From Aminobacter carboxidus (GTDB lineage Bacteria; Pseudomonadota; Alphaproteobacteria; Rhizobiales; Rhizobiaceae), in the NCBI RefSeq assembly GCF_014863355.1, contig NZ_JACZEP010000008.1, positions 1 through 64,000 on the forward strand: 64,000 bases of DNA. Direction: 5' to 3'. Every line of letters begins with the position of its first letter. Position 1 is the first letter of the stretch. This document shows, piece by piece, positions 1-64,000 of this stretch. The notes beneath the pieces are model-generated. The model searched no databases. It worked only from the letters and a program-made list of their open reading frames with translations, and was not told the DNA's origin. A program made the translations under genes and the position numbers.

Positions 1-1
1 C

Positions 2-241
2 AACGAGGCATTCGCCTCCCAGGGCATTGCCGTGCTGCGCGAACTCGGCATCGCCGAGGATGCGGCGCATGTGAACCCGAATGGCGGGGCCATTGCACTG
101 GGCCATCCGCTTGGCATGTCGGGTGCCCGCATCGCCGGCACCGCGGCGCTGGAGCTCGGCCTGCGCGGCGGCAAGCTCGCGCTTGCGACCATGTGCATCG
201 GCGTCGGGCAAGGCATCGCGGTCGCGCTCGAAAGAGCCTGA
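2..241 (+). CDS. pcaF: Beta-ketoadipyl-CoA thiolase, C-terminal part (5' end outside window)
   Basis: This is the last 79 codons of a thiolase, read in frame from base 2. Thiolases of this kind cleave 3-oxoadipyl-CoA with CoA to succinyl-CoA and acetyl-CoA in the last step of the beta-ketoadipate pathway. The fragment has the family block [16 protein letters not shown], which carries the active-site His, and CIGVGQG near the end, which carries the acid/base Cys. The wording of the C-terminus ([15 protein letters not shown]) looks more like PcaF than the acetoacetyl-CoA thiolase PhaA, but with only the tail visible the substrate is an inference. A strong terminator follows. Confidence 0.75.
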
Positions 242-265
242 CCATGCTTCGCGAGTCGAAAATGA

Positions 266-290
266 AAACGCCCGGCATTGCCGGGCGTTT
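266..290 (+). terminator. Rho-independent terminator after the thiolase gene
   Basis: A perfect 11-bp inverted repeat (266-276 with 280-290) closes on a 3-base loop. The stem is GC-rich and its outer arm ends in T residues. It lies 25 bp after the thiolase stop codon. Confidence 0.85.
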
Positions 291-468
291 GTTGCAAGCC
301 AATCAGGCGCGGGCCGCCGACAGTGATCGCTATGCCGGCCAAGTTGATGCGCGAGCCATCGACCATCGATTCGGGCAGGCGATGGGCGAGACAATCCTGT
401 TGATGATGCGCATTAGATACGCCCGTCCCGGAAGCGGATAGGGCGTTTCCTCGAGCACGCCTTGAATT
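291..468 (-). other. Coding-like debris; possible aminotransferase tail
   Basis: No intact gene is present. On the minus strand one frame reads [15 protein letters not shown], which resembles the end of aromatic-amino-acid aminotransferases (typically ...VGDSRINIAGL...). A second frame reads [19 protein letters not shown], with protein-like composition but no family I recognise. Both are short and unsupported by flanking sequence, so the identities are tentative. The segment continues the row of shards lying beside the integrase. Confidence 0.25.
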
Positions 469-600
469 GATCAGGTCTTTTGCCCCGTGCAGGAACAAAA
501 ACTGGACGTTCCCCAGTCGCTGCACCAGGAAATCCCTGTAACTCCGGTTCAGGACCGAGCAGGCGATCACGGCCGGCTGCCCCGTTTCTGCGGTTGCCAG
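469..600 (-). pseudogene. Gluconokinase-like gene fragment
   Basis: On the minus strand a 44-codon stretch reads [17 protein letters not shown], then [15 protein letters not shown]. This matches the central ACSALKRSYRD...V.FLxG..DLI region of GntK-type gluconate kinases. The P-loop before it and the HFMP..LLxSQ block after it are absent. Upstream it joins directly, in the same frame, to a phosphoketolase fragment. It cannot encode a working enzyme. The identification rests on motif recall and would need a protein search. Confidence 0.5.
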
Positions 601-732
601 CACGACGCCGTCACGTGCCGTGTGCAGGAACTTGTTCGAATGCCAGGTGGCAGCGAGCTTGCCGGCTTCTGCCTCGCCGTCGCCGATGACGCAGGCGACG
701 ACGAGATCGGGATTGTCGAAAGCAGCACCGTA
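601..732 (-). pseudogene. Phosphoketolase (XFP) gene fragment
   Basis: On the minus strand about 43 codons read [25 protein letters not shown] and TWHSNKFLH, then DGVVL. This is the thiamine-diphosphate-binding GDGEAETG...WHSNKFL block of xylulose-5-phosphate/fructose-6-phosphate phosphoketolases, enzymes of about 800 residues. Only this internal piece remains. It begins at a junction near base 732 with ABC-ATPase sequence and ends at a junction near base 600 with gluconokinase-like sequence. It is non-functional. Confidence 0.75.
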
Positions 733-962
733 CTGATGGCCTCTCGCACGTTCGCCGGGGCGACATCGAAGCCGTTGATACTGCCGCGCCATCGTCCGCC
801 CTGAGCCGAGTGGACAGGATTTTCGCCGCCTGTCTTGCCCGCCCCGTTCGAACCGAGCTGTGCAAAGATACTGCCGCGTGCCACGTCGAAGTCCACGCCG
901 CGCAACACATGCAGTTCGTACGACTTCTCCAAGCCCCGCACGCGAATTGACTGCTGTGTCAT
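733..962 (-). pseudogene. Broken ABC transporter ATPase, DrrA-like, N-terminal fragment
   Basis: From the ATG at 962 the minus strand reads [15 protein letters not shown], then [12 protein letters not shown] and a Walker A motif GSNGAGKT. The frame then breaks. The next frame gives [14 protein letters not shown], and the original frame resumes with [17 protein letters not shown]. This is the start of a daunorubicin-resistance-type (DrrA) ABC ATPase with at least two frameshifts. Sequence before the signature motif is replaced by a phosphoketolase shard, so the Q-loop, signature and Walker B are missing. Confidence 0.75.
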
Positions 963-1016
963 CGACCCTCGGATGGGCGAAACTACCGCACTCCCACGCC
1001 TGAACGGATCCCAAAC

Positions 1017-2078
1017 TCATGCGGCGCGGGCTGCAAGTAGAGCGTGGAGGGCTTCTGGCTTTAGGTGCGTATACCGCTTCAGCATCTTCCAGTCCTTGTG
1101 GCCGGTAACGAGTGCAACTTGCTCGATTGTGAATCCGGCCTCGAAAAGTCGGCTTGTGCCTTCGTGTCGCAAGTCGTGGAAGTGAAGGTCGTGGATACTC
1201 AGGTCGGCGCATCCGCGACGAAAAGCTGTGCCGACTGATCTGCCATTGAATGGGAAAATCCGATCATCGTTGTTACTTCGGCAGGCGCGCTGCTCCTCCA
1301 CGATGGCCCATGCGTCGTATCCGCATGCAGCGAAAAGCGGAATGCGCTGGTTGTTTCCCTGCTTGTTTCGGGGATCCTTCCGGTCACGGATGAGAAGCAT
1401 CCGGGTGCGACATTCCAGATCCGACCAACGCACCGTGCAGATTTCCTCTTGGCGCATTGCGGTAGCAACAGCGAAGCGGATGATCCGGCCAATTGGCGCA
1501 ATCTGGCGCGGGTTTGCGTCGAAATGCGAGATCAACCGGTCGAGTTCATCTTGGGTCGGACGACGGTCGCGCTCCTGCCCTTTGCCAACCAGACCTAGCT
1601 GTTTCAAAGCAATGCGGGCGAGGTCTACGGCCTCGATTGTAACGGGTAGGCCGTGAACTGCGGCCGCGTGAGACAGAATGAGCTTGATAGTGCCAATGTC
1701 GATGCCGAGGGTAGCAGGGCCTGCACCTTTTGCCGCTCGATCGCGGCCGAACCGAATGAGCCGCTCGCGATCGAGCGCCGCCATGTTGCACTTTCCAAGC
1801 TGACGCTTCAGCATATCCAGAGTCGCAGCTTTCGAGCGTCGAGGGGTCTTGCCGACGTCACACATGTCGTCGATATGAAGGTCGATGAGATCGCCGAAGG
1901 TTTTGAGGCGCGCGATGCGCGAGTGATTTGGCGTTTCGCCACGATCGATCTGGCGCTCCGCCTCAAGGGCCCAGCGTCGGGCATCGTCTCGCCGCAAGAA
2001 GGTCTCGCTGACGTAACGGCCTTTGCGACGAACTTGAACGCGCCAGGAGCCGGAATGGAGTTTTGTGAAACTGGCCAT
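1017..2078 (-). CDS. int: Tyrosine recombinase (integrase), dusA-associated
   Basis: Phage/island-type tyrosine recombinase of about 353 residues. The N-terminus ([17 protein letters not shown]) looks like an arm-binding domain, followed by a SAM-like core-binding domain and the catalytic domain. Catalytic residues are visible: Arg in [13 protein letters not shown], HxxR in [13 protein letters not shown], His in [10 protein letters not shown] and Tyr in KRYTHL. I chose the ATG at 2078; a GTG at 2102 would add eight residues. It is transcribed away from dusA, whose 5' end is a known integration target for prophages and islands. It looks intact although the element around it is degraded. Confidence 0.9.
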
Positions 2079-2082
2079 TTTT

Positions 2083-2161
2083 CGTGTGCGCTCCGTGTGC
2101 ACTCAGCCGTCGAACGGTGGCGAAAAGCGTCGCAATGTGGCGTAAATTCGTGTGCACTCGG
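2083..2161. repeat. Short repeats upstream of the integrase
   Basis: CGTGTGC occurs at 2083-2089, 2094-2100 and 2149-2155. The last two copies extend to CGTGTGCACTC. Clustered short direct repeats beside an integrase and an attachment site could be arm-type recombinase sites, but this is inference only. Confidence 0.35.
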
Positions 2162-2192
2162 TGCGACCTAACTAATTGAGACTACTAAAAAA

Positions 2193-2255
2193 ATGATGGA
2201 ATATCAAGAACATAGACTGGCCATTGCGCCCATGATGGATTGGACGGATCGGCAT
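2193..2255. other. Probable attachment-site junction in the 5' end of dusA
   Basis: The leader and the first nine or ten codons of dusA are AT-rich and unlike the rest of the gene. From about 2222 (encoding AIAPMMDWTDRHCR) the composition becomes GC-rich and matches dusA codon use. This is the pattern expected when an element integrates into dusA and supplies a replacement start. The exact crossover cannot be placed without an empty-site relative. Confidence 0.45.
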
Positions 2256-3188
2256 TGCCGGTTCTTCCATCGCCAGCTGACGCGCAAGGCGCTGCTCTAC
2301 ACCGAGATGGTGGTGGCGGATGCCGTCATCCATGGCGCGCGTGATCGGCTGCTCGGTTTCGACGCTTCCGAGCATCCGCTAGCGCTGCAGCTCGGCGGGT
2401 CGGATCCGGTCAAGCTTGCTGAGGCCGCGCGCATCGGCGAGGCGTTCGGCTATGACGAGATAAACCTCAATGTCGGCTGCCCCTCGGACCGCGTGCAGTC
2501 GGGGACCTTTGGCGCCTGCCTGATGAAGACGCCCGGCCTCGTCGCCGAAGGCGTCGCGGCGATGAAGGACGCGGTGAAGATACCGGTCACGGTAAAGTGC
2601 CGTATCGGCGTCGACGACCAGGACCCTGAGCCGGCGCTCGACGTGCTTGCCGATGGCGTGTTCGCCGCCGGGGCCGATGCGTTGTGGGTGCACGCGCGCA
2701 AGGCCTGGCTCGAAGGGCTGAGTCCCAAGGAAAACCGCGACATCCCGCCGCTCGATTACGGGCGCGTCTATCGCCTGAAGGCCCGGATGCCCGAGCGGTT
2801 CGTCGGCATCAACGGTGGCATCCTGACGCTCGAGGAAACGCGCGTGCATCTCTTCCATGTCGACGGCGTGATGCTCGGCCGCGCCGCCTACCACACGCCA
2901 GGCGTTCTGACCGGCGTCGATGCGTTGTTGCAGGACCTGTCTGCGCAGAGCTTCGACTTTGCCGCGCTGATCGAGGTCATGGCCGACTATGCCGGCAGGC
3001 ATATCGCCGCCGGTGGCCGCCTCGGCCATGTCAGCCGCCACATGGTCGGGCTGTTCCATGGTCTGGCCGGCGCCCGACGCTATCGCCAGATCCTGTCGAC
3101 CGACGCCAACAAACCAGGTGCCGGACCGCAGGTGCTGCGCGACGCGTTCGCCGCCGTCGACCTGACGAGCCGCAGCGAAGCAGCGTAG
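2193..3188 (+). CDS. dusA: tRNA-dihydrouridine(20/20a) synthase DusA
   Basis: FMN enzyme that reduces uridine to dihydrouridine in the tRNA D-loop; 331 residues, normal for DusA. It shows the N-terminal AIAPMMDWTDRHCR block, the FMN-barrel motif NLNVGCPSDRVQ with the conserved catalytic Cys, VKCRIGVDD, WVHARKAWLEGLSPKENR (typical of DusA rather than DusB/C) and GINGGI. Two consecutive ATGs (2193, 2196) are possible starts. The first codons appear to be supplied by the integrated element, yet the frame is kept, so the gene is probably functional. Confidence 0.93.
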   Translation: MMEYQEHRLAIAPMMDWTDRHCRFFHRQLTRKALLYTEMVVADAVIHGARDRLLGFDASEHPLALQLGGSDPVKLAEAARIGEAFGYDEINLNVGCPSDRVQSGTFGACLMKTPGLVAEGVAAMKDAVKIPVTVKCRIGVDDQDPEPALDVLADGVFAAGADALWVHARKAWLEGLSPKENRDIPPLDYGRVYRLKARMPERFVGINGGILTLEETRVHLFHVDGVMLGRAAYHTPGVLTGVDALLQDLSAQSFDFAALIEVMADYAGRHIAAGGRLGHVSRHMVGLFHGLAGARRYRQILSTDANKPGAGPQVLRDAFAAVDLTSRSEAA

Positions 3189-3505
3189 GCCTGAAAGTCG
3201 GGAAACGGGGTGGACTGATAGCGGCCAGGCGTGAATCGCGCTTGGCCGCAGCCAATCTGACATTTGCGATCAGCCCTGGTTTCGTCAGTTCGCCGGGCTG
3301 CGAACGATGAAATTCATGGCGAGCACACCTTGTCGAGACGCTGGCTGACCACCTCGCCGAATACGACGCCTCGCGCTCCAACGAAGCGGGGCGGGCTGGC
3401 CTCGCCATCGGCTTTGTGTGATCATTTGACCGGGAGCATTTTCGAGGAGGGCGGTTTCATGTGCCGATTGCTGCGTCGGGCCATCGCGCATGGGGACCGC
3501 GTTTG
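3189..3505. other. Intergenic region, no intact gene
   Basis: No complete gene is seen between dusA and the kinase-permease gene. About 90 bases ending at a TGA near 3421 read VETLADHLAEYDASRSNEAG in one plus frame. This looks like the tail of a lost protein, but I recognise no family. The promoter of the downstream signalling genes probably lies here. Confidence 0.3.
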
Positions 3506-6139
3506 ATGGAAACGCCGCAACTGCCGGCCTTGCGCTCCTATCACTCATGGATCGCCAACGAGACACTGGAAGATTACTCGCTGCGTTACGCCGCCAGGTC
3601 GTTTCGCCGCTGGTCGCCATTCGTCATCGCCAACACCGCGCTCGGCGGCATCTCGTTTCTCGCCCTTGAGGCCATCGGCGGCGCGATAACGCTCAGCTAC
3701 GGCTTCGCCAATGCCTTTCCGGCGATCCTTGTGACGTGCGTCTTCATTTTCCTGACAAGCCTGCCGATCGCCTATTATTCCAGCCGCTACAACATCGACA
3801 TGGACCTTCTGACGCGAGGTGCCGGCTTTGGTTATGTCGGCTCCACCATCACCTCGCTGATCTACGCGACTTTCACCTTCATCTTCTTCGCCCTCGAGGG
3901 GGTGATCATGGCGCAGGCGCTCAATCTGTTTGCCGAGGTGCCGCTCGTGCTGGGCTATGTCATCTCTTCGGTGGTGATCATCCCGATCACTTTCATGGGC
4001 GTGACGCTGATCAGCAAGCTGCAGCTTCTGTCGCAGCCGATCTGGATCGCCATGCACCTGGCGCCATTCGCCTACATCCTGTTTGCCCATCCCGACACGC
4101 TGAACGAATGGGCGGCTTTCGTCGGCAGCGATGTCGTGGGCGAGGGGTTCAACTTCCTGGCATTCGGCTCGGCCATCGGCGTTTTGTGTGCGCTGTCGAT
4201 CCAGATCGGCGAACAGGTCGATTATCTGCGCTTCCTGCCCGACAAGACGCGTGATAACCGCTTCCGCTGGTGGGCGGCGGTGATCGCCGCAGGCCCGGGC
4301 TGGATCGTCGTCGGCGGCTTCAAGATCCTGTGCGGGAGCCTGTTGGCGGTACTGGCGATCCAGGCCGGCCTGTCGCGCTCGACCGCGCTCGAACCCATCC
4401 ACATGTACATCATAGCCTATGAGTATGTGAGCGCCGACCCGCGCGTCGTGCTCGCCCTGGCCGCGATCTTCGTGCTGATTTCCCAGGTCAAGATCAACGT
4501 CACCAACGCCTATGCAGGCTCGCTGGCATGGTCCAATTTCTTCTCGCGCGTCACCCACTACCACCCCGGCCGGGTGGTCTGGCTGGTGTTCAATATCCTG
4601 ATCTCGCTGCTGCTGATGCTTCTGGGCATCTTCCAGACGCTTGAGCTGGTGCTGGCGGTCTATTCGATCATCGCCGCCGCCTGGATCGGCGCGATCTTCG
4701 CCGATCTCGCCATCCTCAAGCCGCTCAAGATCAGCCCGGCTTTCCCCGAATTCAAGCGTGCTTACCTCTACAACTTCAATCCCGTCGGCTGCGGCTCGAT
4801 GGCATTGGCGTCGTTCGTCGCCTTGCTGTGCTTCTCGGGCATCTCAGGGGTCATGGCACAGGCCTATGCCGCCCCGATCGCATTTGTCACGGCACTCGGC
4901 AGCGCGGTCGCAATCGGGGTCGCGACCAAGGGGCGGTACTATCTGGCGCGCCAGCCTGTCGACCTGCCGGCAGCTCCATCGGACGCCAATCTGTGCGCCA
5001 TCTGCGGCGTCACCTACGAAGGCTCCGACATGGTGCACTGCACTTTCTACGAGCAGCCGATCTGCTCGTTGTGCTGCAGCCTGGATTCGCATTGCCACGA
5101 TGTCTGCAAGTCGCCGGTAGGTGTCCTCGAAACGTCACGGTCGCGCTATTTCGGGCGCGCGCTGCCGCACATACGCGACAAGATCGCGCCCCGCATGGGC
5201 CAGCGCCTGCTCAAGGTCGCGGGCGTGCTGTTCACCCTGGCGGTGATATCAGGCGGCGTGTTTCTGCTGACTTACCGGTTGATCGAACCGGGGTCGGAAC
5301 AACCCCATCTGGCGAGCGGCCAGTTGCTCTTGCGTGTCTTCCTGGCGATGCTGCCGCTGCTGGGCATCGGCGCCTGGTGGATCGTGCTGTCGCAGGAAAG
5401 CCGCGAGCTCGCCGAGCGTGATCTCGTCGCGTCGCTGGAAAAGCTGCGGCAGACCCAAAGGGATCTGGCGAGCAACGAGCGCCTGGCTGCCATCGGCCAG
5501 ATCACGGCGACCGTCAGCCACGAGCTGCGCAACCCGCTGGGCACGCTGGTGACGTCGGCTGATGTACTGCGTCGTTCGCTGAAGAATGCCGAAGAACCTG
5601 TGCATGGTGAACTGCAACGCTTGCAGCGCAACGCCTGGCGCTGCGTGCGGATCATCGAGGACCTGCTCGATTTCTCGCGTAAGCACGCTTTGATCGTCAC
5701 GCCGATCCTGATCGACCGGTGGGTGGCCCAGCATGTCGCCGAACAGGATGCGACGCGGCCGATACAGCTGGAGCTTGCTGCCGGTTGTAAAGTATCGGCA
5801 GATGGCGAGAGGCTGCGCCAGGCTTTTTCCAACGTTCTGGCCAATGCCATCCAGGCTTGCGAGGCGGCGGATGATGCGGCGATCGTCGTATCGACCCGCT
5901 GCGAGGGCGACAACGCCATCATCTGCGTTGCCGACAATGGTGCTGGCATGTCGCGGGAGACGGCGGCGCGGGTGTTCGAACCGTTGTTCAGCACCAAGGC
6001 GTTTGGCGTCGGATTGGGCATGCCGCTGGTCAAACGCATCGTCGAGCAGCATGGCGGCTCGGTGCTGATCGATAGCGAGCAGGGCGCGGGCACGCGCGTG
6101 TCGATCGTGCTGCCGAGGGCAGGTGCTGGTTCGTCATGA
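3506..6139 (+). CDS. NCS1-type permease fused to a sensor histidine kinase
   Basis: An 877-residue membrane protein. Residues about 25-475 form a multi-span domain resembling NCS1 nucleobase/allantoin permeases. Residues 497-534 hold eight cysteines (CAIC, HC, CSLCC, C, C), probably a metal-binding knuckle. Two further membrane spans follow at about 575-640, then a short coiled segment, HisKA with phospho-acceptor His672 in TVSHELRNPLG, and HATPase_c (N box NVLANAIQA, DNGAGM, GVGLGMPLVKRI). The design parallels CbrA, where an SLC5 transporter is joined to a kinase, but with another transporter family. It overlaps the next gene by ATGA. The ligand is unknown; the neighbouring fmdA and amiS suggest formamide or a related amide. 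Start: ATG 3506; an upstream in-frame GTG at 3461 is less likely. Confidence 0.85.
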   Translation: METPQLPALRSYHSWIANETLEDYSLRYAARSFRRWSPFVIANTALGGISFLALEAIGGAITLSYGFANAFPAILVTCVFIFLTSLPIAYYSSRYNIDMDLLTRGAGFGYVGSTITSLIYATFTFIFFALEGVIMAQALNLFAEVPLVLGYVISSVVIIPITFMGVTLISKLQLLSQPIWIAMHLAPFAYILFAHPDTLNEWAAFVGSDVVGEGFNFLAFGSAIGVLCALSIQIGEQVDYLRFLPDKTRDNRFRWWAAVIAAGPGWIVVGGFKILCGSLLAVLAIQAGLSRSTALEPIHMYIIAYEYVSADPRVVLALAAIFVLISQVKINVTNAYAGSLAWSNFFSRVTHYHPGRVVWLVFNILISLLLMLLGIFQTLELVLAVYSIIAAAWIGAIFADLAILKPLKISPAFPEFKRAYLYNFNPVGCGSMALASFVALLCFSGISGVMAQAYAAPIAFVTALGSAVAIGVATKGRYYLARQPVDLPAAPSDANLCAICGVTYEGSDMVHCTFYEQPICSLCCSLDSHCHDVCKSPVGVLETSRSRYFGRALPHIRDKIAPRMGQRLLKVAGVLFTLAVISGGVFLLTYRLIEPGSEQPHLASGQLLLRVFLAMLPLLGIGAWWIVLSQESRELAERDLVASLEKLRQTQRDLASNERLAAIGQITATVSHELRNPLGTLVTSADVLRRSLKNAEEPVHGELQRLQRNAWRCVRIIEDLLDFSRKHALIVTPILIDRWVAQHVAEQDATRPIQLELAAGCKVSADGERLRQAFSNVLANAIQACEAADDAAIVVSTRCEGDNAIICVADNGAGMSRETAARVFEPLFSTKAFGVGLGMPLVKRIVEQHGGSVLIDSEQGAGTRVSIVLPRAGAGSS

Positions 6140-7338
6140 CCGACCAGACCGACCTGCAGACCGATTTCATCGGCGACGATGTTATCCCGCACGGAGCGGA
6201 CCCGGTTGAGAAGAAGCGCGTCCTCATCGTCGACGACGACGAGGATTTTGCCGCGAGCCTGGCCGGATTGCTTGAACTCGAAGGCTATCAGCCAATCGTC
6301 GCGCATGATCCGTTGTCGGCCCAGCGCGCGCTGGCTTTGCACCAGCCGGCCGTTGCCCTTGTCGACGTGCGCTTGGGCGTGGGCAACGGTGTCGAACTGG
6401 TCCGCGCGTTTCGCCAGCAAAGCCCCGACCTCGTCTGCCTGATGGTCACCGCCTATGCCTCGGTCGAGACGGCGGTGGAGGCGTTGCAGGCCGGCGCCTA
6501 TGACTATCTGTGCAAGCCATTCTACAGCGCCGACCTGCTGGCGACTCTGGAACGCTGCTTCGAGCGAACGCGCCTGATGGAGGAGAAGCGCCTGGTCGCC
6601 GAGCGGCTCGGGCAAATGCAGCGCATCGAGGCGATGGGACAGTTGACCGGTGGCATTGCGCACGACTTCAACAACATCCTCGCTGTCCTGCTCGGCAATC
6701 TGCGCTGGCTGCAGGAGCATGTGCGAACCGAGCCGCAACTGGCACAGATGGTCGACGATGCGCTGGAGGCGGTGAAGGCGGGTACGGACCTGACGACGCG
6801 GCTGCTCAATTTCGGCCGCCAGGGGGGCGGCGACACGGTCCGCGTCGATCTCGGCGAAGCGTTGCCGGACTTGATGCGGGTGTTGAGCCGGACGCTGGAC
6901 GACAAGATCAGCCTTTCGCTGGAACTGGCCGACGACCTGCATGACGTCGAGGTTCATCCGACGCAACTGGAAACCAGCCTGCTCAACCTTGCGCTCAACG
7001 CGCGCGATGCGATGCCCGACGGCGGCAAGCTTAGGTTCGAGGCCTGCAACTTTGTCGTCAGGCCTGATGACGCGCGCGTCGCGTCGGGCCTGTTGCCTGG
7101 TCAGTACGTCGTCATTTCGGTGGTCGACACCGGGCACGGCATGCCGGTTGCGGTGCGCCGGCGGGCGCTGGAACCGTTATTCAGTACCAAGCCTGCGGGG
7201 AAAGGCAGCGGCCTTGGCCTGCCGATGGTCGATGGCTTCGTGCGCCAGTCAGGCGGCCGCCTCGGCATCTCCAGCAAGCCGGACGAGGGCACCCGGATCA
7301 ACCTCTATTTGCCGCGTGCGCCTCAGTCCCGGCCCTGA
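6136..7338 (+). CDS. Receiver domain-histidine kinase hybrid
   Basis: A 400-residue cytoplasmic protein with the reverse of the usual hybrid order. A receiver domain (about 33-150) comes first, with acidic cluster VDDDED, phospho-acceptor Asp in LVDVRLG, the Thr switch region MVTAYAS and the Lys in CKPF. A HisKA domain follows with His in GGIAHDFNNILAVL, then HATPase_c (ALNARDAMPDGG, VDTGHGMP, GKGSGLGLPMV). There is no membrane segment or DNA-binding domain. The start overlaps the permease-kinase stop by 4 bp, implying translational coupling. It may relay phosphate from the membrane kinase to the OmpR-type regulator next door. Its 3' end overlaps that convergent gene by 16 bp. Confidence 0.88.
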   Translation: MTDQTDLQTDFIGDDVIPHGADPVEKKRVLIVDDDEDFAASLAGLLELEGYQPIVAHDPLSAQRALALHQPAVALVDVRLGVGNGVELVRAFRQQSPDLVCLMVTAYASVETAVEALQAGAYDYLCKPFYSADLLATLERCFERTRLMEEKRLVAERLGQMQRIEAMGQLTGGIAHDFNNILAVLLGNLRWLQEHVRTEPQLAQMVDDALEAVKAGTDLTTRLLNFGRQGGGDTVRVDLGEALPDLMRVLSRTLDDKISLSLELADDLHDVEVHPTQLETSLLNLALNARDAMPDGGKLRFEACNFVVRPDDARVASGLLPGQYVVISVVDTGHGMPVAVRRRALEPLFSTKPAGKGSGLGLPMVDGFVRQSGGRLGISSKPDEGTRINLYLPRAPQSRP

Positions 7339-8060
7339 GGGGCGAACATGTAGCCGACGCCGCGAATGGTCTTGATGAATTGCGTGTCACGGGCATTGTC
7401 GCGCAGCTTGCGGCGTATCTTGCCGATCAGCACATCGATGCTGCGGTCATAGGGTGTCCAGTTGCGGTTGGCGACGATATCCAGGATCTGCTCGCGCGAC
7501 AGGATGCGGCCGCGCCGTTCGACCAGCGCCGACAGGATCTGGAATTCCTGGCTGGTCAGCCGCACGTTCTCGCCGTTCGGCGACGACAGCTTGTAGCGCG
7601 TTGCGTCCAGCATCCAGCCGTCGAAACATACCGCATTGGGACGATCCGCCGCCGCCGGTTCGGGCAGGTTGATGCGCTTGGCGAAGCGCCGCATCACCGT
7701 TCGTACCCGCGCCAGAAGCTCGCGCGGCTCGAACGGCTTGGTGACGTAGTCGTCGGCCCCCAGTTCGAGGCAGACAACCTTGTCGATCGTACTGTTCTTG
7801 CCCGACAGCATGATCAGCGGCAGGTCGTATTGGGAGCGCAGGTTGCGCGCCAGGGTGACGCCGTCCTCACCAGCGGGAAACCCGAGGTCAAGAATGACCA
7901 GATCGAACGGTTCGTCGGCAAGCGCGCGCCGCATCGAGCGCCCGTCATGGGCGATCGCCATGACGTAGCCCTCGCTTGCCAGGAACTTTTCGAGAAAGCT
8001 GCACAGCAGACGATCGTCATCGACAATGAGAATGCGTGATCTTGGGTCGGCAACTGACAT
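7323..8060 (-). CDS. OmpR-family response regulator
   Basis: A 245-residue regulator. The receiver domain has acidic pair VDDD, phospho-acceptor in LVILDLGFP, Ser in MLSGKNS and Lys in YVTKPF. The C-terminal winged helix carries LTSQEFQILSALVERRG, RSIDVLIGKIRRKL and TIRGVGYMF, all typical of OmpR/PhoB outputs. It starts at ATG 8060 and is divergent from fmdA, with a 363-bp spacer between them. It is convergent with the receiver-kinase gene. It is the obvious output protein of the local kinases; direct control of fmdA is inferred from position. Confidence 0.9.
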   Translation of the reverse strand: MSVADPRSRILIVDDDRLLCSFLEKFLASEGYVMAIAHDGRSMRRALADEPFDLVILDLGFPAGEDGVTLARNLRSQYDLPLIMLSGKNSTIDKVVCLELGADDYVTKPFEPRELLARVRTVMRRFAKRINLPEPAAADRPNAVCFDGWMLDATRYKLSSPNGENVRLTSQEFQILSALVERRGRILSREQILDIVANRNWTPYDRSIDVLIGKIRRKLRDNARDTQFIKTIRGVGYMFAPQGRD

Positions 8061-8423
8061 GGTTGCTACGATAATCGCAATTCGCGGGTTCGGTCGAGGA
8101 GGGAAGATGGCCATTGGTCGCAACCGGCGTTGCTCGTACGCGCGCGGGCAGGGGCCGGCATCTGCCGCCTGCAGGTGAATCCGTCTAACAATCTGAAAGT
8201 TATATCTAAAATTTCGGGGTTGTTGCGTTTGACGGGCGCTGACACAAACCGTCTGGTTACAAAAAATTACATAGTGGGCCGCTTTCCGATGCATGGCGAT
8301 TACAAGCCGCACCTAGCTTGGCCTCGCACGGCTGTGTCGGGTTGCATCGCGCTCTCGGCGCAAGGGCGAGGAAGGCGCGCAAGTCACACCTCCCAAAGCC
8401 GGCGATTGAGGAGGAACAGCCCA
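8061..8423. promoter_or_regulatory. Divergent regulatory region between the OmpR-type regulator and fmdA
   Basis: A 363-bp gene-free spacer. The stretch about 8180-8275 is distinctly AT-rich for this genome and contains TTGACG at 8229 and similar runs GTTATATCTAAAATTTC and GGTTACAAAAAATTACAT. These could be promoter elements or regulator sites, but no -35/-10 pair with good spacing is clear. A Shine-Dalgarno GAGGAGGAA lies just upstream of the fmdA ATG. Confidence 0.4.
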
Positions 8424-9650
8424 ATGCCACAGACAGTATTTTCAGTCGATTTGAACAAAGCGCCGGAAGATCATGCCATCAAGACGCATAACCGGTGGCA
8501 CCCTGATATTCCGATGGTGGATCACCTCAAGCCCGGGCACACCTATCGTGTCGAATGCCATGACTGGACGGGAGGCCAGATCGGCAACAACAACAGCGCC
8601 AACGACGTCCGCGACGTCGATCTGACGCGTGTCCATTATCTCAGCGGCCCGTTCGGCGTCGATGGCGCAGAACCCGGCGACCTGCTGGTTGTTGACATCC
8701 TCGACCTTGGCGCGAAACCGGATTCGGAATGGGGTTTCAACGGCCTGTTCGCCAAGGAGAACGGTGGCGGCTTCCTGACCGAGCATTACCCCGAAGCCAG
8801 CAAATCCTGCTGGGATTTCCATGGTATCTACACGACGTCGCGCCACATTCCAGGTGTGCGTTACCCCGGCATCATCCATCCCGGCCTGATCGGCTGCCTG
8901 CCGGACCACAAACTGCTTGCCGAAGCCAATCGTCGCGAAGCCGAGCTGGTGGCGACCGATCCAGGCCGCGTGCCGCCGCTGGCAGCTCTGCCTTATTCCG
9001 ACACGGCGCTGATGGGGCAGATGAAGGGCGATGCGGCGCGGAAGGCCGCGGCTGAGGCCTGGCGCACGGTTCCGCCGCGCGAGCACGGCGGCAACTGCGA
9101 CATCAAGAACCTGTCGCGCGGTTCAAAAGTCTACTTCCCGGTCTATGTGAAGGGCGGCGGACTCTCGATGGGCGACATTCACTTCTCCCAGGGCGATGGC
9201 GAAATCACCTTCTGCGGCGCCATCGAAATGGCCGGCTGGGTCGACATCAGCGTCGACGTCATCAAGGGCGGCATGGCGAAATACGGTGTCATCAACCCGA
9301 TCTTCAAGCCAAGCCCGATCGACCCGCATTTTGACGACTATCTCATCTTCGAGGGCATCTCGGTCGATGAGCATACCGGCGAACAGTATTATCTCGACGC
9401 CCATGTCGCCTATCGCCGGGCCTGCCTCAACGCCATCGAGTACCTCAAGAAGTTCGGCTACTCCGGCGAGCAGGCCTACATGATCCTGGGCACGGCGCCT
9501 GTCGAGGGCCGCATTGCCGGCATCGTCGACATTCCCAATGTCTGCGCCACCTTGGCCATCCCGACGGCGATTTTTGATTTCGACATCAATCCCAACGCCC
9601 ACGGACCCAAGAAGCAGGATTTCAAGGCCGACGTCGCCAAGACGAGCTGA
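8424..9650 (+). CDS. fmdA: Formamidase
   Basis: Hydrolyses formamide to formate and ammonia in the cytoplasm. The 408-residue length and sequence fit the acetamidase/formamidase family (FmdA type): RWHPDIP near the start, ECHDWTGGQIGNNNSANDV, FHGIYTTSRHIPGVRYPGIIHPGLIG, EHGGNCDIKNLSRGSKVYFPV and the DIHFSQGDGEITFCGAIE motif. The start at ATG 8424 follows a strong GAGGAGGAA ribosome site; an open frame extends upstream but is GC-poor non-coding sequence. It is the first gene of an fmdA-amiS-fmdB set and lies beside the permease-kinase relay, its likely controller. Confidence 0.95.
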   Translation: MPQTVFSVDLNKAPEDHAIKTHNRWHPDIPMVDHLKPGHTYRVECHDWTGGQIGNNNSANDVRDVDLTRVHYLSGPFGVDGAEPGDLLVVDILDLGAKPDSEWGFNGLFAKENGGGFLTEHYPEASKSCWDFHGIYTTSRHIPGVRYPGIIHPGLIGCLPDHKLLAEANRREAELVATDPGRVPPLAALPYSDTALMGQMKGDAARKAAAEAWRTVPPREHGGNCDIKNLSRGSKVYFPVYVKGGGLSMGDIHFSQGDGEITFCGAIEMAGWVDISVDVIKGGMAKYGVINPIFKPSPIDPHFDDYLIFEGISVDEHTGEQYYLDAHVAYRRACLNAIEYLKKFGYSGEQAYMILGTAPVEGRIAGIVDIPNVCATLAIPTAIFDFDINPNAHGPKKQDFKADVAKTS

Positions 9651-9677
9651 TCAGGCCGCAACAACAACAAACAAACC

Positions 9678-9704
9678 GCCGGTCGGGAGCGTGTCCCGAC
9701 CGGC
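9678..9704 (+). terminator. Hairpin between fmdA and the amide channel gene
   Basis: A perfect 11-bp inverted repeat (9678-9688 with 9694-9704) and 5-base loop lie in the 75-bp gap. It has no strong T run, so it may attenuate expression of amiS relative to fmdA or protect the fmdA mRNA end rather than stop transcription fully. Confidence 0.6.
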
Positions 9705-9725
9705 GTTGTCCTGGGAGGGGATTTC

Positions 9726-10238
9726 ATGCTGCTCGGATTTGCCTTGCTCTACGTTGGTGCCGTCCTGTTCCTGAATGGGCTCTGGCTGCTCGGGAAGATC
9801 GAAGACCGCGAGATCGTCGTCATCAACGTCGTCTCCGGCATCGTAACGTTTTTCGCGTCGCTGGCCTGGGCGTTCGGGCCCAACGCTGACGCTGCCTCCA
9901 TCAAGGGGGCTGCGCTGACGATCCTGTTTTCGACGACCTATTTTTGGGTGGCCTATAACAGGGTGGTGAAGGTGGACGGACGTGGCCTTGGCTGGTTCAG
10001 CCTGTTCGTCGCCATCACCACTATTCCCGTGGCGGTACAAGGACTTTCCACCGCCCAGACATCGACCGATTTCTGGCTGGCGTCCAACTGGGTGATCTGG
10101 GGCGTGCTGTGGTTCCTGTATTTCCTGCTTCTGGCATTGCAGCGGCCGATCCTGCGCCTGACGGCGATCGTCACACTGCTTGCGGGCATCGTCACCGGCT
10201 GGCTGCCGGGCTTCCTGCTGCTCGATGGTAAGCTCTGA
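9726..10238 (+). CDS. amiS: AmiS/UreI-family amide/urea channel
   Basis: A 170-residue integral membrane protein with about six hydrophobic segments. It opens with MLLGFALLYVGAVLFLNGLW, the signature of AmiS/UreI proteins, and has NVVSGIVTFF and NWVIWGVLWFLYFLLLAL. These proteins pass urea or short-chain amides across the inner membrane. A Shine-Dalgarno GGGAGGGG precedes the ATG. Following fmdA, it most likely admits formamide for hydrolysis, though urea remains possible. Confidence 0.88.
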   Translation: MLLGFALLYVGAVLFLNGLWLLGKIEDREIVVINVVSGIVTFFASLAWAFGPNADAASIKGAALTILFSTTYFWVAYNRVVKVDGRGLGWFSLFVAITTIPVAVQGLSTAQTSTDFWLASNWVIWGVLWFLYFLLLALQRPILRLTAIVTLLAGIVTGWLPGFLLLDGKL

Positions 10239-10349
10239 CGGCAGCGCAGGCCATCTGGCCAGGCGTGGGTAGCCAGGCCTGGCAATTTGCGAGCGGGCGA
10301 GCCCCTTCGCCCGCCACATTGTTTCACTTGATGTTTTGGGAGGCTGGCA

Positions 10350-10649
10350 ATGCCGCTCTACAACTATGTTTGTGACGATTGCGGACCATTTGAAGAATGG
10401 GTGCCGATGCAGGACGCGCTCAGGGCCTGCGCGTGCCCGCAATGTGAGGAACAGAGCAGCCGGGATGTGGCAGCGCCGCGCCTGAGCCTGATGAATGGCA
10501 AGCTGCGCCGCGCACTGGCACGTTCAGAGGCAAGCGGCACCGAGCCGAAGGTGGTCAAGAAGGCGCATCTCAACGGCTGCGGCTGCGCGCTCTGCAAGAT
10601 CGGCAACAAGCCGACCCCGACACGCAAGAAGTGGATGATCGGCCACTAG
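10350..10649 (+). CDS. fmdB: FmdB-family zinc-ribbon protein
   Basis: A 99-residue protein beginning MPLYNYVCDDCG with a second knuckle CPQC, the zinc ribbon of FmdB, first linked to regulation of formamidase. The C-terminus adds NGCGCALCKIGNKPTPTRKKW, a further Cys-rich patch. It lies 111 bp after amiS and its presence supports the formamide role of the cluster. The molecular function of FmdB is not well established. Confidence 0.85.
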   Translation: MPLYNYVCDDCGPFEEWVPMQDALRACACPQCEEQSSRDVAAPRLSLMNGKLRRALARSEASGTEPKVVKKAHLNGCGCALCKIGNKPTPTRKKWMIGH

Positions 10650-10661
10650 AATCGGCTAAGA

Positions 10662-10760
10662 GCAATTCTAGGAAAAGTGCGTAGCGGTTTTCCGTACGGA
10701 ATTGCGCAAAAACAAGAAGATAGAGAGATTCCGCGATTCGAAGAAAAGCGGAAATACTCT
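10662..10760. repeat. Palindromic intergenic repeat, RIME-like
   Basis: Two adjacent imperfect palindromes. One runs 10662-10705 (GCAATTC...GGAATTGC around GGAAAA/TTTTCC). The other runs 10724-10760 (AGAGATTCCGC...GCGGAAATACTCT). The pattern matches the mosaic palindromic repeats common between genes in rhizobia (RIME-type); the family assignment is from memory. It fills the gap between fmdB and the convergent protease and touches the protease stop codon. Confidence 0.6.
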
Positions 10761-11460
10761 AGTCGCGCAGGATCATCCTGTCGCCGCGCACGTCGAAGCC
10801 TGACAGCGAGCCGATGAAGTTCATGCCGAGCAGGCTTTGCTCGAGCCCCTTGTCGGCGACAAGCATCGGCAGGTTCTTGCGTTCGATGGCGCCGAGCTGG
10901 ACGCTGGCGGCCGTGACCCGCGCCGCATGAGCAATACCGTTGGCGGTCGAGACCGGCACTGTGAAGCTCAGGCTTTCGAGATCGAAGCCGACGCGGCGGG
11001 CATCGGCCACGGTCAGCACGGTGGTGGTGGCGCCGGTATCGACCATGACCTCGATGGTCTGGCCGTTGACCTGCATGCGGGCGCCAAAATGCCCGTTGGT
11101 CAGCTTGTCGAGAGTGACAGTCGCGCGGCCATCGCCATCAAGGGCCGACATCGGGCTTCCAGGCACGAGCCCAGCGGTGACGCGGCTGGCGACATCCTGC
11201 AACTCGTAGCGATACTGAAAGCCCGCGACGAACACCAACACGATCACCACCCACAAGGCGACGCCGCGCACAGTGTCGCCGAGGCGCGTACCACGGCGGA
11301 GAACGCCGGCGCCGATGACCAGCAAGAGCGCGCCGGCGTAGATCAGCTGGCCGAAGCTGTCATTGTTGAGGCCAAGCGTTTCGCCGGACGAATGGTTGAA
11401 CAGCAAAAGAAGCAGTCCGCCGCCCAGCACGGCGATGACGACCCAGTAAAGCCGGCTCAT
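10759..11460 (-). CDS. Retropepsin-like aspartic protease, TIGR02281 type
   Basis: A 233-residue protein with two or three N-terminal membrane segments (about 5-20, 38-52, 66-82) and a periplasmic or cytosolic C-terminal clan AA aspartic protease domain with active-site VMVDTGATTTVL and flap-like residues. Alphaproteobacteria often place it next to a DUF1289 gene, as here, 15 bp downstream. Such proteases act as dimers; the substrate is unknown. Confidence 0.85.
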   Translation of the reverse strand: MSRLYWVVIAVLGGGLLLLLFNHSSGETLGLNNDSFGQLIYAGALLLVIGAGVLRRGTRLGDTVRGVALWVVIVLVFVAGFQYRYELQDVASRVTAGLVPGSPMSALDGDGRATVTLDKLTNGHFGARMQVNGQTIEVMVDTGATTTVLTVADARRVGFDLESLSFTVPVSTANGIAHAARVTAASVQLGAIERKNLPMLVADKGLEQSLLGMNFIGSLSGFDVRGDRMILRD

Positions 11461-11475
11461 GTCTGTGGGGTATCC

Positions 11476-11706
11476 TCAGCTGGACGCATTTTCGCGCGAC
11501 ATGCGCGAACGGCGGGTCTCGCGGCGCGGCTTGCGCTCGATGGTGGCGAGGCGGGCAGGAAGGGTTGCCATCACGGCGCGGCGCGTTTCCGGCGTCATGT
11601 TGTACCAGGCGCCGACCTCGTCGCGGGTGCGGCCGCAGCCGAAGCAATAGCCGGTCGTATCGTCGATCGAGCACAGCATGATGCAAGGGGTTTCAATAGC
11701 GGTCAT
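11476..11706 (-). CDS. DUF1289 small cysteine-rich protein
   Basis: About 76 residues from ATG 11706 (MTAIETPCIMLCSID). Cysteines in TPCIMLCSID and GYCFGCGRTRDEV form the DUF1289 Cys pattern, probably a metal site. WYNMTPETRRAVMATLPARL is the usual second half. A Shine-Dalgarno-like GGAC precedes this ATG; longer in-frame starts (11718, 11781) lack the family pattern. It is cotranscribed with the aspartic protease. Function unknown. Confidence 0.8.
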   Translation of the reverse strand: MTAIETPCIMLCSIDDTTGYCFGCGRTRDEVGAWYNMTPETRRAVMATLPARLATIERKPRRETRRSRMSRENASS

Positions 11707-11896
11707 CACGTCGTCCATGCGGATATGCTTGCGCTGATACATACACTGCGCCAGCCACAGATGATGTAGCCTGCGCGTCATTGCAAGCGCTATCCCGCGA
11801 CGTCACGTCTCGTCGTCTGGACGCCATCTCGCGATTGTTTTCGCGCGTTGAGGCAGCTATGCCGCGCATGACGATGACGAACTGCAGGCAACACCC

Positions 11897-12892
11897 ATGA
11901 CCAGCGCTTCCCCCTTTGACGACTTCCGCAACCTATTTGCGCATATGCCCGAAGGCGATGTCGCCCAGGCGGGCAAGGTGTGGGCGCTGTTTGCCAAGGC
12001 CGACAAGCCGAAAGGCTCGCTCGGCCGCATCGAGGATATCGCAGCCTGGCTGGCGCGCTGGACGGGCCGCGCGCCGCCCTCCGTGCTCAAGCCGATGGTT
12101 GCGATCTTTGCCGGGAATCACGGTGTCGCGGCGCAGGGCGTGTCGCCACGGGCGATGGAAGCCACGGCCCAGCGGGTCGAGCTGTGCGCCGCCGGCGGCG
12201 CTGCGATCAACCAGATTTGCCTTGCCAATGACCTTGGCCTGAAGGTGCTCGATCTGGCGCTGCACCTGCCGACATCAGACATCACCGTCGAGCCGGCGCT
12301 CGACGAGCGCGGCTGCGCCGCTACCATGGCTTTCGGCATGGAGGCCATTGCCGGCGGCAGCGACCTGTTCTGCATCGGCGACCTCGGTGTCGCCAACACG
12401 ACCGTTGCCGCGGCCCTTTGCGCAGCACTGTTCGGCGGCAAGGGCGCCGACTGGGTTGGGCCAGGTTCTGGCGCCGACGCTGCGATGCAGGCCCGGAAGG
12501 CCGAGATCGTCGACCGTGCGCTGGCCCTGCATGGCCCTCATATCAAGGACCCGTTCGAAGCCTTGCGCCGGGTCGGCGGTCGCGAATTCGCGGCCATCGC
12601 CGGTGCTATCCTTGCCGCGCGCATGGAAAAGATTCCGGTGCTGCTCGACGGCTTTGCCACGACCGCCGCGGCCGCCGTGCTTTATGCCGTCGACCGCACG
12701 GCGCTTGACCATTGCATGTTCTCGCATGTCTCGACCGAGCCGGGCCACGCCCGCTTGCTGGCAAAGCTCGGCGCGCGGCCCTTGCTCGGGCTTGGCATCG
12801 ATCACGGCGAGGCGGTTGGTGCGGGAATTGCCGCTGGGCTCGTCAAAACAGCGGCGCAGATCAGTTCGGGAATGGCAGCGGCGATCCGCTGA
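11897..12892 (+). CDS. cobT: Nicotinate-nucleotide-dimethylbenzimidazole phosphoribosyltransferase
   Basis: Makes alpha-ribazole phosphate from nicotinate mononucleotide and dimethylbenzimidazole for the lower ligand of cobalamin. The 331-residue length is normal. It shows KPKGSLGRIEDIAAWLARW, AIFAGNHGVAAQGVSPR, the glycine-rich GDLGVANTTVAAAL, LLDGFATTAAAAVLY and HVSTEPGHARLLAKLG, all CobT blocks. The C-terminal GIDHGEAVGAG holds the conserved Glu region. No other cobalamin genes are nearby. Confidence 0.95.
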   Translation: MTSASPFDDFRNLFAHMPEGDVAQAGKVWALFAKADKPKGSLGRIEDIAAWLARWTGRAPPSVLKPMVAIFAGNHGVAAQGVSPRAMEATAQRVELCAAGGAAINQICLANDLGLKVLDLALHLPTSDITVEPALDERGCAATMAFGMEAIAGGSDLFCIGDLGVANTTVAAALCAALFGGKGADWVGPGSGADAAMQARKAEIVDRALALHGPHIKDPFEALRRVGGREFAAIAGAILAARMEKIPVLLDGFATTAAAAVLYAVDRTALDHCMFSHVSTEPGHARLLAKLGARPLLGLGIDHGEAVGAGIAAGLVKTAAQISSGMAAAIR

Positions 12893-12906
12893 CCAACACG
12901 GATACC

Positions 12907-14406
12907 CTAGCGGCCGCCGGCAGCGCTGCGCGCCAGCGAGGGCAGGTCGTCGATCACCCGCGCCGGCGGAAAGACCGCGATGGCCTCGGTGCCTTCGCGC
13001 AGCTTGGAGCGCAGTTCGAACTCACCGCCATGCAGCGCAAGCAGGCCCTGGACGATGGGCAGGCCCAGGCCGGTTCCCTGTTCGGCGCTCTTGATGGCGA
13101 TCGAGCCCTGGCCGAAAGCCGACAGCACGACGGGGATTTCGTCGGCGGGAATGCCCGGACCCTTGTCTTTGACCGAGATGTACTGGCCGCCGCCGGCGGT
13201 CCAGCCGACGCGGACGCGGATTTCGCTGCCCGTCGGCGAAAACTTGATGGCGTTGGACAGAAGGTTGAGCGTGATCTGGCGGATGGCGCGCTCGTCGCCG
13301 AGAAGCCGTGGCAGCGACGGCTCGAACTGCTCGACGATCTTGAGATCCTTGTTGCGCGCCTTGAGCTCCATCATGTGGCAGCAATCCTCGACCACCTGGA
13401 GCAGCATCAACGGCTCTTCGTTGAGCTGGTAGCGGCCGGCCTCGATGCGCGACAGGTCGAGGATCTCGTTGATCAGGTCGAGCAGATGCTGACCGGACTG
13501 GTGGATGTCGCGGGAGTATTCGCGATAGGTCGGGCTGTTGATCGGGCCAAGCACCTCGCCGGCCATGACTTCGGAAAAGCCGAGGATGGCGTTGAGCGGG
13601 GTGCGCAGTTCGTGGCTCATGGTAGCCAGGAAGCGCGACTTGGCGAGATTGGCGTCTTCGGCGCGGCGCCGCGCCTCGTCGGACATCGACTTCGCCGTCT
13701 CCAGTTCGGCAATCAACGCGTCCATTTCGGAGCGGGCGGCCATCAACAGCAGCGCTGACCGCTTCTTGATCCCGGCGACAAGCGAAAAGAAGGGCAGGGC
13801 TGTGACCAGCAGCGCGACCATGACCATGCCAAGCGGCTCGGACAGCTTGACGCCGAAGGCGGCATAGGCGGCTACGGGGACGACGAAGGTCGCTGCCAGC
13901 GCGCCGCGCAGCGACGATGCAACGATCGCGGTGGCAGCCATGGCGATGAGCAGGAAAGCGCCTTTGACGATGGCCAGCAGGCCGGGTTCGCAGGCCGCAC
14001 AGGTCATGGCGGCCAGATACGCCCAGGCGAGGCCAGTGACGAAATGGCCGATGAAGAAGTTGCGGCGGATGGCCGCAGGCGCTGCCTCATCGGCGCGGCG
14101 GGCAAGTAACGCCAGCCCGGCATAGCCCATCATCGCGACCAGCGACCATTTCAGGATGGCGTCGTCAGCGCCGAGCAGAAGGCCGATGCAGGCGAAGATG
14201 ACGATCAGAAGCGGCAATGTCGCCGCATTGGCTCTGATTGAACGGGCATGCAGCTTCAGCAGTTCGCGGTCGAAAGCCAGTCCGCCTGGCTGCTGCGCCA
14301 GCTGATCGCGTGTCTTGCGCACAGCACGAGCGACATCGCTGTTGCGATGGCGTTTCCTGCGGTCCACAATGATCTTGTCCGCCGTGTTAGAGCGTTGCAA
14401 CGGCAT
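12907..14406 (-). CDS. Membrane sensor histidine kinase, DivJ/PleC/PdhS-like kinase core
   Basis: A 499-residue kinase. The N-terminal half has about six hydrophobic segments (about 58-215) without a recognisable ligand domain. A coiled segment leads to HisKA with phospho-acceptor His in SRFLATMSHELRTPLNAI and FSEVMAGEVLGPI, a wording typical of the alphaproteobacterial PleC/DivJ/PdhS group. HATPase_c follows (NLLSNAIKFSPTGSEI, DKGPGIPADEI, GTGLGLPIVQGL). There is no cognate regulator next door, consistent with kinases acting on DivK or PleD, but the target is inferred only from sequence style. Confidence 0.85.
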   Translation of the reverse strand: MPLQRSNTADKIIVDRRKRHRNSDVARAVRKTRDQLAQQPGGLAFDRELLKLHARSIRANAATLPLLIVIFACIGLLLGADDAILKWSLVAMMGYAGLALLARRADEAAPAAIRRNFFIGHFVTGLAWAYLAAMTCAACEPGLLAIVKGAFLLIAMAATAIVASSLRGALAATFVVPVAAYAAFGVKLSEPLGMVMVALLVTALPFFSLVAGIKKRSALLLMAARSEMDALIAELETAKSMSDEARRRAEDANLAKSRFLATMSHELRTPLNAILGFSEVMAGEVLGPINSPTYREYSRDIHQSGQHLLDLINEILDLSRIEAGRYQLNEEPLMLLQVVEDCCHMMELKARNKDLKIVEQFEPSLPRLLGDERAIRQITLNLLSNAIKFSPTGSEIRVRVGWTAGGGQYISVKDKGPGIPADEIPVVLSAFGQGSIAIKSAEQGTGLGLPIVQGLLALHGGEFELRSKLREGTEAIAVFPPARVIDDLPSLARSAAGGR

Positions 14407-14483
14407 GTGATAATTCAGTTTTCGCGCGCGCTTATCTTCAAGCCAGCACGCTACGTCCGAATGATTAAGGGATTGTTTGCCAT

Positions 14484-15101
14484 ATGAGCCGTTCGTGGTC
14501 AGGCAGGCCGCGACGGCGGTATTTCAGGCGCCCGCGCAGCCGCTGGCGCAAGTTTCTCGACTATGCGCTGGCATCTGCCGTGCTCGGGCTGCTGATCCTC
14601 GTCTCGGCGCGGCTCGACAGGGTCGAAACGCGCAAGTCCGAAGGGATGGCTGTGGTCAACGACGGTGATTCGATCACCCTTGGCAGCGAGCGCGTTCGCC
14701 TGCGTGGCATCGACGCGCCGGAATACTCCCAGATTTGCAGGAAGGATGGCGCCGACTACCCCTGTGGCCGCCGGTCGCGCGAGGCGCTGTCGAAGCTTGT
14801 CGCCGGGCGCCAGGTGAGCTGCGCCGGCTGGGAGCGTGACAGATATCGCCGGTTGCTTGGCGAATGCACTGTAGCCGGCATCGATCTCAACAGTTCGCAG
14901 GTCGAAGCCGGCTGGGCGGTTGCTTATGGCGGCTACGAAGCCGAGGAAGTAGCGGCGCGCCGCGGCCGCAAGGGACTTTGGGCCGGCGACTTCGACCGTC
15001 CACGCGACTGGCGCAACATGCATGGCGACATGGCTGAAATCGAACATGGCAGCTATGGGCGCATACTCAACTGGCTGCGGGAAATCTTTCGTTTCTCGTA
15101 G
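14484..15101 (+). CDS. Thermonuclease-family (SNase-like) protein
   Basis: A 205-residue protein with a basic N-terminus and one membrane segment (about 28-42), so probably anchored or exported. The SNase domain has VVNDGDSITLGSERVRLRGIDAPEYSQ, CGRRSREAL, GWERDRYRRLLGECTVAG and ARRGRKGLW. Arg/Glu residues matching the staphylococcal nuclease active site (RLRGIDAPE, ERDRYRR) are present. Likely a calcium-dependent nuclease; the physiological role is unknown. Confidence 0.8.
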   Translation: MSRSWSGRPRRRYFRRPRSRWRKFLDYALASAVLGLLILVSARLDRVETRKSEGMAVVNDGDSITLGSERVRLRGIDAPEYSQICRKDGADYPCGRRSREALSKLVAGRQVSCAGWERDRYRRLLGECTVAGIDLNSSQVEAGWAVAYGGYEAEEVAARRGRKGLWAGDFDRPRDWRNMHGDMAEIEHGSYGRILNWLREIFRFS

Positions 15102-15148
15102 CTTGCGGCCTATGGCTACAAAGTCGGTACAAGTCTGAGGAGGCAGAA

Positions 15149-15760
15149 ATGAAGCTGTTTGACGGGGGACGGGCACCGAACCCAAGGCGCGTCCGGGTAT
15201 TCCTTGCTGAAAAAGGCATCGATGTGCCGAAGGTTGCGGTCGACATGGGTGCGATGGAGCACAAGAAAACAGACGTTTCCTCGCGCAATCCACTGCAGCG
15301 CCTGCCGGTGCTGGAACTCGACGACGGCACTGTCCTCACCGAAACCGTCGCTATCTGCCGCTATTTCGAAGAACTCCAACCTGAGCCGGCCCTGTTTGGC
15401 CGCGGCGCGCTTGGCAAGGCGATGGTGGAGATGTGGCAGCGGCGGATCGAGCAAAACCTGTTCCAGCCGGTGGCATTCGCCTTCCGCCATATCCATCCGG
15501 CGATGCGGGAGTGGGAAATTCCGCAGGTGCCGGAATGGGGCGAGGTCAACAAGCCCAAGGCCATCGAGTTCCTGGCTTTGCTCGAAAAGGAACTCGTCGC
15601 GCGCGAATTCGCCGCCGGGGACGATTATTCCATCGCCGACATCACCGGGCTCTGCGCGCTCGACTTCATGAAGCCGGCGAAGATCGTGGTGCCGGATGAG
15701 TTTTCCAACGTGCGCCGCTGGCACCAGGCACTGGCCGCCCGCCCGAGCGCTGCCGCCTGA
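15149..15760 (+). CDS. Glutathione S-transferase
   Basis: A 203-residue GST with an N-terminal thioredoxin-like half (MKLFDGGRAPNPRRVRVFLAEKGI; RNPLQRLPVLELDDGTVLTETVAICRYF, whose ET dipeptide binds the glutathione glutamate) and an all-helical C-terminal half. The strong ribosome site AGGAGG sits 7 bp before the ATG. It ends 2 bp before the next start, so the two genes are probably cotranscribed. The substrate cannot be told. Confidence 0.88.
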   Translation: MKLFDGGRAPNPRRVRVFLAEKGIDVPKVAVDMGAMEHKKTDVSSRNPLQRLPVLELDDGTVLTETVAICRYFEELQPEPALFGRGALGKAMVEMWQRRIEQNLFQPVAFAFRHIHPAMREWEIPQVPEWGEVNKPKAIEFLALLEKELVAREFAAGDDYSIADITGLCALDFMKPAKIVVPDEFSNVRRWHQALAARPSAAA

Positions 15761-15762
15761 TT

Positions 15763-16380
15763 ATGTCGGCCGAACTCGACAGCCTCGTCGCGGAAATCAA
15801 GGCTTGTCGCATCTGTGTCGAACAGCCGGTTGGCAAGGCCTTGCCGCACGAGCCGCGGCCGGTGGTCGTGCCCTCGTCGACCGCGCGTATCCTGATTGCC
15901 GGCCAGGCGCCGGGCACCAAAGTGCATCTGAGCGGAGCGCCTTTCACCGATGCTTCAGGCGACCGCCTGCGTGATTGGCTCGGCGTGCCGTCGGAGACTT
16001 TCTACGATCCGGATGCCTTTGCCATCGTGCCGATGGGCTTCTGCTTCCCGGGGCAGGATGCCAAGGGCGGCGACCTGCCGCCGCGGCGAGAATGTGCGCT
16101 GGCCTGGCGTGGCCGGCTGATGCGGCTTATGCCGCAAATCGATCTCGTATTGACCATCGGTCAGTATGCGCAGCGCTGGCACATGGGCGTGGAGCGATCG
16201 GCATCGCTCACCGACACCGTCGCCGACTGGCGGTCGGTCTGGGCGCGTTCGTCCTCGCCGCATGTGCTGCCATTGCCGCATCCGTCATGGCGCAACACCG
16301 GCTGGATCAAACGAAATCCGTGGTTCGAAATGGAATTGCTGCCTTTTCTCAAGGCGGAAATCCAACGTCGCCTTTCCTAG
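15763..16380 (+). CDS. Uracil-DNA glycosylase family protein
   Basis: A 205-residue member of the uracil-DNA glycosylase superfamily. LIAGQAPGTKVHLSGAPFTDASGDRLRDWLG is motif 1, and PLPHPSWRNTGWIKRNPWFE, with HPS, is the late substrate-binding motif. It lacks the four-cysteine iron-sulfur pattern of family 4/5 enzymes; only CRICVE is present near the N-terminus. It may repair deaminated bases or belong to an uncharacterised branch. Confidence 0.8.
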   Translation: MSAELDSLVAEIKACRICVEQPVGKALPHEPRPVVVPSSTARILIAGQAPGTKVHLSGAPFTDASGDRLRDWLGVPSETFYDPDAFAIVPMGFCFPGQDAKGGDLPPRRECALAWRGRLMRLMPQIDLVLTIGQYAQRWHMGVERSASLTDTVADWRSVWARSSSPHVLPLPHPSWRNTGWIKRNPWFEMELLPFLKAEIQRRLS

Positions 16381-16488
16381 GCGAAATGGAAATCGATACC
16401 GAAGATACAGGGTGTGCGGAGAATTCTTTTCTTGTATGATGGCCTAATTGACAGGATTATGGCGAACCTTTTCTAACGGAGCCTGCAT

Positions 16489-16980
16489 ATGGACCGCCTC
16501 GACCGGAAAATCCTTCGCCTCCTCCAGGAGGATGCGACCTTGGCCGTGGCCGACGTCGCCAAGAAAGTCGGCCTGTCCACCACCCCGTGCTGGCGCCGCA
16601 TCCAGAAGCTAGAGGAAGAAGGCGTCATCAAGCGCCGCGTGGCGCTGCTCGACCCCGAGAAGATCAATGCGCGCGTGACGGTGTTCGTGGCGATCCGCAC
16701 CAATTCGCACAGCCACGAATGGCTGCGTCGTTTCTCCGAGGTGATCCAGGAGTTCCAGGAGGTCATCGAGTTCTATCGCATGAGCGGCGACGTCGATTAC
16801 CTCTTGCGCGTCGTCGTGCCCGACATTGCGGCCTATGACGCTTTCTACAAGCGGCTGATCGCCAAGATTGAGATCCGCGACGTGTCGTCATCCTTCGCCA
16901 TGGAGCAGATCAAGTACACGACCGAAATGCCGCTCGACTACATGACCCTCGACAAGGAAAGCGGCGCGTCGGCGGCCTGA
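16489..16980 (+). CDS. Lrp/AsnC-family transcriptional regulator
   Basis: A 163-residue regulator with N-terminal helix-turn-helix (LDRKILRLLQEDATLAVADVA, KVGLSTTPCWRRIQKLEEEG) and C-terminal RAM ligand domain (VEFYRMSGDVDYLLRVVVPD). It probably senses an amino acid or other small molecule. It is preceded by a 108-bp gene-free spacer likely to hold its own promoter, and it abuts the convergent AlkD-like gene with no spacer at all. Confidence 0.92.
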   Translation: MDRLDRKILRLLQEDATLAVADVAKKVGLSTTPCWRRIQKLEEEGVIKRRVALLDPEKINARVTVFVAIRTNSHSHEWLRRFSEVIQEFQEVIEFYRMSGDVDYLLRVVVPDIAAYDAFYKRLIAKIEIRDVSSSFAMEQIKYTTEMPLDYMTLDKESGASAA

Positions 16981-17682
16981 TCAGAGCTTCTTCGCGTTCA
17001 ATCGTTCGACTATCTTTGGATCGGTAAGTTCGCGCACGGCGTCCTTGCCGATCCATCTCGCCGTCTTGTCGTCGGAGGCGGCCAGTTTCTCCGCGAGCGC
17101 CAGGGCGGGCACGTGGAGGACAGGTGAACGCTTGCCGACCTGTCTGAGCGCCCAGTTGACCGCCTTCTTGACGAAGTTCCTGTCGTCGCGGGCGTGTGTA
17201 TCGACAAGCCTGAGCCAGGCGATGAAGGTTTCGTCCGGCTCCTTCTTCAGATGTACCGCGGCGGTGGCCATCGTCGCGAAGGCCGTGCGGCGAACGAACT
17301 CACGCTCATCCTCAGCGTAGGCAGCGATGATCTCGTCGGCGAGCTGCGCATCGCAGATGAGGTGAGCCGCGTGATCGACGATCTCCCAGCTGTCGAACTC
17401 GGCGGCCATGGCGTCGACCTGCGAGCGGGTCACTTTTGCCGGTTCGTCGGTTGCCGTCGCCAGAATGCGGGCTTCGCGAATGCCTGTGGCCCATAGCGCC
17501 AGAGCCCGGGCGTGGTCGCGCTTGACCAGCCGCACGATGGGATTGATCACGGCATTCGGGATACCAAGCGCCCTGTCGGTGGCGATGCCGAAGCGGGCCA
17601 TGCCGGCCCGGTTCTCCTCCGAGGCCAATGTGCGCAGATGAGCGATGATTTCATCGACCGTAGATGCCGACGACAGCGCCAT
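16981..17682 (-). CDS. DNA alkylation repair protein, AlkD-like HEAT repeat
   Basis: A 233-residue all-helical protein of the AlkD/AlkC-like family (DNA glycosylases for bulky alkylated bases). FDSWEIVDHAAHLICDAQL, EFVRRTAFATMATAAVHL, DDRNFVKKAVNWALRQVGKRS and ARWIGKDAVRELTD are family blocks; the Asp in NFVKKAVNWALRQ-type helices and a Trp-Asp pair line the DNA site. The stop codon is immediately adjacent to the Lrp stop. Confidence 0.85.
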   Translation of the reverse strand: MALSSASTVDEIIAHLRTLASEENRAGMARFGIATDRALGIPNAVINPIVRLVKRDHARALALWATGIREARILATATDEPAKVTRSQVDAMAAEFDSWEIVDHAAHLICDAQLADEIIAAYAEDEREFVRRTAFATMATAAVHLKKEPDETFIAWLRLVDTHARDDRNFVKKAVNWALRQVGKRSPVLHVPALALAEKLAASDDKTARWIGKDAVRELTDPKIVERLNAKKL

Positions 17683-17691
17683 GGCGCCGCT

Positions 17692-18561
17692 CTATTTCTC
17701 AAGGCGGGCGAGCAGGGACGAGGTGTCCCAGCGCTTGCCGCCCATGCCCTGCACGTCCTTGTAGAATTGATCGACAAGGGCGGTCACCGGCAGCTTGGCG
17801 CCGTTGCGGTCGGCCTCTTCAAGGCAGATGCCGAGATCCTTGCGCATCCAGTCGACGGCGAAGCCGAAATCATAATTGCCGGCGTTCATGGTCTTGTGGC
17901 GGTTTTCCATCTGCCAGGAACCGGCGGCACCCTTGGAGATGACGTCGACGACCTTTTCGATGTCCAGGCCTGCCTTCTTGCCGAAGTGAATGCCCTCGGC
18001 GAGGCCCTGGACGAGGCCGGCGATGCAAATCTGGTTGATCATCTTGGTCAACTGGCCAGCACCCGCGGGGCCCATCAGGCCGACCATGCGGGCAAAGGAG
18101 TCGATCACCGGCCGGGCGCGTTCGAAAGGCTCCTGCTCGCCGCCGACCATGACCGTGAGGACGCCGTTTTCGGCACCGGCCTGGCCACCGGAGACTGGAG
18201 CGTCGAGAAAATGGAAGCCGCCGGCCTTGGCTGCGGCATCAAGCTCACGCGCCACTTCGGCTGAGGCGGTGGTGTTGTCGACGAAGATGGCACCCTTCAT
18301 CATCGAGCCGAATGCGCCCTTGGCGCCTATCGTGACTTCGCGCAAATCGTCGTCATTGCCGACGCAGGCGAAGACGAAATCCTTGCCTTCGGCGGCTTCA
18401 GCTGGCGTCGACGCGAAAGCACCGCCATGCTGGGCTGCCCATTTCTCTGCTTTCGCGGTGGTGCGGTTGTAGACGGTGACGTCGTGCCCACCCTTGTTCT
18501 TGAGATGTCCGGCCATGGGGTAGCCCATGACGCCAAGACCAAGGAACGCGACCGATGCCAT
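17692..18561 (-). CDS. NAD(P)-dependent beta-hydroxyacid dehydrogenase
   Basis: A 289-residue member of the 3-hydroxyisobutyrate/tartronate-semialdehyde reductase family. It has Rossmann motif FLGLGVMGYPMAGHL, substrate motif DAPVSGGQAGAENGVL and catalytic Lys in GQLTKMINQ. The specific substrate (3-hydroxyisobutyrate, tartronate semialdehyde, glyoxylate or succinic semialdehyde) cannot be resolved. It lies downstream of the amino-acid transporter permeases on the same strand, 93 bp away. Confidence 0.88.
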   Translation of the reverse strand: MASVAFLGLGVMGYPMAGHLKNKGGHDVTVYNRTTAKAEKWAAQHGGAFASTPAEAAEGKDFVFACVGNDDDLREVTIGAKGAFGSMMKGAIFVDNTTASAEVARELDAAAKAGGFHFLDAPVSGGQAGAENGVLTVMVGGEQEPFERARPVIDSFARMVGLMGPAGAGQLTKMINQICIAGLVQGLAEGIHFGKKAGLDIEKVVDVISKGAAGSWQMENRHKTMNAGNYDFGFAVDWMRKDLGICLEEADRNGAKLPVTALVDQFYKDVQGMGGKRWDTSSLLARLEK

Positions 18562-18654
18562 GGCTCACCCTTTCGAAGTGCAAAATGCTCTGGTGTCCGT
18601 GGTCTATGCGATGGAACGGATTCGTCAAGACGATCGTGCTTGGGCCAGGCCTGA

Positions 18655-19482
18655 TCAGCGGTGCAGGTGGCGTGTGATGCGCCTTTCGATCCAGTCCACC
18701 AGATGGCGCAAGGTTTCGACCAGCGACAGATAGAGCAGGGCCGCCCAGAGATAGGTCTGGAAGTCGAAGGTGCGCGAGAAGGCGCGGCGTGTCTCGCCCA
18801 TCAGGTCATAGACGGTGATGATGGCGACGATGGCTGAGCCCTTGATCATCAGGATGATTTCATTGCCGTATGGCCTGAGCGCCACGATCAATGCCTGCGG
18901 CAGGATGACCTTGTAAAGCGTCTGGAGCTTGGACAGGCCCAGCGCAGAAGCAGCCTCCCACTGGCCCTTGCCGACGCTTTCGATCGCCCCGCGCAGGATT
19001 TCGGCCTGATAGGCGGCGGTGTTGAGGGCGAAGGCAAAGACCGCGCAATACCAGGCCTCGCGGAAGAAGCCCCACAGGCCGACAGCCTCGAGTTGCGGCC
19101 GGAACGAGCCGAAGCCGTAATAGATCAGGAAGGTCTGGGCGAGCAGCGGCGTGCCGCGGAAGAAATAGACATAGCCGTAGGAAATCGCGTTCAGCACGCG
19201 GTTCTTCGACATGCGGGCGTAGCAGATCGGTACCGACAGGATGGCGCCGAGGATGATCGAGATCGCCACCAGCACCAGCGTCACGCGCAGGCCAGACAAG
19301 TAGGACGGCGCATATTTCGCGAAAAGTTCGGGATTCCAAGCGCTGAACAGATAGGTGACAAGGCCCGCGCCGAGGGCGATCCAGATGCAGACGAAGACCC
19401 AGCCCATGATGCGCTGGCGCGACCATCCGCGCGGCGGCGCCGGCGGGCGCTGGATTTTTGCCGTGTCGCTGGCGGCGCTCAT
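18655..19482 (-). CDS. Polar amino-acid ABC transporter permease (HisM/AapM type)
   Basis: A 275-residue inner-membrane permease with about five spans. SAPSYLSGLRVTLVLVAISIILG-like entry sequence and the EAA loop EAASALGLSKLQTLYKVILPQAL identify the HisM/GlnP family. The start at ATG 19482 overlaps the stop of the preceding permease by 4 bp (ATGA), the usual arrangement in these operons; longer in-frame starts would run into that gene. No ATPase gene follows it. Confidence 0.9.
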   Translation of the reverse strand: MSAASDTAKIQRPPAPPRGWSRQRIMGWVFVCIWIALGAGLVTYLFSAWNPELFAKYAPSYLSGLRVTLVLVAISIILGAILSVPICYARMSKNRVLNAISYGYVYFFRGTPLLAQTFLIYYGFGSFRPQLEAVGLWGFFREAWYCAVFAFALNTAAYQAEILRGAIESVGKGQWEAASALGLSKLQTLYKVILPQALIVALRPYGNEIILMIKGSAIVAIITVYDLMGETRRAFSRTFDFQTYLWAALLYLSLVETLRHLVDWIERRITRHLHR

Positions 19483-20192
19483 CGCTGTGCCTCCCGCTTG
19501 CCGACCCAGCGCTCGATGGCGTGGATGCCGAAGGATGAGATGATGGCGAGCGCAAGGTAGATCAGGCAGGCAACGCCGAAAAACATGAATGCGTGCTTGG
19601 TGACGCGGGCAGCGATGCTGCTCTGGCGCACGATGTCGGTCAGGCCAACGGCCGAGACAAGGGCGGTGTCCTTGAGCAGGATAAGCCACAGATTGGACAG
19701 GCCGGGCAGGGCGATGCGGACAAGCTGCGGCAGGATCACCAGCCGCATCGTCTGGCGCGGCGACAGGCCGACGGAAAAGCCGCCTTCATACTGGCCACGC
19801 GGGATGGCTCGGAAGGCGGAGAGGAAAACTTCGCTGGCGTAGGACGAGAAGACGACGCCGAGGGCGATCATGCCGGCGACGAAGCTGTTGATCTCGACGA
19901 CGGCCTCCGGCCGTACCAGCCGCACCGCCTGCTGGATGCCGATCTGCGCGCCGTAGAACACCAAAAACAGGGTCAGCAGTTCGGGCAGGCCGCGGAAGAT
20001 GGTGGTGTAGATGTTGCCGGCAAGCCGCATGGAGGCTTCGCTGGACTGCTTGGCGAGTGCCACCAGAAAGCCGATCAGCAGGCCCAGCGGCAGTGTCACC
20101 AGGGCAAGCGAAACAGTGACGAGCACGCCATAGGCAATGTCGTCACCCCATCCCTCAGGCCCGAAACTCAGAAGCGCCCACACGCTTTGCAT
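19479..20192 (-). CDS. Polar amino-acid ABC transporter permease (HisQ/AapQ type)
   Basis: A 237-residue permease with about five spans. It has GVLVTVSLALVTLPLGLLIG, the FRGLPELLTLFLVFYG segment common to HisQ/GlnP permeases and the EAA loop GGFSVGLSPRQTMRLVILPQL. It pairs with the overlapping downstream permease as a heterodimer. It follows the substrate-binding-protein gene after a 132-bp gap with a hairpin. Confidence 0.9.
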   Translation of the reverse strand: MQSVWALLSFGPEGWGDDIAYGVLVTVSLALVTLPLGLLIGFLVALAKQSSEASMRLAGNIYTTIFRGLPELLTLFLVFYGAQIGIQQAVRLVRPEAVVEINSFVAGMIALGVVFSSYASEVFLSAFRAIPRGQYEGGFSVGLSPRQTMRLVILPQLVRIALPGLSNLWLILLKDTALVSAVGLTDIVRQSSIAARVTKHAFMFFGVACLIYLALAIISSFGIHAIERWVGKREAQR

Positions 20193-20275
20193 CGGTATGC
20201 TGCCCCCATTGGCCTCCCTTTGCAGGAGTGCCGCCGTCTTCGATGACGGCTTGTCGTTGTCTTATGTTAGCCAAA

Positions 20276-20296
20276 CGGCGGGAACTTGTCCCGCCG
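20276..20296 (-). terminator. Intercistronic hairpin between binding protein and permease genes
   Basis: A perfect 8-bp GC-rich stem (20276-20283 with 20289-20296), 5-base loop, followed on the minus strand by TTTGGCT. Such hairpins commonly let the binding protein be made in excess over the permeases. Confidence 0.6.
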
Positions 20297-20324
20297 CTTG
20301 TTCAGTTTTCACAGCATTGACGTC

Positions 20325-21101
20325 TCAGCTGCCGTAGGCGTCGAACTTGAAGTACTTGTCGTTGATTTCCTTGTACTTCCCGTTGGCGCGGATGGCTTCG
20401 ATGGCTGCGGAGAACTGATCCGCGAGCGCATCGCCCTTGCGCACGCCGACACCGGCGCCGTCGCCGTGGATCTCAGGCATGTTCGGGATCGTGCCGACGA
20501 TCTTGCAGCATGCGCCGTCCGGCGTCTCCAGCCAGGCACCCATGGTCACTGCGTCGTCGCCGACAGCGTCGAGACGACCGTTCGCCATGTCGAGCTTGTA
20601 CTCTTCGGCGGTCGGGTACGACTTGATCTCGCTGTCGGTGAAAACCTTCTCGGCGTAGTTGTAATGGATGGTCGAACCTTGGACGCCGATCTTCTTGCCG
20701 GCGAGGTCTTCCTTGGTCACGCCCTTGATGTCGCTGTCCTTGGCGGCGGCGATCACGGCCGGGGTGTTGATGTATTTCTTGGAGAAGTCGATCTTCTCCT
20801 TGCGCTCGGGCGTGATCGACATCTGGGCGATGATGGCGTCGAACTTGCCGGCCTGGAGCGCGGGGATCATGCCGTCCCATTCCTGGGCAACGATTTCGCA
20901 CTTGGCCTTCATCTCTTCGCAAAGCGCGTTGGCGATGTCGACGTCGAAGCCGACGAGCTTACCGTCGGAGGTCAGGCTGTTGTAGGGAGGGTATGCGCCT
21001 TCAGTGGCGATCTTGATTGTCTTTTCCTGCGCCTGCGCCATACCGATGGTGAGCGCCAGGGCTGCGGTCGCAGCCAGGGCAATACGCTTGGAAATACCCA
21101 T
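20325..21101 (-). CDS. Periplasmic amino-acid-binding protein of an ABC transporter
   Basis: A 258-residue precursor. The signal peptide MGISKRIALAATAALALT ends near AQAQ. The mature protein starts KTIKIATEGAYPPYN and has LVGFDVDIANALCEEMK, CEIVAQEWDGMIPALQAGKFD and FDAIIAQMSITPERKEKIDFS, the lysine/arginine/ornithine/histidine-binding (SBP_bac_3) pattern. ATG 21101 is chosen because it begins a proper signal sequence. The exact amino acid is unknown, though the sequence leans to the basic amino-acid group. Confidence 0.92.
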   Translation of the reverse strand: MGISKRIALAATAALALTIGMAQAQEKTIKIATEGAYPPYNSLTSDGKLVGFDVDIANALCEEMKAKCEIVAQEWDGMIPALQAGKFDAIIAQMSITPERKEKIDFSKKYINTPAVIAAAKDSDIKGVTKEDLAGKKIGVQGSTIHYNYAEKVFTDSEIKSYPTAEEYKLDMANGRLDAVGDDAVTMGAWLETPDGACCKIVGTIPNMPEIHGDGAGVGVRKGDALADQFSAAIEAIRANGKYKEINDKYFKFDAYGS

Positions 21102-21261
21102 GATGTTCCTCTCTTTTCGCTTCGGCCGGTTCCCGTCCATGGCGGCCGTTGAGCGGATGAACTCCGCCGCTGGCGGCGATACTCCCACTGTTTTCAGTTA
21201 AAAATCAATCGTGAAAAGGGGTTTTGCTGCCTCGGCCAAGGGCAACGGCGATGACGCTGCG

Positions 21262-21774
21262 TCAATGTGCGGCGAGGTCGGTGCGCGCTTCGACAAAATC
21301 GGCGATCGCTGCGATGTCGTCGATGCCGAACACCGGAACCTGCTCGCCCTCGACGCGGTGGTCGGAGGCAATGGCGACAATCGAAGGGTCATTCGATGTC
21401 AGTGGCGCGCGGTCCTTGGCATCGAGCCTCCGTGCTTCGATCTTGAGATGATGCTCGCGCTTGTAGCCCTCGACCAGTACCAGGTCGCAAGGCGCGATCC
21501 TTGCCAGGACCTCGTCGAGCGTCGGCTCGTTTTCGTTGCGCAGCTCATGCATCAACGCCCAGCGGCGCCCTGACACGATGGCGACTTCCGTGGCGCCTGC
21601 CTGGCGATGGCGAAAGCTGTCGGCGCCCGGCTTGTCGATGTCGAAATCATGGTGGGCATGCTTGATGGTCGAGACCTTCCAGCCGCGTCCGACCAGTTCC
21701 GTCACCAGACGTTCGGTCAATGTCGTCTTGCCGGAGTTCTTCCAGCCGGTGATGCCGAACACCCGATGCGTCAT
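21262..21774 (-). CDS. mobB: Molybdopterin-guanine dinucleotide biosynthesis adapter MobB
   Basis: A 170-residue P-loop GTPase that assists MobA. Walker A is ITGWKNSGKTTL; HAHHDFDIDKPGADSFRHRQAGA and LVLVEGYKREHHLKIE are MobB signatures. It overlaps mobA by one base at a shared ATGA, so the two are translationally coupled. Ordinary length and context. Confidence 0.93.
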   Translation of the reverse strand: MTHRVFGITGWKNSGKTTLTERLVTELVGRGWKVSTIKHAHHDFDIDKPGADSFRHRQAGATEVAIVSGRRWALMHELRNENEPTLDEVLARIAPCDLVLVEGYKREHHLKIEARRLDAKDRAPLTSNDPSIVAIASDHRVEGEQVPVFGIDDIAAIADFVEARTDLAAH

Positions 21775-22397
21775 CAGCCGACCTCGTCGACAAGGCGCGC
21801 GGCTTGGGCGAGGTCTTCGGGCGTATTGATATTGAAGAACGGGTCGACTGCACTGGAACCACGTTGTTCTACCGGAAAGTCCACCACGTCGAGGCCTACC
21901 TGCTCAAGGAACGTCATCACCCGTCGGGTATCGCCGCTTTCCAAAAAGGCCGCAAGCGCATTGCGCAGCGAAACCGGCCACAGCGCGAAGGTCGGGTGCA
22001 CGCGCGTGTTCGAAGCCGCGACAGTGACCCGGCCGGCGACAGCGCGCGCGGCAAGTCGCCCGGCGAGATCGTTGGGGAAGAAAGGCGTGTCACCGGCAAC
22101 GCTGAGGATGTGGGTGACGCCGGGCTGGTGTGCCGCCCACTCCATGCCGGTCAGGATGCCGGCCAGCGGTCCCTGATAGCCTGATATCGTGTCGCTGACG
22201 ATCTCGACGCCGAAGCCGGCGAAAGGTGTCCGGTCGGCGTTGGTGTTGATGACGATCCGGCCGACCTGCGGTCGCAGGCGATTCAGCACGTGGCGTATCA
22301 GGGGATGGCCGCCAAGTTCCACAAGTGTCTTGTCGGTGCCGCCCATGCGACTCGATCGGCCGCCGGCGAGAATGAGCCCTGCGATCTGCCCTGTCAT
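21774..22397 (-). CDS. mobA: Molybdenum cofactor guanylyltransferase MobA
   Basis: Transfers GMP from GTP to molybdopterin. A 207-residue protein with LILAGGRSSRMGGTDKTLVELGG (nucleotidyltransferase signature), Asp in VAGDTPFFP for Mg binding and DPFFNINTPEDLAQA at the C-terminus. The start at ATG 22397 is immediately before the family motif and lies 3 bp after the end of the upstream transporter gene; longer frames run into that gene. Confidence 0.94.
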   Translation of the reverse strand: MTGQIAGLILAGGRSSRMGGTDKTLVELGGHPLIRHVLNRLRPQVGRIVINTNADRTPFAGFGVEIVSDTISGYQGPLAGILTGMEWAAHQPGVTHILSVAGDTPFFPNDLAGRLAARAVAGRVTVAASNTRVHPTFALWPVSLRNALAAFLESGDTRRVMTFLEQVGLDVVDFPVEQRGSSAVDPFFNINTPEDLAQAARLVDEVG

Positions 22398-22399
22398 GC

Positions 22400-23320
22400 C
22401 TAGATCCCGTCTGGCGCCATCGAGGCGCTGGTGCTTTCGGCTGCCGGCCGACCCTTGCCGACAACGCGTTCGCGATAGAGCGAATAGAGGCCGGAGGCAA
22501 CGATCACGGCAGCACCAGCGATCATCGCCAGATCGGGGATGTCGCCGAAAACGAAGACGCTGAGCGAAATCGCCCAGATCAGGGCAGTGTAGCGGAACGG
22601 CGCGATGAAAGAGATTTCGCCCTCGCGCATCGCCATGATGACGAACTGATAGCCGAACAGCACCAGCACCGCGGCACCCGCCAGAAACGTGACGAGGTCG
22701 AGCGTCATCGGCACCCAACCGCCGAAAGGCACGATCGTCAGCGCCCCTGTTATGGTGATGATGATGGTGGTGGTGGTCGAGACGAACAAGGATGGGATGT
22801 GCCCGGGGATCTTTCGTGTCGCCAGGTCGCGCACGGCACAGAAGGCGACCGAAAGCAGGGCCAGCAAGGAAAAGACGTTGAAGCCGTCAAATCCCGGCCG
22901 GACAATGATTAGCACGCCACCAAAGCCGGTGGCGATGGCCAGCCAGCGGCGCCAGCCGACGCTCTCGCCCAGAAACAGTGCAGCACCCATGGTCACCGCC
23001 AATGGCAGGGCCTGAAGCACGGCGGAAATGTTGGCCAGCGGCAGATGGGGCAGGGCGGCGAGAAAACAAACGGTGCCGCCAACCTCGCCGACAAGGCGCA
23101 GGAACACCATCGGATGCCAGTAGTTCCGGTAGCCGTTCAAGGCACCCTGCTGCCAGGCGAGAAGGCTGATCAGCGTGGTGGCGAACAGCCCGCGCACCAG
23201 CATCAGCTGGCCCGGATTGATCGTCTGGGCGGCGAGCTTGCTCAGCGTGTCGTTGAAGGTAAAGGCTGCCATCGCGACGACCATGAAGGTGGCGCCGCGA
23301 ACATTCGAGGAAAGTGGCAC
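22400..23320 (-). CDS. DMT-superfamily (EamA) transporter
   Basis: A 306-residue protein with about ten membrane spans in two EamA repeats (first repeat GATFMVVAMAAFTFNDTLSK...; second begins SVAFCAVRDLATRKI). It is close to mobA (2-bp gap), so probably cotranscribed with it. The start read here is GTG at 23320; ATG 23284 is an alternative that would shorten the first span. Substrate unknown, perhaps an amino-acid or nucleotide-type metabolite. Confidence 0.85.
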   Translation of the reverse strand: MPLSSNVRGATFMVVAMAAFTFNDTLSKLAAQTINPGQLMLVRGLFATTLISLLAWQQGALNGYRNYWHPMVFLRLVGEVGGTVCFLAALPHLPLANISAVLQALPLAVTMGAALFLGESVGWRRWLAIATGFGGVLIIVRPGFDGFNVFSLLALLSVAFCAVRDLATRKIPGHIPSLFVSTTTTIIITITGALTIVPFGGWVPMTLDLVTFLAGAAVLVLFGYQFVIMAMREGEISFIAPFRYTALIWAISLSVFVFGDIPDLAMIAGAAVIVASGLYSLYRERVVGKGRPAAESTSASMAPDGI

Positions 23321-23411
23321 TTCGGCTTTCCGTTGCTGCTGTTCCTACGGCTTTAGCACCGGTGCGTGAAACAGCAATGCCAATCGGATGGACCAGACAC
23401 GTCAATTGGCC

Positions 23412-23888
23412 TCACGGGCCGTTGAGGCTTTCGGCAATGGAGCCGACCAGCCGGTCGTATTTCGCCTTGGACGACACGGGATATTTGAGCAGGAAGGCAT
23501 GGATGACGCCGCCCCTGCCAAATTCGAGGCGGTGGTAGAAGATGTCGTCGCCGTCGTGGCCCGACAGCACGACCCAGTCCTTGCCCAGCTTGCGGTAGGT
23601 GACCTCCACGCCCTCGGAGCTCATGTCGGCGAGCTGCTTGGGTGTCTGCTCCAGCGCATTGTTGGAGCCGTAGACCGCCAGGCTCGCTCCGTCGATCGAC
23701 AGGAACGTCATGCCGTCGCCATTTTCCGGCGGTTCGGCCTGGCTGACGAAGATCTCATGTGGAAACGTCACCGACGTGCCGAAGCGGGCATTGGTGTAGA
23801 TGAATGGCTTGGCAAGTGCAGGCGCGGCTAGCACCATCGCCAGAGTCATTGCGGAGAACGTCCTGGCGAACCGGTAAGCCATGCCCAT
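23412..23888 (-). CDS. Secreted protein of unknown function
   Basis: A 158-residue protein with signal peptide MGMAYRFARTFSAMTLAMVL ending near ALA. The mature part is mixed alpha/beta (FIYTNARFGTSVTFPHEIF, EVTYRKLGKDWVVLSG, GRGGVIHAFLLKYP). I recognise no family. Its first codons and promoter region are repeated 1.25 kb away beside the glycosyltransferase, see the repeat features. It is presumably the original downstream neighbour of moaA. Confidence 0.7.
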   Translation of the reverse strand: MGMAYRFARTFSAMTLAMVLAAPALAKPFIYTNARFGTSVTFPHEIFVSQAEPPENGDGMTFLSIDGASLAVYGSNNALEQTPKQLADMSSEGVEVTYRKLGKDWVVLSGHDGDDIFYHRLEFGRGGVIHAFLLKYPVSSKAKYDRLVGSIAESLNGP

Positions 23889-24098
23889 TACCTCTTGAGG
23901 ACGTTGTCGGGTGGCGACGATAGCTGCAACTTAGCCGTCTGTCACACTCATATGGCGCGAGACGGACGGGCGATTGGTGCGGCGGTCGATGATGAAATCG
24001 TGGCCATTGGGCTTGCGCCCGATCGCCTCGTCAATGGCATTGGACAAAAGCTCGTTGCCTTCGGAGGCGCGCAGCGGCGCCCTGAGGTCGGCCGCGTC
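23838..24098. repeat. Duplicated segment, copy A
   Basis: About 261 bp that align with 25080-25353 over nearly their whole length, with roughly one mismatch per ten bases and a 12-bp insertion in copy B. Copy A contains the first codons of the secreted-protein gene, the intergenic region and the last 55-56 codons of moaA. The alignment stops abruptly at 24098, beside the glycosyltransferase stop codon. Confidence 0.85.
23931..24098 (-). pseudogene. moaA: Detached 3' end of moaA
   Basis: On the minus strand this reads [20 protein letters not shown], then [19 protein letters not shown] and ends SRHMSVTDG-stop. It is the C-terminal tail of MoaA without the rest of the gene. The final GG of MoaA, known to be needed for activity, reads DG here, while the intact copy ends GG. 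It is probably the stump of the original moaA 3' end. Confidence 0.8.
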
Positions 24099-24104
24099 GC
24101 GACA

Positions 24105-25091
24105 CTACCGCAACCGCTGCAGCGCGGTCTTCACCGCATCGCGATTGTCCCGCTTCATTCGCTCGACGACCGCCTCGAATCGTCCGTCGCCGAAGATCCG
24201 TTCGCGATAGGCCGCGTAGTCGGCGAGCACCGCGCGCACCGTGTCGGCGAGTTCGCCGTAGCGCGCCCACACCACGAACGGGTGATACGCGATCGACTCA
24301 CGCAGCGGCACGTCTTCACTGACGACGACGACACCGCACAGCAGCGCCGGCAATACGCGCAATTCCTCGAACGTGTGGTGCTGGCCGGTCTGATGCACGT
24401 TCACGAGCACGCGCGTGTCGCGGTACAGCGTGCACAACGCGGCGCCCGCGTAGACACCGCTGACATTGAGCAGTGACAGGCGCGCCTCGTGGGCCGCTTC
24501 AAGAAACGCCGCGCGGCGCGGTTGCGCGACGTCGCCAAACAGCGTGATTGCGTCGCGCCGCCGCGTGCCCGGGGTGACGTCGGTGTCGTACAGCAGCGGC
24601 GCGAGCACGATCGTCTTGGCCAGATACGCATCGAAGCCGCCGGCGCGGCGCAGGTTTTCGACATTCGGCCGGCTGTAGTCGACGATCACGTCGGCCGATT
24701 CGACCACCGCGCGGTTCACCACGCGCGCGAGATAGTATCCTTGGCCGTCCGGCAATGGCACGGCACCGGTCGGCGCGCCGTCGCTGTCGCGCCCGCCCGG
24801 TTTGACCAGCGTGTGTTCCCACTGGACATCGATGCGCCGCGTGCGGTTCGCATTGCCGCAGTCGACCTCGGAGTCGCCGAACACGAGATTGACCGGCGCG
24901 TCGCGCACGGCCAGCGTTTCGCGGAACAATGCGACACAGTACAAATAGTATTCCCGCACGAACGCCGGATACTGCGGATCGTATGCAAGCCGCGCACGGC
25001 CGACGGTTTCGACGCAGCGCGCCGGCGCGCGCGGAAACACATTGCGCCACAGCGCTTGCAGCTTGCGTGCGACACGCTTCGCCAGCGTCAT
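24105..25091 (-). CDS. Glycosyltransferase-like protein, probably acquired
   Basis: A 328-residue cytoplasmic protein. The N-terminal part lists no clear motif. The C-terminal part, HHTFEELRVLPALLCGVVVVSEDVPLRES and PFVVWARYGELADTVRAVL, looks like the donor-binding region of GT4-like or capsular glycosyltransferases (glutamate pair EELR, then EDVPLRE). The gene lies exactly between two copies of a 260-bp repeat, and its start codon is inside the right-hand copy. Its codon use (many CGC/GCG runs) differs from the flanking genes. Insertion by transfer is likely; function uncertain. Confidence 0.6.
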   Translation of the reverse strand: MTLAKRVARKLQALWRNVFPRAPARCVETVGRARLAYDPQYPAFVREYYLYCVALFRETLAVRDAPVNLVFGDSEVDCGNANRTRRIDVQWEHTLVKPGGRDSDGAPTGAVPLPDGQGYYLARVVNRAVVESADVIVDYSRPNVENLRRAGGFDAYLAKTIVLAPLLYDTDVTPGTRRRDAITLFGDVAQPRRAAFLEAAHEARLSLLNVSGVYAGAALCTLYRDTRVLVNVHQTGQHHTFEELRVLPALLCGVVVVSEDVPLRESIAYHPFVVWARYGELADTVRAVLADYAAYRERIFGDGRFEAVVERMKRDNRDAVKTALQRLR

Positions 25092-25353
25092 TGGGGAGAA
25101 CGTCGGGGCGGAGAACGTCGCGGCGAGCCGGTAAGCATGCCCATTGCCTCACGAGGACGTTGTCGGGTGGCGAAGGTCGATATCGCTCAGCCGCCTGTCA
25201 CACTCATGTGGCGGGAGACGGACGGACGATTGGTGCGGCGGTCGATGATGAAATCGTGGCCCTTGGGCTTGCGCCCGATCGCTTCGTCGATGGCGTTCGA
25301 CAACAGCTCGTTGCCTTCGGAGGCGCGCAGCGGCGCCCTGAGGTCGGCAGCGT
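25080..25353. repeat. Duplicated segment, copy B
   Basis: About 274 bp aligned with 23838-24098. It covers a relic of the secreted-protein start (ATG reading MGMLTGSPRRSP then stopping within a few codons), the spacer and the true moaA 3' end. A 12-base internal duplication (GCGGAGAACGTC-like) is specific to this copy. The glycosyltransferase ATG at 25091 corresponds to Met14 (MTLA) of the secreted protein. Confidence 0.85.
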
Positions 25354-26182
25354 CCTCCTGGCCGAGGCACATGTAGAGCGTGCCGGTGCAGGTGAGCCGC
25401 ACGCGATTGCAGCTCTCGCAGAAATTATGCGTCATCGGCGTGATGAAGCCCAGCTTTCCGCCGGTTTCAGCGACATCGACGTAACGTGCCGGTCCGCCTG
25501 TCTTGAACGGGATGTCGGTCAGGGTGAACTGGCGTTCGAGATTGGCCCTCAGCAGCGACAGCGGCAGGTACTGGTCGGTGCGGTCAGCATCGATCTCGCC
25601 CATCGGCATCGTTTCGATGACCGTCAGGTCCATGCCGCGGCCATTGGCCCAGCGCAGGATTTCGGGGATTTCAGTATCGTTGAAGTCCTTGAGCGCGACG
25701 GCATTGATCTTGATGTGCAGGCCGGCCGCCTGGGCGGCGTCGATGCCTTCCATCACCTTGGCAAGGTGGCCCCAGCGCGTGATGGCGTGGAACTTGTCGG
25801 GGTCGAGCGTGTCGAGCGAGACGTTGATGCGCTTGACGCCGCAATCGGCGAGCTCCTGAGCGAAGCGCGACAGCTGCGAGCCGTTGGTCGTCAGCGTCAG
25901 CTCTTCCAGTGCGCCGCTGTCGATATGGCGCGACAGCTGGCGAATGAGGTGCATGACATTCTTGCGCACCAAAGGTTCGCCGCCGGTCAGGCGCAGCTTT
26001 TTGACGCCCTTTTCGACGAAGACGGTGCACAGCCTGTCGAGCTCTTCGAGCGACAGCAGGTCTTTCTTGGGCAGGAAGGCCATGTCTTCGGCCATGCAAT
26101 AGGTGCAGCGGAAATCGCAGCGATCCGTGACCGACACGCGCAGATAGCTGATCGAGCGACCGAAAGGATCGATCATGTCCAT
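25187..26182 (-). CDS. moaA: GTP 3',8-cyclase MoaA
   Basis: Radical-SAM enzyme for the first step of molybdenum-cofactor synthesis. 331 residues. The N-terminal cluster motif is [14 protein letters not shown] (CxxxCxxC). SAM-binding GGEPLVRKN and a second iron-sulfur site [18 protein letters not shown] are present. The protein ends VTGG, the conserved C-terminal double glycine. Its final 55 codons are duplicated at 23931-24098. The gene is intact. Confidence 0.95.
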
Positions 26183-26389
26183 GGTCTGCGCTTCCGTTTC
26201 CCTTTGCGTGGCGTCTTGTTTGACGCCTTCATGTTACGGCTATGTTGTACGCTTGGGTATGTCAATCAAGATGAAAGTTTGTTGCCTTGGGGTAGCGCGA
26301 GGCCCTTTGTCGTTTCCGGGCCCTGTTAGCACTTTTCGCAACGTCCGAAGCGCAGTAGTGAAGGGCAGTTCACAACGGCAGGGCGGATC

Positions 26390-26743
26390 ATGACGGCACC
26401 GAAGGAATTGAGGGTCTCCAAGGACCGCAAGCTGTTGACGGTGACGTTTCCGGACCATCGCCCGTTCGAACTTGCAGCCGAGCTGTTGCGCGTGCTTTCG
26501 CCTTCCGCCGAGGTGCAGGGCCATTCGCCGGAACAGCGCGTGACCGTGCCCGGCAAGAAGGACGTTGCGATCCTCAAGATCGAGCCGGTGGGCAATTATG
26601 CCGTGCGCATCACCTTCGACGATTTCCACGACACCGGCATCTTCACCTGGAACTACCTGCACACACTCGGCCACGACAAGGACAAGCGCTGGCAGGAATA
26701 TCTCGACGAACTGGCGCAGAAAGGTTTGAGCCGCGATCGCTGA
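26390..26743 (+). CDS. DUF971 domain protein
   Basis: A 117-residue protein of the DUF971 / gamma-butyrobetaine-hydroxylase N-terminal domain family: FPDHRPFELAAELLRVLSPSAEV, KKDVAILKIEPVGNYAVRITFDDFHDTGI and FTWNYLHTLG. In other proteins this fold binds zinc, but the usual Cys/His ligands are not evident here. Single-domain versions like this are common in alphaproteobacteria, with no known function. Confidence 0.85.
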   Translation: MTAPKELRVSKDRKLLTVTFPDHRPFELAAELLRVLSPSAEVQGHSPEQRVTVPGKKDVAILKIEPVGNYAVRITFDDFHDTGIFTWNYLHTLGHDKDKRWQEYLDELAQKGLSRDR

Positions 26744-26807
26744 GTGTCTTTGGCCGTTCACGTTGGCCTGCTAAGCGCAGCAGCATCGAAGCAGGAGGGG
26801 ATGAACG

Positions 26808-27419
26808 GTGTCGGTCATTTCAACGGTCGAACAGCTCGAGGCGCTTTATGGTGCTCCCGGCGAAACCTCGCTGGTCAAGGAACTCGACCACGTCATTCCC
26901 GAGTATGCGGCCTTCATCGAAGCATCGCCCTTCGTCTCGCTGGCGACCAGCGGTCCCGAGGGACTCGATTGCTCGCCGCGCGGCGACCTTGCCGGCTTTG
27001 TCCGCATCCACGATCCGCGTACGCTGATGATGCCGGACCGCCGCGGCAACAACCGCGCGGATTCGCTGAGGAATATCATCCGCGATCCCAAGGTGGCACT
27101 GCTGTTTTTGGTGCCCGGCTCAGGCACGACGCTGCGCGTCAATGGCCGTGCTCACATCAGCGTCGATGCCGAGCTTTGTGCGTCGTTCACCGTCGAAGGC
27201 AAGCCGGCACGTTCGGTGACGGTGATCGATGTCGATGCCGTCTACTTCCAGTGCGCGCGAGCGATCGTACGGTCGGAGCTGTGGAATCCGGAACGCCATG
27301 TCGATCCGAAGGCGCTGCCGACGCCGGGCCAGATCCTTGCCGTCACCAGCCGCGCCAGCATCGACGGCGAAACCTATGACCGCGAATGGCCCGAGCGCGC
27401 CAAGAAGTCGATGTGGTAG
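26808..27419 (+). CDS. Pyridoxamine 5'-phosphate oxidase-like flavoprotein
   Basis: A 203-residue protein of the PNPOx-like split-barrel FMN family: SPFVSLATSGPEGLDCSPRGD, IHDPRTLMMPDRRGNNRADSL, IIRDPKVALLFLVPGSG, and GRAHISVDA. The start is GTG 26808 after AGGAGGGG. MSMEG-like FMN-binding residues are plausible. It lacks the C-terminal dimer tail of true PdxH, so pyridoxine oxidase activity is unlikely; substrate unknown. Confidence 0.82.
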   Translation: MSVISTVEQLEALYGAPGETSLVKELDHVIPEYAAFIEASPFVSLATSGPEGLDCSPRGDLAGFVRIHDPRTLMMPDRRGNNRADSLRNIIRDPKVALLFLVPGSGTTLRVNGRAHISVDAELCASFTVEGKPARSVTVIDVDAVYFQCARAIVRSELWNPERHVDPKALPTPGQILAVTSRASIDGETYDREWPERAKKSMW

Positions 27420-27562
27420 GGACCTGCGGGTAGGAAAATCCTGCGAAGTCGGGAAGAATGACGAAAAGCAGGCTTCCAGGCCTCAAAACAAAGTGATTGC
27501 CCCCGGCGTAACTTCGACGGCATTCGCGACGTATACCGGCAAAATTGCTGGAGTTATCCTGA

Positions 27563-28447
27563 ATGACGCCCTGGACAGACCGCGCCGGAAACCTATCGCC
27601 GCTGAAGGCCGTGGCATTTGCCGGCACATTGGTGCCCGCACTGCTGCTTGCCTATTACGCGGTGAAAGGCTTTCCGCAAGGCGCTGGCGCCAGCACGCTG
27701 CTCGGCCCACGGCCGTTCACCGCCGCCATCCATGAAACCGGCGACTGGGCGATCCGCTTCCTGCTGATGTCGCTGGCGGTGACGCCGCTGCGCCGCATCG
27801 GGCAATGGCCGAAGCTGATCCTCATCCGGCGCATGCTCGGGATCGCTGCGCTCGCCTACGCGCTCGGTCATCTCGTACTCTACTTCTTCGACCAGAACTG
27901 GGATGTCGTCCGCGCCGTCAGCGAGATCGCGCTGCGCATCTATCTCACCATCGGCTTCGTCGCGCTGCTCGGGCTTGTCGCTCTCGGTGCGACGTCGACC
28001 GACGCGGCGATCAAGAAGCTTGGTCGCAACTGGAACCGGCTGCACAAGATCGTCTATGGCATCGGTATCCTAGCTGCGCTGCATTTTTTCATGCAGTCCA
28101 AGGCCGATGTCTATGAGCCGACGCTGATGGCGGGCTTTTTCATGCTCTTGATGTTCTACCGGCTGGCGCACTGGCGCGGGCTCAGCCTGATGTCGCCGCT
28201 GGTGCTGATCGCGATTGCAGTTGCTGCTGCGCTGTCGACGGTGGTTGTCGAGGCGGCCTGGTATGGGCTGGCGACCGGCGTGCCGCCGAGCCGCGTTCTG
28301 TGGGCAAACCTGCAGTTTTCCTACACTATCCGGCCCGGCTGGTGGGTGCTGGCGACGGGCCTTGGCGTGGCGGCGCTCGGCTTCGTCAGGTCGATGGGTA
28401 AGGCGGAAGCGCCGCGGGGCAGGCGAGCCGCCAGGGCCGCCGCCTGA
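27563..28447 (+). CDS. msrQ: Heme-binding membrane subunit MsrQ
   Basis: Inner-membrane b-heme protein that passes electrons from quinones to the periplasmic methionine-sulfoxide reductase MsrP. 294 residues with about six spans. Family blocks: HETGDWAIRFLLMSLAVTPLR, LGIAALAYALGHLVLYF and NRLHKIVYGIGILAALHFF, which contain the heme-ligand histidines. No msrP lies upstream, where it usually is; see findings. A 60-residue C-terminal extension with RRAARAAA is poorly conserved. Confidence 0.88.
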   Translation: MTPWTDRAGNLSPLKAVAFAGTLVPALLLAYYAVKGFPQGAGASTLLGPRPFTAAIHETGDWAIRFLLMSLAVTPLRRIGQWPKLILIRRMLGIAALAYALGHLVLYFFDQNWDVVRAVSEIALRIYLTIGFVALLGLVALGATSTDAAIKKLGRNWNRLHKIVYGIGILAALHFFMQSKADVYEPTLMAGFFMLLMFYRLAHWRGLSLMSPLVLIAIAVAAALSTVVVEAAWYGLATGVPPSRVLWANLQFSYTIRPGWWVLATGLGVAALGFVRSMGKAEAPRGRRAARAAA

Positions 28448-28451
28448 GCGA

Positions 28452-28922
28452 CTATTCCTTCAGCGCGTCGGCGACACGCAGCATGTGTGCGCCGATCAGG
28501 TCGCATTGTTCCGGCGTCGACGAGCTCATCGCCTTTTCGATCAGCGCGCCATAGGTTTTCAGCGCCCGCATCAGCAAGGTGCCGCCGTCTTCGGTCAGCG
28601 TCAGCCGCATCACCCGGCGATCCTTGGCGTCGGCCTCGCGCCGCACCAGCGCGCGCTTTTCCAACTGCGGCAGCAGCATGGTGATGTTCGAACGCCCGAC
28701 CAGCAGCTTGCGTGCCAGGTCGTGCTGCGAAATGCCGGGATGGCGATAGAGATTCATCAGGACATCGAGCTGCGCCGGCTTGAGATCGTGCGGCTGCAAC
28801 GCGCTCGCCAGGGCACGCTCCATCGAGTGGCACGCCTTGGCCACGGCAACCCAGTTTCTGAACCGCGGGTTATCCCACGGCAAATCTTGTTTATTGTTCA
28901 TGATTGAACTATTATTGTTCAT
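28452..28922 (-). CDS. MarR-family transcriptional regulator
   Basis: A 156-residue winged-helix regulator: QLDVLMNLYRHPGISQHDLARKLLVGRSNITMLLPQLEKRALVRREADAKDRRVMRLTLTEDG in overall arrangement (split in text to motifs QHDLARKLLVGRSNITMLL and DAKDRRVMRLTLTEDG, the wing). Two possible ATGs (28922, 28901) lie inside the duplicated operator, so start choice is uncertain. Divergent from an alpha/beta hydrolase gene and probably controls it and itself. Confidence 0.88.
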   Translation of the reverse strand: MNNNSSIMNNKQDLPWDNPRFRNWVAVAKACHSMERALASALQPHDLKPAQLDVLMNLYRHPGISQHDLARKLLVGRSNITMLLPQLEKRALVRREADAKDRRVMRLTLTEDGGTLLMRALKTYGALIEKAMSSSTPEQCDLIGAHMLRVADALKE

Positions 28923-28930
28923 GATTGAAC
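28891..28930. promoter_or_regulatory. Twin operator of the MarR gene
   Basis: A perfect 19-bp direct repeat (28891-28909 and 28912-28930) with a 21-bp period, two turns of B-DNA. Each copy contains GTTCA-TGAT-TGAAC, a perfect 5-bp inverted repeat. It lies over the start of marR and 20 bp before the hydrolase ATG, a natural autorepression site. Confidence 0.7.
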
Positions 28931-28949
28931 TTATGGATGGACGACCACT

Positions 28950-29855
28950 ATGGCATCAATCGGATTGAAGGTCATCCGGCGGCTGTTCGGTGCAGCCGAG
29001 CTGGTTTCGCCACGTCTCGCCGGCCGTGCGGCATTCGAGCTTTTCCGGCGAACGCCAAGCCAGCGTTCCCTGACATCGGGCGAGAGGCGTGCCATCGGCA
29101 ACGCGTCCGGCTTCATGGCCGAGGCCCGCCATCACCGAATCAAGACCCTGCGCGGCTGTGTGGCGATGCACGAGTTTCGCCCCGATGGGGCAAGCAGGGG
29201 CACAGTACTTGTCATCCATGGCTGGCGTTCGCGGACCGAGTACATGCAGGCGCTGATCGAAGGCTACAGGGAGGCCGGCATGCGCGTGATCTCGCTCGAC
29301 CTGCCGGGCCATGGCGGCTCGCTCGGGCGCGCGCTCGACATGGCCAAGGCCGTCGAGGCGGCCACGCTTGCCGGCCAGTGGTTCGGGCCGTTCGAGGCGA
29401 TCGTTGGCCATTCCTTTGGCGGTGCGGTTGCCGTCAACGCCGCCGCTGGAACGGTCAAGGGCTTTGAACCGCTGTCAGCCAAGCGGCTGGTGCTGGTTGC
29501 CGCTCCCGATTCGATGCCGAAGCTGTTCGACGATTTCGGCCGCTATCTCCATCTCGGGCCAAAGACGCAGCAGGCGATCTCGGGGCAGGTGCAGCGTGTG
29601 ACCGGGACCCCGATCAGCCAGTTCGTCGGTTCCAGGCTGCTGATGCGCCTGGCTACCCCGACCCTTGTCATCCACGCCTCCGACGATAGGGAAGTGTCCG
29701 CCAGCGAAGCGAAGGCAATGGCTGGTGCGGGCGGGCATGTCAGGCTGTTCTGGGCCGACGGCCTTGGCCACCGGCGTATCCTTTCGAGCGCCAAGGTCGT
29801 GGCCGAGGCTGTCGGCTTTCTCGAGGCTGCGCGAGAACTCGACACGGTTCACTAG
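28950..29855 (+). CDS. Alpha/beta-fold hydrolase
   Basis: A 301-residue hydrolase with the oxyanion segment VIHGWRSRTEY, nucleophile elbow VGHSFGGAV (Ser), and a C-terminal acid/His region (VIHASDDREVSASEAK and GLGHRRIL). No lid domain is obvious. It is read divergently from marR with the operator overlapping its promoter. The substrate is unknown; an ester or lactone is plausible. Confidence 0.85.
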   Translation: MASIGLKVIRRLFGAAELVSPRLAGRAAFELFRRTPSQRSLTSGERRAIGNASGFMAEARHHRIKTLRGCVAMHEFRPDGASRGTVLVIHGWRSRTEYMQALIEGYREAGMRVISLDLPGHGGSLGRALDMAKAVEAATLAGQWFGPFEAIVGHSFGGAVAVNAAAGTVKGFEPLSAKRLVLVAAPDSMPKLFDDFGRYLHLGPKTQQAISGQVQRVTGTPISQFVGSRLLMRLATPTLVIHASDDREVSASEAKAMAGAGGHVRLFWADGLGHRRILSSAKVVAEAVGFLEAARELDTVH

Positions 29856-29896
29856 CCGGTCGCTGGTTCCGCGACGGTTGCGCCGGTCACCGAGGC

Positions 29897-30826
29897 TCAG
29901 CCCTGGTTCTCCAGTGCTGCCCTCAGCATGTCATAGGTCGGCGCCAGTTCGCGGAGGGCGGCGGCGGCCGAGGCGTCATGACCGACGACGAGCGGATACT
30001 GCATGCCACCGATCAGGCGCGCCTGTTTGCCCGCGATGCGCGCCGCCTCGGTGTATCCGGCACGCTCCAGGCAGGTTGCGGCGTCCGCCGCGCGGCGTGC
30101 CCCGGCCCGGACGGCGAAGTGGATCATGTGGCCCCGCAGGTCCTGGTTGCACCTGGGCTCGATCAGGCGCGCCAGCGCCTCGGCGGCTGCAGCGTTACCC
30201 GAGCTTCCCTGCGGCATGTCGTGCTCTCCATCCATCGACAGCCAGCGAATCGCTGACGGGATCGACGCCTTGATCGCGTCGACATCTGCGATGTCAGCTA
30301 TCCGCTTGAAGGCGGTACGCATCGTGTAGGGCGTCCCATAGATCAGCGTTTTTGCGCTCCAGGCGGCCATAAAGTCGGCGAGTGGCAGGCGGGCGTAGGG
30401 GTAGCCCTGCGGATCGTGCATCAGGATGCTGTCATCGTCGACTTCGATGGCGACGACGTAATGATCGGCCTCGATCGGGCCGCGCATGCGGGGCTGGTGC
30501 CGGAGATGCCCCATCTCGACCGGACCGATCCAGACCGGGCCGACGGCCAGGGCTTCCTTGAGCCGTGCCAGGGCTTCCTCAGCGTTGCCACCCTGGGCAA
30601 CTATCGATGTCCATCCAAGAGCCAAGAGCGCGTCCTCAAAACCTTTCTCCGGGTCCCAGCCATAGGGGTCGAAGAAGGGCATCTTGCCGCCGATCAGCTG
30701 CATCCCGAACGGGCCGCCGATGGCCACCTCGATGACCGCGGTCGACGGCGCATCGGCTCCGAACATCATGGCGAAGGAATTGGCGTAGCAATACGGGCCG
30801 GAGCCGGTGTAGGCAAAATGGGTCAT
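29897..30826 (-). CDS. BtrH/C39-like cysteine hydrolase domain protein
   Basis: A 309-residue protein from ATG 30826. The N-terminus GSGPYCYANSFAMMFG puts Cys13 in the place of the catalytic Cys of papain-like C39/BtrH_N folds. ADHYVVAIEVDDDSILMHDPQGYPYARL supplies the His and Asp of the triad. The C-terminal half is helical (AAEALARLIEPRCN, ATCLERAGYTEAARIAGK). BtrH-type domains transfer or cleave acyl groups; this one has no known pathway. It is 12 bp from the MerR gene, suggesting a regulated pair. Confidence 0.7.
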   Translation of the reverse strand: MTHFAYTGSGPYCYANSFAMMFGADAPSTAVIEVAIGGPFGMQLIGGKMPFFDPYGWDPEKGFEDALLALGWTSIVAQGGNAEEALARLKEALAVGPVWIGPVEMGHLRHQPRMRGPIEADHYVVAIEVDDDSILMHDPQGYPYARLPLADFMAAWSAKTLIYGTPYTMRTAFKRIADIADVDAIKASIPSAIRWLSMDGEHDMPQGSSGNAAAAEALARLIEPRCNQDLRGHMIHFAVRAGARRAADAATCLERAGYTEAARIAGKQARLIGGMQYPLVVGHDASAAAALRELAPTYDMLRAALENQG

Positions 30827-30837
30827 GGAGGGGTCTC

Positions 30838-31644
30838 TTACTGGCTGATCGGATAGGCGACGTCGAAGCGCGCGCCTCGGGTTCCGGGATAGGTTTCGCG
30901 AGGGCTGCCGATGCAACTGATGTCGCTCCGCGCGTCCAGCCATCCTTCAAGGGCGTCGTAGACGTGCATGACGAGGGGAAAATCCTCATAGGCCTTGGGC
31001 ACGGGCAGATAGACTTCGCGGCGCGCCGGCTGCAACCTGATGAGCAGGTCGCCAGCCGGTTCGAGACTTCCCTCAAAGGCGACGGCAACCTCGACGAGAC
31101 CCTCGCTGTCGCGGCTGACGAGGTCGTGAAAATGCACGCTCATCAATCCGCCGTCAGCTAATCCCGTGGCGCGCAGGTGGGCGCGGATGTCCGTTTCGGC
31201 CTCAGCGATGAAATCGTCCAGCGTCTGGACGCCGACCTGGCGTTGTCGCGAGATGACCTTGCCGGCCGGTATCTCGCGGAGGCTGATCGCTGCCGCGAGT
31301 GCAGTGTCGCCGCCTTCGGTTTGCCGGGAGAGGGCACGCACGAGCTCGATCTGCTCGGCAAGCCTGTCGTTCTGCGCGCCGAGCCAGCTTTGCAACTCGA
31401 CGACGCGCGCTTGCGGCGTCAGGTCCAGCAGTTGCGCGATGCGGGCGATTGGCAGATCCAGCCGACGCAGGCGCGCGATCAACCGTGCCCGGGGCGCCTG
31501 CGACGACGCGTAGTAACGATAGCCGGTCTGCGGATCGATGCGCACCGGCAACAGCAGGCCTTGCTCGGCATAAAGCCGCAATGCCTTGGGCGACAGTCGC
31601 GTGGCGGCCCCGAAACGGCCGGCGAGGAGATAGGAATCGGTCAT
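30838..31644 (-). CDS. MerR-family regulator with GyrI-like effector domain
   Basis: A 268-residue protein. The N-terminal MerR helix-turn-helix (FGAATRLSPKALRLYAEQGL, DPQTGYRYYASSQ) is followed by a coiled coil (ELQSWLGAQNDRLAEQIE) and a C-terminal GyrI-like ligand domain (LREIPAGKVISRQRQV, FEGSLEPAGDLLIRLQPA, REVYLPVPKAYEDFP, ARFDVAYPIS). This is the BmrR/TipA arrangement, which senses drug-like molecules. It is followed by the C39-like gene. Confidence 0.88.
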   Translation of the reverse strand: MTDSYLLAGRFGAATRLSPKALRLYAEQGLLLPVRIDPQTGYRYYASSQAPRARLIARLRRLDLPIARIAQLLDLTPQARVVELQSWLGAQNDRLAEQIELVRALSRQTEGGDTALAAAISLREIPAGKVISRQRQVGVQTLDDFIAEAETDIRAHLRATGLADGGLMSVHFHDLVSRDSEGLVEVAVAFEGSLEPAGDLLIRLQPARREVYLPVPKAYEDFPLVMHVYDALEGWLDARSDISCIGSPRETYPGTRGARFDVAYPISQ

Positions 31645-31716
31645 GGCACCGTGTCTAGGGCTGGCCCCAGGGGCGAGGTCAAGCGCGCGATTTGCTTTCG
31701 CCGATGCCGGGGCCGA

Positions 31717-32112
31717 TCAGCCTTTCTTGTTGCCTGGTTCGACAGGCAGGCCGGCCGCGCGCCAGGCGGTGAAACCACCAAGGATGTGGCGGACCGGCTC
31801 CAGCCCCATTTCCTGCGCCGTCTTTGCGGCCAGTGCCGAGCGCCAGCCGCCGGCGCAGAAGAAGACGAAATTCTTGCCGCTGGTAAAGAAGGGCTTGTGG
31901 TAGGGGCTTTCGGGGTCGATCCAGAATTCGAGCATGCCGCGCGGGCAGTGCTGGGCGCCTGCGATCCTGCCTTCGCGCTCGACCTCGCGTGGATCACGCA
32001 GGTCGATGAAGATGGTCTCGGTGTCGTCGAGCAGGGTTGCCGCTTCCTCCGGCGACACCACCTCGACCACAGCATTGGCCTCGTCGAGCAGTTCCCTGTA
32101 GCCCTTCTTCAC
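31717..32112 (-). CDS. Rhodanese-like sulfurtransferase
   Basis: A 131-residue single-domain rhodanese. It has TIFIDLRDPREVEREGRI and the active-site loop FFCAGGWRSALAA, whose Cys would carry the persulfide. GTG 32112 is the only reasonable start. GFTAWRAAGLPVEP is the usual C-terminus. Likely cytosolic. Confidence 0.88.
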   Translation of the reverse strand: MKKGYRELLDEANAVVEVVSPEEAATLLDDTETIFIDLRDPREVEREGRIAGAQHCPRGMLEFWIDPESPYHKPFFTSGKNFVFFCAGGWRSALAAKTAQEMGLEPVRHILGGFTAWRAAGLPVEPGNKKG

Positions 32113-32387
32113 CTTGCCCTCGCGTCAATTCGGCCCAATTTCAGCTTGTGGATCCAAGTGATCGCATGAAGCGTCAAGGCTGTCATCGCTGATGAATTGT
32201 GCCACCTTCCGGTTTGCCTCACGATGATGTGAAACTGTTCGGCAACAGCTGCCGGGAAATTTATGAAAGCTTAACGTTATCGGTATGAATCGGGTGAGTA
32301 GCGCCTTACATCAGCCATTTGTGGGCAGGAATTCTTCCACCGGCGCATAGCGATTCCAGTGCAGTTTCCGGGCAGGGATGGTGTCTT

Positions 32388-34256
32388 ATGAAATTTTCTC
32401 TCCTGAACAGGCCGATCTCGCTTCCGCTGGCAGCCTTGGCCGCGACCGTGGCGCTCGGTGCGCCACAGGCCGGGGCGCAGAACTTCTTCGACATCCTGTT
32501 CGGCGGCAGCGGCAACCGTGCCCCCCGTCACCAGCAAGGCGAGTTTCCGCCGGCACCGGTCCAGAAGAAGCGGGCGCCCGTGGCCGCGGCCAAGATCAGC
32601 GCGCCGTCCTATTACACCTACAAGACCGACACGATGGTGACGGTCGACTTCTCCAAGCTGGTCGCCGGCACGCAGTCGGCGTCGCTGGAGCCGTCGCTAG
32701 CCGGCACCGCGTTTCGTGAAGCGCTGGCCGGGCTCGATGCGTTCGATCTCGTTGCCGAAAAAGACATCGCCAAGGGCCTGCTCGACTACTATGTGGCCAA
32801 TCCCGATTTCATCTGGGTCACCGGCCAGACCGCAAACAGCCGCGCAGAAGACGCGATCAGGACCTTGAGCGATGCCGCCAGCCACGGGCTGATGCCGGCC
32901 GACTATGCGGTTTCGGTGCCGCCGGCGGCCTATGCGATGGACGACACCGTAGGCCGGATGAAGACGCTCATCCGTTTCGAGATGGCGATGTCGGCGCGGG
33001 TGCTGCGCTATGCGCATGATGCGCAAGGCGGCCGGATCGATCCGAACCGTATCTCCGGCTATTACGATTTCACGCCCAAGCCGCTCGACATGGCCGCCAT
33101 TCTGAAGAGCCTCAGCCAGTCGATTGACGCCAGGGCCTTCCTCGAAGCATTCCACCCGCAGAATCCTGAATACAAGGCGCTGCGCGTCGAACTCGAGGCG
33201 CTCAAGGCGAGCGAGGAAAACGACATCGTCGTTGAAGCCAAGCTGCTGCTGAAGCCCGGCGAGACCAGCCCGGAGCTACCCAAGCTTTTGCATCTTGTCG
33301 CCCGCGACCTCGATGACGAGATGGGCGGTGAATTCGGCGAAACGCTCGCCAGGCTCGGCAACAGCGAAACCTATTCGCCCGAACTGGTTCCGGTCATCGA
33401 AGCCGTTCAAAGGCGTGCCGGGCTCAAGGCCGACGGCGTTGTCGGTCCGCGCACGGTGGCGACACTTGCCGGCACCTCGAAGGCCGACCGCCTCGACAAG
33501 GTGGTCGTCGCGCTCGAGCAGTTGCGCTGGCTGCCTTCGGACCTCGGCAGCCCACGTGTCTTCATCAACCAGCCGGCCTACACCGCGAGCTACATCGACG
33601 GCGGTGTTGAAAAGCTCAAGATGCGCACGGTCATCGGCAAGACCACCAACCAGACCAGCTTCTTCCAGGACGAGATCGAGCAGGTCGACTACAATCCCTA
33701 TTGGGGCGTGCCGCAGTCGATCATCGTCAACGAGATGTTGCCGCGCCTGCGCAACGATCCGAGCTATCTCGACCGCGCCGGCTATGAAGTCACCGATTCG
33801 CGTGGCCAGCGCATTCCGTCATCGGCGATCAACTGGGGCCAGTACGGCTCGAAGGTGCCCTTCAGCGTGCGCCAGGCACCGAGCGAAGCCAATGCCTTGG
33901 GCGAGCTCAAGATCCTGTTCCCCAACAAGCATGCCATTTACATGCACGACACGCCGCAAAAGGCGCTGTTCGACCGCGACAGCCGCGCCTTCAGCCATGG
34001 CTGCATCCGCTTGTCCGATCCGCGCGGCATGGCAGCCGCGGTGCTCGGCACAGACGTCGACCACATCGCCGCCAAGCTGAAACAGGGCCATTCCTTCGAG
34101 AAGTTGACGCGTAAGATCCCTGTTTACGTCGCCTATTTCACCGCCTGGCCCGATCTTGACGGCAAGGTCGAGTATTTCGGCGACGTCTATGACCGCGATG
34201 CCAAGCTGAAGGATGCCATGACGCGTACTGATGCCGCGAGGACGCCGAGCATCTGA
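32388..34256 (+). CDS. L,D-transpeptidase, YcbB-like
   Basis: A 622-residue exported enzyme that makes 3-3 crosslinks in peptidoglycan or attaches lipoproteins. Signal peptide from Met 32388 (LNRPISLPLAALAATVALG) ending near AGAQ. An N-terminal scaffold and a peptidoglycan-binding domain (QRRAGLKADGVVGPRTVATLAG) precede the YkuD domain with catalytic Cys in SHGCIRLSDPRGMA and the His in MHDTPQKALF. The family (YcbB) fits the large size. Confidence 0.9.
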   Translation: MKFSLLNRPISLPLAALAATVALGAPQAGAQNFFDILFGGSGNRAPRHQQGEFPPAPVQKKRAPVAAAKISAPSYYTYKTDTMVTVDFSKLVAGTQSASLEPSLAGTAFREALAGLDAFDLVAEKDIAKGLLDYYVANPDFIWVTGQTANSRAEDAIRTLSDAASHGLMPADYAVSVPPAAYAMDDTVGRMKTLIRFEMAMSARVLRYAHDAQGGRIDPNRISGYYDFTPKPLDMAAILKSLSQSIDARAFLEAFHPQNPEYKALRVELEALKASEENDIVVEAKLLLKPGETSPELPKLLHLVARDLDDEMGGEFGETLARLGNSETYSPELVPVIEAVQRRAGLKADGVVGPRTVATLAGTSKADRLDKVVVALEQLRWLPSDLGSPRVFINQPAYTASYIDGGVEKLKMRTVIGKTTNQTSFFQDEIEQVDYNPYWGVPQSIIVNEMLPRLRNDPSYLDRAGYEVTDSRGQRIPSSAINWGQYGSKVPFSVRQAPSEANALGELKILFPNKHAIYMHDTPQKALFDRDSRAFSHGCIRLSDPRGMAAAVLGTDVDHIAAKLKQGHSFEKLTRKIPVYVAYFTAWPDLDGKVEYFGDVYDRDAKLKDAMTRTDAARTPSI

Positions 34257-34664
34257 TTGGGCCATCTGCCGGATAGCGCGCCGGCTCAAGTACGTTGTGC
34301 GCTCTGGCGCGGTCGATATCGCTTGCCATCCGCTCTTGTCTTTGTTTTGCAGTCGGTGTTGGCGGGATGCCAAGCCATCACCACGCATTGCGTCCCGCGC
34401 GACCCACCTACCGTAAGAGCGATCGCTGCTAGCTTGGCATGCTGGCACAGCCGGCAGAAGGCAGTGATAGGCCGAACAGACAGGTCAGGTAAAAGCCGGT
34501 AGCACCGGCTGAGCCAGAACCAGAGGGCCCACTTCAGCCTTGATCCCGGCCGCTCTCAGACTCAGAACCCTATGAGTGCTTGACGCGCCGACTTAAAATG
34601 GGGCCGAAATACGCGACAGCAGCCAAGGCGAGGCTGAGGCGTTCTGACGTAGAGAATAGAAAAA
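34257..34664. other. Gene-free region upstream of tRNA-Val
   Basis: About 400 bp without a recognised gene. One plus frame encodes LVFVLQSVLAGCQA with a lipobox-like LAGC, but with no start site or family support. The segment near 34490-34520 has a possible short hairpin. I see no RNA gene here. Confidence 0.3.
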
Positions 34665-34739
34665 TGGTGGGCGATATAGGGATTGAACCTATGACCCCAC
34701 CCGTGTGAAGGGTGTGCTCTCCCGCTGAGCTAATCGCCC
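34665..34739 (-). tRNA. tRNA-Val (anticodon CAC)
   Basis: 75 bases on the minus strand including an encoded CCA end. The acceptor stem GGGCGAT pairs with ATCGCCC. The D-arm holds GCTCAGCGGGAGAGC, the anticodon arm CACCC-TTCACAC-GGGTG gives anticodon CAC (reads GUG), and the T-loop GGTTCAATCC is canonical. It is the only tRNA seen in the window. Confidence 0.95.
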
Positions 34740-34806
34740 GTCCGAGGCCCGAGGGCCGAACGTGACGGCGATATAGGGGAGGGGTGGGAGTGGTGTCAAG
34801 GCGGCT

Positions 34807-35490
34807 TTAGCGACTTGCCGCGTCAATCAGCTTCTGGGCCATGCCAAGCGTCAGTTCGTCATAGTGCGAGATGACCACCGAAGGCTCGTATTCGCTGACG
34901 TGACGGTCGGTGTAGCCGAAATCGACGGCAACGACCGGAATGCCGGCCGCCTTTGCCGTGTCGATGTCGGTGACCGAATCGCCGACCATGACGGCGCGGG
35001 ACACATCGCCGCCGGCCTTGGCGATGGTTTCGGTGAGATGCCGGGGGTCTGGCTTGCGCATGCCGAAAGTTTCCGGACCGGTGATGGCCGCGAAGCGGTC
35101 GGAAAGACCGAGCGCCTGGATGAGGCCCTGGGCGAGGGTTTCGTACTTGTTGGTGCAGACGGCGAGCAGATAGCCGGCTTCGGTGAAGCGGTTCATCGCG
35201 GCGACGACGCCGGGATAGGGCAGCGAGCGGCCGGGAATGTTGACCGTGTAGTGATCGAGGAAGATGTCGTGCAGGCGGTCGTGCTCGACGGCCGCCAGCT
35301 GCTTTTGCTGGGCGGTGTAGGCACGCTCGATCATGATGCGCCCGCCCTGGCCGACGAAACGGCGGAATGCCCTGTCGTCGACTTCGGCAAGGCCGCCGGC
35401 GACGAGCGTGTGATTGAGGCTGTCCAAAAGGTCAGGGGCGGTGTCGACGAGGGTCCCGTCGAGGTCGAAAACGATGATCGGCTTGGACAT
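34807..35490 (-). CDS. gph: Phosphoglycolate phosphatase
   Basis: HAD-superfamily phosphatase of 227 residues that removes 2-phosphoglycolate, formed in DNA repair or photorespiration-like reactions. [21 protein letters not shown] holds the nucleophile Asp; [13 protein letters not shown] is motif II; Lys and Asp in [10 protein letters not shown] and [16 protein letters not shown] are motifs III/IV. ATG 35490 is chosen just upstream of motif I. Divergent from rpiA. Confidence 0.92.
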
Positions 35491-35634
35491 GGCTCCGCCT
35501 TTGTGGAGTTGTGCGTTGCAAGAGCCGATAGCCCCGGACCCTGCATGACGCAAGCCCGTGCCATAAAGCCTTTGACCCAACGGGCAAAAATGCTAGGAGC
35601 CAAGCCTGATATTCGAGGATTTTGCGAACAAGTG

Positions 35635-36333
35635 ATGGATGCCAAGGCTTTGAAGATCGAGGCGGCGCGCGCTGCCTTGGGGTATGTCGAGAGCGGAATG
35701 CGCCTTGGCATCGGTACCGGTTCGACGGCCGAGGAGTTCGTCAGGCTGCTGGCCGAGAAGGTTGCCGGCGGCATGCAGATCATCGGCGTGCCGACATCGG
35801 AACGTACCGCCGCCCTTTGCCGCGAACTGTCCGTGCCGCTCTCCACGCTCGACGAAACGCCGGAACTCGACCTGACCATCGATGGCGCCGACGAGATCGA
35901 TCCTGAGCTGACGCTGGTCAAGGGTGGCGGCGGCGCGCTGCTGCGCGAAAAGATCGTGGCCGCGGCCTCGACGCGCATGGTGGTCATCGCCGACCAGACC
36001 AAGCTCGTCGACACGCTCGGCCGCTTCCCGTTGCCCATCGAGGTCAATCCGTTCGGCCTCAAGGCCACCGAGATCGCCATCGCAAAAGCTGCTGACAAGC
36101 TCGGGCTTTCAGGGCCTTTGGTGTTGCGCAAATCCGCCGGCGAAACCTTCGTAACCGACGGTGGACATTTCATTATCGATGCATCTTTTGGCCGCATTCC
36201 CGATACAAGAGCGCTTTCGGATGCCCTGCACGCCATTCCCGGCGTCGTGGAGCACGGTCTCTTCTTGGGTTTGGCCACCGTTGCCGTCATCGCCGGCTCG
36301 GACGGGGTCAGAACCGTTCATCCGGCACGCTAA
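35635..36333 (+). CDS. rpiA: Ribose-5-phosphate isomerase A
   Basis: Interconverts ribose-5-phosphate and ribulose-5-phosphate. 232 residues; [16 protein letters not shown] (phosphate loop), [20 protein letters not shown] (active-site Asp), [16 protein letters not shown] and [10 protein letters not shown], all RpiA motifs. I take ATG 35635; a start at 35590 is possible but adds residues not in the family. Close to the convergent-facing gph. Confidence 0.93.
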
Positions 36334-36351
36334 ACAGGAGTTCTATTCATC

Positions 36352-36918
36352 ATGATTTTGACAAACCGGCTTCGCCGCTTCTCCGTCATGGTGGCGGCTT
36401 CGGCATTCGCGGCCGTCGCATTCTCGGCCCAGGCGCAGGAAATCGCGGAATCACACCTGAAGGCAGCGCATGCCGCCATCTCCGCGATCCACGCGACCGA
36501 TTCCTTCGATTCGATCCTGCCGCAGGCAGCCGCCGCCCTGAAGCAGCAGCTGATCCAGCAGAACCCTGACATGCAGGAAGTGATCACCCAGACGGTCGAT
36601 GAAAAGACGCTGGCGCTCGCCGCGCGTCGGGCCGACCTGGAAAAGGAATCGGCGATCGCTTACGCCAAGTCGTTCTCCGAGCAGAACCTCAACGACATTG
36701 CCGCCTTCTACAATTCGGAAGCCGGCAAGAAGCTTATCGAGAACGGCCCGATCGCCTCGCGCGAATTGGTCAAGGCCGCCGAGATCTGGCAGAACGGCGT
36801 CGGCCGCGATCTCGCCGAGCAGGTTGGCGAAAAGCTCAAGGCCGTCATCGGCACCAAGGCTCCGGCCGAAGGTGCTGCCCCAGCCGAAGGTGCCGCACCG
36901 GCAGCACCGGCGAACTGA
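36352..36918 (+). CDS. DUF2059 exported protein
   Basis: A 188-residue secreted protein: signal peptide ending AQAQ (SVMVAASAFAAVAFSAQAQ), then the DUF2059 segment MQEVITQTVDEKTLALAARR and AKSFSEQNLNDIAAFYNSEAGKKL. The C-terminus is a low-complexity APAEGAAPAEGAAPAAPAN repeat. It follows rpiA after 18 bp and is probably cotranscribed, a common arrangement in rhizobia. Function unknown. Confidence 0.88.
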   Translation: MILTNRLRRFSVMVAASAFAAVAFSAQAQEIAESHLKAAHAAISAIHATDSFDSILPQAAAALKQQLIQQNPDMQEVITQTVDEKTLALAARRADLEKESAIAYAKSFSEQNLNDIAAFYNSEAGKKLIENGPIASRELVKAAEIWQNGVGRDLAEQVGEKLKAVIGTKAPAEGAAPAEGAAPAAPAN

Positions 36919-36944
36919 TCCACCGCGACCAACGGTCACGATAC

Positions 36945-36970
36945 AAAAGCCCGGCATTTGCCGGGCTTTT
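36945..36970 (+). terminator. Rho-independent terminator after the DUF2059 gene
   Basis: Perfect 11-bp stem (36945-36955 with 36960-36970), 4-base loop, T run ending CTTTT after it. Confidence 0.9.
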
Positions 36971-37096
36971 CTTTTGGGCTCACTGCCACTACCTGTGACC
37001 GCATCACAGGCGCATCGGATGCGGTGCGCAGTTTCAAGGACTTAGAGCGACCGTTGCGCGCCGCATGCGCGTTGCTCTACCGCAGGAAGGACACCC

Positions 37097-38491
37097 ATGG
37101 CCCAGTACGACTACGATCTCTTCGTCATCGGCGGCGGCTCGGGCGGTGTGCGCGCGGCACGCGTTGCGGCAGCACTCGGCAAGCGCGTCGCGCTCGCTGA
37201 GGAGTTCCGTTTTGGCGGCACCTGCGTCATCCGCGGCTGCGTGCCCAAGAAGCTCTACGTCTATGCCTCGCAGTTTCCCGAGCATTTCGAGGATGCGGCG
37301 GGCTATGGCTGGACCGTCGGCGAGGCGAAGTTCGACTGGAAAACGCTGGTCGCCAACAAGGAGCGTGAGATTTCGCGGCTTGAGGCGATCTACAAGCGCA
37401 ATGTCGAAGGTTCCGGTGGTGAGACGATCCATTCACGTGCCGTGCTCGTCGACAGCCATACTATCCGGATCGTCGATGAAAACCGCACCGTCACCGCCGA
37501 TCAGATCCTGATTGCGACAGGCGGGCGGGCCGCCGCGCATCCCGCGCTGCCGGGCCATGAGCACTGCATCTATTCGAACGAGGTCTTCGACCTTCCCGAA
37601 TTGCCCAAGGCGATCATGATCGAGGGCGGCGGCTACATCGCCGTCGAATTCGCCAACATCTTCCACGGTCTCGGCGTCGAGACGACGCTGGTCTATCGCG
37701 GCAAGGAAATCCTTAGTCGCTTCGACATGGACCTGCGCCGTACCTTGCACGAGACCATGGAGCAGAAGGGCATCAAGATCCTGCTGCACTCAGTTTCAGA
37801 AGACGTCAGCAAGCGCGCCGGTGGTCGCCTCGAAGTGACGCTGAACACCGGCCAGAAGCTGACGGTCGACCAGGTGTTGCTCGCTATCGGACGCACGCCG
37901 AATACCGAAAACCTTGGCCTCGAGGCCGCCGGCGTCGAGATGAATAAGCAGGGCGCGATCGTCGTCGACAGCTACTCGCGCACCACCGTGGGTAACATCT
38001 GGGCCGTTGGCGACGTCACCAATCGTGTCCAGCTGACCCCGGTCGCCATTCACGAAGCAATGTGCTTCGTCGAGACTGCGTTCAGGGACAACCCGACCGA
38101 GCCGGACCACGATTGCATCCCGACCGCGGTGTTCTCGCAGCCCGAGATCGGCACCGTCGGTCTTTCCGAGGACGACGCTGCCAAGCGGTTCAAGCATCTC
38201 GAGATCTACCGCACGAGCTTCAGGCCGATGCGCCACACGCTCTCGGGCAGGCAGGAAAAGATGATGATGAAGCTCGTTGTCGATGGCGACACGCGTCTGG
38301 TCCTGGGGGCCCATGTGTTGGGTCCTGACGCCGGCGAGATGGCGCAGCTCCTGGGCATCACGCTCAAGGCCGGACTGACCAAGGACGACTTCGATCGCAC
38401 CATGGCCGTGCACCCTACGGCAGCCGAAGAGCTGGTGACGATGTACAAGCCGACCTATCTGGTGAAAGACGGCGCGCGCGTCGAAAACTGA
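37097..38491 (+). CDS. gor: Glutathione-disulfide reductase
   Basis: NADPH flavoprotein, 464 residues. FAD motif FVIGGGSGGVRAARVAAALG, redox disulfide GGTCVIRGCVPKKL, NAD(P) motif IEGGGYIAVEFANIF, GRTPNTENLG and the C-terminal HPTAAEELVTM with the His-Glu pair of the active site. Keeps the cytosolic glutathione pool reduced. The GST at 15149 could use the product but is far away. Confidence 0.94.
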   Translation: MAQYDYDLFVIGGGSGGVRAARVAAALGKRVALAEEFRFGGTCVIRGCVPKKLYVYASQFPEHFEDAAGYGWTVGEAKFDWKTLVANKEREISRLEAIYKRNVEGSGGETIHSRAVLVDSHTIRIVDENRTVTADQILIATGGRAAAHPALPGHEHCIYSNEVFDLPELPKAIMIEGGGYIAVEFANIFHGLGVETTLVYRGKEILSRFDMDLRRTLHETMEQKGIKILLHSVSEDVSKRAGGRLEVTLNTGQKLTVDQVLLAIGRTPNTENLGLEAAGVEMNKQGAIVVDSYSRTTVGNIWAVGDVTNRVQLTPVAIHEAMCFVETAFRDNPTEPDHDCIPTAVFSQPEIGTVGLSEDDAAKRFKHLEIYRTSFRPMRHTLSGRQEKMMMKLVVDGDTRLVLGAHVLGPDAGEMAQLLGITLKAGLTKDDFDRTMAVHPTAAEELVTMYKPTYLVKDGARVEN

Positions 38492-38649
38492 CGTTGCGGC
38501 CGCCTCGGGACCTTCCGCAGGGAAACGTTCGATCCCGGACGTGTTCCGGGGTAGATTAGGGGCTCCTCATCGTGTAAAGAGCCGCGTTCCCGCAATGGCG
38601 GGCTATGGCGCGGGTGAGGTGCCCGTTAGCGAACTTTTTAGGTGCGAAC

Positions 38650-40023
38650 ATGACGAAATGGTCCCCGAATTCCTGGAGAAGCATGCCGATCCAGCAGGTC
38701 CCGGCTTATCCGGACGCTGCGGCACTCGCGGAAACGGAAGCTCGTCTCGCATCCTTTCCCCCCTTGGTTTTTGCAGGTGAGGCGCGCAAGCTGAAGAAGC
38801 AGCTTGCTGCCGTTGCCAATGGCGAAGCATTCCTGCTGCAGGGCGGTGACTGCGCCGAAAGCTTCCTGGAACATGGCGCTGATAACATCCGCGACTTCTT
38901 CCGGGTGTTCCTGCAGATGTCGGTCGTGCTGACCTTCGCCGGCGCGCAGCCGGTGGTGAAGGTTGGCCGTATCGCCGGCCAGTTCGCCAAGCCGCGCTCG
39001 GCTGACAACGAGACCAAGGGCGACGTGACGCTGCCGAGCTATCGCGGCGACATCATCAACGGCCCGGCCTTCGACGAGAAGTCGCGCATTCCTGATCCGG
39101 CGCGTCAGGAGATGGCCTACCGTCAGTCGGCGGCGACGCTGAACCTTCTGCGTGCTTTCGCTCAGGGTGGCTATGCCAGCCTCGAGAACGTCCAGCGCTG
39201 GATGCTCGGCTTCGTGTCGAACAGCCCGCAGGGCGAGCGTTATGAAGCACTGGCCAATCGCATCACCGAGACCATGGACTTCATGCGGGCGGTCGGTATC
39301 ACTTCGGAGACCAACTACGCGCTGCGCGAGACCGATTTCTACACCAGCCATGAAGCCCTTCTGCTCGGCTACGAGCAGGCGCTGACCCGCATCGACTCGA
39401 CTTCGGGCGACTGGTACGCGACTTCGGGCCACATGATCTGGATCGGCGACCGCACGCGCCAGCTCGACCACGCCCATGTCGAGTACTGCCGTGGCGTGAA
39501 GAACCCGCTCGGCCTCAAATGCGGCCCGTCGATCACGCCCGACAACCTGCTCAAGCTGATCGATGCGCTCAATCCGGAGAACGAGGCCGGCCGTCTGACC
39601 CTGATCGCGCGCTTCGGCCACGACAAGGTCGGCGATCACCTGCCGAAGCTGATCCGCGCCGTCGAGAAGGAAGGCCGCAAAGTCGTCTGGTCGTGCGATC
39701 CGATGCATGGCAACACGATCACCGCTGCCGGCTACAAGACGCGTCCGTTCGATCGCATCCTGAGCGAAGTGCAGAGCTTCTTCGACATCCACCGTTCCGA
39801 GGGCACGCACCCGGGTGGCATCCATGTCGAGATGACCGGCAACAATGTGACCGAATGCACCGGTGGCGCCCGCGCCATCACCGCCGAGGAGCTGCAGGAT
39901 CGCTACCACACCCATTGCGACCCACGCCTCAACGCCGACCAGGCGATCGAGCTTGCTTTCCTGGTTTCGGAACTGCTGCGCAAGAGCGCACCGACGCCGG
40001 CGAAGAAGGCCGTCAACGCCTGA
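38650..40023 (+). CDS. aroF: Class II 3-deoxy-7-phosphoheptulonate synthase
   Basis: Joins phosphoenolpyruvate and erythrose-4-phosphate in the first step of aromatic amino-acid synthesis. 457 residues, the plant-like class II (AroF/AroG-II) size. [62 protein letters not shown] and [19 protein letters not shown] contain the metal ligands. ATG 38650 is chosen since the earlier frame has no conserved residues. Confidence 0.94.
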
Positions 40024-40049
40024 TCCGCAAGACGCAGCTTGCAAAAATC

Positions 40050-40080
40050 AAAAAGGCGCCGGTTTGACCGGCGCCTTTTT
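40050..40080 (+). terminator. Rho-independent terminator after the DAHP synthase gene
   Basis: Perfect 14-bp inverted repeat (40050-40063 with 40067-40080), 3-base loop, then T. It also lies close downstream of the convergent diguanylate cyclase, so may serve both directions (bidirectional A/T tails). Confidence 0.9.
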
Positions 40081-40104
40081 TGCTTGGGCTGACGCGCGAC
40101 GCGT

Positions 40105-41175
40105 TCAGTCCTTCTTGTACAGCATCCAGTTCTTGCCCTGGCGCTCGGCGATCGTCGAATAGCGGGTGACGCGGTTGCGGCCGATCAGCTTGGAGCGATA
40201 GAGCGCGCGATCCGCCTTGGCGTAGAGGTCTTCGGCGCTGTCGGCGTCCGATGCCATGCAGACGCCCATGGAAACGGTGACCTGGCCGCAGTTCACGCCC
40301 GGCTGGACATCCTTGAATTGCGTCTGCGCAACCAAAAGGCGAACGCGGTCGGCGATCTCGAACGTCGCTTCCTCGGTCGTGCCTTCGACGATCAGCGCGA
40401 ACTCTTCACCGCCGGTGCGGGCCACGAACATGTCGCGGTGGACGCTGGACTGAAAGATGCTGGCGATGATGCGCAGGATCTTGTCGCCGACGGGGTGGCC
40501 GTGGCGGTCGTTGATGTCCTTGAAGCGGTCGATGTCGGCCAGGATCAGCGCGCTGAACAGCACGCCCCTGTTGTCGTTGTAGATCCTGGCGATCCGCCGG
40601 TCGAAGGCCCGACGGTTCCAGATGTGGGTGAGGGGATCGGTGTCGGCAAGCTTCTTGTACTCTTCCAGCTTCGACTTGACGCTTTCGAGTTCACTCGACT
40701 TGTCGCTCAGCGTCGTTGCCACCTGCTTGCCATGGTCGATGGTCGAAGCCGTGGCCACGGCCATCACGCCGGCGATCTTCTGCAGCAGTTCCTGCGACAT
40801 GGCGGTACGGCTGTTGAGCCCGCTCGAGGTCTCGTCAAGCACCTTGCCGTAACGTTCCAAATAGGTCTGCTCGTTGCGCAGCAGGCTGGCGACGCCTTCC
40901 AACTCGCGGGCGAGAACTTCGCGCGCATGTTCGACGATGCCCTGACCGTGATTGTGGGCAAAGAACTTCTGGCCGAGCAGGTCGAGTTGCTCCTGCGTCG
41001 GACGGTTGCCGAGCGCAATGACTTCCAGGCTGAGTGCCGCGTTGGTGCCGGTCAGCGCCTCGTAGAAGATCTCGTAATTGCGCGGCAGGCCGATGACGCC
41101 CATCTGGCTCATCGTCGCCACGACAGTACTCGCAATATCGTTGCCTCGTTCTGTCGGGGCGGCTGCAGATTGCAT
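40105..41175 (-). CDS. Diguanylate cyclase (GGDEF)
   Basis: A 356-residue soluble protein. The N-terminal half is helical with no named sensor domain (IARL-type coiled coil ending SVKSKLEEYKKLADTDPLTH). The GGDEF domain has ADIDRFKDINDRHGHPVGD, active-site TGGEEFALI and VSMGVCMA. The RxxD inhibitory site is not in the usual position (SVHRDMFVARTGGEEF), so feedback inhibition may be absent. Makes cyclic di-GMP. Confidence 0.9.
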   Translation of the reverse strand: MQSAAAPTERGNDIASTVVATMSQMGVIGLPRNYEIFYEALTGTNAALSLEVIALGNRPTQEQLDLLGQKFFAHNHGQGIVEHAREVLARELEGVASLLRNEQTYLERYGKVLDETSSGLNSRTAMSQELLQKIAGVMAVATASTIDHGKQVATTLSDKSSELESVKSKLEEYKKLADTDPLTHIWNRRAFDRRIARIYNDNRGVLFSALILADIDRFKDINDRHGHPVGDKILRIIASIFQSSVHRDMFVARTGGEEFALIVEGTTEEATFEIADRVRLLVAQTQFKDVQPGVNCGQVTVSMGVCMASDADSAEDLYAKADRALYRSKLIGRNRVTRYSTIAERQGKNWMLYKKD

Positions 41176-41506
41176 GTATGTCCCGTTTCAGTTGGCCAAA
41201 TGGCCGGCTGCACGGTCAGCAAGTGGCTGGCGTGCAAACCGGTCGGGGGCGCGAGCGGCGTGAGATAGAATGCTTGCGGCGGCGCAGGTCCCCTCTGCGC
41301 TCATCACTTGTATTCAGCTCTAATTTAGGCTGGCTAAGGTTTCCTTAATTTGCAGCGTTGGCACGGTAATTTTTCTACCACAGGGTGTAATTTCCACTGT
41401 GCCAGATGATGCCTGAACACTGGCCAGCATAGGCAATGTCGCAAACCCTCATGTCCCGTGCCCGGATCAAGATCAATATGGCGGCGGGTCAATAGAGGAC
41501 TATGCA
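41176..41506. other. Intergenic region with an inverted repeat
   Basis: 330 bp without a gene. An inverted repeat TGGCACGGT/ACTGTGCCA (41359-41367 and 41396-41404, one mismatch) brackets an AT-rich core. It may be a regulatory site for the divergent diguanylate cyclase and GFA genes. Confidence 0.4.
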
Positions 41507-41926
41507 ATGGATAATTTGCACAAGGGGTCATGTTTGTGCGGCGCGGTGCGCTTTGCGGCACGCGGTGCGCTGCGCGAAGTAATCTACTGCCACTGCAACA
41601 TGTGCCGGAAACAGAGCGGCCACTACTATGCCGCAACCAATGTCAGCGACGACATGGTCGACATCGAAGGCGGCGACAATGTCACATGGTTTGCCGCTTC
41701 GGACTTCGCCCGCCGCGGCTTCTGCAGCCGTTGCGGATCGGTGATGTTCTGGAAGCCGAACGACGATGACTACGTCTCGATCATGGCCGGTTCGTTCGAG
41801 GAGCCGTCGTCGCTCACCGGCGGCTATCACATATTCGTCGCCGACAAGGGCTCGTATTACGAGATCGATGACGATCTGCCGCAATACGAACGGTCCTCAC
41901 CATCGCTCAAAGTACTGGAGGATTGA
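41507..41926 (+). CDS. GFA-family (glutathione-dependent formaldehyde-activating-like) protein
   Basis: A 139-residue zinc protein with GSCLCGAVRFAARG, YCHCNMCRKQSGHYY and FCSRCGSVMFWKP, the Cys pattern of the GFA/CENP-V family. Members usually have no proven activity towards glutathione-formaldehyde. Divergent from the diguanylate cyclase. Confidence 0.9.
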   Translation: MDNLHKGSCLCGAVRFAARGALREVIYCHCNMCRKQSGHYYAATNVSDDMVDIEGGDNVTWFAASDFARRGFCSRCGSVMFWKPNDDDYVSIMAGSFEEPSSLTGGYHIFVADKGSYYEIDDDLPQYERSSPSLKVLED

Positions 41927-42030
41927 ACGTGATGCCGACGATCGTTCTCATTTGTTGAACGCTTCGTCGTGTTTGGGCACTCTGCTCGAAACAGTGGCGA
42001 GGGCGTATATTCGGGGCAAGGAGAAATGAC

Positions 42031-42828
42031 ATGACCTCGTTGCCTACAGTTTTCATTTCGCATGGCGGCCCAGACATCGTTCTGGCCGATACGCCGGCGC
42101 GCCACTATCTCGAAACTCTTTCCGCTCTGGTTGAGAAGCCCAAGGCCATCGTCATCGTGTCGGCGCATTTCGAGACCGATGGCGTCGCCGTCGTAACTGA
42201 TCCCAAGCCGGGCATGATCTACGATTTTGGCGGCTTCGCCCCGGAGCTCTACAAGATGGTTTATCCTGCCGCGGGCGAACCTGTACTCGCGGCCAGGGTT
42301 TTCGCGATGCTCGACGAGGCCGGGCTCAAGCCGCACACCTATGAGAAGCGCGGCTATGACCACGGCACCTGGACGCCGCTCAAGCTCGCATTCCCCGACG
42401 CGGACATTCCTGTGGTTCAGGTGTCGATCGACCCCAGCCGCGATGCCGCCTGGCACCACGCCATCGGCAAGGCGCTGGCGCCGTTGCGAAGCGAAGGAGT
42501 GCTGCTGATCGGCTCAGGCCATATCACCCACAACCTGCGCGCCTATTTCAGCAGACTGCGCAAGGGGGCCGAACCGGATCCGGCGCTGGCCGGCAAGGTG
42601 CATGAGTTCACGCAATGGTTTGCCGACAGGCTGGCCAGCGGCGATACCGATGCGCTGCTGCACTGGAAGGACAAGGCGCCGTACCCTGGGGACAATCACC
42701 CGACCGACGAGCACCTGATGCCGATCTTCTTTGCTTACGGTGCGGCAGGCGAGGGTGCAAAGGGCCGCCGCGTGCACGATTCGGTCGATCACGGCTTCTT
42801 TGCCAACGATTCATATCTGTTCGACTGA
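42031..42828 (+). CDS. Extradiol dioxygenase-like (LigB/DODA family)
   Basis: A 265-residue class III extradiol ring-cleavage enzyme of the YgiD/DODA group. FISHGGPDIVL, RGYDHGTWTPLKLAFP, GSGHITHNLRAYF and DHGFFANDSYLFD provide the His metal ligands. In this group the substrate may be DOPA or another catechol. Confidence 0.88.
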   Translation: MTSLPTVFISHGGPDIVLADTPARHYLETLSALVEKPKAIVIVSAHFETDGVAVVTDPKPGMIYDFGGFAPELYKMVYPAAGEPVLAARVFAMLDEAGLKPHTYEKRGYDHGTWTPLKLAFPDADIPVVQVSIDPSRDAAWHHAIGKALAPLRSEGVLLIGSGHITHNLRAYFSRLRKGAEPDPALAGKVHEFTQWFADRLASGDTDALLHWKDKAPYPGDNHPTDEHLMPIFFAYGAAGEGAKGRRVHDSVDHGFFANDSYLFD

Positions 42829-42878
42829 GCGTCAAGCCGCTAAATGATGCCGCTTCGATTGAATTGAAAGGGCATTTT

Positions 42879-43238
42879 ATGGAGCGGCTGGTCAAGGCTT
42901 TCCAGAACTCGGTGCGGGCATTCTCGCGGCTGATCCGCACCGAAGCGGCATTCCAGCAGGAAATCATGCTGCTTGCCGTGGCGTTGCCGCTCGGTTGGTT
43001 CGTGGCAGGCACCTGGGGTGGCTACGCGCTATTGATCGGCTCGATCCTGTTCCTGATCACCGTCGAGGTGCTGAACACCGGCATCGAGGCGGCGTGCGAC
43101 GCCGTCAGCCGCGAATTCAACATTGATATCCAGCTAGCCAAGGACTGTGGCTCGCTCGCCGTACTGATCTCGATTGTCATCGTGCTGGGCGTCTGGGGCT
43201 TCGCCATTGTAGAGCGGATGCTCGGCCTTCCAATCTGA
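42879..43238 (+). CDS. dgkA: Diacylglycerol kinase
   Basis: A 119-residue three-span membrane kinase. AFSRLIRTEAAFQQEIMLLA and VEVLNTGIEAACDAVSREF, with the catalytic Glu/Asn region, and KDCGSLAVLISIVIVLG. It recycles diacylglycerol to phosphatidic acid. ATG 42879 is taken from the family start (MERLVKAFQNS). Confidence 0.9.
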   Translation: MERLVKAFQNSVRAFSRLIRTEAAFQQEIMLLAVALPLGWFVAGTWGGYALLIGSILFLITVEVLNTGIEAACDAVSREFNIDIQLAKDCGSLAVLISIVIVLGVWGFAIVERMLGLPI

Positions 43239-43278
43239 GGGTTGCATACCCACATGTCGGTTACCAAAGGAGACCGAC

Positions 43279-43869
43279 ATGGCTGATCTGGCCAACCTTT
43301 TTCATCTCGAAGCCCGTAGCGGCCTGCCCGAAGACCTGCGCTGGCTGGTCGACAGGTATCCGCGCGAGGACTGGCGCGCCCATGACAACGTCCATGGCAT
43401 GGCGTCGATGTGGCTGCAGCGGCATGACATGTTCCGCGAACTGGGCGGTATGCTGACCACCGGTATCGGCGACTATCGCGAGGGCCGCATGGATGCCCGG
43501 CAGTTCGCGCGTTGGTTTGCGCCCCGGCTGAACCATTTCCTCGGTAATCTCGATGGTCACCACAATGTCGAGGACCAGCATTACTTCCCCACCTTCGCCA
43601 AGGCGGAAAGCAGGCTGAAACGCGGCTTCGACATCCTTGATGCCGATCATCACCTCATCCACGATGCGCTGGAGCGCAATGCCGAGACGGCCAACGCCTT
43701 CATCCGGGCGCTCCAGGAAAATGCGGACAAACAGCGTTTCGCGGCCGACGCCTATGCCGACGAGAACGCGCGGCTTGTCGCGATGCTGACCAGGCATCTC
43801 GACGACGAGGAAGACCTGATCATTCCGCTCATTCTCGATCGTGGTGATCGGGCGCTGGAGATCGGCTGA
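43279..43869 (+). CDS. Hemerythrin-like HHE-domain protein
   Basis: A 196-residue helical protein with HDNVHGMASMWLQRHDMF, DGHHNVEDQHYFPTF, LDADHHLIHDAL and HLDDEEDLIIP. These His/Glu/Asp residues match the di-iron ligands of hemerythrin-like domains. Start at 43279 after GGAGA. May bind oxygen, iron or nitric oxide. Confidence 0.85.
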   Translation: MADLANLFHLEARSGLPEDLRWLVDRYPREDWRAHDNVHGMASMWLQRHDMFRELGGMLTTGIGDYREGRMDARQFARWFAPRLNHFLGNLDGHHNVEDQHYFPTFAKAESRLKRGFDILDADHHLIHDALERNAETANAFIRALQENADKQRFAADAYADENARLVAMLTRHLDDEEDLIIPLILDRGDRALEIG

Positions 43870-43872
43870 CGG

Positions 43873-44454
43873 CTACTCCAGCGGTTCCTTCCTGGCGATG
43901 TGGCGGGCGAGCAGCCACGCCGCAATCGCCACGACGATGCCAATGGCCAAGCCGATCAGCAGGCGCTGATGGCCCTTCAGCGCATCGCCGATGATATGTT
44001 CGGCGCCAAGGCCGAAGACGTAGCCCAGGCTGACGAAGAGTGCGGCCCATATGAGTGCCGACAGCGCGTTCAGCGTGATGAACACGGGAATGGGGATGCT
44101 GGACAGGCCCGCAGCGATGCCACCGGCCAGCCGCATGCCGTAGATGTAGCGGTTGGCCAGCACGAACAGGTTGGGGTGGGCCTGCACCATCCTGTAGGCA
44201 TGGCTGAAGCCCGGCCGTCGCCGCAGCAGGCGCACCCACTTGTGGCCGGAGAAGCGGCGGCCGAGCACGAAGAACAGCGTGTCGCCCAGGAAGGCTCCGG
44301 TGGCTGCGACGGCAAACGCCTGCCAGGGCGCAAACACCTGTTGGTGGGCGAAGAAGCCGCCGAGGATCGCGACGCTTTCGCCCTCCGCCATGCAGCCGAT
44401 GAAGACTGCCAGCAACCCGAAGCGCTCGACCAAATGGTGGATGGTGTCGATCAT
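43873..44454 (-). CDS. DedA-family membrane protein
   Basis: A 193-residue membrane protein with about five spans. AVFIGCMAEGESVAILGGFF, GAFLGDTLFFVLGRRFSG and ANRYIYGMRLAGGIAAGL are DedA/SNARE-associated family blocks. The conserved Glu and Arg residues in membrane pockets are present. DedA proteins are linked to membrane-lipid recycling. It overlaps the upstream DUF1003 gene by ATGA. Confidence 0.85.
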   Translation of the reverse strand: MIDTIHHLVERFGLLAVFIGCMAEGESVAILGGFFAHQQVFAPWQAFAVAATGAFLGDTLFFVLGRRFSGHKWVRLLRRRPGFSHAYRMVQAHPNLFVLANRYIYGMRLAGGIAAGLSSIPIPVFITLNALSALIWAALFVSLGYVFGLGAEHIIGDALKGHQRLLIGLAIGIVVAIAAWLLARHIARKEPLE

Positions 44455-45014
44455 TGCGCGGGTGCATTACCAGAGGCTGGGGGCGCGATACGGCCAACCT
44501 GCTCGGTAAGCTCGCGGAGCTGCTCGCGCAACAGGATGATTTCCTGGAAGCGGATCTCATCGAGCTTTTCGTGCAGCGCCATGATCTCGATCTCGGCCTT
44601 GAGGTTCACCGCATAGTCGTGCGCGGCGTCGATGCGGTCGCGTTCGGCCTGGCGGTTCTGCGACATCATGATGATCGGCGCCTGGATTGCCGCAAGCATC
44701 GACAAGATAAGGTTGAGGAAGATGAATGGGTAGGGATCGAAGGAGCCGCGGCCGAGCAACCAGGCATTCAGGCCGGTCCAGACGACAAGGAAGGCCAGAA
44801 AGGCTAAGATGAAGTTCCACGAACCGCCGATGCGCGCGATGCCGTCGGCAAGGCGGTCGCCGGTACTTTCGTGACGTTCCACGCTTTCGTTGACATTGCG
44901 CGAGACGGCTTTCCTGTCGATGGCACTTTGCAGCACCTTGTGCTCGACCTCGCTCAGGTTTTCTGTCGTCCGGGTCAGCCAGCGGCCCGCCAGATCAGCT
45001 ACGCTCTTGTTCAT
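44451..45014 (-). CDS. DUF1003 membrane protein
   Basis: A 187-residue protein with two membrane spans. GSWNFILAFLAFLVVWTGLN and FILNLILSMLAAIQAPIIMMSQNRQAERDR are the DUF1003 core. A coiled-coil tail follows. The start at ATG 45014 is chosen from the family N-terminus (MNKSVADLAGRWLTRT); longer frames have no support. Cotranscribed with DedA. Confidence 0.82.
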   Translation of the reverse strand: MNKSVADLAGRWLTRTTENLSEVEHKVLQSAIDRKAVSRNVNESVERHESTGDRLADGIARIGGSWNFILAFLAFLVVWTGLNAWLLGRGSFDPYPFIFLNLILSMLAAIQAPIIMMSQNRQAERDRIDAAHDYAVNLKAEIEIMALHEKLDEIRFQEIILLREQLRELTEQVGRIAPPASGNAPAQ

Positions 45015-45111
45015 CGTCCACTCCGCAGTGACAGCGCCTGCTTGGCAGCCGCATATCCATATACGAAGATAATGGCATGCTGCGAAACGATGCGGCGATG
45101 AGGGAACATCA

Positions 45112-45825
45112 ATGGCGGACTTCGCAAGGATCAAGGCGCGCGCGGCCGAGCGCAAGGGCGGCGAGGCGGTGCTGAAGTCGCTGCTGGGGCCGGTGTCCGA
45201 CAATGCGGCGCTCGCCAAGGTCAGCGACGACCGCGTGCTGTCGACGATGGCCGAGCGGGTGTTTGCCGCAGGATTTGTCTGGCGGGTCATCGAGCAGAAA
45301 TGGCCCGGGTTCGAAGAGGCCTTCCTCGGCTTCGAGCCGAAACGGCTGTTGTTCCAGCCCGAAGACTTCTGGCATGATCTTGCCTCCGACAAACGCATCG
45401 TGCGCAACCCGCAAAAGATAAGGTCGGTGCGCGACAACGCCGCCTTTGTCGAGCGCGTCTCGAAGGAACATGGCAGCTTCGGCAAGTTCCTGGCGGCCTG
45501 GCCGGCCGATGACCAGGTCGGGCTCACGGCCTATCTCGGCAAGCATGGCAGCCGGTTGGGCGGCAACACCGGCCAGTATCTGCTGCGCTGGCTCGGCTGG
45601 GACACCTTCGTCATGTCGCAGGACATGATCCTGGCGCTGCGCGATGCCGGTCTCGACATTGGCGAGGCGGCGACGGCCAAGAAGGATCAGGCCAAGGTGC
45701 AGGCCCAGATCAATGAATGGGCAAAGGCAACCAAGCTGCCGAGGGCGCATATCTCGCGCATCCTGTCGATGTCGATCGGCGTCAACCACCCGGCCGACGA
45801 ACTGCGCTCCTATATGAGCGAATGA
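45112..45825 (+). CDS. DNA-3-methyladenine glycosylase I-like protein
   Basis: A 237-residue Tag-like protein: NPQKIRSVRDNAAFVERV and GNTGQYLLRWLGWDTFVMSQD resemble the HhH-like core. It lacks the N-terminal Cys-x-Trp found in E. coli Tag, one of the zinc ligands, so it may be a diverged or zinc-free member. It would excise 3-methyladenine if active. Confidence 0.75.
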   Translation: MADFARIKARAAERKGGEAVLKSLLGPVSDNAALAKVSDDRVLSTMAERVFAAGFVWRVIEQKWPGFEEAFLGFEPKRLLFQPEDFWHDLASDKRIVRNPQKIRSVRDNAAFVERVSKEHGSFGKFLAAWPADDQVGLTAYLGKHGSRLGGNTGQYLLRWLGWDTFVMSQDMILALRDAGLDIGEAATAKKDQAKVQAQINEWAKATKLPRAHISRILSMSIGVNHPADELRSYMSE

Positions 45826-45878
45826 TGGTCCAATCGAACGGCATTGCCCGACACCAATACGCAGGCTAAATCGCTGAC

Positions 45879-47561
45879 ATGACGAAAAAATCGACCCCCG
45901 ACATTCTTCGTATCGCTGTTGCCCAGCTCAACCCGACGGTCGGCGATATCCAGGGCAATCTTGCCAAGGCGCGCGAGGCGAGGGCGGATGCGGCGCGCCA
46001 GGGTGCCGACCTGGTGCTGTTCACCGAACTGTTCCTCGCTGGCTATCCGCCGGAGGATCTGGTGCTCAAGCCGGCCTTCCTGGCTGCCTGCGAGCGCGCG
46101 GCGGACGACTTTGCCAAGGATACCGCCGACAATGGTCCCGGCGTCATCATCGGCGTGCCGCTCAAGCGCAAGAGCGGCGTGCACAATGCGGTCATCGTCG
46201 CCGACGGAGGCAAGATCGTTGCCGAACGCTTCAAGGTCGACCTGCCCAACTATGGCGAGTTCGACGAAAAGCGCGTGTTCCAGCCTGGCCCCGACATGCC
46301 CGGGCCGGTCAATTTCCGCGGCGTGCGTATTGGCATCCCGATCTGCGAGGACATCTGGGGTGAACTCGGTGTCTGCGAGACGCTGGCCGAAAGTGGCGCT
46401 GAAATCCTGCTCGTGCCCAATGGCTCGCCTTACTACCGCACCAAGATGGACGTGCGTCACCAGGTGGCGATCCGCCAGGTGATCGAAAGCGGCCTGCCGC
46501 TGCTTTACGCCAACCAACTCGGCGGCCAGGACGAGCTGGTGTTCGACGGCGCCTCCTTCGCGATCAATGCCGACCATTCGCTGGCGTTCCAGATGAGCCA
46601 GTTCGAGGAAACGGTTGCCATGACCATGTGGCGGCGCGGCGAGGAGGGCTGGGCCTGTGTCGAAGGGCCGATGTCGAAAATCCCCGAGCGCGAGGAGGCG
46701 GACTACCGTGCCTGCATGCTGGGCCTGCGCGACTACGTCAACAAGAACGGCTTCAAGAACGTCGTACTCGGCCTTTCCGGTGGCATCGATTCGGCGATCT
46801 GTGCTGCCCTTGCCGTCGACGCGCTCGGCGAGGAGCGCCTGCGCGCGATCATGATGCCCTATCGCTATACCTCAAGCGACTCGCTCAAGGACGCCGAGGA
46901 TTGCGCCCGCGCGCTCGGCTGCCGCTATGACATCGTGCCGATTCACGAGCCTGTCGATGGCTTCTCGCACGCACTGACGCAACTGTTCGAGGGCACCAAG
47001 GAAGGCATCACCGAAGAAAACCTGCAGAGCCGCGCTCGCGGCACGATCCTGATGGCTGTGTCCAACAAGTTCGGCTCGATGGTGGTGACGACGGGCAACA
47101 AGAGCGAGATGTCGGTCGGCTACGCCACGCTTTATGGCGACATGAATGGCGGCTTCAATCCGATCAAGGACCTCTACAAGATGCAGGTCTATGCGCTGTC
47201 GCGCTGGCGCAACACGCATGTGCCGCCCGGCGCGCTCGGCCCCTCCGGCGAGGTGATCCCTGAGAATATCATCGACAAGGCGCCGTCTGCGGAACTCAGG
47301 CCCAACCAGACCGACCAGGATTCGCTGCCGCCCTATCCGGTGCTGGACGACATCCTGGAGTGCCTGGTCGAAAACGAGATGGGCGTCGACGACATCGTCG
47401 CGCGCGGCCACGACCGCGACACGGTGCACCGCATCGAGCACCTGCTCTACATCGCCGAATACAAGCGGCGGCAGGCGGCGCCGGGCGTGAAGATCACTAA
47501 GAAGAACTTTGGCCGTGATCGCCGCTATCCGATCACCAACAGATTCAGGGATCGCGGCTAA
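45879..47561 (+). CDS. nadE: Glutamine-dependent NAD+ synthase
   Basis: Makes NAD from deamido-NAD with glutamine as ammonia donor. 560 residues in two domains. An N-terminal glutaminase (nitrilase-like) with Glu in LFTELFLAGYPPEDL, Lys in KVDLPNYGEFDE and Cys in GIPICEDIWGE. A C-terminal synthetase with P-loop LGLSGGIDSAICAAL. Ordinary length for the fused enzyme. Confidence 0.95.
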   Translation: MTKKSTPDILRIAVAQLNPTVGDIQGNLAKAREARADAARQGADLVLFTELFLAGYPPEDLVLKPAFLAACERAADDFAKDTADNGPGVIIGVPLKRKSGVHNAVIVADGGKIVAERFKVDLPNYGEFDEKRVFQPGPDMPGPVNFRGVRIGIPICEDIWGELGVCETLAESGAEILLVPNGSPYYRTKMDVRHQVAIRQVIESGLPLLYANQLGGQDELVFDGASFAINADHSLAFQMSQFEETVAMTMWRRGEEGWACVEGPMSKIPEREEADYRACMLGLRDYVNKNGFKNVVLGLSGGIDSAICAALAVDALGEERLRAIMMPYRYTSSDSLKDAEDCARALGCRYDIVPIHEPVDGFSHALTQLFEGTKEGITEENLQSRARGTILMAVSNKFGSMVVTTGNKSEMSVGYATLYGDMNGGFNPIKDLYKMQVYALSRWRNTHVPPGALGPSGEVIPENIIDKAPSAELRPNQTDQDSLPPYPVLDDILECLVENEMGVDDIVARGHDRDTVHRIEHLLYIAEYKRRQAAPGVKITKKNFGRDRRYPITNRFRDRG

Positions 47562-47606
47562 ACCACTGCAACTGAAATGAAAACCGACAGCAGACCGGAG
47601 GGGTTC

Positions 47607-48026
47607 ATGGCCGAGGTCGAAATCAGCTTCGACGTCTCGCGGATCGACTTCGACAAGACGTCGGAAGTGATCAAGGCGAGCTACTGGGGCGAGGGTCGGA
47701 CCGACGAGATCCATCGCCGGGCCTTCGCCAATTCGCTTTGCGTCGGCGCCTATGTCGACGGCGAGCAGGTAGGGTTCGCCCGCGTCGTCAGCGATCATGC
47801 CTGCTTTGCCTATGTCGCCGACGTCATCGTCTGGCCCGAGCGGCGCGGTTTCGGTATCGGCAAGAAGCTGATCCAGGCACTGCTCGACCATCCCGAGCTT
47901 GCGACCGTGACCGGCTTTTCGCTGCGGACCTCGGACGCGCACAGCCTCTACGAACAATTCGGCTTCGTTACCTCGACTGACGGCATGTATATGCGCCTGT
48001 CGCGGCAGCTAGCCACCCAAGAATAG
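47607..48026 (+). CDS. GNAT-family N-acetyltransferase
   Basis: A 139-residue acetyltransferase with ADVIVWPERRGFGIGKKLIQALL, the acetyl-CoA-binding motif R-G-x-G-x-G type, and FSLRTSDAHSLYEQFGFV. ATG 47607 is chosen because a GGAGGGG ribosome site lies just before it; ATG 47577 would add ten residues. Substrate unknown. Confidence 0.85.
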   Translation: MAEVEISFDVSRIDFDKTSEVIKASYWGEGRTDEIHRRAFANSLCVGAYVDGEQVGFARVVSDHACFAYVADVIVWPERRGFGIGKKLIQALLDHPELATVTGFSLRTSDAHSLYEQFGFVTSTDGMYMRLSRQLATQE

Positions 48027-48035
48027 ACCGAGGGC

Positions 48036-49277
48036 GTGACTTACATAGCCTTCGTTCGAGACAATCCGCGCTGGCTGGCCGGCGGGTTCTTGCTCACCTT
48101 CTTTTCGACCTTCGGTATGACATCGTTCGTCGCCCTGTCGGCCGGCGATATCCGACGCGACTATGGACTGTCGCATGGCGAGTTCGGCACGCTGTACATG
48201 TTCGCCACGCTCGCCAGCGCGTTGAGCCTGCCGCGGCTTGGCCAGATCGTCGATCGCTACAGCGTGCAGAAAGTGGCGCTGTTCGTCGTGCCGATGCTGG
48301 CCCTGGCGAGCGCATCGATGGCGCTGTCGCAGCATCTCGTTGTGTTGTTCGTGACCATCTATGTCCTGCGCCTGTTTGGTCAGGGCATGATGGTGCACAC
48401 CGCCTATACCGCAACCGCGCGCTGGTTTTCGGCGCAAAGGGGACGCGCGCTTTCAACAGTCATTCTTGGCCACAACGCCGGCGACGCCATCCTCCCGATG
48501 GGCTTTGTGCTGATCGCCACTTCGGTTGGCTGGCGCAATGGTTGGCTGCTGGCGGCCGCAGCGCTGGCTTTGATCGCCGTGCCGGCAATCGCCTTGCTGG
48601 TGGCCGCGGACCGGAAGCCGCGCTCATCTGATCCCGCGGCGCGCCAGATCGATGCGCGCGACTGGACGCGGGCTGAGGTGATCCGCGATCCGATCTTCTA
48701 CGTCTTGCTGCTTGGCGTCATGGCGCCGGGCTTGATCGTGACGACGCTGTTCTTCCACCAGGTCTATCTGGTGGAGTTGCGCGGCTGGTCGCTCGAGGTC
48801 TTTGCGTCGTCGTTTCTGGTGACGGCGATGGTCAATGCCGCCTTCACGCTGGTCGTCGGCCAACTCATCGACCGCTTTTCTGGCGTGTCGCTGTTGCCTT
48901 TCGTGCTGTTGCCCCTGGGGGCCGCCTGCCTGCTATTGGGCCTCGTCGACGCGCAGTGGAGTGCCTTCGGTTTCATGGCGCTGCTCGGCATTTCGAACGG
49001 TTTGTCGACAACGCTGTTCGGTGCGGTCTGGCCCGAGGTCTATGGCCTGAAGCACCTTGGCTCGATCAGGGCGCTGATCGTCTCCGCCGGGGTGCTCGCT
49101 TCCGCCATCGGGCCGGGCCTGACCGGATATCTGATCGACGCAGGCGTCAGCTATCCCGGCCAGATCCTGGCGATGGGCATCTACTGCTTCGCCATTTCAT
49201 TCGTGCTCCTGCTTGCTTCGCGCCGGGTGCGTGCGCGAAGCCAAGTCCAGACAGCGCCAGCCGTGGTCGGCGTGTAG
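48036..49277 (+). CDS. MFS transporter
   Basis: A 413-residue protein with about 12 spans: GEFGTLYMFATLASALSLPRLGQIVDRYS (loop 2-3 motif with D-R), and a second half with VVGQLIDRFSG. Start is GTG 48036 after GAGGG. Substrate unknown. It lies only 10 bp after the acetyltransferase gene, so may share its transcript. Confidence 0.85.
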   Translation: MTYIAFVRDNPRWLAGGFLLTFFSTFGMTSFVALSAGDIRRDYGLSHGEFGTLYMFATLASALSLPRLGQIVDRYSVQKVALFVVPMLALASASMALSQHLVVLFVTIYVLRLFGQGMMVHTAYTATARWFSAQRGRALSTVILGHNAGDAILPMGFVLIATSVGWRNGWLLAAAALALIAVPAIALLVAADRKPRSSDPAARQIDARDWTRAEVIRDPIFYVLLLGVMAPGLIVTTLFFHQVYLVELRGWSLEVFASSFLVTAMVNAAFTLVVGQLIDRFSGVSLLPFVLLPLGAACLLLGLVDAQWSAFGFMALLGISNGLSTTLFGAVWPEVYGLKHLGSIRALIVSAGVLASAIGPGLTGYLIDAGVSYPGQILAMGIYCFAISFVLLLASRRVRARSQVQTAPAVVGV

Positions 49278-49281
49278 CCGG

Positions 49282-49920
49282 CTACTTGCCGGAAATGCTT
49301 TCCACGGTGTCGCGCCGGTCGTAGACGTGGTCGACGATTCCCCAATCTCTGGCTTCCTCCGCCGTGAAGAAGTAGTCGCGATCGAGCACGCGCGCCACTT
49401 CGTCTTCCGTGCGTCCGCAATGTTCGGCGTAGAGCCTGGTCATGCGCCGCTTGAGTTTGAGAATGTCTTCGGCATGGCGCTCGATGTCGGAGGCCTGGCC
49501 GCGGAAGCCGCCGGAGGGCTGGTGCAGGATCACACTGGCATTGGGCAGGGCGATGCGCCTGCCTGGTGCGCCGGCCATCAGCAGGAACGAGCCCATGGAG
49601 CCCGCCGTGCCCATGCACAGCGTCGATACCGGGCAGCGGATGAACTGCATCGTGTCGTAGATCGCAAACCCGCTGGTCACCACGCCGCCGGGCGAGTTGA
49701 TGTAGAACGAGATTTCGCGGGTCGGGTTTTCCGACTCGAGAAACAGCAGCTGGGCGCAGATCAACGACGCCGAATTGTCGTCGACCTCGCCGTTCAGGAA
49801 AACGATCCGCTCGCGCAGTAGCCGGGAGAAGATGTCGAAAGAGCGTTCGCCACGTGGCGACTGTTCGACGACCATAGGGACGAGTTGCATCGTGTCGCGC
49901 ATGCGCGAAAATCCTTTCAT
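49282..49920 (-). CDS. clpP: ClpP-family serine protease paralogue
   Basis: A 212-residue protein. [26 protein letters not shown] and [23 protein letters not shown] are Clp fold; the Ser nucleophile is in [12 protein letters not shown], the His in ILHQPSGGF and the Asp further on ([17 protein letters not shown]). It lacks the clpX/lon neighbours of the main clpP, so is probably a second isoform. Alternative start Met7 at 49902. Confidence 0.85.
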
Positions 49921-49938
49921 CTATGGAATTTGTTGGGC

Positions 49939-50322
49939 CTAGGCGGCGGCGCGCATTAGCGGCGGGCTGTTCGAATTCGCCGGCGCGGCGATGGTTCTCA
50001 CCGGCTCGACGCTATGGGTCAGACGGAACCATGTGCCGCCGTCCGGCTGGGCTTCGAGATCGAAGGTCACGAACGTGTAGGGTTCGCTCACCGTGGCGTC
50101 GTTCCAGGCGTAACGAACGCGCGAGAAGGGCAGGGCCTCGATGATGCGGTAGGCAGGTCCGGTAGTGTCAGCGGCGACCTTGTCCGCCGCCGGCACATCG
50201 AGCCAGGTCGCGACAAACTCCGGCACCGTCAGTGCTCGCCAGACCTTTTCCGGAGTGGCTTCCAACTCGCATTCGACGACGACGGTGTCCTCGTTAGTTT
50301 CCTGCCTTTGGGTGTCCGTCAT
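49939..50322 (-). CDS. SRPBCC/Aha1-like START-domain protein
   Basis: A 127-residue protein with VVECELEATPEKVWRALTVPEF, RIIEALPFSRVRYAW and TWFRLTHSV. It is paired with the ArsR-type gene and overlaps it by ATGA. Such pairs are common and may sense or bind a hydrophobic ligand. Confidence 0.85.
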   Translation of the reverse strand: MTDTQRQETNEDTVVVECELEATPEKVWRALTVPEFVATWLDVPAADKVAADTTGPAYRIIEALPFSRVRYAWNDATVSEPYTFVTFDLEAQPDGGTWFRLTHSVEPVRTIAAPANSNSPPLMRAAA

Positions 50323-50633
50323 TGGTCCATCTCCTTGAGCAGCGTCTTCAGTTTCTCGACACGGTTCGGCCAGAAGCCGCGATAACGGGTGAGCCAGTCG
50401 AACAACGGCCTCAGCCCGTCAGGGTTGACGCTGTAGTTCACATGCCTGCCGGCACGCTCCTCGTTGATCAGCCCGGCGCCACGCAGCACGGCGATGTGTT
50501 GCGAAATCGCCGGCTGTGAAATCGCAAGTCCCTCGCGCAGTTCCGTTGCGTTTTTCTCGCCCGCGGTCAGGCGGTCGAGGACGGCACGGCGGGTAGGATC
50601 GGACAGGGCACGGAATATTTCGGATTCGTTCAT
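50319..50633 (-). CDS. ArsR-family transcriptional regulator
   Basis: A 104-residue winged helix: EIFRALSDPTRRAVLDRLTAG and LREGLAISQPAISQHIAVLRGAGL, RHVNYSVNPDGLRPLFDWL. No metal-binding CxC pair is seen. A perfect operator palindrome sits upstream. Leads the SRPBCC gene. Confidence 0.9.
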   Translation of the reverse strand: MNESEIFRALSDPTRRAVLDRLTAGEKNATELREGLAISQPAISQHIAVLRGAGLINEERAGRHVNYSVNPDGLRPLFDWLTRYRGFWPNRVEKLKTLLKEMDQ

Positions 50634-50640
50634 GGAATTT

Positions 50641-50660
50641 AGATAAGCATGGACTTATCT
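50641..50660. promoter_or_regulatory. Operator upstream of the ArsR gene
   Basis: A perfect 7-bp inverted repeat AGATAAG/CTTATCT separated by 6 bases, 7 bp upstream of the arsR start. Typical site for autorepression by ArsR/SmtB family members. Confidence 0.7.
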
Positions 50661-50972
50661 GTTGCGCAAGTGGCTGCCGGCTTTGCACTTGTTCTGGCAC
50701 AACAGGCTTCGGTCCAGAGCGGGGGTTGGCTAAGCAAAAATGCTCGGTTATAAGCAAATTCTTCGCGGCCACTAACAGGGAGGTCTGAATGCCAGAATAT
50801 GACATGTCCTCCCGAGGTTCGAACCGAGGTCATTGACTCGGCGATCCGTCTTCGGCGTCCTCTCTTTCTGACGCTGCCGTTCCGCGACTTCCTGATTCAG
50901 CAAGAATTATTCGTCGCGCCTTTGAACATCTTTTTCTAGGGATGGCGTCGGCTTCCGGCGCCTCATGGCATC
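50661..50972. other. Intergenic region before the ABC exporter
   Basis: 312 bp without a long gene. It carries a 15-codon open frame (next entry) with a strong ribosome site. No clear promoter hexamers. AT-rich stretches near 50930 precede the exporter ATG. Confidence 0.35.
50789..50836 (+). CDS. Possible leader peptide MPEYDMSSRGSNRGH
   Basis: An ATG after AGGGAGGTCTGA starts a 15-residue frame ending TGA 136 bp before the ABC exporter. The good Shine-Dalgarno is suggestive, but such short frames occur by chance and no homologue is known to me. It could be an attenuator-type leader. Confidence 0.25.
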   Translation: MPEYDMSSRGSNRGH

Positions 50973-52775
50973 ATGTCTCGTTTTCGTATCGATCTGCGCG
51001 GCGGTGCATTCCGCAGCGTTTTGGGTTTCACTTTCAGACACTGGCAACGCCAGCCGGTCCGGCTCGTCATCATCTCGGCGGCCGTGCTCATCTCGACGAT
51101 GGCTGACGTCCTGACGCCGCTCTATTCGGGCCGGCTGATCGACGCCGTGGCCAGCGGTGCCGCGACAAACGAAGTGGCGTGGAACGCAGCACTTGCCGCG
51201 TTCTTCACCTTGCTTGCGCTCGCCACGGGCTCGCTGGTGTTCCGTCACATCGCGTTTGTCGGCATCATCGAGCTGACGCTCAAGATGATGTCGGATATCG
51301 CCCAGGACGCGTTTCATCGCGTCCAGCGTTTTTCCACCGACTGGCACGCCAACAGCTTTGCCGGCTCGACGGTGCGCAAGGTGACGCGTGGCATGTGGGC
51401 GCTCGACCTGCTCAATGACACGCTGCTGGTGGCGCTGCTGCCTTCCTTGGTGATGTTGCTCGGCTCGACAATCCTGCTTGGCTGGCACTGGCCGATGATG
51501 GGTCTGATCATTGCCGCCGGTTCGCTGATCTTCATAGCGCAGACGGTGGTGATGTCGCTCGGCTTTGTCGCCCCGGCGGCAAGCCTCGCCAACAGCTGGG
51601 ATACGCGGCTCGGTGGCTCCTTGGCCGACGCCGTCAGCTGCAACTCGGTGGTCAAGGCTTTTGGTGCCGAGGAACGCGAGGAAAGCCGGCTCGCCAAGGT
51701 GATCGCCAAGTGGCGTCACCGCACGGGTCGCACCTGGATGCGTGGGACGATCAACGGCACGTCGCAGAACGTTACCCTGGTGCTGCTGCGCGCCGCGATC
51801 ATCGGTTTCGCGTTGTTCCTGTGGTCGAACGGGCAGGCAAGCGCCGGCGATATCGCCTTCGTGCTGACCTCGTTCTTCCTGTTGCAGGGCTATCTGCGCG
51901 ATGTCGGCATGCACATCCGAAACCTGCAGCGCTCGGTCAACGACATGGAGGAACTGGTCGACATCCAGGGCCAGCCGCTCGGCGTTGCCGATCGGCCCAG
52001 CGCCAAGGCGATCCAGATCCGCGACGGCGGCATCGAGTTCGATCACGTGACGTTCCACTACGGCACACACGCGCTGCCGCTCTACCGGGATTTTTCGGTG
52101 TCGATCAAGCCGGGCGAGCGCGTCGGTCTTGTCGGCCACTCCGGTTCGGGCAAGACGACTTTCGTCAAGCTGATCCAGCGGCTCTACGATGTCGGCGGCG
52201 GCAATATCACGATCGACGGGCAGGACATCGCCAAGGCGACGCAGTCGTCGCTGCGCGGCCAGATCGCGATCGTCCAGCAGGAGCCGATCCTGTTCCACCG
52301 TTCGCTGGCCGAGAACATCGCTTATGCCCGGCCGGGCGCGACGCAGGCCGAGATCGAGCACGCGGCAAGGCTTGCCAGCGCGCACGACTTCATCCAGCGC
52401 CTGCCCAAGGGCTATGGCACGCTGGTGGGTGAGCGTGGTGTCAAGCTGTCGGGCGGCGAACGCCAGCGCGTGGCGATTGCCCGCGCCTTCCTGGCCGACG
52501 CGCCGATCCTGATTCTCGACGAGGCGACCTCCAGCCTCGATTCGGAATCGGAGGTGCTGATCCAGCAGGCGATGGAACGCCTGATGGTCGGGCGCACGAC
52601 GCTGATCATCGCGCACCGTCTGTCGACGGTGCGCGCGCTCGACCGGCTGCTCGTCTTCGATCGCGGCGAGATCGTCGAGGAAGGCCGGCATGAGGCGCTG
52701 GTTCGGAGAGACGGCGGCATTTATCGCCGCCTGTTCGAACGCCAGGCACTGGAGCTCACCAAAGGGCTCGTCTAA
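50973..52775 (+). CDS. ABC exporter, fused membrane and ATPase domains
   Basis: A 600-residue half-transporter (MsbA/LmrA type). An N-terminal six-span domain (VLISTMADVLTPLYSGRLID, ...), then an ATPase with Walker A GHSGSGKTTFVKL, signature KLSGGERQRVAIARAFL, Walker B ILILDEATSSLDSE and IIAHRLSTV. It would work as a homodimer, exporting lipids, drugs or polysaccharide. Ends before a strong hairpin. Confidence 0.92.
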   Translation: MSRFRIDLRGGAFRSVLGFTFRHWQRQPVRLVIISAAVLISTMADVLTPLYSGRLIDAVASGAATNEVAWNAALAAFFTLLALATGSLVFRHIAFVGIIELTLKMMSDIAQDAFHRVQRFSTDWHANSFAGSTVRKVTRGMWALDLLNDTLLVALLPSLVMLLGSTILLGWHWPMMGLIIAAGSLIFIAQTVVMSLGFVAPAASLANSWDTRLGGSLADAVSCNSVVKAFGAEEREESRLAKVIAKWRHRTGRTWMRGTINGTSQNVTLVLLRAAIIGFALFLWSNGQASAGDIAFVLTSFFLLQGYLRDVGMHIRNLQRSVNDMEELVDIQGQPLGVADRPSAKAIQIRDGGIEFDHVTFHYGTHALPLYRDFSVSIKPGERVGLVGHSGSGKTTFVKLIQRLYDVGGGNITIDGQDIAKATQSSLRGQIAIVQQEPILFHRSLAENIAYARPGATQAEIEHAARLASAHDFIQRLPKGYGTLVGERGVKLSGGERQRVAIARAFLADAPILILDEATSSLDSESEVLIQQAMERLMVGRTTLIIAHRLSTVRALDRLLVFDRGEIVEEGRHEALVRRDGGIYRRLFERQALELTKGLV

Positions 52776-52781
52776 CTATTC

Positions 52782-52809
52782 AACGGGCCGCGAGCGATCG
52801 CGGCCCGTT
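52782..52809 (+). terminator. Terminator after the ABC exporter
   Basis: A perfect 12-bp GC-rich stem (52782-52793 with 52798-52809), 4-base loop, followed by CGTCATTT. The T tract is short, so termination may be partial. Confidence 0.7.
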
Positions 52810-52946
52810 CGTCATTTGCAAGTAGGCCGCAAGCAGATGTAGCCCCTTTGGTCGGCTTCCATTCGTGCCGTGCTTGCTTTATTTCTGGTGCAGAGGTGCG
52901 GGGGCGCCGCCTTGTCAACGCAAAAGCCTTCCGCTACGCCCCGATC

Positions 52947-54320
52947 ATGACAGTAACAGTTCGCTTCGCCCCTTCGCCCACCGGCCGCATCCACATCGGC
53001 AATGCGCGCACCGCTTTGTTCAATTGGCTGTTCGCCCTTAAGCACAAGGGCCGGTTCGTCCAGCGCTTCGACGACACCGACGTCGAGCGCTCGCGCCAGG
53101 AATTCGCCGACTCGATTCTCTACGACCTGCACTGGCTCGGCATCTTTCCCGACCAGACCGAGTACCAGTCGCGCCGCTTCGCCAGCTATGATGCGGCGGT
53201 CGACAAGCTCAAGGCATCAGGCGTGCTCTATGCCTGCTACGAAACGCCTGAAGAGCTCGACCTGCGCCGCAAGGTGCGCCGTACGCGCGGTCTGCCGCCG
53301 GTCTATGGCCGCGAGGCGCTGAAGCTGACCGATGCCGAACGCGAATCCTACGAGCATGACGGGCGCAAGCCGCATTGGCGCTTCCTGCTGCCCAATTTCG
53401 TCTCCGATCCGTTCGAAACCCAGCGTACCGACATTCACTGGACCGACATCGTGCGCGGCGAAGAGACCGTCGACCTGGCGTCGCTTTCCGATCCTGTGCT
53501 GGTGCGCGAGGATGGAACCTATCTCTACACGCTACCTTCGGTGGTCGATGACATCGAGATGGAGATCAGCCACGTCATACGCGGCGACGACCATGTCACC
53601 AACACCGGCGTGCAGATCGCCCTGTTTCGTGCGCTCGGCGCCGAGCCGCCTGTTTTCGGCCATCACAACCTGCTAACGACCGCGTCCGGCGAAGGCCTGT
53701 CCAAGCGCACCGGTGCGCTTTCGATCGAGAGCCTGCGCGATGGCGGCATCGAACCGATGTCGGTTGCCTCGCTCGCCGTGCTTGTCGGCACGTCGGAGAA
53801 TGTCACGGCGGTGCCGAGCCTTGGCGACCTTGCCGAAAAGTTCGATCCGGCCGCGACCTCGAAGTCGGCCGCGAAGTTCGATCCCGACGAGCTTTTGGTG
53901 CTCAATCGCGCGCTGCTGCACCACATGTCGTTCGACGAAGTGCGCGACCGCCTGATGGTGCTCGGCGTCAGTGGCGAGCATGCCGAGGCATTCTGGATGG
54001 CTGTGCGTGGCAATCTCGACAGGCTGTCGGATGCCGTGTCGTGGTGGCGTATCCTGCGCGAAGGGCCACAGCCGGCCGCCGAGATCGCCGATGAGGATCG
54101 CGAGTTCGTCGGCCAGGCGCTTGACCTGCTGCCCGAAGAGCCATGGGACGGCAATGTCTGGAAGGATTGGACAGCCAAGGTGAAGAAGGCGACCGGCCGC
54201 AAGGGCAAGGCGCTGTTCATGCCGCTGCGGCTCGCGCTCACCGGGCTGGAGTCTGGCCCGGAGCTCGCAGATCTATTGCCGCTTGTGGGTCGGGAAGGAA
54301 CGTTGGCCCGACGGCCCTGA
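52947..54320 (+). CDS. gltX: Glutamyl-tRNA synthetase
   Basis: Charges tRNA-Glu (and perhaps tRNA-Gln for amidotransferase). 457 residues, the shorter alphaproteobacterial type. [22 protein letters not shown] (HIGH motif) and [14 protein letters not shown] (KMSKS-like LSKR). The start is ATG 52947 in the family position. The 3' end overlaps the convergent DUF2865 gene by 83 bp. Confidence 0.93.
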
Positions 54321-55308
54321 CCTTGCGGTTGGGGTCAGGCGCCGGACGAGGTGCTACAGGCACGGACCGTTCTTCCGCCGGCTTGGCCTGCGGGGCGCTC
54401 GGCACCGGGCGCCCTTCGCCGGCGATAACGGAAAAATTCCTGTTCAGGCTGACATTGCAGCCGCAGGCCGGCACGCGCGGCAAGTCGACGCGCTTATAGC
54501 GGTAGGCGGTCGCGAGATTGCGGTAGGGCTGGCCGGAGCGGGCGGAAACCATGCTCTCCTGCGGCTGGCCGGCATTGAGGTGATAAAACAGCTCGATCTC
54601 GGTCCCCGGACAACTCGCCGCGCAGTTCTTCTCGTCACGCTGGAAATCCGACAGGTCGGCGGCGTTCGACATCGGAAAGAAGTAGCCGTCGCAGGTGCGT
54701 ACGCACAAGGTGCGGTATTCGCCGGCACCTTGTTGCTGGCCGCGGCCGACGACGATGTGTTGCGGGTAGCTCTCGTTGAAGCTCAGGGTGGTCGTCTCCC
54801 CGCCACGAATGATGGTCGCGCCGCGCTGGTCCTGTGACGGATCGCTGCCCATGGCTTCTTCCGTTTCATCGATTAGATCGTTGCAGCCCGCGAATTGCAT
54901 TGCGTCGAGAATGCGGATGCGCTCGCGCCTGGCGTTCCTGTTCGGCCGCGCGGACTGGCCGGCGAGCTCGCCGAGATTGTCCTCCATCGCAGCGATCTTG
55001 GCATTCAATGCGGCGCACTGGGCGATGATGTCGGGCGAGATCGCCCTGTTACAGCCGAGATCCGAAGCCCTGATGCGGGCAAGGTCGATCTGGTCCTGCT
55101 GGGTGTCGGCCGCGGCGGAAAATTCGTCCGGCTGGGCAAAGCTACCGGACCCCTGCGCGGGCAAGCTTGCCAGTTCGGCCTCGAGTTCCAGGCACTCGGC
55201 CGAAGCGGCGAAAGACGATCCGGTCGCCAGTATCGACAAGGCAACGGCAAGCAGCCAGGTAATGCCTGGCTGGCTTCTCGAGATTATGCGTCTGCCGCGC
55301 CCGAACAT
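54238..55308 (-). CDS. DUF2865 exported protein
   Basis: A 356-residue protein with an N-terminal signal ([20 protein letters not shown], cut near FAASA) and DUF2865 features: [39 protein letters not shown] and RVPACGCN. Conserved cysteines suggest disulfides in the periplasm. The last 27 codons overlap gltX on the other strand. Function unknown. Confidence 0.85.
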
Positions 55309-55390
55309 GCCGATTCCGCAAGGATAGACTCAACCCTAGCGCCAGCGAGGTTAACCGTTTGTTGGGAAACGGCTAACCCTGCGCTTATGC

Positions 55391-57709
55391 TCAGCCTATC
55401 GCGTGTGCGCGCTGGGACGCCTCGACGACCGCGAGCGCCGTCATGTTGACGATGCCGCGCGAGGTGACCGACGGTGTCAGGATGTGGGCCGGCTGGGCGG
55501 TGCCGAGCAGGATCGGACCGACATGCAGCGCGTCCATCATCGTCTTGACGGTGGTCAGCGCGATGTTGGCGGCGTCAAGATTGGGGAAGACCAAAAGGTT
55601 GGCTTCGCCCTTCAACGTCGAGTGCGGATAGACGCGCTGGCGCAGCACTTCCGAAAGTGCGGAATCGCCATGCATTTCGCCATCGCTGGCGAGTTCCGGC
55701 GCAATGCGCTTGAGGATCGCGGCAGCCTCACGCATTTTCTGCGCGCTTTGCGAGTCGCGGGAGCCGAAGTTCGAATGCGACAGCAAGGCCGCCTTGGGTT
55801 CGATGCCGAAGCGGCGGATCTCGTCGGCCGCCAGCATCGTCATCTCGGCGATCTCTTCGGCGGTCGGATCGACGGTCACGTAGGTGTCGGTGAAGAACAG
55901 CACGCCGCGCTGCGAGATCAGCATCGACAGGGCGGACAAATCACGGTCCTTGACCCCGTCACGGGCGCCGACGATCAGCGTGACGTTGCGCAAATGGCGT
56001 TCGAAACGGCCCTCCAGCCCGCAGATCATCGCATCGGCGTCGCCGCGCTTGAGGGCGATGGCCGCGATGACAGTGTTGTTGGTGCGCACCATGGTGCGCG
56101 CCGCCTCGGGCGTGATGCCCTGGCGGCCGCCAAGGTCGATCAGGTGGTCGACATAGTGGCGGTAACGCGGATCATCCTCGGGATTGATGACCTCGAAATC
56201 GATGCCCGGGCGGATGCGCAGGCCATAACGCTTGAGCCTGACTTCAATGACATGCGGACGGCCGATCAGGATCGGCTTGGCGAGGCCTTCCTCGAGCACC
56301 ACCTGGGCGGCGCGCAGCACACGCTCGTCTTCGCCGTCGGCGTAGATGACGCGCTTGGACGCCGCCTGCTTGGCGTTGGAGAAGATCGGCTTCATCACCA
56401 GGCCGGAGCGGAAGACGAAGCGGCTGAGCTTTTCGACATAGGCTGTGAAGTCGGCGATCGGGCGGGTCGCGACGCCGGTCTCGCAGGCGGCCTTGGCAAC
56501 GGCCGGCGCGATCCTCAGGATCAGCCGGGGGTCGAAGGGCGAGGGGATCAGGAAGTCGGGGCCGAAGGTCGGCGTCTCGCCGGAATAGGCGCGTGCCGCG
56601 ACATCGGATGGCTCCTCGCGGGCGAGGGCGGCGATGGCACGGACGGCGGCCATTTTCATCTCTTCGTTGATGGCGCGCGCGCCGCAGTCGAGGGCGCCGC
56701 GGAAGATGTAGGGGAAGCACAGGACGTTGTTGACCTGGTTCGGGAAGTCCGAGCGTCCGGTGCAGATCATCGCGTCGGGACGGGCAGCGCGCGCGAGCTC
56801 GGGCATGATTTCAGGGTTTGGGTTGGCCAGCGCCAGGATCAGCGGCTTGTCCGCCATCTCGGACAGCAGCTCCGGCTTCAACACGCCGGCTGCCGACAGG
56901 CCGAGGAAGACGTCGGCGCCGCCGATGACATCGGCCAGAACGCGCGCGTTGGTGTCCTTGACGTAAGGGTCCTTCCAGCGGTCCATTTCCTCGACACGGC
57001 CCTTGTGGGCGACGCCGAAGCGGTCGGTGACCCAGATGTTTTCAAACTTCGCGCCGAGCGATACCAAGAGGTTGAGGCAGGCGAGGGCGGCGGCGCCGGC
57101 ACCTGAGGTGACGATCTTGACGTCATCGATCTTCTTGCCGGCAAGTTCCAGGCCGTTGAGAACCGCTGCCGCGACGATGATCGCGGTGCCGTGCTGGTCG
57201 TCATGGAAGACCGGGATGCGCATCTTGGCCTTGAGCTGTTCCTCGACCTCGAAGCACTCGGGCGCCTTGATGTCTTCGAGGTTGATGCCGCCGAAAGTCG
57301 GCTCAAGTGCCGCGATGGTGCTGACCATCTGCTCGATCTCGGGCGCGTCGATCTCGATGTCGAAGACGTCGATGCCGGCGAACTTCTTGAACAGGACGGC
57401 CTTGCCTTCCATCACCGGCTTGGATGCCAGCGGGCCGATATTGCCGAGGCCGAGCACGGCGGTGCCGTTGGAAATCACCGCGACCAGATTGGCGCGTCCG
57501 GTGTAGTCGGCGGCGGTTTCGGGGTCGTCCTTGATGGCCAGGCAGGGGGCTGCGACGCCTGGCGAATAAGCCAGCGCCAGGTCGCGCTGGTTGCCGAGCG
57601 GCTTGGTTGCCTGGATTTCGAGCTTACCGGGAACCGGGTGCTTGTGGAAAAAGAGCGCGGCCTGGTCGAGGTCGGAGAGCGCTTCCTTCTTCTTGTCGTT
57701 CCCGGCCAT
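55391..57709 (-). CDS. maeB: NADP-dependent malic enzyme with phosphotransacetylase-like domain
   Basis: Converts malate to pyruvate and CO2 with NADP. 772 residues. N-terminal malic-enzyme domains ([36 protein letters not shown] region [25 protein letters not shown]) then a C-terminal phosphotransacetylase-like domain ([38 protein letters not shown]). The Pta half is usually regulatory, binding acetyl-CoA. Standard in rhizobia (TME). Confidence 0.94.
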
Positions 57710-57876
57710 CTATCGCTCCTTGCAGAATCCGCATCAAAGGCCGTTATTAGCACGCCAACGGCATTTTTGGAGGTGTCAACGGCCAGATAGCGGTTGAATC
57801 AGTTTCAAGCACTGGAACGGCAATCATTCCAGATGCTTGACGCCGATTGCTGATATTGCGGACCAAGCGGGTCCGG

Positions 57877-58656
57877 TCAGAAGGAGCTGACGTAGAGCCC
57901 GCCGTCGACGGGAATGTTCTGGCCGGTCAGGTAGCCAGCGTGAACCGAACACAGGAAAGCGCAGATCTGGCCGAATTCTTCCGGCGTGCCGAGCCGGCCA
58001 GCAGGGATTTCAGCACTCAGGCGGGCACGCCGTGCCGCACCCTGTTCGGGATCCTCGACGCTGCCAGGTTCATGCGGGCCACGCAGGCGATCGGTGTCGA
58101 GCTTGCCGGGCAGCATGTTGTTGATGGTGACGTTGCGATTGGCGACGGTTCGCGCCACGCCGGCGAGGAATGCGGTGAGCCCGGCGCGGGCGCCCGACGA
58201 CAGGTCGAGCCCTGCTATCGGCGTATAGACCGACAGCGAGGTGATGTTGACGACGCGGCCGAAGCCACGCTCGGCCATGCCGTCGAGCACCGCTTTGATC
58301 AGCTCGATCGGCGTGACCATGTTGTTGGTGACGCCTTCGAGGATCTTGGCGCGGTCGAGTTCGCGGAAATCGCGATAGGGGGGACCGCCATTGTTGTTGA
58401 CGAGGATGTCGGGAGACGGGCAGGCGGCGAGCAGCGCCTTCTGGACCTCGGGATTGGAAACGTCGCCGGCGATCTCCGTGACCTTGACACCGAATCGCTG
58501 GCGGATTTCGTCCGCCGTGCGGCTGAGGGCTGCGGCGTCGCGACCGTTGAGGAACAGCTCGCAGCCTGCCTCGGCCAGTGCGATGGCGCAGCCCTTGCCG
58601 AGGCCGCGGCTCGACGCACAGACAATTGCCTTCTTCCCGCTGATGCCGAGATCCAT
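57877..58656 (-). CDS. Atypical short-chain dehydrogenase/reductase
   Basis: A 259-residue SDR fold: KKAIVCASSRGLGKGCAIAL (cofactor loop), DILVNNNGGPPYRDF (NNAG-like), and PIAGLDLSSGARAGLT where the usual active-site YxxxK should lie. Here Tyr and Lys are replaced (L and S). The Ser of the triad, in NITSLSVY, is present. Either a redox-inactive paralogue or one using another mechanism. Confidence 0.8.
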   Translation of the reverse strand: MDLGISGKKAIVCASSRGLGKGCAIALAEAGCELFLNGRDAAALSRTADEIRQRFGVKVTEIAGDVSNPEVQKALLAACPSPDILVNNNGGPPYRDFRELDRAKILEGVTNNMVTPIELIKAVLDGMAERGFGRVVNITSLSVYTPIAGLDLSSGARAGLTAFLAGVARTVANRNVTINNMLPGKLDTDRLRGPHEPGSVEDPEQGAARRARLSAEIPAGRLGTPEEFGQICAFLCSVHAGYLTGQNIPVDGGLYVSSF

Positions 58657-58773
58657 GATGCGTCTCCTGTAGGTGATGGTTCACCCTAGGACCGTCGGCA
58701 GGTGACTGCAACCGTCATACGGCTGTTGCATGAATCTGGGCATAGCCAGCGCGACAGCAACGGGTGAAATGCC

Positions 58774-59595
58774 ATGTCCGGCACCAGCACACGCAGTTTC
58801 CGAACGCTATTCATCTCCGATGTCCATCTGGGCTCGAAGGGTGCGAAGGCCGACTACCTGATCGACTTCCTGCGCCATCATGAGGCTGAGAGCATCTATC
58901 TGGTCGGCGACATCGTCGACGGCTGGCGCCTGCGCCGGTCCTGGCACTGGCCGCAGACGCACAACGACGTCGTCCAGAAGCTGCTGCGCCAGGCGCGCAA
59001 GGGCACTGCCATTACCTACATCGCCGGCAACCACGACGAGTTCGCCCGGATGTTCCAGGGTGTGCATTTCGGTGGCATCGTCGTTGCCGACCGTGCCATC
59101 CACGAAGCGGCAGATGGCAAGCGCTTCCTGGTCATCCATGGCGATCAGTTCGACGCGGTGGTGCAGAATGCGCGCTGGCTCGCTTATCTTGGCGACTTCG
59201 CCTATGACGCGGCCATGGCGACGAACCGGCTGGTGGCGCGCTTCCGCCGCACCTTCGGCATGCCCTATTGGTCGTTTTCGTCCTGGGCCAAGGTCAAGGT
59301 CAAGAAGGCCGTCAACTTCATCGGCGCCTTCCAGGACGTGCTGACCGAGGAAGCGCGGCGCTCGGAAGTGGACGGCGTCATCTGCGGCCACATCCATCAT
59401 CCGGTGATCGAGAATTTCGACGGCATCCAATACATCAACACCGGCGACTGGGTCGAAAACTGCACGGCTGTAGCCGAAGATTTCGATGGCAGCTTCGTCA
59501 TCCTGCGCTGGCCGCATGTGCTGGCCGGCAAGCTGATCAACGAACCGTTCGTGCCGATGGTGGTCGACCAGCGTGTCGACAAGGCAGCCGCCTGA
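58774..59595 (+). CDS. LpxH-like metallophosphoesterase
   Basis: A 273-residue calcineurin-like phosphoesterase. FISDVHLGSKGAKADYLIDF, LVGDIVDGWRLRR, AGNHDEFARMF, VIHGDQFDAV and CGHIHHPVIENFDGIQYINTGDW give the two-metal site. The LpxH family cleaves UDP-2,3-diacylglucosamine in lipid A synthesis; many alphaproteobacteria use LpxI for that, so this may have another lipid role. Confidence 0.85.
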   Translation: MSGTSTRSFRTLFISDVHLGSKGAKADYLIDFLRHHEAESIYLVGDIVDGWRLRRSWHWPQTHNDVVQKLLRQARKGTAITYIAGNHDEFARMFQGVHFGGIVVADRAIHEAADGKRFLVIHGDQFDAVVQNARWLAYLGDFAYDAAMATNRLVARFRRTFGMPYWSFSSWAKVKVKKAVNFIGAFQDVLTEEARRSEVDGVICGHIHHPVIENFDGIQYINTGDWVENCTAVAEDFDGSFVILRWPHVLAGKLINEPFVPMVVDQRVDKAAA

Positions 59596-59911
59596 ACGGA
59601 ACGGTATCGATGGGCAGCTTCAAATATGCCTCGCGTCCCTGGCGGGACGGACCTGGCCATGCAGCGATTGCCGTGCCGCGCGTTGCCGAGACGCTGCACA
59701 GGCGGGCGCGGCGGCTCGGCGCGCAGCACCTTCCCATGGAAACGCAAGCGACGCCGCGCCTTGGCCGATAGGCCTCGAGGGATTGGCCCAAGCTTTGGCT
59801 GCCTTTTACGCTGTCCCGCTGGCTTTCGTGGCGCAGCCACCCATGGTAATGGATCAGGCAAATCGGTGAGGCTTGTATGGTTCGGGTCGCGCCCGGACAC
59901 CCTTACCCACC
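59596..59911. other. Intergenic region, no gene recognised
   Basis: 316 bp between the phosphoesterase and the MFS gene. Short frames on both strands show no conserved motif. Nothing further is seen in it. Confidence 0.35.
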
Positions 59912-61132
59912 ATGACATTGCCTCCACTCACGCCAGAACAGCAGGTCAAGCCGCGACGCTTTGAGTTGCGAATCTCCCTGCTTTTCGCGGCCCTTTTCGT
60001 GCCGATGGGCGTGCATCTGCCGTATTTTCCGCTGTGGCTGGAAGCCAAGGGGTTCGACCCCGAGCAGATCTCCATCGTTTTGTCGGCGCCGATGTTCCTG
60101 CGCGTCATCACCACGCCTTTGATCGCCGCCATGGCCGATCGGGCAAGGGATCGCGCCAACGTCTTCATTTTCCTGGCCGCGTCGTCCTTGCTGTTGTCGC
60201 TCGGCTATTTCCTCGATCCGACCTACCTCATCGTCCTGGCCGTCTCGCTGGCGCTGGCGGTGGTGTGGACGCCACATTCGCCGATCGCCGATTCCCTCGC
60301 GCTATCGGGTGTCCGCCGCTTCGGCTCCGACTATGCGGCGATGCGCATCTGGGGGTCGATCGCCTTTCTCGCCGGCAGCCTTGGGGCGGGGTTCATCCTG
60401 TCGCTGACCGGTGCGGACGCAGTGCCGGCGATCATTTCGATCGGCCTGCTCGGCTGCTTCCTGATGTCGTTCATCTCGCCGCGCCTTGGTCGACCGCGCA
60501 AGGCTTCGCCACTCGCGGCGACTGACATGCAGGCCGCCCCGAAGCTGTTCAATCGCTACTTCCTGCTGATGGCCGGTGGCACCGGCGTGATCATCGGCAG
60601 CCACGGCTTCCTTTATGGCTTCGTATCGATCTACTGGAAATCGCTGGGCATCAACGAAACGGTGGTCGGGCTGTTGTGGAGCTGGGGCGTGGCGGCCGAA
60701 ATCGTCATGTTCATGTTCTTCACCCGGCTGTTCGGCTCGAGGTCGACAGCACTGGTGCTCGTGCTGGCCGGTGCGGGCGCTATCGTTCGGTGGATCGCAT
60801 ATCCGTTGATCTGGCCGCTTGGCCTGGGGGTAGCAGGCTTCTTTGCAGTTCAAAGCCTTCACGCGGTGTCGACAGCACTGGTGCTGATCGGCGTGCAGAA
60901 GCTCATCGCCGAGTCGGTTCCGGAAGAGCACACCGGTGCTGCACAGGGCGTCGCCTACTTCGCCAACGGCATGTCGATGGCGATCGTGACTTTGCTGTCG
61001 GGTCCGCTCTACCAACGGTTTGGCGTCGACGGCTTCTATTTCATGGCAGCGGTGGCTGCTTGCGCCATTGTGCTTGTGGTGCTGGCGTCCCGCTCAGCCC
61101 CAAAGCTCGGGCAGGGGCGGCGACACCATTGA
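59912..61132 (+). CDS. MFS transporter, MFS_1-like/nucleoside or phenylpropionate type
   Basis: A 406-residue membrane protein with 12 spans, of the HcaT-like group: ALFVPMGVHLPYFPLWLEAKGF and LVWTPHSPIADSLAL-type loops, LWSWGVAAEIVMFMFFTRLFG and EEHTGAAQGVAYFANGMSMA. Start ATG 59912; TTG 59873 is possible but weaker. The 3' end overlaps the convergent epimerase gene by 39 bp. Substrate unknown. Confidence 0.85.
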   Translation: MTLPPLTPEQQVKPRRFELRISLLFAALFVPMGVHLPYFPLWLEAKGFDPEQISIVLSAPMFLRVITTPLIAAMADRARDRANVFIFLAASSLLLSLGYFLDPTYLIVLAVSLALAVVWTPHSPIADSLALSGVRRFGSDYAAMRIWGSIAFLAGSLGAGFILSLTGADAVPAIISIGLLGCFLMSFISPRLGRPRKASPLAATDMQAAPKLFNRYFLLMAGGTGVIIGSHGFLYGFVSIYWKSLGINETVVGLLWSWGVAAEIVMFMFFTRLFGSRSTALVLVLAGAGAIVRWIAYPLIWPLGLGVAGFFAVQSLHAVSTALVLIGVQKLIAESVPEEHTGAAQGVAYFANGMSMAIVTLLSGPLYQRFGVDGFYFMAAVAACAIVLVVLASRSAPKLGQGRRHH

Positions 61133-62077
61133 ACCCTCGTAGACAAGCCCCGGCGAGCGGTCACGCGCCAGCAGCAGCGGGCCGTCGAGGTCGACGAATT
61201 CGGCCCCCTGGGCAAGCAGTACCGCCGGCGCCATGGCGAGCGAGGTGCCGACCATGCAGCCGACCATCAGCTGGAATCCAAGCGCGCGAGCCTGGTCGCG
61301 CAGTTCGAGTGCCGCCGTCAGGCCTCCCGACTTGTCGAGCTTGATGTTGACGGCGTCGTAGCGGCCCTTGAGCGCGGCGAGATCGGCGGCGACGTGGACG
61401 CTCTCGTCGGCGCAGATCGGCACCGGATGCGGGATGCGGCCGAGGATCTGGTCGGCGCCGGCGGGCAGCGGCTGTTCGATCAGCGCGATGCCGAGCTGGG
61501 CGGCGGCGGCAAGGTTCTCGGCGATGTTGGCATCGGTCCAGCCTTCGTTGGCGTCGAGGATGATGCGGCTGTCGGGGGCGGCTTCAGTCACGGCGCGGAT
61601 GCGGGCGATGTCGTTGTCGCCGCCGATCTTGACCTTGAGCAGCGGCCGCGCCGCATTGGCGCGTGCCTGGGCTGCCATCGCCTCGGGTTCGCCGAGTGAC
61701 AGGGTGTAGGCAGTCTCAAGCGCTAGTGGCGCCGATATGCCGAGCCTGTCCTTGACCGGCACGCCGCTCAACTTCGCTTCCAGGTCCCACAGCGCACAAT
61801 CGACGGCATTGCGCGCCGCACCCGCCGACATCAGCGTCAGCAGATCGATGCGCGAAGCCCCATCCTCGATGGCGCGGCGCGCGTGTTTGATCGCCTCGGC
61901 CACACCAGCCATGGTCTCGCCATAGCGCTTGTAGGGCACGCACTCGCCACGTCCGATGACGCCTGATTCGGCGATTTCACAGGTGATGACCTCGGCCTCG
62001 GTCTTGGAACCGCGGGAGATGGTGAACGTTCCGGCGATGGGAAAACGCTCGTCAACGACCGAAAGGACACGCCTCAT
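61094..62077 (-). CDS. Dipeptide epimerase (L-Ala-D/L-Glu epimerase-like)
   Basis: A 327-residue enolase-superfamily enzyme. KxK motif LLKVKIGGD, metal ligands in IILDANEGWTD, IEQPLPAG and CADESVHV, and Lys in VNIKLDKSGGL. It probably epimerises L-Ala-D-Glu from recycled peptidoglycan. ATG 62077 is preferred because GGAGCAG precedes it; ATG 62092 would add five residues. Confidence 0.88.
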   Translation of the reverse strand: MRRVLSVVDERFPIAGTFTISRGSKTEAEVITCEIAESGVIGRGECVPYKRYGETMAGVAEAIKHARRAIEDGASRIDLLTLMSAGAARNAVDCALWDLEAKLSGVPVKDRLGISAPLALETAYTLSLGEPEAMAAQARANAARPLLKVKIGGDNDIARIRAVTEAAPDSRIILDANEGWTDANIAENLAAAAQLGIALIEQPLPAGADQILGRIPHPVPICADESVHVAADLAALKGRYDAVNIKLDKSGGLTAALELRDQARALGFQLMVGCMVGTSLAMAPAVLLAQGAEFVDLDGPLLLARDRSPGLVYEGSMVSPPLPELWG

Positions 62078-62154
62078 GAAAATCTGCTCCATTCAACTGC
62101 TTGGCATGGCTGCGAAAATCGACATGCCGCAGCCGACACGTTAAGTAGTGTGCC

Positions 62155-63342
62155 ATGTTGACCATCGGCAAACGGGAAGCAAGCGGCGGGGCAGCCGACG
62201 GCCGAGATCACCGACCACAGGTTGCTGTGGCGGAGCGCGAAGGCGTGCTCGCCTGTGTGTTCACCGGTATCTGGACCACCCGTACCGTTGCCTTCGTCGA
62301 TGCCGAAATGCGCAAGATCGAAGCCCGCGACGGCTTCAAGACGCTGGCGCTCGACCTCAGCGGCATCGAGAAGATGGACACCGCCGGCGCCTGGGTCATC
62401 GACAGGCTCGTAAACGCCAATGAGAAGAAGGGCGTCGAGGTGAGGATGGAAGGCCGCAGCGAGGTGGCCAAGATCCTGCTCGGCGCAGTCGGCGAGGCCG
62501 TCCGGCGCGAAGGCGAATCTGCTCCCGCTGGACCGCCCAACATCATCATGCGCATGCTTGAGGCTGTCGGTCGCCGCGTCTATGAGATGCGCGACGATTT
62601 CCTGGCCTCGATGAACATCCTCGGCGCGACAATTCGCGGCGCCCAGATGAAGCTTGGCCGCGGTCATGCGGTCAACCCTGCCGCGATCTTCAACCAGATC
62701 GACCGCATGGGCGTCGGCGCCATTCCCGTCGTCGTGCTGATGTCGGCGATCGTCGGCGCCATCGTTGCCCAGCAGGGCGCCTATCAGCTTGCCTATTTCG
62801 GCGCCGACATCTTCGTTGTCGACCTGGTCGGTGTGCTGGTGCTGCGCGAACTCGGCGTGCTGATGACCGCGATCATGATCGCCGGCCGCTCCGGCAGCGC
62901 CATCACCGCCGAAATCGGCTCGATGAAGATGCGCGAAGAGGTCGACGCGCTGACGGTGATCGGGCTCAATCCCATCGGCGTGCTGGTCTTTCCCAGGCTC
63001 GTGGCCCTGGTGATTGCGCTGCCGTGCCTCACCATCATTGCCAACTTCGCCGCCCTTGGCGGTGGAATTCTTGCAGCCTGGCTTTATTCCGACATTCCGC
63101 CGGCTGCCTTCATCGATCGCCTGCGCCTGGCGATCGACCTCAGCACCATCTCCGCGGGCCTGATCAAGGCGCCGTTCATGGCGCTGATCATCGGCACTAT
63201 CGCCTCCGTCGAGGGCATGAAGGTCGGCGGCAGCGCTGAATCGCTTGGTCTCCATGTCACCGCGTCGGTGGTCAAGGCGATCTTCGTCGTCATCATCCTT
63301 GATGGCCTGTTTGCCATGTTCTACGCAGCGATCAACTTCTGA
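62155..63342 (+). CDS. mlaE: MlaE-family permease with N-terminal STAS domain
   Basis: A 395-residue inner-membrane permease of the Mla phospholipid transport system. The N-terminal STAS-like domain (about 15-110; LALDLSGIEKMDTAGAWVIDRL) is fused to the MlaE domain (FNQIDRMGVGAIPVVVLMSAIVGAIVA, MIAGRSGSAITAEIGSMKMREEVDAL, LVALVIALPCLTI). In E. coli the STAS protein MlaB is separate. It is followed by mlaF with 1-bp spacing. Confidence 0.92.
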   Translation: MLTIGKREASGGAADGRDHRPQVAVAEREGVLACVFTGIWTTRTVAFVDAEMRKIEARDGFKTLALDLSGIEKMDTAGAWVIDRLVNANEKKGVEVRMEGRSEVAKILLGAVGEAVRREGESAPAGPPNIIMRMLEAVGRRVYEMRDDFLASMNILGATIRGAQMKLGRGHAVNPAAIFNQIDRMGVGAIPVVVLMSAIVGAIVAQQGAYQLAYFGADIFVVDLVGVLVLRELGVLMTAIMIAGRSGSAITAEIGSMKMREEVDALTVIGLNPIGVLVFPRLVALVIALPCLTIIANFAALGGGILAAWLYSDIPPAAFIDRLRLAIDLSTISAGLIKAPFMALIIGTIASVEGMKVGGSAESLGLHVTASVVKAIFVVIILDGLFAMFYAAINF

Positions 63343-63343
63343 C

Positions 63344-64000
63344 ATGGCAAGCCGGACAAAGACCATTCAATTGGAAAGCCGCGGCGCGGAAACGCGCGGC
63401 GAGGTGGTGCTTTCGGTGCGCGACCTGACGGTGGCCTTTGGCGACAAGGTCATTCTCGAAGATCTCGACCTGGACATCAGGCGCGGCGAGATTCTCGGCT
63501 TCGTCGGCGCTTCGGGCGCCGGCAAGTCGGTGCTGTTGCGCACGGTCCTTGGCCTGATCCGCAAGCAATCCGGCACGATCGAGCTGTTCGGCGTCGATCT
63601 CGAGCAGGCCAGCGAGGAAGAGCGGCTCAGGATCGACATGCGGCTCGGCATGCTGTTTCAGCATGGTGCGTTGTTTTCGGCGCTGACGGTCATGGAGAAC
63701 GTGCAGGTGCCCATGCGTGAGTATCTCGACCTGCCGAAGCAGCTGATGGACGAACTTGCCATGCTCAAGATCGAGTTGGTCGGCCTGCCGCCGGACGCGG
63801 CGCGCAAATTTCCCTCCGAGCTTTCCGGCGGCATGATCAAGCGCGCGGCACTGGCGCGAGCGCTGGCGCTCGACCCCGATATCGTCTTCCTCGACGAGCC
63901 GACATCGGGTCTCGACCCGATCGGTGCCGCCGAGTTCGACGAACTGGTCGGCAAGATGCGCGATACGATGGGACTGACCGTCTACATGGTCACCCACGAT
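63344..64000 (+). CDS. mlaF: MlaF-like ABC ATPase, N-terminal part (runs off window)
   Basis: The first 219 codons of the ATPase for the Mla phospholipid transporter. Walker A FVGASGAGKSVLLRTVLGL, Q-loop MLFQHGALFSALTVMENV, signature SELSGGMIKRAALARALAL and Walker B DIVFLDEPTSGLDPIGA. It ends in YMVTHD, the H-loop. The gene continues past base 64000. Confidence 0.93.
   Translation, partial: MASRTKTIQLESRGAETRGEVVLSVRDLTVAFGDKVILEDLDLDIRRGEILGFVGASGAGKSVLLRTVLGLIRKQSGTIELFGVDLEQASEEERLRIDMRLGMLFQHGALFSALTVMENVQVPMREYLDLPKQLMDELAMLKIELVGLPPDAARKFPSELSGGMIKRAALARALALDPDIVFLDEPTSGLDPIGAAEFDELVGKMRDTMGLTVYMVTHD

Follow-up and report, generated by a model that had tools for sequence, protein, structure and literature searches.

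Transporter domains have been described as the receptors of several sensor kinases. In the SLC5/STAC histidine kinases CbrA, CrbS, and RpuS, a transporter of the LeuT type is joined to a kinase and used for nutrient sensing (available text of PMC13022988), and the ammonium sensor kinase Ks-Amt5 likewise has a transporter domain, of the Amt type, as the receptor on a kinase (available text of PMC8534201). The fmd cluster of Methylophilus methylotrophus contains formamidase and uptake genes, as does the locus described here, and was reported to be induced by formamide and urea; the accessible part of that report names no sensor kinase for the cluster (PMC10781810). Two genome papers from 2026 mention fmdA with urt genes (PMC13296017; PMC13209695). 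The urtABCDE-fmdA loci of the first include LuxR-type two-component genes, to which the portions available assign no function (PMC13296017), the same neighborhood as in the LuxR branch described below, whereas the urt-fmdA loci of the second lack such genes in the available text (PMC13209695). Both present these loci as annotation, and in the same portions neither discusses a permease sensor, a ligand, an operator, or the OmpR type of locus. Amide-responsive control of amidase genes is also represented by AmiC/AmiR (available text of PMC13209695), which comprise a cytoplasmic receptor and an antiterminator; none of the scanned proteins of the locus described here matches these. A literature search, whose reach mostly excluded subscription papers, returned no description of an NCS1-like kinase and no report of a sensor that controls fmd genes.

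The locus was found in a 64,000-nucleotide stretch of the genome of Aminobacter carboxidus, a soil bacterium (contig NZ_JACZEP010000008.1; hereafter the window), in which the original prediction placed six open reading frames, and all six were present at the predicted coordinates. The first encodes a permease-histidine kinase fusion of 877 amino acids (3506..6139, plus strand) with C-terminal HisKA and HATPase_c domains and 59 named relatives. The second encodes a receiver-kinase of 400 amino acids (6136..7338, plus strand), in which Pfam domains and aligned residues identified a REC domain (Asp77), HisKA (His176), and HATPase_c. An OmpR-type response regulator with REC (Asp58) and Trans_reg_C domains, identified in the same way, follows on the opposite strand (7323..8060, minus strand). 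The genes for formamidase, fmdA (8424..9650, plus strand), an AmiS/UreI-type channel (9726..10238, plus strand), and an FmdB-family zinc-ribbon protein (10350..10649, plus strand) complete the set. The fmdA gene product scored 751 bits against the NCBIfam equivalog NF045496, whose cut-off of 500 makes it a member, the channel matched PF02293, and the FmdB-family protein exceeded the cut-offs of TIGR02605/PF09723, so the identities proposed for these three genes held. The regulator has the features of the OmpR/PhoB family (a REC domain with its Asp and a winged-helix DNA-binding domain), and the fusion has those of a two-component histidine kinase (HisKA, HATPase_c, and the His, N, and G boxes). 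An ATGA overlap joins the fusion and receiver-kinase genes, and the regulator gene is divergent from fmdA, both as had been predicted; the receiver-kinase and regulator genes are convergent, and their ends overlap by 16 bp (7323-7338). Translation of fmdA probably starts at the ATG at 8424, which is preceded by GGAGGA. The closest named relatives were two Aminobacter loci with 96% identity across amino acids 1-645 of the permease-kinase. Dozens of loci share this gene set, which is therefore not a product of chance.

The fusion differs from both known kinds of transporter-linked kinase. Unlike the SLC5/STAC kinases, it had no match to SSF (PF00474) in Pfam scans, which led us to reject an SLC5 sensor, and it carries a cysteine module, two extra hydrophobic segments, and a formamidase/urea gene context. 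An Amt-type sensor as in Ks-Amt5 was likewise rejected, as no Amt family was among its Pfam matches. We consider it probable, on balance, that a permease-derived receptor for formamide, short amides, or urea acts through the OmpR-type regulator at TTACA repeats to turn on fmdA-amiS-fmdB.

The permease domain (amino acids 1-490; 3506..4975, plus strand) has about 12 hydrophobic peaks, counted by eye after overlapping hydropathy windows were merged. It had been labeled NCS1-type, and direct comparison did not return that family. With amino acids 1-645 of the permease-kinase as query, Pfam at E-values up to 10 gave only a chance match to DUF7503 and left PF02133 unmatched, and NCBIfam at E-values up to 1 gave zero matches; PF02133 was matched by two NCS1 genes elsewhere in the same genome. 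A profile built from 19 permease rows matched no PDB chain at E-values up to 10, and PDB searches with two relatives found no NCS1 structure, one giving an unrelated match at an E-value of 0.01 and the other none. Alignment of the permease profile by hhalign gave 0.76% with an NCS1 alignment and 0.05-15% with three single NCS1 proteins. Kinship appeared through an intermediate (L132), a standalone permease from another genome with 27-32% identity. The permease profile matched L132 over 440 columns (99.85%, E-value of 1.4e-30), and L132 itself scored 36.4 bits against PF02133, above the cut-off of 23.5, and 59 bits against TIGR00800 (E-value of 2.5e-16), far below the cut-off of 353. A second standalone permease (L129) had a faint cytosine-permease match in NCBIfam (E-value of 3e-4). 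Since the relationship was seen through L132 and direct comparison failed, the domain is best called a distant relative of NCS1 rather than a member; the NCS1 label thus survives as remote kinship, and the direct family match in Pfam, NCBIfam, and PDB falls away.

The permease domain is followed by a linker (amino acids 497-534; 4994..5107, plus strand) with eight cysteines, all of which were present in each of the 129 kinases compared, a set of related sequences from which frames shorter than 860 amino acids had been removed. The linker is possibly a metal or Fe-S module. Its eight cysteines are also complete in the standalone permeases L131 and L221, and four are kept in L129. Two further hydrophobic segments were detected by hydropathy (amino acids 571-589 and 611-629; 5216..5392, plus strand) ahead of the kinase, whose HisKA and HATPase_c domains (amino acids 664-871; 5495..6118, plus strand) contain the phospho-acceptor His672, as assigned by Pfam and alignment. 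Phospho-acceptors were kept throughout the signaling proteins: His672 in 56 of 57 alignable named loci, Asp77 and His176 of the receiver-kinase each in 36 of 36, and Asp58 of the regulator in 35 of 35. The conservation of Asp77 and His176 speaks against a direct route in which the kinase phosphorylates the OmpR-type regulator itself, with the receiver-kinase acting as a side branch or phosphatase, and so does the second REC domain found in the receiver-kinase of L028, L032, and L051 (L028 and L051 also have PAS or GAF domains). The direct route would agree with the clade-B loci examined, which lack a receiver-kinase and have a hybrid kinase and a LuxR-type regulator. Two third-branch kinases scanned (L055 and L127) were hybrids with REC, and two third-branch regulators scanned (L055 and L128) were of the LuxR type. 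We regard direct phosphorylation as possible but doubtful; a relay that passes through the receiver-kinase to the regulator, in the order His-Asp-His-Asp, is most likely.

The association of the kinase with formamidase was evaluated in a draw of 398 Pseudomonadota genomes, which is less biased than the set of named loci. Strong matches to the permease-kinase were detected in 52 genomes (a raw count of 56 also includes three weak permease matches and one fragment) and FmdA in 40. Thirty-nine of the 40 FmdA genomes also held the permease-kinase, in agreement with the prediction that the signaling genes go with fmdA, and the opposite pattern, signaling genes consistently without fmdA or amiS, was looked for and not seen, though exceptions occur. 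The sole FmdA genome without the kinase (G114) had no marker of the system around its fmdA, and 13 genomes had the permease-kinase without FmdA. The Fisher p-value for co-occurrence was 1e-41, to be read as a measure of strength and not as a probability because the genomes share ancestry. The 56 kinase loci fetched represent every strong place in this draw except that of the window, and 54 of them adjoin fmdA, urt (urea transporter), or urease genes: 38 have fmdA, and another 16, which lack it, have urt or urease genes. The two unmarked loci (L158 and L186) are truncated by contig ends. The 59 named kinase loci came from a scan of genome contigs with peptide patterns from the window protein and lean to close relatives for that reason. 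In 50 of these the stretch encodes FmdA, together with AmiS in 41 cases and with urt genes in nine; of the nine loci without FmdA, eight are on short or ending contigs. A true exception is the Nitratireductor pacificus locus (L008), which has the kinase and receiver-kinase and neither regulator nor fmdA. Short duplicate loci (L063-L124 and L190-L220) were removed before counting.

Members of the family extend to other neighborhoods and lineages. Among 274 gammaproteobacterial genomes drawn, 16 matched, one of them weakly, and 14 stretches with strong matches were fetched (G193 and G019 were left out). Of the 14, seven contain fmdA, urt, or urease genes, and none of these was present in the other seven. 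Five of the unmarked stretches run up to the end of a contig (L222, L225, L231, L233, and L234) and two have full flanks (L223 and L224). The latter two cluster on the tree with Campylobacterota members, on whose short contigs no amide genes were seen. Given the unmarked gammaproteobacterial and Campylobacterota stretches, the link to amides or urea holds for most of the family and not for every branch. The tree was built by a quick method with SH-aLRT support only, from 85 rows thinned at 86% identity; sequences more than 86% identical or shorter than 380 residues were left out. It grouped the three standalone permeases (SH-aLRT 97), the fmdA and amiS branch of the window (19 rows; SH-aLRT 99), and a third branch (55 rows; SH-aLRT 96) whose neighbors are mostly fmdA with urt, urt, or urease and whose neighbor type switches several times. 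In a Caballeronia locus (L034), the DNA-binding regulator is replaced by a REC-EAL protein, and the TTACA site is missing from loci of this kind. Among plasmids, a match was found in 527 PLSDB records, 342 of them from Klebsiella.

A candidate operator was found between the regulator gene and fmdA. It consists of the direct repeat TTACA-N5-TTACA (8257..8271, plus strand) and a third TTACA half-site (8300..8304, plus strand) 43 bp from the first. The repeat is conserved in 36 of 37 rows of OmpR-regulator/fmdA gaps, or 34 of 35 when L187 and L188, which repeat L031 and L024, are not counted; the one row without it (L051) has it with a single mismatch. All 36 rows compared (one of them a repeat) also have a third TTAC, 42-44 bp from the first. 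A chance origin was rejected, as 50 shuffles gave no repeat common to more than two of the 37 rows, by a composition shuffle that does not allow for row kinship. The 35 named OmpR-type loci (718,723 bp) contained 34 sites, all at most 480 nt upstream of the regulator. In four loci (L030, L032, L033, and L044), a stretch the size of a gene separates the site from fmdA, which is about 1.4-1.6 kb away. The Paracoccus seriniphilus locus (L125) has fmdA facing the kinase gene instead of the regulator gene, and the site lies in the gap between fmdA and the kinase gene, pointing at fmdA, which ties the site to fmdA rather than to the promoter of the regulator itself. The TTACA-N5-TTACA pair occurs once in the 6.29-Mb genome of the window and a reversed-pattern control seven times. 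Five genomes with an FmdA match above the cut-off each have a single copy of the three-part pattern, upstream of fmdA, and five congeners that lack such a match do not have the pattern; a search for the kinase covered two of the former (G197 and G091) and found it in both.

The site was absent from the eight loci of other types scanned (Caballeronia, Variovorax, and L008) and from the LuxR-type loci scanned. The third branch has a candidate site of its own, TACG-N8-CGTA, in 38 of 52 kinase-urtA gaps, compared with eight for the best shuffle pair; gaps longer than 800-900 bp were dropped, which left 52 of 61. The TTACA repeats are likely to be the operator of the OmpR-type regulator, judging from their conservation and placement. 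The co-occurrence with FmdA and the conserved candidate operator together make control of fmdA by the kinase well supported by comparison. The original prediction that the relay switches on fmdA is thus partly upheld, by the kinase-fmdA linkage and by a conserved candidate operator that is unique in the genome; activation and the order of the relay are inferred.

Gene context also bears on what the receptor may bind. The family also includes standalone permeases, of which three were identified: one between a kinase gene and fmdA-fmdB-amiE (L221), one after kinase and regulator genes and before an aliphatic amidase in a locus that includes fmdA (L131), and one directly ahead of a urease operon on an Acinetobacter plasmid (L129). 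The neighbors of the more distant L132 appear nitrilase-like and AmiC/AmiR-like by eye, not by search. The location of standalone permeases in fmdA or urease clusters suggests short amides or urea as ligands rather than nucleobases, and formamide, other short amides, and urea are probably the natural ligands of the permease family. Formamide, a related amide, or a nucleobase had been proposed; the amide and urea part of that proposal is favored by gene context and the nucleobase part is disfavored. The remote NCS1 kinship would be consistent with sensing of a nucleobase, allantoin, or a similar NCS1 substrate that yields formamide, but the neighbors across the family, scored with amide and urea genes as the markers, encode formamidase, aliphatic amidase, the urea ABC transporter, and urease, and we consider such a ligand very improbable.

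The sensor could instead respond mainly to urea, with formamidase as part of a nitrogen response to urea and short amides and formamide as a weaker or gratuitous ligand. The 16 of 56 kinase loci with urt or urease genes and no fmdA point in this direction, as does the reported induction of the M. methylotrophus fmd genes by urea too (available text of PMC10781810). However, fmdA was present in 38 of the 56 loci, and the stretches in the branch of the window had fmdA and amiS and no urt or urease marker, which makes a primary urea sensor somewhat unlikely compared with a receptor for formamide, short amides, and urea together.

Comparison of the kinases with the standalone permeases addresses transport. 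In the 129 kinases, which were not thinned for kinship, 119 positions were conserved, and five of these differ in all three standalone permeases: Phe51 (Tyr), Glu55 (Gln or Phe), Ala73 (Gly or Ser), Ile169 (Leu), and Ala337 (Ser). That only five differ would suit a working transporter that signals during transport (a transceptor), as is reported for CbrA, which takes up histidine and signals (available text of PMC13022988). The differing positions, for example Glu55 and Ala337, look instead as if the role of the site had changed, with three sequences being few for this comparison, and Ks-Amt5 is reported to bind and hardly transport (available text of PMC8534201). A transceptor is accordingly an unlikely account of the fusion, and a receptor that would sense in place of transporting is preferred.

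The model for the locus is based on gene linkage, co-occurrence, a conserved and nearly unique operator-like site, and kept phospho-acceptors. The membrane protein would be a receptor derived from a permease whose family is little described and distantly related to NCS1. A ligand in the permease domain would be read through the cytoplasmic cysteine module and the two extra helices into the kinase, and the signal would reach the OmpR-type regulator, most likely via the receiver-kinase. The regulator would bind the TTACA repeats ahead of fmdA and activate fmdA-amiS-fmdB; AmiS would then admit the amide and FmdA would convert it to formate and ammonia.

More broadly, and tentatively, the permease could represent an unrecognized family that transports urea and short amides and has a cytoplasmic cysteine module. 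In at least one lineage it may have become a receptor through fusion to a kinase and two extra helices, along with substitutions such as Gln to Glu at position 55 and Ser to Ala at position 337. Across Pseudomonadota, such a receptor might be the sensor that has been missing for the induction of formamidase, urea-uptake, and urease operons, and its two principal outputs would be OmpR-type regulators at TTACA repeats and LuxR-type regulators at TACG-N8-CGTA. The locus provides a candidate sensor, a regulator, and a predicted DNA site for formamidase induction, which was reported previously without a named sensor. If the model is true, another transporter type joins SLC5 and Amt in sensor kinases. 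Because the family includes standalone permeases, transporter and receptor can be compared naturally within it. The presence of members on plasmids suggests that the use of amides and urea may travel with its own sensor.

The palindrome TACG-N8-CGTA was present in 38 of the 52 gaps between the kinase gene and urtA compared (e.g., those of L126, L133, and L141), in the branch of permease-kinase relatives with urea-transporter (urt) neighbors in which the loci scanned (L055, L127, and L128) had a hybrid kinase, a LuxR-type regulator, or both. Across the whole stretches of these loci (1.02 Mb), the palindrome occurred 52 times and 43 of these sites fell inside the kinase-urtA gap. It is a candidate target of the LuxR-type regulators. 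The direct repeat TTACA-N5-TTACA, the candidate operator upstream of the OmpR-type regulator gene, is separated from fmdA by a gene-sized open reading frame within the regulator-fmdA interval of four other loci (L030, L032, L033, and L044).

Relatives of the permease-kinase were detected in 342 Klebsiella plasmid records (PLSDB). On L127, the one Klebsiella plasmid inspected, the gene for the relative is oriented toward urtABCDE and a formamidase gene with an annotated length of 1008 bp. No amide or urea marker was detected in the 15-19.5 kb stretches around five gammaproteobacterial members (L222, L223, L224, L225, and L231), three of which reach a contig end.

The left end of the window contains a phage-type integrase (1017-2102, minus strand) adjoining dusA (2196-3188, plus strand), a gene that can serve as an integration site. 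Adjacent to the integrase is an open reading frame (567-962, minus strand) that by eye resembles the start of an ABC-transporter ATPase. A second region of the same genome, on a separate contig (L240; G000, contig C1, 664800-684300), has a split PF03069 match and encodes a weakly related permease (L240, 9415-10752) and a protein resembling, as judged by eye, an amide receptor.

In Caballeronia, a gene for a REC-EAL protein directly follows the kinase gene (L034, 12727-13995), hinting at a cyclic-di-GMP output in this single such locus scanned.
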